The notes under the pieces were generated by a model. The model ran no database searches. It worked only from the letters and a program-made list of their open reading frames with translations, and was not told the origin of the DNA. This document shows, one piece after another, positions 1 through 34,828 of a stretch of DNA of 34,828 bases (its first letter is position 1; each line of letters begins with the position of its first letter). The DNA is from Opitutales bacterium (lineage in GTDB: Bacteria; Verrucomicrobiota; Verrucomicrobiia; Opitutales; UBA2987). The stretch is from assembly GCA_021772535.1 (NCBI GenBank), contig JAJFLV010000219.1:1-34828 (forward strand). Reading direction: 5' to 3'. The translations under genes and the position numbers were made by a program.

Positions 1-2070
1 GACAGCCTCACCGTGACTTCCACGGGAGTAATCGCCACCACCAATGGCGAGGTAACCCTGGCCACTAATGGCACTTTTACTTACGAGCACGACGGCAGCG
101 AGACCACCTCCGACTTTTTCGATTACACCGTTACTGACGGAAATTCTTCCCGCCTTGGAAGGGTCAATATCACCGTGGTGCCGGTCAGCGATGCTCCGCC
201 GGTGGCCAATCCTGAAAGTACCGCCACAACCGAAGGCGGCAGCACTTCGGTTTTGGATGGCGGAGCCACCAGCGTCCTTGCCAACGACACCGATGCGCCG
301 GATAACTCCGTTCTTTCCGTCATCAACACCGGAGTGAATGCCACCGACAATGGCTCCGTTAACTTGCTGGCCAATGGTGAATTTACCTACACCCACGACG
401 GCAGCGAGACCACCTCCGATTTCTTTGTTTATAGTATAACCGACGGCACGGACGCCAGAGCCGCCACGGTCGCTATTACCATCACTCCGGAAAACGATGC
501 CCCGGTGGCCAATGATGACCATGTCACGGTCAGCGAGGGGGGTTCGGTATCCGTTACCGACACAGGCGCAACCAGTGTGCTGGATAACGACATCGATGAC
601 GAGGAAGACGATCTCACGGTGACCAATCCGGGCACCTTTGATACGCTCAACGGCACCGTCACCTTGGAAGCCGACGGTGAATTCACCTACACCCACGACG
701 GTACCGAGACTACCACGGATAGCTTCGATTATGAAATAACCGATGGTGAGTTTACCGCCACGGCAACGGTGGATATCTGGATTACGGCTGTAAATGAACC
801 ACCGGTCGGCGTCGATGATCATATCGTCGTTCTGGAAGGTGATTATACTGATTATCTGGACACAGATGACGACAGTGTTTTGGACAACGATACCGATCCG
901 GACCTGCCGGCCGATACATTGACGGTTAATGTGACTCCAATAAGCGGCCCAAGCAACGGGACTCTGACTTTGAATGCCAACGGCACTTTTAATTACGCCC
1001 ATGATGATTCCGAAAACCTCACGGACAGCTTTGTTTACGAGTTGAGCGATGGTGAATTCACCACCACGGCGACGGTCGAGATCTGGATCACTCCAGTGAA
1101 TGACAATGTGCCCGTAGCCAATGATGATCTCGCCACTTTGACAACGGGCGCCACTTTATCTTCCGATAATGTCCTCGACAACGATACCGATGTTGACCTT
1201 CCAAACGACACTCTGACCGTGGATACAGTCCCCGTGAGCGGAACAGCCAATGGCACGTTGACTTTGGGGGCGGACGGTTCCTTCACCTACATGCACGATG
1301 GTTCCGCCACCACAACGGATAGTTTTGAATACGCGGTTCGAGATGCCGTTTACAACAGCAATACGATGCCGCCATTTTGGGAAACCAACTTCGGCGCAGC
1401 GCAAGGACTTAGTGATGACGATGATACGGATGACAACATCACGTTTGGTACCTTTTCATTCCCGTTTGCCGGCACCACTTACACAGGTAATGACGTGTTA
1501 AATATTTCCAGCAACGGTTTCGTCAGCCTGGGCGGGGATAATGATGATGATTGCTGTAGTGGAGACATTGATGAATTCCTGGAAGATACCTTTGCCCGTA
1601 TCGCGCCCTTCTGGACTGATTTGGATCCCGGAGATACCGGAGATGTATTTTTGAGAACCATTACCGATGATGATGGCGATGCGGACATTGATCGTATCGT
1701 CGTTACATGGGACACTGAATTGTATGGTTCCGGCTTACTGATAACCGTTCAATTGCAACTGTTGGAGGACGGGACCATCATCATGGGATATGATGATTTC
1801 GAATTAAACAGCGATGATGATAATGACGCCTTGATCGGTGTCAGCCCGGGAGCGGACGCTGCCGATCCTGGAAGCGGCGATTTCACTGCTGATTCACCAT
1901 TCGACAGCGGGACTGAGTCCACTATCTATGAATTCTGGGAAGCTGCTTCAGCACCTGCTGTCGATATTGGACAAGGAGCCAACATCATCTTTGAGCCCAA
2001 TGGTTCCGGTGGATTCGATGTCTCTATGGACACCGTCATGGCCACGGCCACGGTGAGTATCGGCATCTTC
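1..2070 (+). repeat. Tandem cadherin/VCBS-like protein repeats (five units, the last one interrupted)
   Basis: Five in-frame units of about 300 bp are visible, each containing a variant of FTYxHDGSxTTxDxFxY followed by a TDG turn and an ATVxIxITPxN strand. Units one and two are nearly identical at DNA level around 90-120 and 388-420 (both carry gacggcagcgagaccacctc), which points to recent duplication or gene conversion. The fifth unit stops after its DSFEYAVRDA turn near 1350 and resumes as ATATVSIGI near 2041. Confidence 0.85.
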
Positions 2071-3249
2071 GATCCCATCAATATTACCGAGCAGCCCATG
2101 GATGCCACTATCACCACCAACCAGTCGGCCCTGCTGACGGCGGTAACCGATGCCACCGGCGATGATATCACCTACCAGTGGTTCGAAGGCCAGAGCGGTG
2201 ACACTGACAACCCGGTGGATGATTCTTCGGAACTGCCCATCCTGGATTTGAGGGATAATGTGGTCGATGGAATGTCGGCGACGACCTTCATCAATGGCGA
2301 CGATGCCATGGTCCTGAAAAAGGACGGCGTGATCATCGACATGATCGGGGTGGTGGGCGTAGACCCGGCGGCAGGCTTCTGGGGCAGCGGTGATGTCACC
2401 ACCAGTGAGGACACCCTGATCCGCAAGTCGAGCGTAACCTCGGGCGACGCGGACGGTTTTGTCGGCAATGAGGATGATCTGACCGGCGAGTGGACGGGCT
2501 TCCCGCAGAATACATTTGACGATCTTGGGATGCACACAGCCGATGCGGCCACGACGGATCTGTTCTTCTCCGAGTACATCGAGGGCAGCAGCAACAACAA
2601 GGCCTTCGAAATCTTCAATGGCACTGGAGCGGTCGTGGACCTGACCGACTATGTGGTGGAGAGCTTCAACAATGGCCGGACGGCAGCAGAAGGGCCGACC
2701 AACACCCTGAACCTGATCGACCTGGCCGACGATCTGGCCGATGGAGCGGTTCTGGTGGTTGTCAACGACAGCGCCAATGGGACGGTAACCATAGGCACGG
2801 CGGACGCCGAGTTCGACACTGGAGCACTGGACGAGACAACCAGTTTCTGGGTGCAGATCGGTAATGGCGACATCACGGTGGACAGTGGCACGGCAACGGT
2901 GACTGTGCTGGATGTCTTCTCCGGTGTGGATATCGATGGATTCCCGGGCTGGAAAGCCTCCCCTTGGTATAAGAACTACTTCGCGGGCTTCTGGCCATGG
3001 ATCTACCACGACGAGGCCGGCTGGCAGTTCGTCTCAAGTGCCAGTCTGGAAGAGGAAATCTTCGTCTGGGATCTGGGAATTGGTTTTTGGGCCTTTTTCA
3101 ATGAAGACTCCTGGAGGCATATGTATGTCTTCAGCCAGTCGCCCTTCTTCCCCGAAGGCTGGTATTTCTCCTTCGCTGGGAACACACCTGAGCTGAGATT
3201 CTTCCAGGATCTCGACGGGAATATCCGCAGCATTCCGCCCGCGCAGTAA
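1..3249 (+). CDS. Exported multidomain repeat protein, 5'-truncated (cadherin/VCBS-like repeats, nidogen-like, Ig, lamin-tail, Trp-rich C-terminus)
   Basis: The reading frame is open from base 1, so the start and signal peptide lie outside the window; the GTG at base 13 is only an internal codon. Numbered from base 1, there are 1082 residues. Residues 1 to about 450 hold five cadherin/VCBS-like repeats of about 100 residues, each with a core like FTYTHDGSETTSDFF. Residues 450-678 form an Asp-rich beta domain resembling nidogen-type domains, sitting inside the fifth repeat. An Ig-like half domain (near 695-740) is followed by a lamin-tail domain in permuted order, the second Ig half (near 935-970), and a Trp/Phe-rich C-terminal domain with FWPWIYHDEAGWQFV. 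The acidic loops suggest calcium binding. The likely role is adhesion or surface structure, which is inference. A terminator follows, and the next gene is a paralogue over the last roughly 380 residues. No catalytic motif is visible. Confidence 0.85.
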   Translation, partial: DSLTVTSTGVIATTNGEVTLATNGTFTYEHDGSETTSDFFDYTVTDGNSSRLGRVNITVVPVSDAPPVANPESTATTEGGSTSVLDGGATSVLANDTDAPDNSVLSVINTGVNATDNGSVNLLANGEFTYTHDGSETTSDFFVYSITDGTDARAATVAITITPENDAPVANDDHVTVSEGGSVSVTDTGATSVLDNDIDDEEDDLTVTNPGTFDTLNGTVTLEADGEFTYTHDGTETTTDSFDYEITDGEFTATATVDIWITAVNEPPVGVDDHIVVLEGDYTDYLDTDDDSVLDNDTDPDLPADTLTVNVTPISGPSNGTLTLNANGTFNYAHDDSENLTDSFVYELSDGEFTTTATVEIWITPVNDNVPVANDDLATLTTGATLSSDNVLDNDTDVDLPNDTLTVDTVPVSGTANGTLTLGADGSFTYMHDGSATTTDSFEYAVRDAVYNSNTMPPFWETNFGAAQGLSDDDDTDDNITFGTFSFPFAGTTYTGNDVLNISSNGFVSLGGDNDDDCCSGDIDEFLEDTFARIAPFWTDLDPGDTGDVFLRTITDDDGDADIDRIVVTWDTELYGSGLLITVQLQLLEDGTIIMGYDDFELNSDDDNDALIGVSPGADAADPGSGDFTADSPFDSGTESTIYEFWEAASAPAVDIGQGANIIFEPNGSGGFDVSMDTVMATATVSIGIFDPINITEQPMDATITTNQSALLTAVTDATGDDITYQWFEGQSGDTDNPVDDSSELPILDLRDNVVDGMSATTFINGDDAMVLKKDGVIIDMIGVVGVDPAAGFWGSGDVTTSEDTLIRKSSVTSGDADGFVGNEDDLTGEWTGFPQNTFDDLGMHTADAATTDLFFSEYIEGSSNNKAFEIFNGTGAVVDLTDYVVESFNNGRTAAEGPTNTLNLIDLADDLADGAVLVVVNDSANGTVTIGTADAEFDTGALDETTSFWVQIGNGDITVDSGTATVTVLDVFSGVDIDGFPGWKASPWYKNYFAGFWPWIYHDEAGWQFVSSASLEEEIFVWDLGIGFWAFFNEDSWRHMYVFSQSPFFPEGWYFSFAGNTPELRFFQDLDGNIRSIPPAQ

Positions 3250-3285
3250 ATGACTCAGCGAAAAGTAAAAACAAACCTTTAATCG

Positions 3286-3325
3286 AGAGGGGCCGGAACG
3301 AAAGTTCCGGCCCCTCTTGCTTTTT
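3286..3325 (+). terminator. Strong intrinsic terminator after the repeat-protein gene
   Basis: A perfect 13-bp stem (3287-3299 with 3304-3316) closes on a GAAA tetraloop and is followed by a T-rich run (ctttttatttc). It lies 37 bases after the stop codon, so transcription of the first exported protein should end here. Confidence 0.9.
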
Positions 3326-3711
3326 ATTTCGTCACCACCCGAATACACTTGTTAAACAAAAGAAGGCTGATTGCGCTTTGCCATTACCTGCAAACAACTC
3401 TTGTCCGGCATCAATGAAACTACCCCGGATGGGTTGTATTCAAAACGAAGTCCGTCCGGCCATGTCTTAGGCTGTAGAAGCCTTCCCGGTGAGTGTTTAT
3501 TATGCTAATGATCTGGCCCAGTTTTGAACAGACTTACCTCTAAACGTATTGACTCACTGCCTTTAAGAGTTTTTTCTTAAGGAGCATACCGAATCCAGAT
3601 AATAGATTTGATATCCTCCGCTTGAATTTTTGTTCAATTTCAAGAGGAGGTTCGTTATTCTATTCACTGCTTACACTATAACCATTGAAGATCTTAGATA
3701 TTCCACTTCCT
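3326..3711 (+). other. Intergenic leader region with a hairpin at 3615-3650
   Basis: No credible gene is seen in these 386 bases. The one structure is an imperfect hairpin: CCTCC pairs with GGAGG and CTTGAA with TTCAAG (3615-3626 with 3639-3650, one mismatch). It hides a GGAGG that lies about 60 bases before the ATG at 3712, too far to act as its ribosome-binding site. It could be a 5' leader structure. A promoter is presumably here because a terminator lies upstream, but I cannot place it with confidence. Confidence 0.4.
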
Positions 3712-5562
3712 ATGAAAAAACTCTTAACCACCTTCTTTTCACTCATATTTACGGCTACTTGTGCCTTCTCAACCTTGCAGCTCAACGAAATCCACATCGA
3801 CATGCCTGGGTCCGACGACAACGAGTATTTCGAGATCACAGGGGATCCCGGCGAATCGCTCGATGGCGTTTGGTATGTGGTCCTCGGCGACCATTCCGGC
3901 CAAGATCCCAACCCACCGACCAAGGGCAGCGGAACCATCGAGTTTGCAACCAGTCTGGATGGACTTGCCATTCCCGACACCGGCTTTTTTCTTGGCACGG
4001 AGTTTGGTTTCAACTTGGCCGCCACTCCAACCGCCCAGTTTTTTGATCTTATTTTTGAAAACAACGACAGCACCACCCACCTGATCGTTCGTGGATACAC
4101 AGGACCCAGGGTAGAAGTCCAGGCCGAGCAGGAAGGTGATTTGGGTGTTACCATCGACCTCGACAACGATGGTGTCGTCGATGTCGACCCCCTTCCCTGG
4201 GCTGAGGTGATCGATGCTGTTGCCGTGACGGAACCCGATGGCGATGAACCTCCCTATGGCCTTGCCCTTGGCGGGACCGATGTTCCCCCAAATGGGACAT
4301 TTACTGCCGCCCATGTATATCGCAGTAATGTGAATAATTCATGGGTAATTGGTTCATTTGATGTCACAGGAGAATTCTCCGACGATACGCCAGGGTCTGA
4401 AAATCCGGCGGGAAATATAATTCCGACGGAACTCATCATCAACGATCAGCCGCAGAATGGAACCATCAACAGCGGGGAATCGACTCAATTGTCCGTCAAT
4501 GCGGAAGGCCCGGGTACTTTGGTTTATGAGTGGTTTCAGGGACAAAGCGGTGACACCAGCACTCCCGTTGCCGACCCATCCATCCAGGATCAGGCTGATG
4601 CCACCAGCACGATAACTTTCTTTAATGGAAATGACGCAGTTGCTCTTCGTAAAAGTGGTGTACTTATCGATGTGATTGGAGTGATTGGTGTAGACCCGGC
4701 GGGAGGCCTTTGGGGTAGTGGAGACGCCACCACCGGTGAAAATACTCTGGTCAGAAAATCGAGTGTAACCCAGGGAGATGCAGACGGATTTGTCGGCAAT
4801 GAAACCGATTTAACCGGTGAATGGACCGGGTTCCCACAGGATACTTTCGACGATTTGGGCAAACATACTGCGGATGCGCCAGCAACCGACCTCTTCATTT
4901 CCGAATACATCGAAGGAAGCGCCAGCAACAAGGCTGTTGAAATTTACAACGGGACTGGAGCCGATGTTGATCTTAGTCAGTATGTAGTGGAATTGTATTC
5001 AAATGGTGGAGCCGAAGCAAATGACCCCCCCCTTACCCTAAGCACGGTTCAAGCCATGCTGGGCGATGGAGAGGTTCTTGTCATCGCAAACGCGCAGGCG
5101 GTCGGTCCCAATGAAGATTTCACCACGCCTGTCCTCACCGAAACCACAAGTTTCTGGGTCCGCATAAGCTCCGGGGATGATAGTGTGGACGGCGATACGG
5201 CTACGGTTACGGTCGAAGGCGGCGGGGCGCTCGATGTATTTGGCGGAACGCCGATCGATGGATTCCCCGACTGGAGAGAATCGACCTGGTATCTAAACTA
5301 CAATATCGAATTCTTCCCTTGGATTTTCCATGACGAGCATGGCTGGCAATTTGTTTTTGATGGAAGTACCACCGATGTGATTTTCCTCTTCGATTTGGGC
5401 TTGGATAATTGGATTTTCTTGAATGAGAGCACTTATCGCTGGGAATTTCTGTTCGGGGCCGAACCTGGCTGGATTTTCACTTTTGATGACAATACCCCTG
5501 ATAGGCGCTTTTTTCAGCGTCTGGACGACGGGAGCCTATTCAGCGTGCCGGCTGATCTCTAG
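3712..5562 (+). CDS. Secreted lamin-tail/Ig protein with Trp-rich C-terminal domain (paralogue of the upstream gene)
   Basis: The 616-residue product begins with a clear signal peptide, MKKLLTTFFSLIFTATCAFS, so the ATG at 3712 is chosen over the in-frame TTG at 3685. Residues 20-240 look like a lamin-tail-like beta domain (STLQLNEIHIDMPGSDDNEY). Then come an Ig-like first half ending GQSGDTSTPV (about 239-286), the C-terminal half of a lamin-tail domain (FFNGNDAVALRKSG to FDDLGKHT), its N-terminal half (DLFISEYIEGS to VLVIANAQAV), the second Ig half (ETTSFWVRISSG), and a Trp/Phe-rich end with FFPWIFHDEHGWQFV. The last roughly 380 residues match the upstream protein closely. It probably acts outside the cytoplasm. 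Lamin-tail domains often occur in secreted nucleases, but no nuclease domain is present. A terminator follows. The specific function is unknown. Confidence 0.85.
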   Translation: MKKLLTTFFSLIFTATCAFSTLQLNEIHIDMPGSDDNEYFEITGDPGESLDGVWYVVLGDHSGQDPNPPTKGSGTIEFATSLDGLAIPDTGFFLGTEFGFNLAATPTAQFFDLIFENNDSTTHLIVRGYTGPRVEVQAEQEGDLGVTIDLDNDGVVDVDPLPWAEVIDAVAVTEPDGDEPPYGLALGGTDVPPNGTFTAAHVYRSNVNNSWVIGSFDVTGEFSDDTPGSENPAGNIIPTELIINDQPQNGTINSGESTQLSVNAEGPGTLVYEWFQGQSGDTSTPVADPSIQDQADATSTITFFNGNDAVALRKSGVLIDVIGVIGVDPAGGLWGSGDATTGENTLVRKSSVTQGDADGFVGNETDLTGEWTGFPQDTFDDLGKHTADAPATDLFISEYIEGSASNKAVEIYNGTGADVDLSQYVVELYSNGGAEANDPPLTLSTVQAMLGDGEVLVIANAQAVGPNEDFTTPVLTETTSFWVRISSGDDSVDGDTATVTVEGGGALDVFGGTPIDGFPDWRESTWYLNYNIEFFPWIFHDEHGWQFVFDGSTTDVIFLFDLGLDNWIFLNESTYRWEFLFGAEPGWIFTFDDNTPDRRFFQRLDDGSLFSVPADL

Positions 5563-5604
5563 GGACAGAACCTTTTTGGGATACCGATTGATCTTTGTAA
5601 TTTG

Positions 5605-5640
5605 GCAGGGGCTGGAATCACATTTCCAGCCCCTGCTTTT
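5605..5640 (+). terminator. Intrinsic terminator after the secreted lamin-tail protein
   Basis: A perfect 13-bp stem (5605-5617 with 5624-5636, core CAGGGGCTGGAA) with a 6-base loop runs directly into TTTTAT. It begins 42 bases after the stop codon and separates this gene from the receptor gene downstream. Confidence 0.9.
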
Positions 5641-5706
5641 ATCCGGTATTAAATTTGAGATAGATTCAAATTGAAAGCAGCCTCTTTTCCCATTTTGGCA
5701 ATCGTG

Positions 5707-5735
5707 TTGACTAACTACTTTAGCAATATTACTTT
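5707..5735 (+). promoter_or_regulatory. Weak candidate sigma-70-like promoter for the receptor gene
   Basis: TTGACT at 5707-5712 is separated by 17 bases from TACTTT at 5730-5735. The -35 is good but the -10 matches consensus at only three of six positions. It lies between the upstream terminator and the receptor start, where a promoter is expected. Confidence 0.25.
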
Positions 5736-5811
5736 GGAGAAACTGACTCTTGGTTGAGGTAGTCGTTTCGTCGGATTCCTTAACCTTATTTAGACGAAAA
5801 TTGGTTTATTA

Positions 5812-8800
5812 ATGAACTTTCGGTCAAACTACAGACTTACTTCTATCTGGCTGTTGTTTATAGTCAGTTTTGGCGGCATTCTCCATGGGCAGAATATCAC
5901 CTCCACGGCTATAAACGGAACCGTCAAGGACCAGGCCGGGGTCTTGGTCGAGGGCGCTTCCATAAAAGCGATACACGGCCCGACGGGAACCGTTTTCAAT
6001 GCCGCCACCCGGCCCAATGGCCGCTACAATCTTCGCGGTATGCGAGTGGGTGGACCCTACTCGTTGATTATTTCCGCCGTCGGTTACCGGTCGGAAACGC
6101 GTAGCGGGATTTACCTGGCTTTGCGCCAGGACCAGAATTACGATTTCACCCTTGCGTTGGATTCTGCCGAAGTCATAAGTCTGGAAGCTTACGAAGTTGT
6201 CGCCGATCAATATAATTTAACCTTCTCGGCCGATAATTTCGGGGCCAATACCAATGTCAGCAGCGCGGATTTGCAAAGCCTGCCCACCGTCACGCGCTCC
6301 CTCACTGATTTTGCCCGATTGGACCCTCGCGTGACGGTTTTCGACCGGGAGACGGGCGCTCTTTCAGCGGGGGGCCAAAACAACCGTTACAATTCGATCA
6401 TGATCGATGGGGTGCCCACCAACGACTCCTTCGGGTTGGAAGAAAACGGTCTTCCATCCCTCACACAGCCTTTTTCCCTCGACACGATTGAGGAAATTAG
6501 TGTGGAAACTTCCCCTTACGATGTATTGCAGGCAGGATTCACCGGGGCCACTATCAATGCGATCACCAAGAGTGGCACCAATGAATTCAAGGGAAGTTTT
6601 TTTTATTTATTCCGCAATGAAAGCCTGACCGGAAAGCGACTCGAATTTACCGATCTAACCGATGGCCCGGACGGAACTTTCCAGAAACTGGAAAGTTTTG
6701 ATGAGAGCACCCTCGGCTTTACTTTGGGTGGGCCAATTATCAAGGACAAGCTCTTCTTTTTCTTTTCCTTTGAGCGGTTTAAGAGGACGGAGATTCCGCC
6801 GGTGCGGCTATTCGATCCAACACCTGTGGAGCTTGGAAAGATTACCGCCCTTGCCACCGAATATGGTTTTGAAGCGGGAACCCTTGATACTGGAGATGAC
6901 AAGATTTCCACCGATGACAAGATATTGGCCAAACTGGATTGGAACATAAGCGAAAAGCATCGTTTAACTGCTCGCTATACTTTGAATAACGGGGATGATC
7001 CGCAGTTTCCCTCTTTTGGGGGTTCCTCATCCACTTCCTTGAGCAGCTATTGGTTCACCCGAACCCGCGAAAACAGCAATTTCGTCACGGAATTATTCAG
7101 CAAGTGGAACGACCGCCTCAGCACCGAGGCGAAAATTTCCTTCAGCAAATTCACCAGGACCAGCGATACCAACAGCGACGCCCCGCAGGTTCAGATTTCC
7201 AGTGTCAACGGCCTCGACGGCAATAATGGATCGGTGAATTTTGGCAGGGTTTCCGGGGAGCATTCCAACTTTCTCGAAGTAAAAACCACCATATTTCAAT
7301 TCCATGCCGACTATTTCCTAGGCAACCATACACTGACAGTGGGCACAAATATTGAAGATGTTGCCAATAATAACCTGTTTGTCAGTGACAGTCGCGGAAG
7401 ATGGCGTTTTAACACGGTGGCCGAATTCGAACGGGCTGTGGCCCGGCCGGACGACCCTCCGCACCCGCCTGGCGCCACTTTTCCTCCACCGGGACCGGGC
7501 AATGCGGCCAATTTCAATGTCAGCTACCCTCTTGGGGATTCCGATGGTGCGGCCAATTGGTCTTTAACCACTTTTTCATTTTTTGCCAAGGATACCTGGG
7601 ACGTAACCGATAAGCTGAAAATAACCGCCGGAATACGCGCTGACCTTCCCACGGTTGACGACGAGATTCCACTCAACCAGGAGTTTGTGGACCAGTTCGG
7701 GCGTGAGCATACCGCAACCGTCGACGGCAATTTCGTCATCCAACCCCGGGTTGGGTTTAACTGGGCTCTTGATGAGGATCGCAAAACACAATTGAGGGGT
7801 GGAGGTGGTCTCTTCTATGGGACCGCGCCGCATGTCTGGCTTTCCAATCCCTTTGTGCGTAACGGAGTTACCGTCATAAGCTCGAGTCCCACTCGCAGGG
7901 ATACGCCGGAATTTTCCGCAGATGGAGACAATCCTCCCATTCCCGATACCGTCCAGCCGACTTTTAGGGTAGATTTATTGGATGAAGATTTCGAGATGCC
8001 CAGCTCCTGGAAAGCCAATTTCGCCATCGACCGCAAACTGCCTTGGTGGAATATGCAATTGACCATTGAAGCACAATGGTCCTGGACCAAAAACGACATT
8101 CATTACCAGCACCTCAACCTGGCCCAGGATTTTGCCCTCAGCCGCCCGACTGCCACAGGATTTTTACCGGATGGGAGAAATCTTTATGATAAGGACCCTT
8201 CCGGCCGCCGGGAATTCGCCATCGAGGGGTTTGATAATGTTTTTCTGCTGACCAATACCAGTCTTGGAGAATCGGCCAATTATACGATCAAACTGGAGAA
8301 ACCGAAGCGAAAGGGCTTTTACTGGAGTTTTGGCTATACCTATGGCAGCGCCAAGTCCGTTAATGATGGTAGAGGATCCTCGGCCTCCTCCATCTGGGGA
8401 GACAACAAGGCCAAAAACCCCAACGACAATACCACCGCGACCAGCGATTTCGAGGTCCGCAACCGTTTGGTCGGCGTCGTCTCCTACCAGTTCAAACTGC
8501 TCAAGAATTCCACAACCTCCGTTTCGCTGGTCTATGACGGGCGCACGGGTCGCCCCTTCAGTTATACCTATTTCCGCACCGACATGAACCGGGACTCCAA
8601 TTTTTCAAACGACCTCATATACATTCCCGATGGCCGGGACGATCCCTTGGTTCTTTTCACCCGGGAATCGGAAAAAGACGCTTTTTGGGAATTTGTCGAT
8701 AAGACCAGGGGTCTGAGCTTGTTCCAGGGCCAGGTGGTGCCGCGCAATACAGGGCGGGATCCCTGGATTCACCAGTTCGATCTTAAATTTGTCCATGAAG

Positions 8801-9072
8801 TTACTTTCCTCAAAAGGCACCGGGTTGAATTCTCCGCTGCCATCCTTAATTTTGGAAATATGATTAACAGCGACTGGGGTCTGGTTCGCCGAACCAACAG
8901 CGGCAATTTTCCATTGCTGGAAGCCCGGCACCTTCCTGACAACACGGGTGAAACCAACGGAATTTTCGTTTATCGTTTTCTTGATACACTCCTGGACGAG
9001 GATCGTGTCAGCACCACCACGCAGCTTTCCTCCCGTTGGTCTATTCTGCTGGGCGTCAAATACCGGTTTTGA
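5812..9072 (+). CDS. Oar-like TonB-dependent outer-membrane receptor with carboxypeptidase-regulatory domain
   Basis: The 1086-residue product is a beta-barrel outer-membrane receptor of the Oar-like type. An N-terminal hydrophobic signal (LTSIWLLFIVSFGGILHGQ) is followed by a carboxypeptidase-regulatory-like fold at about 35-120 (INGTVKDQAGVLVEGASIKA). The plug comes next, at about 140-260 (NNRYNSIMIDGVPTNDSFG, then GATINAITKSGTNEFKGSFF). The rest is barrel strands, and the protein ends in KYRF, an aromatic C-terminus expected for outer-membrane barrels. Such receptors take up or export large substrates using TonB energy; no substrate can be read from the sequence. It is monocistronic: a terminator lies upstream and a convergent gene downstream. 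There is no good Shine-Dalgarno before the ATG, as for several genes here. Its position after two secreted surface proteins suggests a common envelope role, which is inference. Confidence 0.92.
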   Translation: MNFRSNYRLTSIWLLFIVSFGGILHGQNITSTAINGTVKDQAGVLVEGASIKAIHGPTGTVFNAATRPNGRYNLRGMRVGGPYSLIISAVGYRSETRSGIYLALRQDQNYDFTLALDSAEVISLEAYEVVADQYNLTFSADNFGANTNVSSADLQSLPTVTRSLTDFARLDPRVTVFDRETGALSAGGQNNRYNSIMIDGVPTNDSFGLEENGLPSLTQPFSLDTIEEISVETSPYDVLQAGFTGATINAITKSGTNEFKGSFFYLFRNESLTGKRLEFTDLTDGPDGTFQKLESFDESTLGFTLGGPIIKDKLFFFFSFERFKRTEIPPVRLFDPTPVELGKITALATEYGFEAGTLDTGDDKISTDDKILAKLDWNISEKHRLTARYTLNNGDDPQFPSFGGSSSTSLSSYWFTRTRENSNFVTELFSKWNDRLSTEAKISFSKFTRTSDTNSDAPQVQISSVNGLDGNNGSVNFGRVSGEHSNFLEVKTTIFQFHADYFLGNHTLTVGTNIEDVANNNLFVSDSRGRWRFNTVAEFERAVARPDDPPHPPGATFPPPGPGNAANFNVSYPLGDSDGAANWSLTTFSFFAKDTWDVTDKLKITAGIRADLPTVDDEIPLNQEFVDQFGREHTATVDGNFVIQPRVGFNWALDEDRKTQLRGGGGLFYGTAPHVWLSNPFVRNGVTVISSSPTRRDTPEFSADGDNPPIPDTVQPTFRVDLLDEDFEMPSSWKANFAIDRKLPWWNMQLTIEAQWSWTKNDIHYQHLNLAQDFALSRPTATGFLPDGRNLYDKDPSGRREFAIEGFDNVFLLTNTSLGESANYTIKLEKPKRKGFYWSFGYTYGSAKSVNDGRGSSASSIWGDNKAKNPNDNTTATSDFEVRNRLVGVVSYQFKLLKNSTTSVSLVYDGRTGRPFSYTYFRTDMNRDSNFSNDLIYIPDGRDDPLVLFTRESEKDAFWEFVDKTRGLSLFQGQVVPRNTGRDPWIHQFDLKFVHEVTFLKRHRVEFSAAILNFGNMINSDWGLVRRTNSGNFPLLEARHLPDNTGETNGIFVYRFLDTLLDEDRVSTTTQLSSRWSILLGVKYRF

Positions 9073-9086
9073 TACCCGGAACTGGC

Positions 9087-9364
9087 TAGAACCTATCTCA
9101 AATTCGATGATGATGATGCAGAGAGCAATTATATGTTTTGAGCAAGGCGCGACGGGGCTTGCCGGGCTGGCAGCCCGGCTGCTCCGCCGGAACGCTGCTC
9201 AAACACATAACTGCCTCTGTCCAAAGGATTTGTGCGGCACGGCAGCACCTGCGGCGTTGGTTTGCGCCCGAGGGGCTTTTAGCCCATCTGGGCGCAAAGC
9301 CGCCTGGCATCTGCCACCGTGGCGCTACAAACATCATTCATCTGCGAATTTGAGATAGGTTCTA
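9087..9364. mobile_element. MITE-like element, copy 1 (278 bp, 20-bp perfect terminal inverted repeats)
   Basis: The element begins TAGAACCTATCTCAAATTCG and ends with the exact reverse complement. Inside are strong hairpins: GCCGGGCT/AGCCCGGC near 9155-9180, and a 9-bp TTTGCGCCC/GGGCGCAAA stem (9261-9269 with 9290-9298) enclosing a smaller GGGCT/AGCCC stem. It carries no transposase; the short open frames inside look incidental. It fills the gap between the receptor stop and the convergent E2 stop. A second copy lies in opposite orientation at 15081-15358, with 17 differences by my hand alignment. It is probably mobilised in trans by a transposase elsewhere, possibly one with TA target preference, since the ends are TA...TA. 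That family assignment is a guess. Confidence 0.8.
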
Positions 9365-9376
9365 AAGTCCCAAGTC

Positions 9377-10486
9377 TTAATCACTCAGCTCCAGGTCAAC
9401 GATAGCGGCGCCGAGAAATCGGGCGGCTTCTCCACCCATTATGGCCCGGTGATCGAATGTGAGTGAGAGGGGCATTTGCCGGCGCACTGCCGGCTGGCCA
9501 TCGATTACCACCACTCTTTGGCGGATGCGTCCCGCCCCCAATATGGCAACCGTCGGGGGTAAAACGATGGGGTTTGCAAAGCGCCCGGCGATGGTCCCGA
9601 AATTGGACAAAGTGATCGTATTTCCGCGCAATTCCTCCGCTGGCAGGCTGCGGTCCAGCACTTTCTCCTTCAAACGGTTCAGGTTATCGCGCAATTGCTC
9701 CGGGGTCTGACTGGCCACATCGAATAGAACGGGCACGAACAGCCCTTCCGGTGTGTCCACGGCGATGCCAAGATGAATTTTTTTCAGAAGTCGTCTCCCT
9801 ACTTCCTCACTGTCGTACCAGGCGTTGAGGGATGGCTCCGCCTGGCAGGCGGCGATGAGCGCACGAATCAAACGCAATGAGATGTTTGTTTTTTTTGGCC
9901 ATATATCAACGTCGGCTTCATCCATCACGGTTACTGCGACGACTTCGGCATGGGCCCGCTCCATATTGGCGGCCATTACCCGGCGAACCCCGCGCAAGGG
10001 CTCCAGAGGCTCCACATCGTGGAAGATTTTCGACACGCGCTCTACGTCGGCGGCGGTAATGAGCCCATCCGACCCACTTGGCGTGACCACTCCAAGTTCC
10101 ACTTTCAATCGCCTGGCCAACGCCCGCACTGCGGGAGTGACCTTGATGCCGGCGGGTTTTTGGCCGATTGCGGGAGCGGATTCTTCGACCACACCCTTTC
10201 CCACTGCCACATCTCCGACAACGGTGGCTTTGTCTTTTGCTTTTCCAACTTCGCCATCGTCGAATTCCACCAAAACGGATCCCACAGGGACGATATCTCC
10301 AATTTCGCCTTCCAGTTTGAGGACGCGACCGGTGAAAGGCGAGGGGACTTCTACTATCGCCTTGGCCGTTTCCATGGAGACGAGAGGCTGGTCGATAACA
10401 ATATTATCACCTTCGCTGACGTGCCAGCAAACTATCTCAGCTTCCTGCAATCCTTCCCCTAAATCGGGCAAATTAAATGTTTTCAT
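9377..10486 (-). CDS. bkdB: Branched-chain 2-oxoacid dehydrogenase E2 (dihydrolipoyl acyltransferase)
   Basis: The 369-residue protein transfers the acyl group from the E1-thiamine adduct via a lipoyl arm to CoA. Residues 1-75 form a lipoyl domain (FNLPDLGEGLQEAEI) with the lipoylated lysine at K42 in METAKAIVEV. A peripheral-subunit-binding domain lies near 113-150 (TPAVRALARRLKVELG) and the catalytic domain fills the rest. The C-terminal motif reads DHRAIMGGEAARF: the His and Gly of HxxxDG are kept but the Asp is Met. Single lipoyl domain and short linkers explain the modest length. Its start overlaps the E1beta stop in ATGA, showing translational coupling. Pairing with E1 subunits inside an acyl-CoA catabolic cluster favours branched-chain over pyruvate specificity. 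No E3 gene is present in the window. Confidence 0.9.
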   Translation of the reverse strand: MKTFNLPDLGEGLQEAEIVCWHVSEGDNIVIDQPLVSMETAKAIVEVPSPFTGRVLKLEGEIGDIVPVGSVLVEFDDGEVGKAKDKATVVGDVAVGKGVVEESAPAIGQKPAGIKVTPAVRALARRLKVELGVVTPSGSDGLITAADVERVSKIFHDVEPLEPLRGVRRVMAANMERAHAEVVAVTVMDEADVDIWPKKTNISLRLIRALIAACQAEPSLNAWYDSEEVGRRLLKKIHLGIAVDTPEGLFVPVLFDVASQTPEQLRDNLNRLKEKVLDRSLPAEELRGNTITLSNFGTIAGRFANPIVLPPTVAILGAGRIRQRVVVIDGQPAVRRQMPLSLTFDHRAIMGGEAARFLGAAIVDLELSD

Positions 10487-11463
10487 GCAAATTGAACGGT
10501 TTTTCTAACTGCTTTGATTATTTTTTCGACACTCGGAATATAAGATTTTTCCAGTTTGGCCAGCGGCATGACGGCGTCGTAACCGGTCACGCGGCAAACC
10601 GGTGCGAAAAGCGTCAACAACCCGTGCTCGGCTAGATTGGCGGCGATTTCGGCCCCGAAACCAGCGCACCGGGGCGCTTCATGCACGATGACGCACCGCC
10701 CCGTCTTGGCTACCGATTTGAGAATCGTTTCCATGTCGAGAGGCTTGATCGTGGCCACGTCGATGACTTCGGCTTCGATACCTTCGGTGGAGAGCGTTTC
10801 GGCTGCAATTTGCACTTCGTTCATCATGGCGCCCCAGCTGACCAGCGTGACGTCCGTGCCCTCCCGGATTGTCAAGCAGACATCAAGGAGTTCGGCTTTT
10901 CCGTTGTCCGGCACTTCTTGTTTGAACAGGCGGTAGAGGCGGGTTGGCTCCAGAAAGATGACCGGGTCGGGATCGCGTATGGCGGCCAGGAGCAAACCGT
11001 AGGCGCGCAGGGGGGAGGACGGTATGACCACCCGGATTCCAGGCACATGGGCAAACATGGCCTCGGGGCTTTCCGAGTGGTGCTCGGGAGCGTGGATGCC
11101 CCCGCCGGAGGGAGAGCGGATCACCATCGGGCAGGACAACCGGCCCTGCGTGCGGTTACGCATTCGGCTGGCATGGTTGATTATATTGTCCAGGTTTGAA
11201 TAAAGAAATCCGGAAAACTGGATCTCCGCCACCGGCCTTATTTTCATGGTCGACAGGCCGATGGACATGGCCCCGATGAGCACTTCGCTCAAGGGCGTGT
11301 CGAGGACCCGGTCTTGACCAAACCTCTCCCGCAACCCAAGGGTGGCCCGGAAGACTCCTCCGTTGACTCCGATATCCTCCCCCAGCGCCATGACCGAGGG
11401 GTCGTGTTCCATTTCATAGGCCAACGCTTGGTTGACTGCCTCGACTAAATTTATTTCAGGCAT
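10483..11463 (-). CDS. bkdA2: Branched-chain 2-oxoacid dehydrogenase E1 beta subunit
   Basis: The 326-residue subunit pairs with E1alpha to form the thiamine-diphosphate decarboxylase of the complex. Family hallmarks are ALGEDIGVNGGVFRAT near residue 26 and HSESPEAMFAHVPGIRVV near 130, which matches the H-S-x-E-A-x-F-x-H-x-P-G signature, plus the C-terminal transketolase-type domain (TLVSWGAMMNEV). I start at the ATG at 11463 (MPEINLVEAV) because it matches the family N-terminus and is preceded by AAGGAAGGG on the minus strand; the open frame extends 25 codons further upstream without family similarity. The start overlaps the E1alpha stop by 8 bases and its stop overlaps the E2 start, so the three genes are tightly coupled. 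Confidence 0.93.
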   Translation of the reverse strand: MPEINLVEAVNQALAYEMEHDPSVMALGEDIGVNGGVFRATLGLRERFGQDRVLDTPLSEVLIGAMSIGLSTMKIRPVAEIQFSGFLYSNLDNIINHASRMRNRTQGRLSCPMVIRSPSGGGIHAPEHHSESPEAMFAHVPGIRVVIPSSPLRAYGLLLAAIRDPDPVIFLEPTRLYRLFKQEVPDNGKAELLDVCLTIREGTDVTLVSWGAMMNEVQIAAETLSTEGIEAEVIDVATIKPLDMETILKSVAKTGRCVIVHEAPRCAGFGAEIAANLAEHGLLTLFAPVCRVTGYDAVMPLAKLEKSYIPSVEKIIKAVRKTVQFA

Positions 11464-12532
11464 GCACCCTTCCTTTCTTGCGCAATTCCTCCCGCTGGTC
11501 CTCGAAAGCGGAAGGAAGAGTCTCGTATAGATGATCAAACATACCAGAGGGATCCTGGGGTGGAGTATTGAGGTATTCGTCGACTTCTCTTTGCACCTTT
11601 GCGGCGCATTCTTTGATCAGGGCGTCTTCCTCATTTTTGCCCCAGACCTTCAATTCAGTCAGGTATTTGCGAAGTCTGGAAATCGGCTCGAATACCCAAT
11701 GCTGACTAAGCTCTTCCTGGGTGCGGTAACGGCTGGCATCATCCGCCGTGGTATGGTCGGACAAGCGGTAAGTCATGGCTTCGATAAGAGTTGGCCCGTC
11801 GCCCCGGCGAGCCTTTTGGAGGGCCTGATCGACGGCCTGCCGGACCGCAATTACATCGTTGCCGTCGATCTGCTCGCCACTGAATCCTGCCGCAATAGCT
11901 TTTTGGGCAATCGTCTGGGCGGCTGTTTGCTGTTCATAACGAATTGAAATGGCAAACTTGTTGTTCGATACCACATAAACCAGGGGAAGTTTCCACACTC
12001 CGGCTGCGTTGATGGCTTCATAGAAATCCCCTTTCGAGGTGGCCCCATCGCCAATTGTGCATACGGCGGCCTGGTTTTTATTTCGTAATTTCAGGGCATA
12101 GGCGACTCCCACTGCATGTCCGGCATGAGCCCCGATGGTCACACAAATGGGCAGATCGGTTTTTTGGCATTCATAATTGTTGCTCCGCTCGTCGCCACTC
12201 CAGTAAAGGAGCACTTCCCGCATTTTTACCCCTCTCCAAAACTGGGCTCCATATTCACGGTAGCTGGGCACGAGCACATCGTCCGCCTTCATGGCGGCCC
12301 CGATGCCTACCCCGACGGCTTCCTGTCCTAGAGAGGAGGCATAGGTGCCCATTCGCCCTGTGCGCTGCAATGCAATCGCCTTGGAGTCGAAGGTTCGTTT
12401 TTCCACCATGGCCCGGTAGAGGGGAATGAGGATTTTGCTGTCCTGGGCAAATTCCGGCAGTGGTTGAACAACCTCTCCTTTATGATCGAGGAACTGGCTG
12501 TAAGGAATCTTGAATTCTGCGATTGTCGACAT
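11456..12532 (-). CDS. bkdA1: Branched-chain 2-oxoacid dehydrogenase E1 alpha subunit
   Basis: The 358-residue protein is the thiamine-diphosphate-binding E1alpha subunit, which decarboxylates 2-oxoacids from Leu, Ile and Val. The diphosphate/Mg motif is GDGATSKGDF followed, after the expected spacing, by VVSNNKFAIS. TYRLSDHTTADDASRYR corresponds to the loop known as the phosphorylation-site loop in branched-chain E1alpha and supports branched-chain rather than pyruvate specificity. Its length is somewhat short of the usual roughly 400 residues. It lies 18 bases after the upstream crotonase gene and overlaps E1beta by 8 bases. The order alpha, beta, E2 is the standard one. Exact substrate preference cannot be read from sequence alone. 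Confidence 0.92.
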   Translation of the reverse strand: MSTIAEFKIPYSQFLDHKGEVVQPLPEFAQDSKILIPLYRAMVEKRTFDSKAIALQRTGRMGTYASSLGQEAVGVGIGAAMKADDVLVPSYREYGAQFWRGVKMREVLLYWSGDERSNNYECQKTDLPICVTIGAHAGHAVGVAYALKLRNKNQAAVCTIGDGATSKGDFYEAINAAGVWKLPLVYVVSNNKFAISIRYEQQTAAQTIAQKAIAAGFSGEQIDGNDVIAVRQAVDQALQKARRGDGPTLIEAMTYRLSDHTTADDASRYRTQEELSQHWVFEPISRLRKYLTELKVWGKNEEDALIKECAAKVQREVDEYLNTPPQDPSGMFDHLYETLPSAFEDQREELRKKGRVHA

Positions 12533-12550
12533 GGCATCAAAGCTGGGAGA

Positions 12551-13339
12551 TTATTGTTTTGGTTCCGGCGCCCACTTTGGAGGTCTTTTTTCAATATAAG
12601 CGGTTATACCTTCCTGAGCTTCCTCGGATTCTCGGGCTTGCAAATGAATTTTCAGCGATAATTCCAATTCTTCCCGCATGGTTCGCGCGCTTGTTTTATC
12701 AAGCGCGTTTTTTGAACTGGCTATTGCTCCGGGGGCTCCTTTGAGCACTTTGTGGGCCAATTCCAAGGCTGTGTTCAGCAATGACTCCTTTGGCGCAATT
12801 CGATTTACCAGCCCCATTTCAAGGGCTTTTTGAGCTGATATCAATTCACCCGTAAACAATAGTTCCCTCAGGTCCCTTTCCCGGACCTGTCGGCGTAGAA
12901 AATTCATTACCAAAGCTGCCGCCAGGCCGCGTCTGACTTCCGGGTAACCAAATTTAGCCCCTTCATCGGCCACTGCCAGATCGCAGGCGTTCATTAGACC
13001 GGCTCCGCCCGCCACGGCGGCGCCATGAACCACCGCAATGGTAACCGCTGGAACCTCCCAAACCGCTAGCAGCGTATCGGCCACACCTTGGGCAAATTCT
13101 CGAGTCGCGTTGGATTCCGTTGTCATTGCTTCTTTGAGGTCGAGACCGGAGCAGAAGGCCTTGCCCGCTCCCCGCAGAAGAATCACTCTCTGGTTTTCTT
13201 CCCGGCTCACTCTTTCCATCATTCGGTGGAGTTCTTCCATCAGAGGAAGGTTGAGGGCATTCCTTCTTTCCGGGCGATTCAAAGTTAGAATCGTGATATG
13301 GGGACCCTCCCTTTCAACTTGGATCAATGAGGATTTCAT
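12551..13339 (-). CDS. Enoyl-CoA hydratase/isomerase, methylglutaconyl-CoA hydratase-like
   Basis: This 262-residue crotonase-fold enzyme most likely hydrates a 3-methylglutaconyl-type CoA made by the carboxylase encoded upstream. Visible motifs are LNRPERRNALN, the oxyanion-hole segment AFCSGLDLKEA, GAAVAGGAGLMNACDLA and FGYPEVRRGLAAALV, which carries the Glu normally used as catalytic base. In the first catalytic-Glu region the usual GGGLE is GGAGLMNA, as in some LiuC/AtuE-like proteins. The ATG start overlaps the stop of the AtuA C-terminal-domain gene in ATGA, so translation is coupled. Company with AtuA, a carboxylase beta subunit and an acyl-CoA dehydrogenase favours leucine degradation; an acyclic-terpene role (AtuE-like) cannot be excluded. 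Confidence 0.82.
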   Translation of the reverse strand: MKSSLIQVEREGPHITILTLNRPERRNALNLPLMEELHRMMERVSREENQRVILLRGAGKAFCSGLDLKEAMTTESNATREFAQGVADTLLAVWEVPAVTIAVVHGAAVAGGAGLMNACDLAVADEGAKFGYPEVRRGLAAALVMNFLRRQVRERDLRELLFTGELISAQKALEMGLVNRIAPKESLLNTALELAHKVLKGAPGAIASSKNALDKTSARTMREELELSLKIHLQARESEEAQEGITAYIEKRPPKWAPEPKQ

Positions 13340-13707
13340 GAGACTTCTTTCTCCATTTTAATCAGATTCGGGGGTATCGGCAACCTGAGTTGCAATATTG
13401 CCTGGCCCAGTGTTTTTCCCTGCGCATCGACTCGCAGAGAACGGCTCCCCCCGCCTGCCAGGATGCCGGTTAATACGAAATTCAAAGCCTGTAGATTCGG
13501 AACCTCAAAACGAACCACGGTTTCTGGTTCCATTGCTTGAAAATAGTCGGCAACCAACACTTCGGATAAATGCTTTTTCAAAAAATCGTAGGCTTCACAA
13601 CTGTCAGCGATGACGGCTATATTGGCCGAGGAACCTTTATCGCCGCTGCGCGCGTGGGCAATCTCGCCGAGATGTCGAAGCGTGGAATTTTTTTGAGGAT
13701 CAATCAT
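13336..13707 (-). CDS. Detached AtuA C-terminal domain protein (ferredoxin-fold-like)
   Basis: This 123-residue protein resembles the domain usually found at the C-terminus of AtuA proteins. The signature is LGEIAHARSGDKGSSANIAVIA at the N-terminus and a Gly-rich ILAGGGSRSLRVDAQGKTLG later. I start at the ATG at 13707 (MIDPQKNS); the frame extends to a GTG at 13734, but the ATG overlaps the preceding gene by only 8 bases and starts just before the conserved domain. In many organisms this domain is fused to DUF1446, whereas here it is separate but adjacent and coupled, so the two products probably form one complex. Its biochemical function is not established. Confidence 0.82.
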   Translation of the reverse strand: MIDPQKNSTLRHLGEIAHARSGDKGSSANIAVIADSCEAYDFLKKHLSEVLVADYFQAMEPETVVRFEVPNLQALNFVLTGILAGGGSRSLRVDAQGKTLGQAILQLRLPIPPNLIKMEKEVS

Positions 13708-15067
13708 CGAGAAAATAATAGGAGGGCTGGACACTGCTTCGGTCGATCAGGCAGGGCCAATAGCCGAAGACCGGTCTTACTTTGGGCCGCCCGGTGGCGT
13801 ATCCGGTTACGCCTTGAGGGCCGCAGGTGACGAGGGAGGCCAATTCTCTGGAGAATCTTTCTACGATTTTACGGTCTGGATCGGACACGCTGAGACGTAA
13901 AACGGTTTCCAGCATATTACTTTTTTCAGGGCGTCCTGCCGCACCCAAAACGGAATCGCCTGTTCCCAAACATTCCAGATTGGTTTTGGTGGGTTTAATC
14001 CCCGCATTTTCCATGCGCTGAAATACGATCTCTCCGCAGCGGCGGGCCTTTTCCACCGAATTCAGGCCGAATACCGTTAGCATTCCGCTGGTTTGATAAC
14101 CCTCCCGATAGGTTGCGCTCACTTTATAGGTATCGGGAGGCTTCCTTCCTTTCGCTCCCGAGAAATGGACCCGGTCCTCGCCATCCATCCGGAGAGAAAG
14201 GTTTAAAAAGGAGACTGTGGCGTCCGGGCTGAGGTATTCTCCCGGATCGCCGATTTCGTAAAGAAGTTGTTCTTTGGCAATTCGCAGGTCCACCCTGCCT
14301 CCGGTGGCCGGTGGTTTGGTCAGGACAAAAGAGCCGTCTTCAGTCATTTCAACCACGGGATAGCCAATGTTTTCCAGATTGGGCAAAGATAGCCAGTCGG
14401 TGGAGAATCCTCCCGTGGCCTGTGTTCCGCATTCGATCAAGTGACCGGCCACGGTGGCGCCTGCGATCCGGTCATAATCGTCTCGTTTCCAGCCGAAATG
14501 GGCCAGGCACGGTCCAACTGTCAGGCTTGGATCGGCAACCCGGCCCGTTATTACTATATCCGCTCCAGCATTGAGAGCATTTGCCACCGGTTCAGCGCCA
14601 AGGTAGGCATTTGCCGTGACCAGATCGTTCGCAATGGCCGTGGCCGAATGACCCGTTTCCAGATTGTTAAATACAGAGTTCCCCGGCGCTTGACGGATTT
14701 CTCTCAATACATCGTCCCCCTCCACGATGGCGACTTTAAGATGGCCGTGGCCGTTTTCGATCAGGACGCGTTTGCAGGCTTCCCCGCAGCCCCGCGGGTT
14801 GAGGCCGCCCGCATTGGTCACAAGGCGAGTTTTTGAATTCTTTTCCAGCAGTGGCGCTATCGTCCTGACCGTCTCCACGAAATCTGGCGCGTATCCGCCA
14901 TGAGGATCCTTTTCTCGCTGAATGGCCATGATGGAAAGGGATACCTCCGCCAGGTAATCCAGAGTAAGGAAATCCAGATTGGGCTGCTGATTCAGGAGTC
15001 GGGCCGGGGCATCCGGTTGGTCTCCCCAGAAAGCCTGGGCATTGCCGATACGAAGAACCTCTTTCAT
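13700..15067 (-). CDS. atuA: AtuA family protein (DUF1446)
   Basis: The 455-residue product matches the DUF1446/AtuA family, named from acyclic terpene utilisation in Pseudomonas but also common beside leucine-degradation genes. Family segments include LRIGNAQAFWGD, LVTNAGGLNPRGC, ADIVITGRVADPSLTVGP and AGHLIECGTQATGG, followed by DLRIAKEQLLYEIGDP. It is predicted to be soluble and cytoplasmic, with no signal peptide or membrane segment. The family lacks a firmly assigned reaction, but co-occurrence with carboxylase and hydratase genes suggests it acts on a branched dicarboxylyl-CoA intermediate. It overlaps the separate C-terminal-domain gene by 8 bases. A MITE-like insertion begins 13 bases before its start codon and may separate it from the upstream operon half. 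Confidence 0.88.
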   Translation of the reverse strand: MKEVLRIGNAQAFWGDQPDAPARLLNQQPNLDFLTLDYLAEVSLSIMAIQREKDPHGGYAPDFVETVRTIAPLLEKNSKTRLVTNAGGLNPRGCGEACKRVLIENGHGHLKVAIVEGDDVLREIRQAPGNSVFNNLETGHSATAIANDLVTANAYLGAEPVANALNAGADIVITGRVADPSLTVGPCLAHFGWKRDDYDRIAGATVAGHLIECGTQATGGFSTDWLSLPNLENIGYPVVEMTEDGSFVLTKPPATGGRVDLRIAKEQLLYEIGDPGEYLSPDATVSFLNLSLRMDGEDRVHFSGAKGRKPPDTYKVSATYREGYQTSGMLTVFGLNSVEKARRCGEIVFQRMENAGIKPTKTNLECLGTGDSVLGAAGRPEKSNMLETVLRLSVSDPDRKIVERFSRELASLVTCGPQGVTGYATGRPKVRPVFGYWPCLIDRSSVQPSYYFLDD

Positions 15068-15080
15068 TTTATTGATTTGC

Positions 15081-15358
15081 TAGAACCTATCTTAAAATCG
15101 CAGATGAATGATGTTTGTAGCGCCGCGGTGGCAGATGCCAGGCGGCTTTGCGTCCGGATGGGCTAAAAGCCCCTCCGACGCAAACCAACGCCGCAGGTGC
15201 TTCCGTGCCGCACAAATCCTTTGGACAGAGGCAGTTATGTGTTTGAGCGGCGTTCCGCCGGGGCAGCAGGGCTGTCGGCCCGGCAAGCCCCGTCGCGCCT
15301 TGCTCAAAACATATAATTGCTCTCTGCATCTTTATCATCGAATTTGAGATAGATTCTA
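15081..15358. mobile_element. MITE-like element, copy 2 (278 bp, inverted relative to copy 1)
   Basis: Read on the minus strand, this is copy 1 with 17 differences over 278 positions, no gaps, so about 94% identity by hand alignment. Its own terminal repeats are less perfect (TAGAATCTATCTCAAATTCG against TAGAACCTATCTTAAAATCG). The TTTGCG stem is kept at 15147-15154 with 15177-15184. It occupies all but 14 bases of the gap between the carboxylase beta stop (15360) and the atuA start (15067), two genes that otherwise look like one operon. It may act as an attenuator or RNA-processing site between them. Confidence 0.8.
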
Positions 15359-15359
15359 A

Positions 15360-16991
15360 CTAGACTTGCAGAACGCCGGAATGGAATCGGGCTGATGGAG
15401 TTTGGCGTGAAACCAGCTTAGTAGTTTCAATTAAAATGTTCCGCGTGTCGTGCGGCTGTATGATGGCGTCCACCCATCCTCTGGCCGCTCCGTAACGGAT
15501 ATCCGTTTGCACCTGGTATTGTGCCCGGACTTTATTGCGCAACAGTTCGAGATCCTTGGCATCCTTTTCTCCACCCTTGCGGCGCTGTGCCCTTAACAAA
15601 ATAGAGAAAAGTGTATCCGCGGCTTGCTCAGCCCCCATGACGGCAAATTTGGCATTGGGCCAGGCAAAGATAAAACGCGGGTCGTAGGCTTTACCGCATA
15701 AGGCATAATTGCCCGCTCCGAAAGAGCCTCCCACCACCACGGTTATTTTCGGAACTGTCGAATTGCTGACCGCATTGACCATCTTGGCCCCACTGCGGAT
15801 TATTCCCGATTCCTCGGCTGCGCGGCCCACCATGAATCCGGTTACATCCTGAAAAAACACAATCGGCAGACCGCATTGGTTGCAGTCCATGACGAATCGG
15901 GCGGCCTTGTCCGCGCTATCCGCGTAAATAACACCGCCCATTTGAAATCCGGTTTTTTTGGAGCGGGTCCGCTTCCGCTGATTGGCGACTATGCCGATAG
16001 CCCGGCCGCCTATCTTGCCGTAAGCCGTTACCAGGCTTTTCCCGTATTCCTTCTTGTACTCCTGCAGCGAACCCTCATCGATAATGCAGGCCAGCATGTC
16101 GCGGGCATCGTATTCCTTGCGCCCATCCAGGCTGATCAAGTCGTAAAGGTTATTGGGATCTCGTTCCGGCTGATAATTTTTATTGCCCTCAGGCTCGGGT
16201 CCGGCTCGATCATCCGCCAGCATATCGAGGAGCGCTTGCAATCGGTCAAGACAGGTGGGGTCGTCTGGCTCGCGGAAATCGATGGTTCCGCTGATCTGTT
16301 CGTGCATGGCGGCACCGCCCAGTTCCTCCGCATCTATTTCCTGGCCGATGGCGGCTTTTACCAGTGATGGGGCTGCCAGGTAGAGGCCACTGCCCTCGGT
16401 CATTAATATCTTGTCACACAGCACAGGCAGGTAGGCTCCACCCGCCACACAATTGCCCATGATGGCCGCGTATTGAGGGATTCCACCGGCCGAGAGGACT
16501 GAATTGTTGCGGAAGATTCGTCCAAAATCATCCTCGTCGGGAAAGATTTCCTCCTGCAAAGGCAGAAATACCCCGGATGAATCAACCAGGTAAATAATCG
16601 GAAGGGCACATTCGAAAGCGATACGTTGAGCCCGCAGTACCTTTTTTATGGATTGGGGGAACATGGCGCCGGCTTTTACGGTGGCATCGTTGGCGATCAC
16701 CATGCAGGGTTTTCCGGAGACCTTTCCAATCCCCGCAATCACACCGGCGGCGGGCACGGCGCCCCACGATTCGTACATTTCATAACCGTTCCAAAGTCCG
16801 ATTTCCAAAAACTGGGCGGGTTGATCCAGCAGGTGGGCCAGGCGCTCGCGCACTGGCAGCCGGCCCAGATTGATTTGCCGTTGGCAGCCCGCTTCGCCGC
16901 CGCCCTGGCGCAGATGTTCCTCCTCCGCAAGGATGGCCCGGCACCTTTCCATCAGGGCGTCTTGTCTGGTTGTTGCCGGTGGAGCCGTCAT
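15360..16991 (-). CDS. Acyl-CoA carboxylase beta subunit (methylcrotonyl-/geranyl-CoA carboxylase type)
   Basis: The 543-residue carboxyltransferase moves CO2 from carboxybiotin to a branched enoyl-CoA. Visible are the N-terminal RLAHLLDQPAQFLEIGLWNG, NDATVKAGAMFPQSIKK, the oxyanion region LVDSSGVFLPLQEEIFPDED, the subunit-contact region IMGNCVAGGAYLPVLCDK, and the C-terminal QDVTGFMVGRAAEESGIIR and VVGGSFGAGNYALCGKAYDPRF, all typical of the methylcrotonyl-CoA/geranyl-CoA carboxylase branch. I use the ATG at 16991 (MTAPPATT), preceded by GGAAAGAA; a TTG at 17009 is possible. The acyl-CoA dehydrogenase ends 45 bases upstream on the same strand. The biotin carboxylase/biotin carrier partner is not in this window, so the holoenzyme needs a gene elsewhere. 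With leucine-pathway neighbours, 3-methylcrotonyl-CoA is the best guess. Confidence 0.88.
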   Translation of the reverse strand: MTAPPATTRQDALMERCRAILAEEEHLRQGGGEAGCQRQINLGRLPVRERLAHLLDQPAQFLEIGLWNGYEMYESWGAVPAAGVIAGIGKVSGKPCMVIANDATVKAGAMFPQSIKKVLRAQRIAFECALPIIYLVDSSGVFLPLQEEIFPDEDDFGRIFRNNSVLSAGGIPQYAAIMGNCVAGGAYLPVLCDKILMTEGSGLYLAAPSLVKAAIGQEIDAEELGGAAMHEQISGTIDFREPDDPTCLDRLQALLDMLADDRAGPEPEGNKNYQPERDPNNLYDLISLDGRKEYDARDMLACIIDEGSLQEYKKEYGKSLVTAYGKIGGRAIGIVANQRKRTRSKKTGFQMGGVIYADSADKAARFVMDCNQCGLPIVFFQDVTGFMVGRAAEESGIIRSGAKMVNAVSNSTVPKITVVVGGSFGAGNYALCGKAYDPRFIFAWPNAKFAVMGAEQAADTLFSILLRAQRRKGGEKDAKDLELLRNKVRAQYQVQTDIRYGAARGWVDAIIQPHDTRNILIETTKLVSRQTPSARFHSGVLQV

Positions 16992-17036
16992 TTTGCTTCT
17001 TTCCAACAATTTGTTGAGTGCCGGTTCTCGATTTCC

Positions 17037-18221
17037 TTAAAGGTTCATGGATGCCTGAGCCTCTTTGAGCAGGTTCCTTGATATCACAATTCGTTGAATT
17101 TCCGAGGTACCCTCTCCGATTTCGCATATTTTGGCATCCCGCAGAAATCGTTCCACCTTCATATCCCGGCTGTATCCACGGCCAGCGCAGATTTGCATGG
17201 CCCGGTTGCAAATGCGTGTGGCCGCCTCCGAGGCAAAGAGTTTGGCCACCGCCGATTCTTTCACCGTCTTCATTCCCCGGTCCTGCATGGCTGCGGCTTT
17301 CAGGATCAGCATGACGGCTGCGTCCAGATCGACGGCACTGTCAGCAAGCTTATTCTGAATGCTTTGAAAATCGGCAATTTTCCGGCCGAATTGCTGGCGT
17401 TGCAGGGAAAATTGAATTGCCGTGTCCATGGCCGCCTGGCCAATGCCCGCAGCCAATGCGGCCACCCCAATGCGCCCTTTGTCCAGCAGACCGAGCGCCT
17501 GGGACTGGCCCGTGCCCTGCTCTCCGAGAAGTTCCGCCCTGGCTTTGTCGAGGCGGATTTCCGAAGTCTCACTTGCCCGCATACCGTAAGTGGGAATCTT
17601 CCGGATGCCTTCGACTTGCGATTTTTCGACAATAAATGCGCTGATTTCCTTTCTCCCCTTGGGAGTGGTTCCGGTTGTCGCCATGACGACAAGAACGTCG
17701 GCCGTCCTTCCCTGGGTAATGAACATCTTGTGGCCGGTAATTTCCCAAAATCCGTCCGCCTTGGGGGTTGCCACGGACTCCATGTTGTTGGTGTCGCTGC
17801 CCGCGTTGGGTTCGGTCAAAGCCCAGGCGCCGATCCATTCGCCGGTTATTTGTTTGACGGCGTAACGGTTGATTTGTTCATCGCTTCCGTAAGCGATGAT
17901 ATGCCCTACACTCAAGGTGTTTTGAGCAGCCAGATTGAGGGCGAAGGCGGGGTCGTGTCGGCCGATTTCGCGAATGGCCAGGGCAAAGGCGGTCAAACTG
18001 AGGCCCTTTCCCCCGTAATTCTCGGGCATGGCAATGCCCGCTAGTCCGTTTTGACCGGCCTTTTCAAAAATCTCCCGCGGGAACCGCTCCTCTTCATCCC
18101 ACTGGGCGGTGTAAGGATCGATTTCGGTCCGGCAAAATTCGAAAACTTTCTCTAAAAAGGATCGCTCTCGTTCAGTTAAAAAATCGTTGATCTGTTCCGG
18201 AATAAGAGGAAAATTTTCCAT
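17037..18221 (-). CDS. Acyl-CoA dehydrogenase, short/branched-chain type
   Basis: The 394-residue FAD enzyme oxidises an acyl-CoA at C2-C3. Motifs include GLAGIAMPENYGGKG, the FAD/substrate segments WALTEPNAGSD and FITQGRTADVLV, QRQQFGRKIADFQ, and CAGRGYSRDMKVERFLRDAK. EIGEGTSEIQR places a Glu at residue 370, the catalytic-base position of short-chain and 2-methyl-branched/isobutyryl-CoA dehydrogenases. Isovaleryl-CoA dehydrogenases have a small residue there and use a Glu elsewhere, so despite the leucine neighbours this may be an isobutyryl-/2-methylbutyryl-type enzyme. It is the first gene of the minus-strand half, opposite the HSD10-like gene. A hairpin sits 25-43 bases before its ATG. 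Substrate is inferred, not shown. Confidence 0.88.
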   Translation of the reverse strand: MENFPLIPEQINDFLTERERSFLEKVFEFCRTEIDPYTAQWDEEERFPREIFEKAGQNGLAGIAMPENYGGKGLSLTAFALAIREIGRHDPAFALNLAAQNTLSVGHIIAYGSDEQINRYAVKQITGEWIGAWALTEPNAGSDTNNMESVATPKADGFWEITGHKMFITQGRTADVLVVMATTGTTPKGRKEISAFIVEKSQVEGIRKIPTYGMRASETSEIRLDKARAELLGEQGTGQSQALGLLDKGRIGVAALAAGIGQAAMDTAIQFSLQRQQFGRKIADFQSIQNKLADSAVDLDAAVMLILKAAAMQDRGMKTVKESAVAKLFASEAATRICNRAMQICAGRGYSRDMKVERFLRDAKICEIGEGTSEIQRIVISRNLLKEAQASMNL

Positions 18222-18245
18222 AGAAATAACTCAATGGTTGCAGGG

Positions 18246-18264
18246 GCATCTTTCGGAAAGATGC
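18246..18264 (-). other. Leader hairpin upstream of the acyl-CoA dehydrogenase start
   Basis: GCATCTTTC pairs perfectly with GAAAGATGC around a tiny loop (18246-18264), 25 bases upstream of the minus-strand ATG at 18221. There is no T-run after it on either strand, so it is not a standard terminator. It would lie in the 5' untranslated leader of the minus-strand operon. Confidence 0.4.
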
Positions 18265-18298
18265 AAATTAGACTGTTGGCGCTAGAATCTTCCAAACC

Positions 18299-18326
18299 AG
18301 TTTATGGAATGGTTTCCTATAATCAA
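18299..18326 (-). promoter_or_regulatory. Weak candidate promoter for the minus-strand half-operon
   Basis: On the minus strand TTGATT (18326-18321) is separated by 16 bases from TAAACT (18304-18299). Each box matches consensus at four of six positions. It lies about 80 bases upstream of the acyl-CoA dehydrogenase start in the divergent intergenic region. Confidence 0.25.
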
Positions 18327-18433
18327 GAGCGAATAGTAAGAATTCTCTTTCCCAAAAAAAATTTTAATTTCCAATAAAACCGTCTGTTGGTATGAAATCC
18401 TCACCATACGGTTGTTCTTTAGGAAACTTTCGG

Positions 18434-18463
18434 TTGACGCGCGCACATAACTTTGACTGAAAT
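18434..18463 (+). promoter_or_regulatory. Candidate promoter for the plus-strand half-operon
   Basis: TTGACG at 18434-18439 is followed after 18 bases by TGAAAT at 18458-18463 (four of six matches), 32 bases before the start codon at 18496. It is the best plus-strand promoter-like match in the 274-base divergent region. Confidence 0.35.
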
Positions 18464-18495
18464 ATAAGAGCCTTAAAAGGTCTCACTATTTACAG

Positions 18496-19263
18496 GTGAA
18501 AATCCCGCTGCACACGTTTTTAATCACCGGCGGATCATCCGGCCTGGGAGCTGCAACCGCCCGGATGGTTGCCCAAAATGGAGGTAACGCCCTCATTGCG
18601 GATCTTGATGCTGCCTCCGGAGCCGATCTTGAAAACGAATTGGGGCCCCAAGCCTGTTTTGTCCCAACCGATGTCACGAAGGAGGAAAGCGTATTGGCCG
18701 CTCTTCGATTGGCGGAGGAGCGGTTTGGCGGGCTGCACGGGGTTGTCAATTGCGCCGGCATCATAATAGGTAAAAAGGTTTTCGGCAAAAGAGGTCCCCA
18801 TTCACTGGAAGCCTTTGAAAAAATTATCAGAGTCAATTTAATCGGGACTTTTAATGTAATTCGTTTATCCGTGCCACTGATGGCTCGCGGTGAGCCGAAT
18901 GAAGGAGGCGAGCGGGGCGTCATAATCAACACCTCCTCCATTGCTGCGTCGGACGGCCAGATCGGGCAGGCGGCCTACTCGGCCTCCAAGGGAGGGTTGG
19001 CTTCCATGACCCTGCCTCTGGCCCGTGAACTGTCCCAACACGGCATTCGGGTGGCAACCATTGCGCCGGGTATTTTCCGTACCGCCATGACGGACAATAT
19101 GCCTGAGGCGATGCGAGAAACATTAGCCCGGCAAGTGCCGTTTCCCCCGCGCTTCGGGGAACCGGATGAATTTGCCGGTCTTGTCCGCCATATCACCGAA
19201 AATGCCATGATAAACGGTGCCATAATACGCCTGGATGGGGGGCTGCGCATGGATCCCGGCTAA
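18496..19263 (+). CDS. Short-chain dehydrogenase, HSD10-like (3-hydroxy-2-methylbutyryl-CoA dehydrogenase type)
   Basis: This 255-residue NAD-dependent short-chain dehydrogenase resembles type II 3-hydroxyacyl-CoA dehydrogenase (HSD10), which oxidises 2-methyl-3-hydroxybutyryl-CoA in isoleucine breakdown. The cofactor motif is TGGSSGLGAATA at residues 11-22, followed by VNCAGIIIGKKV and the active site INTSSIAASDGQIGQAAYSA, with Tyr161 and Lys165. The tail segment GIRVATIAPGIFRTAMTDNM and the long insertion before the active site (SLEAFEKIIRVNLIGTFNVI) fit HSD10 better than generic FabG. The start is GTG at 18496; no closer ATG precedes the Rossmann strand and no strong Shine-Dalgarno is visible. 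It opens the plus-strand half of the catabolic locus, 53 bases before the next gene. Confidence 0.87.
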   Translation: MKIPLHTFLITGGSSGLGAATARMVAQNGGNALIADLDAASGADLENELGPQACFVPTDVTKEESVLAALRLAEERFGGLHGVVNCAGIIIGKKVFGKRGPHSLEAFEKIIRVNLIGTFNVIRLSVPLMARGEPNEGGERGVIINTSSIAASDGQIGQAAYSASKGGLASMTLPLARELSQHGIRVATIAPGIFRTAMTDNMPEAMRETLARQVPFPPRFGEPDEFAGLVRHITENAMINGAIIRLDGGLRMDPG

Positions 19264-19316
19264 CTAAATCCGAAGTTTTTCCACATATTATTAAACTAGC
19301 GCCAACTAAAAATACA

Positions 19317-21239
19317 ATGAATGAACCTGGAAGGACTCAAACTCTCCACCACAAAGAAAATACCGATGAACCGCCTCCCGATGTTATCGACACATCGAAA
19401 ATGTCGGCCGGCCAGCGAAAGGCCCTCGAAATAACGGAAGCTGCCCGCGAGAGCGGGCATAGAGAATCCAGCTTTGTGGCCGACCTCTTTATGGGCCGGT
19501 GGAATCCCCGGAAAATTTACCCTTACCGGGAACCGGATCAAGCCGAGCGGGAAGCGGGGGACGCTTTCCTGGAAAAGCTTTCTACTTTTTTGAAAGAAAA
19601 TGTCGATCCGGACGAGATCGACCGCTCAGGAGAAATCCCTCCGGAGGTTCTCGCCGGGCTGGCCGGGATGGGGGCGTTCGGAATCAAGGTTGGCCGGGAA
19701 TACGGAGGGCTGGGCCTCTCCCAGCGGACTTATTGCCGGGCATCCATGCTGATCGGCAGCTACTGCTCAAACTTGTTTGCCCTGCTTTCCGTGCATCAGT
19801 CGGTAGGCGTTCCGCAACCGCTCATTTTATTCGGCACAGAGGAGCAAAAACGCCGGTTCCTGCCCCGGGTGGCGGGCGGGGAAATATCGGCCTTCGCTTT
19901 GACCGAGGAAAAGGTCGGCTCCGATCCCGGACGTATGGAAACCGTTGCCGAGCCCACCGAGGACGGCAGGCACTTCATCATCAACGGCCAAAAGCTTTGG
20001 TGCAGCAATGCACTGAAAGCCGGTGTTATTGTCGTTACCGCGAAAACCCCGCCTAAAATCATCAAGGGCCGAAAGCGGGATCAGATAACGGCTTTTTTGC
20101 TCGATATGGACACACCGGGCGTGGAAAACCTGCAGCGATGCCGCTTCATGGGCTTGCGGGCGCTCTACAATGGAGTTGTCGGGTTCACCGATGTAAAGGT
20201 TCCGCGGGAAAACATTATCGGGGAAGAGGGCAAGGGACTGAAGGTTGCCCTGACCACTCTTAATTCCGGTCGCTTGAGCATCCCGGCGGCCTGCGCCGGG
20301 GTTTCCAAGCGTTGCCTGAAAATAGCGCGGGAGTGGTCATCGGAGCGTGTGCAATGGGGCGCCCCCATCGGTCAGCATGCCGCCATCGCTGATAAAATAC
20401 GCCACATAGCGGCCAACATTTTTGCCATGGAATCGATGGTGGGGGTGACCGCCGGCATGGTGGATCGCGACAAAAAAGCCGATATCCGGTTGGAGGCTGC
20501 CATGACCAAGCTTTGGGGAACCGAGGAAACCTGGAAAATTGTGGACAGCACGATGCAAATTCGCGGGGGCAGAGGTTACGAAACTACCCAATCGCTGAAA
20601 GAAAGGGGAGAGTCTCCCTACCCGGTGGAAAGGATGATGCGAGACGCTCGCATTAACACCGTTTTCGAGGGTTCCAGTGAAATCATGCGCTTGTTCATCA
20701 TGCGGGAGGCGCTCGATCCCCATCTCAAGGTTGCTGGAGCCGTATTGAATAGCCAACTGCCCTGGAGCGTCCGCCTGAAAGCGGCAGCCAAGTCGGCACT
20801 CTTTTACCTCCGGTGGTACCCGAAACAGTGGATTCTGCTGGCCGGTGATGTTCCCGATAGCATGGCGCCAGAGCTTCGCGGACACATGAAGTACGCGGCT
20901 CGAACCAGCCGCCGGTTGGCCCGGACGTTGTTTCACCAAATGGTTCGAGTCGGTCCGGCGCTGGAAAAAAAGCAGGTCTTGCTGGGCCGTATCGCCGATA
21001 TCGGGACCGATCTCTTTGCTATCTCGGCTTCATGCGTTCGGGCTCAACAAATGGTTGTTGATGAAATTGCCGAGGAATCTTCCATTTGCCGGTTGGTGGA
21101 TGATTTTTGCGCCGAGGCTCGCCTCAGGATCGAGGAAGCCTTCAGAGGAGTTAGGAAAAATGCGGATGACAGGGGCTATAAACTGACCCAGGAGGTTCTC
21201 AAGGGATCTTATCTTTGGCTGGAGAAGGGGATCGTTTAA
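19317..21239 (+). CDS. Long acyl-CoA dehydrogenase with C-terminal extension (VLCAD/ACAD9-like)
   Basis: The 640-residue flavoprotein has an N-terminal helical segment, a standard acyl-CoA dehydrogenase core (about 85-480), and a C-terminal helical extension of about 160 residues, as in VLCAD/ACAD9-type enzymes. Core motifs are GLAGMGAFGIKVGREYGGLG, FALTEEKVGSDPGRM, ERVQWGAPIGQHAAIADK and IRGGRGYETTQSLKERGE. The catalytic Glu is E451 in VFEGSSEIMRLF. The substrate is probably a longer or branched acyl-CoA; the sequence does not decide. Gene position, between HSD10-like dehydrogenase and enoyl-CoA hydratase genes, places it in the same catabolic unit. An 11-base word, ctagcgccaac, just upstream is also found upstream of the other acyl-CoA dehydrogenase. 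Confidence 0.88.
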   Translation: MNEPGRTQTLHHKENTDEPPPDVIDTSKMSAGQRKALEITEAARESGHRESSFVADLFMGRWNPRKIYPYREPDQAEREAGDAFLEKLSTFLKENVDPDEIDRSGEIPPEVLAGLAGMGAFGIKVGREYGGLGLSQRTYCRASMLIGSYCSNLFALLSVHQSVGVPQPLILFGTEEQKRRFLPRVAGGEISAFALTEEKVGSDPGRMETVAEPTEDGRHFIINGQKLWCSNALKAGVIVVTAKTPPKIIKGRKRDQITAFLLDMDTPGVENLQRCRFMGLRALYNGVVGFTDVKVPRENIIGEEGKGLKVALTTLNSGRLSIPAACAGVSKRCLKIAREWSSERVQWGAPIGQHAAIADKIRHIAANIFAMESMVGVTAGMVDRDKKADIRLEAAMTKLWGTEETWKIVDSTMQIRGGRGYETTQSLKERGESPYPVERMMRDARINTVFEGSSEIMRLFIMREALDPHLKVAGAVLNSQLPWSVRLKAAAKSALFYLRWYPKQWILLAGDVPDSMAPELRGHMKYAARTSRRLARTLFHQMVRVGPALEKKQVLLGRIADIGTDLFAISASCVRAQQMVVDEIAEESSICRLVDDFCAEARLRIEEAFRGVRKNADDRGYKLTQEVLKGSYLWLEKGIV

Positions 21240-21379
21240 TCCGTTTGAATTCCTTCAGGGGAAAGGAGTATGCTTTTTTTGAAGAATGATGAAGCAAACA
21301 GGTTTCAGGTTTCACGACCACGGTCCTTACCGTTACCCCGGGAATTACAGAAAAACTTAATCAATAACCCATAATTATC

Positions 21380-22159
21380 ATGAGCAGCAGCACACTTTCT
21401 GTGGAGAAGCGGGGACACACAACCCTTCTCACCATCGACAACCCACCGGCCAATATCTGGAATGAGACCAACCTGGTTTTTCTCCGCGATCTGATTGGTG
21501 AATTAAATGCGGATAGATCGGTGTTCAGCCTTGTCCTCACCGGCCGGGGAGAAAAGTTTTTTTCAGCCGGGGCCGACCTGAAACTTTTCCAGGATGGAGA
21601 CCCGGCGGTGGCCAGGGCCATGTCCAGCAGGTTTGGAGAAGCCTTTGAAGCATTGAGCAATTTCCGGGGAGTATCCATCGCCGCCATTAACGGATATGCC
21701 ATGGGGGGAGGGCTGGAATGCGCCCTGGCCTGCGATTTGCGGATTGCCGAGGCCCATGCCGTCATGGCTTTGCCGGAGGCCGCGGTCGGTTTGCTTCCTT
21801 GCGGCGGCGGTACACAGCAACTGCCATGGATTGTGGGGGAAGGCTGGGCCAAGCGCATGATCCTCTGTGGTGAAAGGGTCGATGCCGAGACTGCCTTGCG
21901 CATTGGCCTGGTGGAAGAAATCGTGGCAAAGGGCAAAGCTTGCGAGAGAGCGTTGCAATTGGCCCAACAGGCTGAAAAGCAGAGCCCGACCAGTGTGGCC
22001 TTTTGCAAACGATTGATCCAGGGAGCCAGAGGAACCCATTTAACCAGTATGCGGCCGGTGGAACGGGAGGGCTTCGTGGATTTGTTCGATACCGAAGACC
22101 AGGCTGAGGGAGTCAAAGCCTTTTTTGAAAAACGGAGTCCGCAATGGAAAAATCGGTAG
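21380..22159 (+). CDS. Enoyl-CoA hydratase (crotonase family)
   Basis: The 259-residue hydratase adds water across an enoyl-CoA double bond. Both oxyanion-hole segments and both catalytic Glu are present: FFSAGADLKLF, then GYAMGGGLECALACDLRIAE with the first Glu, and ALPEAAVGLLPCGGGTQQLP with the second. This complete pair of catalytic residues contrasts with the crotonase at 12551-13339. It probably hydrates methacrylyl-CoA or tiglyl-CoA in valine and isoleucine degradation, judging by the hydrolase gene that overlaps its last 16 bases. The 140-base gap before it contains no clear gene. The ATG at 21380 has no strong ribosome-binding site. Confidence 0.9.
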   Translation: MSSSTLSVEKRGHTTLLTIDNPPANIWNETNLVFLRDLIGELNADRSVFSLVLTGRGEKFFSAGADLKLFQDGDPAVARAMSSRFGEAFEALSNFRGVSIAAINGYAMGGGLECALACDLRIAEAHAVMALPEAAVGLLPCGGGTQQLPWIVGEGWAKRMILCGERVDAETALRIGLVEEIVAKGKACERALQLAQQAEKQSPTSVAFCKRLIQGARGTHLTSMRPVEREGFVDLFDTEDQAEGVKAFFEKRSPQWKNR

Positions 22160-23283
22160 GCAGCCAACCCATTTTGCTGGAGGAAAAACCCACTGCCGGC
22201 GGGCGAAGGGTTGCCTTTGCCACTTTAAACTCTGAAAAATCACTCAATGCCCTGAGCATTGAAATGATTCGGCTTTTCTACCCGCAACTGAAGCGCTGGG
22301 AAGCCGATCCGGGCATCTGCTGTATTGTTTTGCAGGGAGCCGGGGAAAAAGCCTTTTGTGCCGGAGGCGACATTCGCCACATGTACGAAGCAATGGTGGA
22401 ACACCCGGGACCGGAATTTAATAATCCATTTGCGGAGGCCTATTTTGCGGAGGAATACCGGCTCGATTACAGTATCCACACTTGTTCGAAACCGATTCTT
22501 TGCTGGGGCCACGGGATTGTCATGGGCGGCGGGATGGGGTTGATGAACGGCGCCAGCCATCGGGTGGTGACTGAGCGCAGCAGGCTGGCCATGCCGGAAA
22601 TCACCATCGGCTTTTATCCCGATGTGGGAGGATCCTGGTTTTTAAACCGCATGCCAGGTCGCACCGGTCTCTATCTCTCGCTCACCGGGGCTTCTTTGAA
22701 TGCTGCCGACGCCCTCCGGGTGGACCTGGGAGATTACTTCATTCCCACGGACCAAAAGGAGGCTGTTTACAATGCCCTGCTCACACTTCCCTGGTCCGAC
22801 GATCCACAAGATAACGCCGCAGTATTGTCCCGTTTCCTGCGGGGGGCTCGGGGCGATTTGCAGGAGTATTCCATTTCATCCGGCGTGTGGAACCATTTCG
22901 ATTTCATCCAGGAAGTGGCTGAGGGAGACAGCTTACTGGAAATTGCTGAAGCTTTGCAGACTGCCGACTCAAAGGATCCCTGGATTGCCAAGGGGCAAAA
23001 AACTTTCCTCAACGGTTCTCCCACCACCGCCCACCTGATTTTTGAAATGAACCGGAGGGCCAGACATCTTTCCCTCAAAGAGGTATTTCGTCTTGAATAT
23101 GAAGTCAGTATGCAATTTACCGCCCATCCTGATTTCGCCGAGGGTGTGCGCGCCTTGATTATCGACAAGGACAATAATCCCTCCTGGACGCCGCCTTCTC
23201 TCGATGCGGTTACTCGGGAATGGGTCGAAGAACACTTTACACCTCCCTGCACCGAGGAAAAGCACCCGTTGAGGGATTTGTAG
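22144..23283 (+). CDS. 3-hydroxyisobutyryl-CoA hydrolase
   Basis: The 379-residue crotonase-superfamily hydrolase cleaves 3-hydroxyisobutyryl-CoA to 3-hydroxyisobutyrate in valine degradation. Family features are GEKAFCAGGDIRHMYEA, WGHGIVMGGGMGLMNGASHR and the diagnostic AMPEITIGFYPDVGGSWFLN, with catalytic Glu and Asp. The long C-terminal region (about 180 residues) with VSMQFTAHPDFAEGVRALII and DKDNNPSWTPPSL is typical of this hydrolase and absent from plain hydratases. It starts 16 bases inside the upstream hydratase gene and ends 20 bases before the dehydrogenase that uses its product, so the valine steps are contiguous. Confidence 0.93.
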   Translation: MEKSVGSQPILLEEKPTAGGRRVAFATLNSEKSLNALSIEMIRLFYPQLKRWEADPGICCIVLQGAGEKAFCAGGDIRHMYEAMVEHPGPEFNNPFAEAYFAEEYRLDYSIHTCSKPILCWGHGIVMGGGMGLMNGASHRVVTERSRLAMPEITIGFYPDVGGSWFLNRMPGRTGLYLSLTGASLNAADALRVDLGDYFIPTDQKEAVYNALLTLPWSDDPQDNAAVLSRFLRGARGDLQEYSISSGVWNHFDFIQEVAEGDSLLEIAEALQTADSKDPWIAKGQKTFLNGSPTTAHLIFEMNRRARHLSLKEVFRLEYEVSMQFTAHPDFAEGVRALIIDKDNNPSWTPPSLDAVTREWVEEHFTPPCTEEKHPLRDL

Positions 23284-23303
23284 ATAACAAATGAAGCTTT
23301 AAA

Positions 23304-24191
23304 ATGACCAACATCGCTTTTATCGGATTGGGCAACATGGGCGCTCCCATGGCCGCAAACCTGCTCCAAACAGGGTATCGGCCCACCGTTTACGATATCC
23401 TTCCCGAGGCGGTTGAAAAATTAGCCGATCAGGGCGCCCGCCCGGCATCAACCGTAGCCGAAGCCGTGGCCGAAGCCGATGTGGTCGTGACCATGCTGCC
23501 CGCCAGTGAGCATGTCCGGGACCTCTACCTCGGAGAAGGTCAATTGCTCCGGCACGCACGCCAAGGTGCTCTTCTCATAGACTGCAGCACGATTGCCCCG
23601 AAAACCGCAATCTACGTTGCCGGCGAAGCAATCCGACTGGGCTTCGAGATGATTGATGCGCCGGTTTCCGGCGGGGTTGCAGGGGCCATCGCGGGAACAC
23701 TGACATTTATTGTGGGCGGAAGTGCTGCCTCTTTTGAAAGAGCCGACCCCATTCTTCACACCATGGGGCGTAAAATTTTTCATGCTGGCCATAACGGAGC
23801 GGGGCAAACGGCCAAAATCTGCAACAACATGCTCCTGGCCATTCAAATGACCGGTACTTCGGAAGCCCTCAGCATGGGCGTTGCCAACAACCTCGACCCC
23901 AAGGTGCTTTCCGAAATTTTAAAAAACAGCTCCGGCGGGAATTGGACCCTGAATGCCTACAATCCCTACCCGGGGGTGATGGAAGGAGTGCCCTCTGCAA
24001 ATCAATACGAAGGTGGATTCCTGGTCGATTTGATGGTTAAGGATCTGGGTTTGGCTATGGACACGGCGAAGGAGAGCTGCTCCTCCACACCCTTGGGTAT
24101 GCTGGCCACTGAGCTTTACCGCAACCATAAGGCAGCAGGCTGGGGCAGGAAAGATTTTTCCAGTATTTTGAAGACGATCCAGGAGAAGTGA
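23304..24191 (+). CDS. mmsB: 3-hydroxyisobutyrate dehydrogenase
   Basis: The 295-residue NAD-dependent enzyme oxidises 3-hydroxyisobutyrate to methylmalonate semialdehyde. It has the N-terminal IAFIGLGNMGAPMAANLL dinucleotide site, the substrate-binding DAPVSGGVAGAIAGTLTFIV, and the GAGQTAKICNNMLL helix with catalytic Lys171. The C-terminal NQYEGGFLVDLMVKDLGLA supports 3-hydroxyisobutyrate dehydrogenase over tartronate semialdehyde reductase. It is the last gene of the plus-strand catabolic set. The next enzyme, methylmalonate-semialdehyde dehydrogenase, is not in the window. Confidence 0.93.
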   Translation: MTNIAFIGLGNMGAPMAANLLQTGYRPTVYDILPEAVEKLADQGARPASTVAEAVAEADVVVTMLPASEHVRDLYLGEGQLLRHARQGALLIDCSTIAPKTAIYVAGEAIRLGFEMIDAPVSGGVAGAIAGTLTFIVGGSAASFERADPILHTMGRKIFHAGHNGAGQTAKICNNMLLAIQMTGTSEALSMGVANNLDPKVLSEILKNSSGGNWTLNAYNPYPGVMEGVPSANQYEGGFLVDLMVKDLGLAMDTAKESCSSTPLGMLATELYRNHKAAGWGRKDFSSILKTIQEK

Positions 24192-24260
24192 CAATTGGTC
24201 CGTTCCTATTTTTGCCTGTTAAATTCGAAGGCGAATCTTTATACACTCTCATTCTGAACT

Positions 24261-24677
24261 ATGGTTTACGGTAAAGAGATAACGATCTCCACCGAGGGAT
24301 TTTCGGACATCTGCGATGTAACTACGGATGTGCAGGACATAGTGGAAAAATCCGGCATTCGGGAAGGTCTGGTCGGTGTTACCGTGATCGGTTCCACCGC
24401 ATCGGTGACTACGATTGAATTTGAGCCGGCCCTGGTTGCGGATATGAAGGAAAAACTTGAGGAGATCGCCTCTCGCGACCAGGTCAGCCGTCATTCGCAA
24501 ACCTGGGGGGACGATAATGGGTTTTCCCATCTGCGGGCCTCATTGATGGGTCCCGGTCTTTGCCTTCCGGTGCATGGCGGCAGGGTTCTGCTCGGCACCT
24601 GGCAGCAGGTGGTGGTTATCGACCATGACAATCGCCCGCGCCAAAGGCGGGTTTTCGTTCAAGTAATCGGGGAGTAA
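24261..24677 (+). CDS. yjbQ: YjbQ family protein (UPF0047)
   Basis: The 138-residue protein matches the YjbQ/UPF0047 family, small trimeric proteins with a conserved His/Asp/Glu site. Some members show thiamine-phosphate synthase activity, but the physiological role is unclear. Visible signatures are GSTASVTTIEFEPALVADM, WGDDNGFSHLRASLMGP, and GRVLLGTWQQVVVIDHD near the C-terminus. It lies 69 bases after mmsB on the same strand, but its link to branched-chain metabolism is not evident. A convergent gene and a structured intergenic segment follow. Full family length is present. Confidence 0.9.
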   Translation: MVYGKEITISTEGFSDICDVTTDVQDIVEKSGIREGLVGVTVIGSTASVTTIEFEPALVADMKEKLEEIASRDQVSRHSQTWGDDNGFSHLRASLMGPGLCLPVHGGRVLLGTWQQVVVIDHDNRPRQRRVFVQVIGE

Positions 24678-24979
24678 CCCACCGCCTGGCTCTCTTTACC
24701 CCAGTGTTTCAAAAATTCGAGAAGTGATGAAGGGCAAGGTGTAGTTCGTAAACCGGCGCGGGAGCGTAGTACCCTACGTAACCAAGCGGTTGAAGGATGT
24801 CGTTTCACTCGGTAGCGGGCTGCAACGCAGCTATTCGCGCTTGTCGATTTTAGGCTTCTTAAGGGCATATTCGAATCCTCACATTTAGTGGCGACCACAT
24901 TTGACCGATTATGCATCATAACTCTTTCATTACAAAATATTGTTCATCCGCCCATAAGAAGCCGTTTGAACATGGGGGT
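24678..24979. repeat. Structured intergenic segment, possible dispersed repeat (hairpins between convergent genes)
   Basis: No real gene is seen in these 302 bases. About 24710-24880 contains hairpins: CGTAG-tacc-CTACG at 24765-24778 and GCTGC-aac-GCAGC at 24819-24831, within GC-richer DNA than the AT-rich flank at 24900-24979. An 86-codon minus-strand frame (24659-24919) is Arg/Ser-rich and overlaps yjbQ, so it is probably not coding. The look is that of a recurring intergenic element, but only one copy is in this window. Confidence 0.4.
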
Positions 24980-26125
24980 TTATTTAAAACGATCCAGGAT
25001 GCCCATCGCGATTGTTTTGCCGGATTCCCGGTAGCATTTGCGCGAAAGCAGGTTGTCCCCGGCCATTGAGTAGGGAGATAAGAGTGTGACTGCGCTTATC
25101 TTAAGCGACTCGCACGCGTAAGAAATAAAGTCATTTTCCAAACCTCCCGGTCTTTGCGTTGCCGATTTTTTAAAATCTTTCGCCGTAGCAGTGAATTTGG
25201 CAGGGAGTCGGTTGGCCAGGTTATTGGCCCAGGCGGTGGATAGTTTATGCAGATCGGGAAAACGCTCCCCATCGGGGAGATAACAGTGGATGCCCTCCGT
25301 ATGACAGATGCCGGGGGATTGAAAATTAATGCCCAAAACCGGTTTGCAGCGTTTCTGCCAGCGTTTGAGGTCGTTCTGGATAACAAGAGTTTCGTGCCGG
25401 TAAAAAGAATCTCCCCAGGAGCGGTTCAGGTTGAAGGGGTAATTCTTCTTTCCATATTCCCCGCGAATAATCCCATCGATATCGGCCAGGGGAATCACCC
25501 AAAACAGGCAGCGTTGGTTGCGGGTCCGGGCAAGTTCCCGCAGCAAACCGTCAAGCACCCAGGACCCCGGCGTCTCACCCGGATTTTGGCGGGCGATCAG
25601 GTAAATGCCCGGCATGTCGCCGCCCGGCGTGCCGGCATTGTTGCTCAACCGCTGGATGGGCCGGCCCGACTGTGTAAGGCCGATGGTATCGGACTTCCAG
25701 TATCCCCTTGTTTTATCGATCATCTGCTTGATTTCCTGCGACCCGTAGGGAAAGCAGACGGCCACCTCTACGCTGGGTTTAGGATAATCTATAATCCAGG
25801 AAACGCTATGCTGCCCGTCTTCGCCCACCGCTATTTTTCCCGGTTTCATCCGCACCCAATCCTGGTTCTGATGCTTGCAAACGGGGCGCACCCGAATGGG
25901 ATCGCCGCTTCCGTAAAGGTTGTCGAAATATTTCAAAACCAACTGGACCTTCTCTGTCTTAACAGTTTCCGGGGCTGTTTCCACCAAACGGAAATTAAAC
26001 CACAGGCATTCCGGACCCTGACAGGGGTCGGCCGCAAAACTTACCACCGGCACCTCGCCATCGGTTTTAACCAACAACCGCCGCGCATTTCCGCCGGGAA
26101 ATTTAGATTCTAGCTTGAGACTCAT
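24980..26125 (-). CDS. M14 carboxypeptidase-fold protein, predicted inactive
   Basis: The 381-residue product has an N-terminal beta-sandwich (about 1-125) followed by a zinc-carboxypeptidase-like domain, as in bacterial M14 proteins related to cytosolic carboxypeptidases. The first zinc motif, normally HPGE or HSGE, reads ARQNPGETPGSWVLDGLL, with Asn181 where His is expected and Glu184 kept. The second His region reads VLGINFQSPG, with Gln269. The catalytic Glu region reads AVTLLSPYSM, with Leu349 at the usual Glu. So two zinc ligands and the general base appear lost while the fold motifs remain, suggesting a binding protein or a decayed enzyme. No signal peptide is seen. It lies 136 bases after the trpF-like gene on the same strand. 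Confidence 0.75.
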   Translation of the reverse strand: MSLKLESKFPGGNARRLLVKTDGEVPVVSFAADPCQGPECLWFNFRLVETAPETVKTEKVQLVLKYFDNLYGSGDPIRVRPVCKHQNQDWVRMKPGKIAVGEDGQHSVSWIIDYPKPSVEVAVCFPYGSQEIKQMIDKTRGYWKSDTIGLTQSGRPIQRLSNNAGTPGGDMPGIYLIARQNPGETPGSWVLDGLLRELARTRNQRCLFWVIPLADIDGIIRGEYGKKNYPFNLNRSWGDSFYRHETLVIQNDLKRWQKRCKPVLGINFQSPGICHTEGIHCYLPDGERFPDLHKLSTAWANNLANRLPAKFTATAKDFKKSATQRPGGLENDFISYACESLKISAVTLLSPYSMAGDNLLSRKCYRESGKTIAMGILDRFK

Positions 26126-26261
26126 TTATCCAGAAAAATATGAAGACCATAATGGGCAAATCACATTGCCAAAGAGAACATTTTCAGCCCCCGAAGGTAA
26201 AGAAATTTATTCCCCGGTAAAGGCAATGAAATATTGATTAACCGGATGGAGCCGAGAGGTT

Positions 26262-26966
26262 TCAGGTTTCTGGATTTGACAGACTTGCTGGATGTTGGAT
26301 GTCAGACATGCAGCTTCGGATATTCTCAACATAAGCCGCTAATTTTTCTTCGTCCAATTTTCCATTGGTGCGTACTCCCGAGCAAAGGTCCAGACCGAAG
26401 GGATTAACCTGCTCAATGGCTGATTTGACATTCTCAGGATTCAATCCACCGGCCAGGTAAACGGGAACTCCAGCTTCCGCACAGATTTTGCGGCTAATTT
26501 CCCAGTTATGGGTCCGGCCGGTTCCGCCCAGTTCCTTTATTGCTAGAGACTGATTTCCGGAATCCAGGAGCAGGGCATCGACATGAGCTGCCACCGCAAC
26601 AGCCTCGGCCACCGATTCCTCCCCTCGGACATGAATTACCTGCACGATTGATATTCCCGGCAAGGCTTTCCGCAATTCCTCAAAATTTCCCTCCTCCAGC
26701 CGATCGACCAATTGCAGCGTATTGGTGCGGCAACGCCGGTGCTGCTCGATAATCGAGGCCGTCTCCTGCAAACTGGTGAGAAGAAAAGAAGCCACCCCGG
26801 GGGGGACGACACCGGCGATTTCCGCAATCATTTCCTCTGAAATGATCCCGGGGCCGCTCGGCATGGTCGAAACCAGCCCCAGGGCATCGGCACCGTAGCG
26901 GATGGCCAGCCGCGCCTCTTGAACACTGCCGATACAGCAAATTTTAATTCGCGGCAGGCTGGTCAT
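26262..26966 (-). CDS. Phosphoribosylanthranilate isomerase (TrpF) family protein, divergent
   Basis: The 234-residue TIM-barrel protein resembles TrpF, which isomerises phosphoribosylanthranilate in tryptophan synthesis. The catalytic pair is present: Cys in IKICCIGSVQEA near residue 9 and Asp in DALLLDSG near 135. The phosphate-binding loops read LAGGLNPENVKSAI and LDLCSGVRTNGKLDEEKL, where SSGVE is usual. The KICC start and the GLVSTMPSGPGIISEE segment mark a divergent subfamily. No other trp gene is near; it lies 22 bases after glycine dehydrogenase on the same strand. It may be the genome's TrpF or a paralogue with another substrate. About 15 C-terminal residues (MSDIQHPASLSNPET) extend past the barrel. 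Confidence 0.75.
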   Translation of the reverse strand: MTSLPRIKICCIGSVQEARLAIRYGADALGLVSTMPSGPGIISEEMIAEIAGVVPPGVASFLLTSLQETASIIEQHRRCRTNTLQLVDRLEEGNFEELRKALPGISIVQVIHVRGEESVAEAVAVAAHVDALLLDSGNQSLAIKELGGTGRTHNWEISRKICAEAGVPVYLAGGLNPENVKSAIEQVNPFGLDLCSGVRTNGKLDEEKLAAYVENIRSCMSDIQHPASLSNPET

Positions 26967-26988
26967 AAACTCTCATTTTCAAATGGTT

Positions 26989-29982
26989 TCAGGACCGTGA
27001 AATAATTTTTTGAAAAATTTCCGCAACGCTCATTCGGGCAAGTTTTTCGGGTGCGATCCTGTTTTGGGGAAGTTCAGGAAGGGTTTGCAAAGATTCGCTC
27101 AAGATGAGATTTCGATTGGCTGAGACCTCGTCCACGCGGTCGATGGGGGTGAAAAAAGGCGTCTCATTGAGCGCTTCCGGTTTTTCCCGGACGACTTTCA
27201 GAATATATCTGACCGCCTCTTCGAAGCGGTCGAGTTCGGCTTTGGTGTAGCTTTCCGTCGGCTCGATCATGACTCCCAAAGCTTCCGGCCATGCAACCGT
27301 GGGGGCGTGAAATCCGAAGTCTAGAAAGAGTTTTCCCAACCGGGTTACCGCCAATGCCCTGGGAATGCCTGCTTTTTCCAGCGTCTCGAAGTCGGAGTCA
27401 GCGAGTGTAAGTATAAATTCGTGCATTCGAGGCGCATCGGCGGCTTCTTTGGGCAGAGTAGGGTAAACAGTGTTCAGTTTTTCATGGAGGTATCGAGAGG
27501 CCAGAACGGCTATTGCGGACATCCGGCAAATCCCTTTATTGCCCAGACGTAAGAGGTAGGCATAGCAGCGCACCTTATGAGCGAAGTTTCCCCAGTTCCG
27601 ATGGAAAGAGCCGATGCTTTTTGAAGGTTTTACAACCATAAAACTGTCATTCCGTTTTTCAACAAGGCTACCCGGCAGGTAATCGGTCAGTGTGTCGCTG
27701 ACAGCCACAATAGCGTCTCCGGGGCCGCCTCCGCCATGTGGAATGGTCCAGGTTTTGTGCAAATTGTTATGGACCGCATCGACTCCCAGCGAATCCAGGT
27801 TCACCCATCCGGCGATGGCATTCATATTGGCCCCATCCATATAGACGAGACCGCCAACCTCATGGATGGCATCGGCAATCTCTCTGAAATGGTTTTCGAA
27901 TATCCCGCTGGTGTTGGGATTCGTAATCATGATTCCGCAAATACGAGGGCCGAATTGGGCAATTTTTTCCGTTAAATCCGTACGGTCGATCATGCCTTTA
28001 CGGTCGGCATCGAGCAGGGCAATTCCGCCTTTGGTATCGCTCGCTCGGCCGCTGCCGAAACCTGCCATGACAGCCGTGGCAAAATTGGTTCCGTGGGCTG
28101 TTTTCGGGATCAGGACAACATCACGGCCCTTATCGCCCCGATCCTCATGGTAAGCCCGAAAGAGTTTCAATCCGGTCAGTTCACCCTGCGCCCCGGCCAC
28201 CGGTTGAGTAGTCACCGCAGGCAATCCGGTGATTGCTTTGAACCACTCCTGTATTTCGAATAAAATTTCCAGACAACCCTGCGCATCCTCCAATGGCGCT
28301 TGAGGATGAACACCGGTAAAACCCTTCAATCCCGCCGCCCAATCATTCAAATACGGATTGTATTTCATGGTACAGGAACCCAGCGGGTAACAGGCATCGT
28401 CAGGACTTACGTTCAACTCCCCCATTTTCAGGTAGTAACGCTTGATCTCCTCGACGGAAAATTGCGGCAATCCCGCTGGTTGGGCTCTCTTTAAATTGTC
28501 CGGGATCGGCGGCAAGGCAGAGGATTTCGAGTCCCTGGAACCGAACTGCCTCTCAAAAAACTCGATCAGTTTTTCACAATTCCTTTTCTTATCGGAGAGA
28601 GAGATTTTAAGTAAATGGCGGTTGCCCGTCATTCTCCCCGAGACATCGACACCAATATGCAAACCTTCCTTGCGGCCTTGGTCGATCAAGGTCGCGGTAT
28701 CGCTGGGCAGGGAGAGTGTGAATTCGTTGAAAAATGGAGATTCGGAAAAGGCCAGATTTACCCCGGGGATACGGGTAAGTTCTTTGGCCACATCCTTGGC
28801 CTGTTGGCGGGCACAGCGGCAAACTTCGGACATGCCGTTTTCCCCTCGAGCCAGCAAAGCGGCCCCGGCCAGAGTGGCCAGAAATGCCTGATTCGAACAG
28901 ATATTGGAGGTGGCTTTTTCTTTTCGGATATGTTGCTCACGGGTGGAGAGCACCATAACATGGCAATTGCGCCCCTTGGCATCGACAGCCTTACCCACGA
29001 ACCGGCCCGGGGTGTGGCGGACTTCGTTTTTTACCTTTTCGTTAAATCGAATCCCGAAAATGCCCAATCCCGGTCCTCCGAAATTGGGGCCAATGGCCAG
29101 GTGCTGGCCCTCCCCAACGATCATATCGACACCCTCTTGACCGAATTGGGACGGCGGCTTGAGCCCGCCTGTGCCCAGGAGCGCTGGATCGATGACTGCT
29201 ATGCTCTTGGCTCCCATTTCACGGGACAAATCGGCCAGGGCATCGACATCCTCCAAAATCCCCAAACTGTTGACCTGGGGAAAAACTATTGCCGCCAGTC
29301 GTTTGTCCAGATTCCGTGCCTCCCTCTCCAGAGCCTCCAGCGGGATTTGGCCTGTGGCGGGATCAAGAGGTATTTTAACGATATTGAGGTCTGTATCCCG
29401 GATCAAAGTTTCCAGAACCTCCATGTCGCCCGGAAAAAGGGCTTCCGGAATTAAAGCCGTATCCGCCTTGCGGTTCAACCGGAGGGCTACGCATAACGCT
29501 TCAAAAAGAGCCGTCGAGCGGTCGTAAAGCGAGGAGTTGATGGCCTCGAAACCGGTAAGTTGGGCCATCAGGCATTGATAAATCCAGAGGGAAAGCAAGG
29601 TGCCTTGGCTGCGTTCCGGCTGGTAGGGTGTGTAGGCTGTCGTCAACCTGCGAAGGCCGGAGACAAAGGCGACAATTTCATGCTCCTCAAAATCACCCAG
29701 GCCATCCCCGATAAACGATTCCTGAAGCTTGTTGCGGGATGCGATTTCCTCTAATCGCTTCATCGCTCCTTCATAGGAGAGTTCCTCCGGCAAAGCTGAA
29801 AAATTCGAAAACAAATCAGATTCCGGGATATGGGAAAAAAGGTCCTCCAGGCGATCCGCCTTAACCTCTTTCAACATAGAATCCAAGTCTGCCTGGGAGG
29901 CGGCTATGTAGTGGCGTTTTAATTCCCTGGGCAGGGAAGCTGGATCATAGGAAAGAGTTCCGCTATTTAATATCTCTGGCAT
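26989..29982 (-). CDS. gcvP: Glycine dehydrogenase (P-protein), GcvPA-GcvPB-like fusion
   Basis: The 997-residue pyridoxal-phosphate enzyme decarboxylates glycine in the glycine cleavage system. The N-terminal half resembles GcvPA (AYTPYQPERSQGTLLSLWIY, SLYDRSTALFEALCVALR) and the C-terminal half resembles GcvPB (YYLKMGELNVSPDDACYPLG, SCTMKYNPYLNDW, TAHGTNFATAVMAGFGS). The cofactor lysine is K743 in HNNLHKTWTIPHGGGGPGDA. A linker around 480-500 joins the halves. This differs from the classic single-chain P-protein, which is a separate sequence type, so it looks like a fusion of the two-subunit form. gcvT and gcvH are not in the window. The start ATG at 29982 faces endonuclease III, which is divergently transcribed. 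Confidence 0.9.
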   Translation of the reverse strand: MPEILNSGTLSYDPASLPRELKRHYIAASQADLDSMLKEVKADRLEDLFSHIPESDLFSNFSALPEELSYEGAMKRLEEIASRNKLQESFIGDGLGDFEEHEIVAFVSGLRRLTTAYTPYQPERSQGTLLSLWIYQCLMAQLTGFEAINSSLYDRSTALFEALCVALRLNRKADTALIPEALFPGDMEVLETLIRDTDLNIVKIPLDPATGQIPLEALEREARNLDKRLAAIVFPQVNSLGILEDVDALADLSREMGAKSIAVIDPALLGTGGLKPPSQFGQEGVDMIVGEGQHLAIGPNFGGPGLGIFGIRFNEKVKNEVRHTPGRFVGKAVDAKGRNCHVMVLSTREQHIRKEKATSNICSNQAFLATLAGAALLARGENGMSEVCRCARQQAKDVAKELTRIPGVNLAFSESPFFNEFTLSLPSDTATLIDQGRKEGLHIGVDVSGRMTGNRHLLKISLSDKKRNCEKLIEFFERQFGSRDSKSSALPPIPDNLKRAQPAGLPQFSVEEIKRYYLKMGELNVSPDDACYPLGSCTMKYNPYLNDWAAGLKGFTGVHPQAPLEDAQGCLEILFEIQEWFKAITGLPAVTTQPVAGAQGELTGLKLFRAYHEDRGDKGRDVVLIPKTAHGTNFATAVMAGFGSGRASDTKGGIALLDADRKGMIDRTDLTEKIAQFGPRICGIMITNPNTSGIFENHFREIADAIHEVGGLVYMDGANMNAIAGWVNLDSLGVDAVHNNLHKTWTIPHGGGGPGDAIVAVSDTLTDYLPGSLVEKRNDSFMVVKPSKSIGSFHRNWGNFAHKVRCYAYLLRLGNKGICRMSAIAVLASRYLHEKLNTVYPTLPKEAADAPRMHEFILTLADSDFETLEKAGIPRALAVTRLGKLFLDFGFHAPTVAWPEALGVMIEPTESYTKAELDRFEEAVRYILKVVREKPEALNETPFFTPIDRVDEVSANRNLILSESLQTLPELPQNRIAPEKLARMSVAEIFQKIISRS

Positions 29983-30102
29983 GATTGGACTTGAAATACT
30001 ATCGGCAAAAGGAAGATTCTGGAAATCGCAGTGAAAGTTAAAGGCTTAAATGCAATCTGCAACTGGTCTTTTTGATTAACCTGAAAATTCTATTATTTTT
30101 TG

Positions 30103-30756
30103 ATGAGCAGAAAGGAACGCGCCGCTTATATTCTTAAACGCCTGGGGGAACTTTATCCCGAACCAGCCATACCTCTTCAACATAGGGATCCTTTTACCTT
30201 GTTGGTGTCGGTTCTTCTTTCCGCTCAATGCACTGATGCGCGTGTTAATAAAACGACTCCCGCTCTTTTTGCTCTGGCCGACAATCCTTTGGATATGTCG
30301 CGGCTGCCCATAGATAAAATCGAAAAAATTATCCGCCCATGTGGTTTGGCGCCCTCCAAGGCCAAGGCCATTTCCGGTTTATCGAAATTAATCCTGGAGA
30401 AACACCAAGGCCAGGTGCCGCGCTCCCTGATGGAACTGGAAGCGCTTCCGGGAGTCGGGCACAAAACCGCTTCCGTGGTTATGGCGCAGGCTTTCGGGGT
30501 GGATGCCTTTCCCATCGACACCCATATCCACCGGCTGGCCCAGCGCTGGGGATTGACCAATGGGAAGAATGTCCAGCAGACCGAAAAGGACCTCAAACGG
30601 CTGTTTCCCAAAGAGTCTTGGAACCGCCTTCACCTGCAAATCATTTATTACGGCAGGGAACATTGCAGCGCACGGGGCTGCGACGGGACGGTTTGTGAAA
30701 TTTGCCGGACCTGTTTCCCGCAACGCAAAAAGCCGTTCGTAAACCGGAAGGCTTAG
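30103..30756 (+). CDS. nth: Endonuclease III (DNA glycosylase/AP lyase)
   Basis: The 217-residue base-excision repair enzyme removes oxidised pyrimidines and nicks at abasic sites. The helix-hairpin-helix is ALPGVGHKTASVVMAQAFG with Lys121, and the catalytic Asp139 is in FPIDTHIHRLAQRWG, matching E. coli K120/D138 spacing. LLSAQCTDARVNKTTPALF is the typical N-terminal signature. The C-terminal cysteines read CSARGCDGTVCEICRTC, with spacing C-x4-C-x4-C-x2-C-x2-C, which differs from the usual C-x6-C-x2-C-x5-C iron-sulfur loop. I start at the ATG at 30103; a TTG precedes it by one codon. It is divergent from gcvP and convergent with msrA. Confidence 0.93.
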   Translation: MSRKERAAYILKRLGELYPEPAIPLQHRDPFTLLVSVLLSAQCTDARVNKTTPALFALADNPLDMSRLPIDKIEKIIRPCGLAPSKAKAISGLSKLILEKHQGQVPRSLMELEALPGVGHKTASVVMAQAFGVDAFPIDTHIHRLAQRWGLTNGKNVQQTEKDLKRLFPKESWNRLHLQIIYYGREHCSARGCDGTVCEICRTCFPQRKKPFVNRKA

Positions 30757-30790
30757 ACGCCCTCTAAGAGCCGGGCCAGCCAAAAAATCG

Positions 30791-31330
30791 TCAATTCATC
30801 CCCAGTTTGGTCAGTTTTGGCGAAATGACCATCCGGCAGTAGGGAGCTGCCTGGTTGTTGTCATAATAATCCTGATGGTAGTCTTCTGCCTCAAAAATTT
30901 TTGTTGCCGGTGTGATTTCGGTCACAATCGGTAAGTTGTGCCTTCCTGAGGAGTTCTCTTTGTCGCGGGATATTCCGGCAGCCAGGCGCTGCTCCTCCGA
31001 ATGGTAAAAAATGGCTGATCGGTACTGGGTTCCCCGGTCCGCTCCCTGGCGATTCAGGGTAGTGGGGTCATGTGATTGCCAGAAGACATCCAGCAATTCT
31101 TCAAATGTAATTTTAGCGGAATCGTAAACGACTTGGACAACCTCCGCATGACCGGTCTGGCCGGTGCAGATTTCCTCGTAGGTAGGATTCTCGGAATGGC
31201 CGCCCATGTAACCTGAGGTAAATGAAATGACCCCCTCCAGCCGTTTAAAGACCGCTTCCACGCACCAGAAACAACCAGCCCCGAAGGTGGCCGTTTCATG
31301 ATTATTTTGCTGAGATGGCGAATCACTCAT
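30791..31330 (-). CDS. msrA: Peptide methionine sulfoxide reductase MsrA
   Basis: The 179-residue enzyme reduces methionine-S-sulfoxide in proteins. The active site is FGAGCFWCVEAVFKRLEGV, with the catalytic Cys at residue 20. Further family motifs are SGYMGGHSENPTYEEICTGQ, GHAEVVQVVYD, and DPTTLNRQGADRGTQYRSAI. A Cys in AAPYCRMVISPKL near the C-terminus may act as resolving residue. No signal peptide is seen, so it is likely cytoplasmic. It lies 5 bases after the alcohol dehydrogenase gene on the same strand and is probably cotranscribed. The gene ends 34 bases from the convergent nth. Confidence 0.95.
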   Translation of the reverse strand: MSDSPSQQNNHETATFGAGCFWCVEAVFKRLEGVISFTSGYMGGHSENPTYEEICTGQTGHAEVVQVVYDSAKITFEELLDVFWQSHDPTTLNRQGADRGTQYRSAIFYHSEEQRLAAGISRDKENSSGRHNLPIVTEITPATKIFEAEDYHQDYYDNNQAAPYCRMVISPKLTKLGMN

Positions 31331-31335
31331 TTTTT

Positions 31336-32643
31336 TTACCAGTTGCTCAGGGCTTTTTTGAACAGTTCGGCCAGGTTTTCTTCTGTAACCTCCCGGGGGG
31401 CGATCAATAAAAGCCGTTTTTGTGCGAATGCTCCTTTGACCAACGCCGGAATATCCTCCTCGGTATAACCGACTTCCTGCAGCCCGTTGGGAAGGTTGGT
31501 CTCTTTCATCATCCTGAGCATGGTGCCGGATAGAACCAGACCGGCTTCATCTGGACCGGCGCCCTCAATATCCGAACCGAGCGCCGCTGCTGCCTCCAGG
31601 TGCCGGCCGGGCGCGGCCAGAGCCGTAAAGCGAAAAGCCGCCGGGGTATTGAGGACAACCGAAATTCCATGGGGTATCATCGGTTTTTCGGATTCGTAGC
31701 CGTTGGCCCGGTAGGTGTGTTTGAGCCCCGATACCGATGTGGCCATGGCATGGGGAATATGCACGCCCGCATTGCCGAAAGCCTGACCGGCCAGAGTAGC
31801 CGCAAACATGAGTTCGTGCCGTGCCTGATGGTCCTGCGGATCGTTGACTGCCCGTACCAAATTCCGGCCGCCAATTCGGATGGCGGCTAGGCTGCCAATG
31901 TCGGCATAGGGGTTGGCCCCCTGGTAGGGGGGTCGTTTGTCCGGGCTTTCCGACCGGGGGCGGCTGCTGAATGGCCGTGCCGTGTAAGACTCGATGGCGT
32001 GACTGAGAACATCGAAACCGGTGGCCGCCACAACACCTGGCGGCATGCTGTGGGTGGTTGTGGGGTCGACCACGGCCAGAGTGGGTCTTAGCAAGGGAGA
32101 GGCCACCCCGGCTTTAACTTTTCTATCCTCGAGATCGAATATGGAGACAACGCTGGTTTCGCTGCCGGTCCCGGAGGTCGTGGGGCAGGCGATGTGGGGC
32201 TTGACCGGACCTGGAATCGGTTTGCCGCCGCCCAGCGGGGCATAAATGTAAGCCATCAAATCATCCGGGTAGGAGGCCAGCAGGTTGGCCGCCTTGGCCG
32301 TATCGATAGTCGATCCCCCGCCGAGCGAGATAAAACCGTCGAACGCGCCCTTTTGAGCAAATTCACCAGCTAAAAGAATCGAGCGGTCCGTAGGCTCGAT
32401 ACGGGTTTCGGCAAACATTTCAAAATCAATGCTTTCCTTTCGCAGTGACTGTTTTGCCAGGGCAGCGGGCTCCGTCTCCTCTACATTTTTATCAATGAAA
32501 AATGCGACCCGTTTCATCCCCAGTCGGGCGGCGTCTTGTCCCAACTCGGCCAGCACTCCGGCCCCGAATTTTAGGGATTGGGCGTTGATCGTATAAGCGT
32601 TTTCGCGGTCGTCCCGCATTTCATAATAAACATGTTTATCCAT
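31336..32643 (-). CDS. Iron-containing alcohol dehydrogenase, hydroxyacid-oxoacid transhydrogenase type
   Basis: The 435-residue protein belongs to the iron-containing alcohol dehydrogenases and most resembles hydroxyacid-oxoacid transhydrogenase (ADHFE1). That enzyme couples 4-hydroxybutyrate oxidation to 2-oxoglutarate reduction. Visible motifs are FISLGGGSTIDTAKAANLL, IACPTTSGTGSETSVVSIFD, and the metal-site helices ATGFDVLSHAIESYTARPF and GNAGVHIPHAMATSVSGL, with a further His in MIPHGISVVLNTPA. The insertion containing RPPYQGANPYADIGSLAAIR is the diagnostic feature shared with ADHFE1. The end, DIPALVKGAFAQKRLL, also matches. It starts 38 bases after the DUF3574 gene stop on the same strand and precedes msrA by 5 bases. 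A link to succinate semialdehyde metabolism is inferred. Confidence 0.88.
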   Translation of the reverse strand: MDKHVYYEMRDDRENAYTINAQSLKFGAGVLAELGQDAARLGMKRVAFFIDKNVEETEPAALAKQSLRKESIDFEMFAETRIEPTDRSILLAGEFAQKGAFDGFISLGGGSTIDTAKAANLLASYPDDLMAYIYAPLGGGKPIPGPVKPHIACPTTSGTGSETSVVSIFDLEDRKVKAGVASPLLRPTLAVVDPTTTHSMPPGVVAATGFDVLSHAIESYTARPFSSRPRSESPDKRPPYQGANPYADIGSLAAIRIGGRNLVRAVNDPQDHQARHELMFAATLAGQAFGNAGVHIPHAMATSVSGLKHTYRANGYESEKPMIPHGISVVLNTPAAFRFTALAAPGRHLEAAAALGSDIEGAGPDEAGLVLSGTMLRMMKETNLPNGLQEVGYTEEDIPALVKGAFAQKRLLLIAPREVTEENLAELFKKALSNW

Positions 32644-32681
32644 TTTATTTGGTCACCTGATATTGCAACAATCTTGTTATT

Positions 32682-33149
32682 TTAGAACGAAACTTCAACC
32701 GGTACGCTAACCTTGAGCACCGAAATATGGCCGGACCTCTCCTTCCAAAGCTCCCGGATTTCATCTAGCTTCTGAAACTTATCCTCCGTCCCCTCATGGA
32801 TGAGGATGATGACCTTGGAGGACCCGCGGCGCGGCTTTTGGCCCTCTTTAACACGCCATTGCCCGGCGGCATTGATCAGAGTCAAACCTTCCGGAAACCG
32901 CGGAGTGACCACATTATCGAGATAGTCATTCCACACCGTTTCATAGTCGCCTCTCTCTTTTCTTAAACCGCCGCCAAAATAAAGCTCCGTCCGCACCCAT
33001 TGCCCGGTCTCTTGAATGGTTTCTGGGGAGGCAGTCTTGGAATCGGCCTCTCCATAACCCCAATTCATCAAGACCACCAATAACCCTGTAACGGCAACCG
33101 AACCGGCCACCAGCCGGAATCCTCCAAGTCCTGCAAAAGAAATTTTCAT
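32682..33149 (-). CDS. Exported DUF3574 protein
   Basis: The 155-residue protein begins with a hydrophobic signal or anchor segment (FRLVAGSVAVTGLLVVLMNW) after a short positive start. It then matches DUF3574 along its length: VRTELYFGGGLRKERGDYET, VWNDYLDNVVTPRFPEGLTL and GQWRVKEGQKPRRGSSKVII. The function of this domain is unknown. I use the ATG at 33149 (MKISFAGLGG); an in-frame TTG at 33176 is less likely. It is probably periplasmic or membrane-anchored. It lies between the sulfatase and the alcohol dehydrogenase genes on the same strand, with gaps of 125 and 38 bases. Confidence 0.82.
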   Translation of the reverse strand: MKISFAGLGGFRLVAGSVAVTGLLVVLMNWGYGEADSKTASPETIQETGQWVRTELYFGGGLRKERGDYETVWNDYLDNVVTPRFPEGLTLINAAGQWRVKEGQKPRRGSSKVIILIHEGTEDKFQKLDEIRELWKERSGHISVLKVSVPVEVSF

Positions 33150-33274
33150 AGGTTGATTTGAAGAAAAAACGATCAAAGAGCAAACGATCTTTGCAATGCG
33201 ATCAAAAGATGCCGCGTAGAGGGGAGCCGGATTTCCTCATCAATTTTAATGGCTCGACATCGGCTTAAATCGAC

Positions 33275-34708
33275 TTAACGCCAGCCGCGTTGGCCTGAGA
33301 GACCGCGATTTGGCAAGGGTTGAAACTCCTTATCCGGTTCTCCTGCCAATTGACCATTTTTTACCCATTTGAGATCGCTGCCGTAAAGATTCTCGATCAT
33401 CAGGCTCTTTAAATGGTCCAGATTTTCTTGGTATTTTGCTTTGGCGAAAAGGTCGTGGCATTCCTGCGGGTCGTTTTTCAATTCGAATAACTGGAAACGG
33501 TTGCCGACGGGATACCAGATAAGCTTGAAGCGCCCGTCCCGCACCATCCGCATCGAGCGCGCATCCTCAAAATGTTCACAATAGATGTGGTCGCGGTGAT
33601 ATTCCGATTGCAAAGAATAGCCCTCTACCGTTTCCGGGATGGGGATACCGCAAAGGTCCAGGAGCGTTGGCATGACATCCCGAAGTTCCGCCAATCGAGG
33701 GTCAACCCGGTTATGGCCCATCTTCTCGTTATCGGCGTTGGGCACGAGAATCATGGGAATCCCGGCTGACCATTCGTGCATGGGCGGTTTCGCCCAAAGA
33801 TGATGATTGCCGAGCATGTCGCCGTGGTCGGAAACGAACATTATGACAGTGTCGTCGAGAAGCCCCTCTTCCCGTAGGGTACCGATCAAGAGCCGGATCT
33901 GATGGTCGATATAGGTGCATTGGGCATAAAAACCCATGCGGGCGAGTTCGAGGTCCCGCTCATTCAGATGTGGCCTGCGGTCATTATGCATTTTCAAGGC
34001 GTAGGGCAGGTTTTCGAAATCCTCTGCCCATTCGCCGATAAACGGGGCGTCGACTCCAAAATTGTAGTACATATCCAGATAGTCTTTGGGCGGAGTGACC
34101 GGAGGATGCGGAGCAATATAGGAACAATACCAGAAGGCCGGGCGGGTGGGATCGCGGCGTTTGATGGCGAAGCACATTTCCCGCGTGGTCCAATTGGTGG
34201 GGTGGCAGCGTTCGGGCAGGTGCCAGGGCCGTACACAGTACTGATTGTTGCCCATGGCATGGGTCAGCTCCTGGCCGGTAAATCCCTCCCGTTCGAGGAA
34301 ATATTCAAAATCATCTTTGCCACCTCCAAGATGATGCCGGCCTTCCTCGCAAAGTATCACCTCATCGAATCCGATACGATCGCGTTGAGGATAGACATGA
34401 AGTTTTCCCACCGCATAAGCCTGGTAACCTTCATTGCGAAAAACTTGCGGTAAAGTCGGTAAATCAGGATCCATAGGCAAACGCTCATTGAATACGCGAT
34501 CTCCGTGGGTTTTGGCGGTAGTCCCTGTCATCAAGGCCCGCCGTGCCGGTATGCAGGTTGGCGTCAAGGAATAGGCGCGTGGAAAATGGACACCGCTGGC
34601 GGCCATTTCATCCAGTGTGGGCGTAAGTATGTGGGAATGCCCGGCGACCCCCAGTAAAGCGCCCGGCCAGTGATCGACACAGATTAAAAGAACGTTCGGC
34701 TTTTTCAT
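33275..34708 (-). CDS. Sulfatase (formylglycine-dependent)
   Basis: The 477-residue enzyme hydrolyses sulfate esters, probably from polysaccharides or glycans. The maturation motif is LTPTCIPARRALMTG, with Cys52 as the residue converted to formylglycine by the C-x-P-x-R rule. The calcium-binding Asp lies in VLLICVDHWPG, and later metal and active-site segments are FVSDHGDMLGNHHLWAKPPM and KLHVYPQRDRIGFDE. I use the ATG at 34708 (MKKPNVLLIC), preceded by GAAAGAGG; a TTG 11 codons earlier is less likely. There is no signal peptide, so it is either cytoplasmic or exported by another route. No sulfatase-maturing enzyme is nearby. The substrate cannot be read from the sequence. Confidence 0.93.
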   Translation of the reverse strand: MKKPNVLLICVDHWPGALLGVAGHSHILTPTLDEMAASGVHFPRAYSLTPTCIPARRALMTGTTAKTHGDRVFNERLPMDPDLPTLPQVFRNEGYQAYAVGKLHVYPQRDRIGFDEVILCEEGRHHLGGGKDDFEYFLEREGFTGQELTHAMGNNQYCVRPWHLPERCHPTNWTTREMCFAIKRRDPTRPAFWYCSYIAPHPPVTPPKDYLDMYYNFGVDAPFIGEWAEDFENLPYALKMHNDRRPHLNERDLELARMGFYAQCTYIDHQIRLLIGTLREEGLLDDTVIMFVSDHGDMLGNHHLWAKPPMHEWSAGIPMILVPNADNEKMGHNRVDPRLAELRDVMPTLLDLCGIPIPETVEGYSLQSEYHRDHIYCEHFEDARSMRMVRDGRFKLIWYPVGNRFQLFELKNDPQECHDLFAKAKYQENLDHLKSLMIENLYGSDLKWVKNGQLAGEPDKEFQPLPNRGLSGQRGWR

Positions 34709-34828
34709 ACCTCTTTCACCATTAAGCAATTTTCCGGGCAATCCGAATTTTGTTTAAGGTTGGATATGTTCGCCGGTTTTATCAATGCGATAATCAGGCA
34801 ACCCTCGACGAAACCCGTTTCAATTTTA

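Follow-up and report, generated by a model that had tools for sequence, protein, structure and literature searches.

Can an Ig-like domain be interrupted by a complete lamin-tail domain whose own two halves stand in swapped order, and how would such a nest have come about? A first-pass annotation had proposed this arrangement for one gene, here called gene P, in the window analyzed (34,828 nt), which is one whole contig (JAJFLV010000219.1) of the 272-contig draft genome of an Opitutales bacterium (GCA_021772535.1). The open reading frame of gene P and all segments quoted in that annotation were located where it had placed them. The relevant features, including a neighboring paralogue that the annotation had not mentioned, are the following.

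3712..5562, forward strand: gene P, 616 aa from the ATG at 3712 or 625 aa from a TTG at 3685
3769..4422, forward strand: gene P, N-terminal region, no Pfam match
4423..4569, forward strand: gene P, Ig-like N-terminal half (strands A, B and C), ending in GQSGDTSTPV; Ig_7 (PF19081) profile positions 8-52, own Ig model 2-47
4570..4869, forward strand: gene P, lamin-tail C-terminal half, ADPSIQDQ to TFDDLGKHT; own lamin-tail model 65-163, match to C130:286-582 at 51% identity
4870..4887, forward strand: gene P, 6-aa linker ADAPAT, joining the native C-terminal end of the lamin-tail domain to its native N-terminal end
4888..5103, forward strand: gene P, lamin-tail N-terminal half, DLFISEYIEGS to VLVIANAQAV; PF00932 positions 4-71 (46.0 bits), own lamin-tail model from position 1, match to C130:70-285 at 56% identity
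5104..5220, forward strand: gene P, Ig-like C-terminal half, GPNEDFTTPVLTETTSFWVRISSG to TATVTVEG; Ig_7 positions 47-82 of 84, own Ig model 45-83
5254..5559, forward strand: gene P, aromatic-rich C-terminal domain of ~100 aa, FPGWxxSxWYxNYN..PWIYHDEHGWQFV..DNTPxxRFFQRLDDGS
13..3249, forward strand: paralogous gene, frame open to the left contig end, its start cut off by that end
2074..2217, forward strand: paralogue, Ig N-terminal half, ending in GQSGDTDNPV
2218..2538, forward strand: paralogue, lamin-tail C-terminal half, beginning with an extra stretch
2557..2778, forward strand: paralogue, lamin-tail N-terminal half (own lamin-tail model)
2794..2907, forward strand: paralogue, Ig C-terminal half (own Ig model)
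2932..3237, forward strand: paralogue, the same C-terminal domain
5812..9072, forward strand: gene for a TonB-dependent receptor-type outer-membrane protein, directly downstream of gene P

Counted from TTG 3685, the module occupies residues 247-512 and consists of an Ig N-terminal half (IgN, 247-295), the C-terminal half of the lamin-tail domain (LTDC, 296-395), the linker (396-401), the N-terminal half of the lamin-tail domain (LTDN, 402-473) and an Ig C-terminal half (IgC, 474-512).

The Ig-like domain was recognized by the Ig_7 profile in two complementary partial matches (positions 8-52 and 47-82 of 84), between which ~178 residues break its continuity. With the insert removed, a single match covering positions 8-82 was obtained at 37.2 bits, above the curated Pfam cut-off of 27.3 bits. 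The native module reached 27.7 bits in two stretches, and the whole native protein scored 24.5 bits, below the cut-off. As the match cannot proceed past position 52 unless the distal segment is supplied, the Ig-like domain is incomplete in sequence without it, as the first reading had held. An Ig model of our own, built from uninterrupted Ig domains, likewise gave two partial matches in each native copy (in the orthologue described below, 2-46 and 50-83 with the insert between them) and one match of 86 to 109 bits once the parts were joined. Each Ig part is thus partial and the joined domain full, which is the A1-B-A2 pattern of a domain insertion at the sequence level.

For the insert, profile searches in both orders pointed to a whole domain. 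The N-terminal half alone matched positions 4-71 of 109 of the Lamin Tail Domain profile (PF00932; cut-off, 34.3 bits), the C-terminal half by itself had no match to this profile, and the native module scored 54.6 bits in two stretches. Exchanging the two halves, and so joining the ends as had been suggested, restored a canonical lamin-tail domain (positions 4-107; 60.6 bits). We also scored all circular rotations of the insert against a model made from 20 canonical lamin-tail domains. The native gene P order scored 104.1 bits (model positions 68-163) and the rotation cut at the linker 197.5 bits (positions 1-163). Corresponding increases were found for the paralogue (from 92.2 to 173.0 bits) and the orthologue (from 102.3 to 189.9 bits). 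In all three copies, the C-terminal half precedes the N-terminal half, the canonical continuous order is absent, and the scan has a single broad maximum, at the linker, so that one rotation recovers the whole domain. This gain is far above chance. Two separate lamin-tail domains within the insert were ruled out, since the model positions present suffice for only one. The gene P protein had no Pfam match to saposin; the ExeM/NucH nuclease profile NF033680 (cut-off, 1300 bits) reached 56.0 bits in the lamin-tail region only, and a nuclease domain is absent from the protein.

Ordinary-order counterparts of both domains were found. A nuclease-type protein encoded on another contig of the same genome (C130) carries a lamin-tail domain in canonical order, to which both halves of the insert align back to back, abutting at C130:285/286. 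The rejoined insert aligned with this domain in one piece over 171 aa at 52% identity. The empty site is visible in uninterrupted Ig homologues, in which STPV is followed directly by GTNAASFTTP; they read GQSGDISTPV-GTNAASFTSPALLAATSFWVRVSN, compared with GQSGDTSTPV-insert-GPNEDFTTPVLTETTSFWVRISSG in gene P. Because the join is nearly seamless relative to these homologues, the apparent loss from the Ig-like domain of gene P is one or two residues at most. The Pfam matches before and after rejoining, the rotation scan and our own Ig model bear out the proposal of an Ig-like domain split by a complete, circularly permuted lamin-tail domain.

The arrangement recurs outside gene P. The paralogue has the module in identical order at 2074-2907 and is 55% identical to gene P at the protein level over a stretch of 391 aa that takes in the C-terminal domain, while the N-terminal regions differ: in the paralogue, cadherin/VCBS-type repeats and a weakly recognized nidogen-like region precede the module. 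In a second species of the genus (Opitutales bacterium, contig JAJFLT010000160.1), a syntenic orthologue encodes the interleaved module at 74% identity and is followed by a TonB-dependent receptor gene 91% identical to that in the window. Between the two species, pN/pS ranged from 0.15 to 0.27 in every part of the module, linker included; these estimates are rough because dS is saturated in parts. At the sequence level, we could thus demonstrate the order IgN-LTDC-linker-LTDN-IgC, the completeness of both domains after rejoining, the conservation of the arrangement and constraint on all of its parts.

These data bear on two readings that would deny the module any reality as a protein. A draft genome of 272 contigs, with the window being a single whole contig, could in principle contain an assembly or binning chimera of unrelated fragments. 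However, the same order occurs twice in this contig at only 55% protein identity and again in the assembly of another species at 74% with the same downstream gene, and the frames are open and under constraint. The paralogue and the second-species gene show that the arrangement is no assembly artefact, and a chimera, refuted for practical purposes, retains a negligible probability. Degenerate leftovers, that is, a broken Ig domain and two half lamin-tail domains that do not fold, would agree with the low confidence at which the Ig parts were modeled (see below). This reading is nevertheless very improbable given the pN/pS values across all parts, a rejoined lamin-tail score exceeding that of an intact canonical lamin-tail domain of the same genome (60.6 versus 40.3 bits) and a rejoined Ig domain above the Pfam cut-off.

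Structure prediction supported the proposal in part: a compact lamin-tail region was obtained (pLDDT ~82-98), while the Ig part was modeled at low confidence (33-60). In the AlphaFold2 runs, rows from tandem arrays were used in the alignment for the insert, and the orthologue was run with cleaned extra Ig rows. For gene P, the permuted lamin-tail region (module residues ~55-220) was predicted with eight strands at high confidence (block pLDDT 88-98, linker included; 79 for block 51-60), and the Ig parts had values of 33 to 56. In the orthologue, the lamin-tail core was mostly at 82 to 96, with dips to 70-74, and the Ig parts were at 41 to 60. The Ig strands of the orthologue (3-6, 18-26 and 31-38 before the insert; 229-232, 240-247 and 255-261 after it) followed the order expected for an Ig domain, at low confidence. 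Because of this low confidence, the case for the Ig domain is a sequence-based one, and the predicted compact lamin-tail region supports that for the insert. Foldseek searches against the PDB with the gene P and orthologue models returned no significant match, an outcome that is expected for a permuted order but is no positive evidence for one; searching the sequences of solved structures with a profile of the module likewise gave nothing relevant.

The model confidence and the short linker suggest that the two lamin-tail halves assemble within one chain. Sequence alone cannot separate such pairing from pairing between chains, and in proteins that are probably secreted and repetitive in style, halves swapped between neighboring molecules could build chains or fibres at the cell surface. 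This is, however, clearly improbable, as the 6-aa linker is as short as the linkers between tandem domains and AlphaFold2 models it, together with the two halves, at high confidence in a single chain. We therefore favor a single chain in which both domains fold. The lamin-tail halves are probably paired via the 6-aa linker, and the lamin-tail loop that was opened (VIANAQ/ADPS) probably attaches the domain at two points to the loop of the Ig domain.

Bacteria from several phyla have lamin-tail domains in tandem arrays of two to five repeats (L032-L036). The linkers measure ~4 to 20 aa, and a piece running from the middle of one domain to the middle of the next consists of a C-terminal half, a linker and an N-terminal half, the same as the insert. 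Such arrays are possible donors of out-of-phase slices. The donor is hypothetical, as the genome analyzed yielded no tandem array with lamin-tail domains of the matching type.

We consider it likely that the module is an Ig_7-type domain carrying a complete, circularly permuted lamin-tail domain in the loop before the FTTP strand, derived from an out-of-phase slice of a tandem array. A slice one repeat long would have been copied or excised from the array and inserted, in a single event, into an Ig domain that already existed, with STPV before it and G(P/T)N after it; the loop of that Ig domain would have been a tolerant insertion place. The slice may have been able to fold at once, because any one-repeat, out-of-phase slice amounts to a whole domain in circularly permuted order. 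Once complete, the module would have been duplicated together with the C-terminal domain, the new copy coming to lie next door behind a different N-terminal region. The identical architecture would have resulted if an ancestor of the Ig-LTD-LTD-Ig type had undergone two internal deletions that joined IgN to LTDC and LTDN to IgC; lamin-tail domains in tandem pairs and Ig domains in tandem do occur. Yet this requires two separate deletions, each of which happened to leave precisely complementary halves of the two domains. No protein of the Ig-LTD-LTD-Ig type was seen, and the Ig domain rejoins with almost no missing or extra residue relative to the empty-site homologues, as a single insertion predicts. 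This route is unlikely, and we infer that insertion of a single slice is the simplest and most likely origin. Taken as a whole, the module is probably a natural, conserved nest of two beta-sandwich domains, the inner one permuted, which arose by a single insertion and was later copied as a unit to a second protein, with the empty site and candidate donors visible in relatives.

The known extent of the interleaved module is three genes in two species. No further copy was detected among the loci read in relatives, in overlapping genome samples of the class (384), order (373) and phylum (388), of which the best six candidates per genome were scored, or in GTDB contigs, viral contigs, plasmids and phages, the plasmid and phage matches being judged from the match table only. 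All other lamin-tail and Ig domains examined had the ordinary order. A third species of the genus lacks the locus and so yielded no pre-insertion orthologue with an uninterrupted Ig domain.

The general kind of arrangement has been described previously. In swaposin, a permuted saposin domain (helices 3-4-1-2) is inserted in a plant aspartic proteinase, and permutation by duplication was invoked by Ponting and Russell to explain it (PMC3320104). The earlier statement that no such case had been described can thus hold only for the pair of lamin-tail and Ig domains. As in gene P, a permuted domain from a family that forms tandem arrays is nested inside another domain; in contrast, gene P combines two beta-sandwiches, a lamin-tail in an Ig-like domain, in a bacterial protein without a protease, and nothing indicates that the insert is removed. 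Lamin-tail domains of ExeM/NucH-type extracellular nucleases belong to the same sequence family as the insert, whereas in gene P the halves are swapped and lie inside an Ig domain with no nuclease domain. Proteins with tandem lamin-tail repeats, noted previously in bacteria (PMC6085458), share the stretch of C-terminal half, short linker and N-terminal half between neighboring repeats but have whole domains at both ends and lack a surrounding Ig domain. Ig_7 domains of Verrucomicrobia and other bacteria are of the same family as the outer domain but are uninterrupted, with STPVGTNAASFTTP at the insertion point and no insert. Natural circular permutation has also been reported for C2 domains, which have Ig-extended folds (PMC12051499); in these Ig-related sandwiches, one terminal strand rather than half a domain was moved, and there is no nesting. 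Domain insertion itself is common, occurring in 20% of multidomain proteins (PMC13114784). Searches of the open-access literature brought up no description of a permuted lamin-tail domain. To our knowledge, as far as that literature goes, this would be the first such nested permuted module reported in bacteria or involving Ig-like and lamin-tail domains. The lamin-tail/Ig pair thus appears to be undescribed, the kind of arrangement being known from swaposin.

The N-terminal hydrophobic stretch of gene P (MKKLLTTFFSLIFTATCAF) resembles a Sec signal peptide by eye, and the product probably carries one. The region that follows (3769-4422) is similar to the starts of proteins in other genera of the order, which continue with different domains and C-terminal parts; one of these proteins has nuclease-like parts. 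The C-terminal domain is present in 42 to 43 copies in this genome and in 30 and 9 copies in two other species of the genus. None was detected in the other family member, only weak matches were found in the order, and no Pfam or NCBIfam family corresponds to it. It resembles a lineage-specific domain for sorting or anchoring. The order of gene P and its downstream receptor gene is kept in the second species, and TonB-dependent receptor genes repeatedly adjoin genes for lamin-tail proteins with this C-terminal domain (window 5812-9072; L013, C46:24001-38500; L014, C18:56001-64246), suggesting pairs of receptor and surface protein. No role has been settled for lamin-tail domains in bacteria (PMC6085458). 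The probable signal peptide, the C-terminal domain shared across this genome and the adjoining TonB-dependent receptor together suggest a binding role at the cell surface or in secreted form. The module might tentatively be viewed as a doubly tethered binding or spacer unit in a secreted, probably surface-attached protein working beside the receptor.

Circular permutation and domain insertion are mostly separate fields of study, and the two would here be combined in one event. The module also exposes a blind spot of annotation, as Pfam profiles catch only fragments of it and the native protein falls below the Ig_7 cut-off. Similar nested permutations may therefore stand elsewhere as partial matches. 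With an empty site, a canonical counterpart in the same genome and possible donor arrays at hand, the route of permutation by duplication would become directly testable for beta-sandwich domains.
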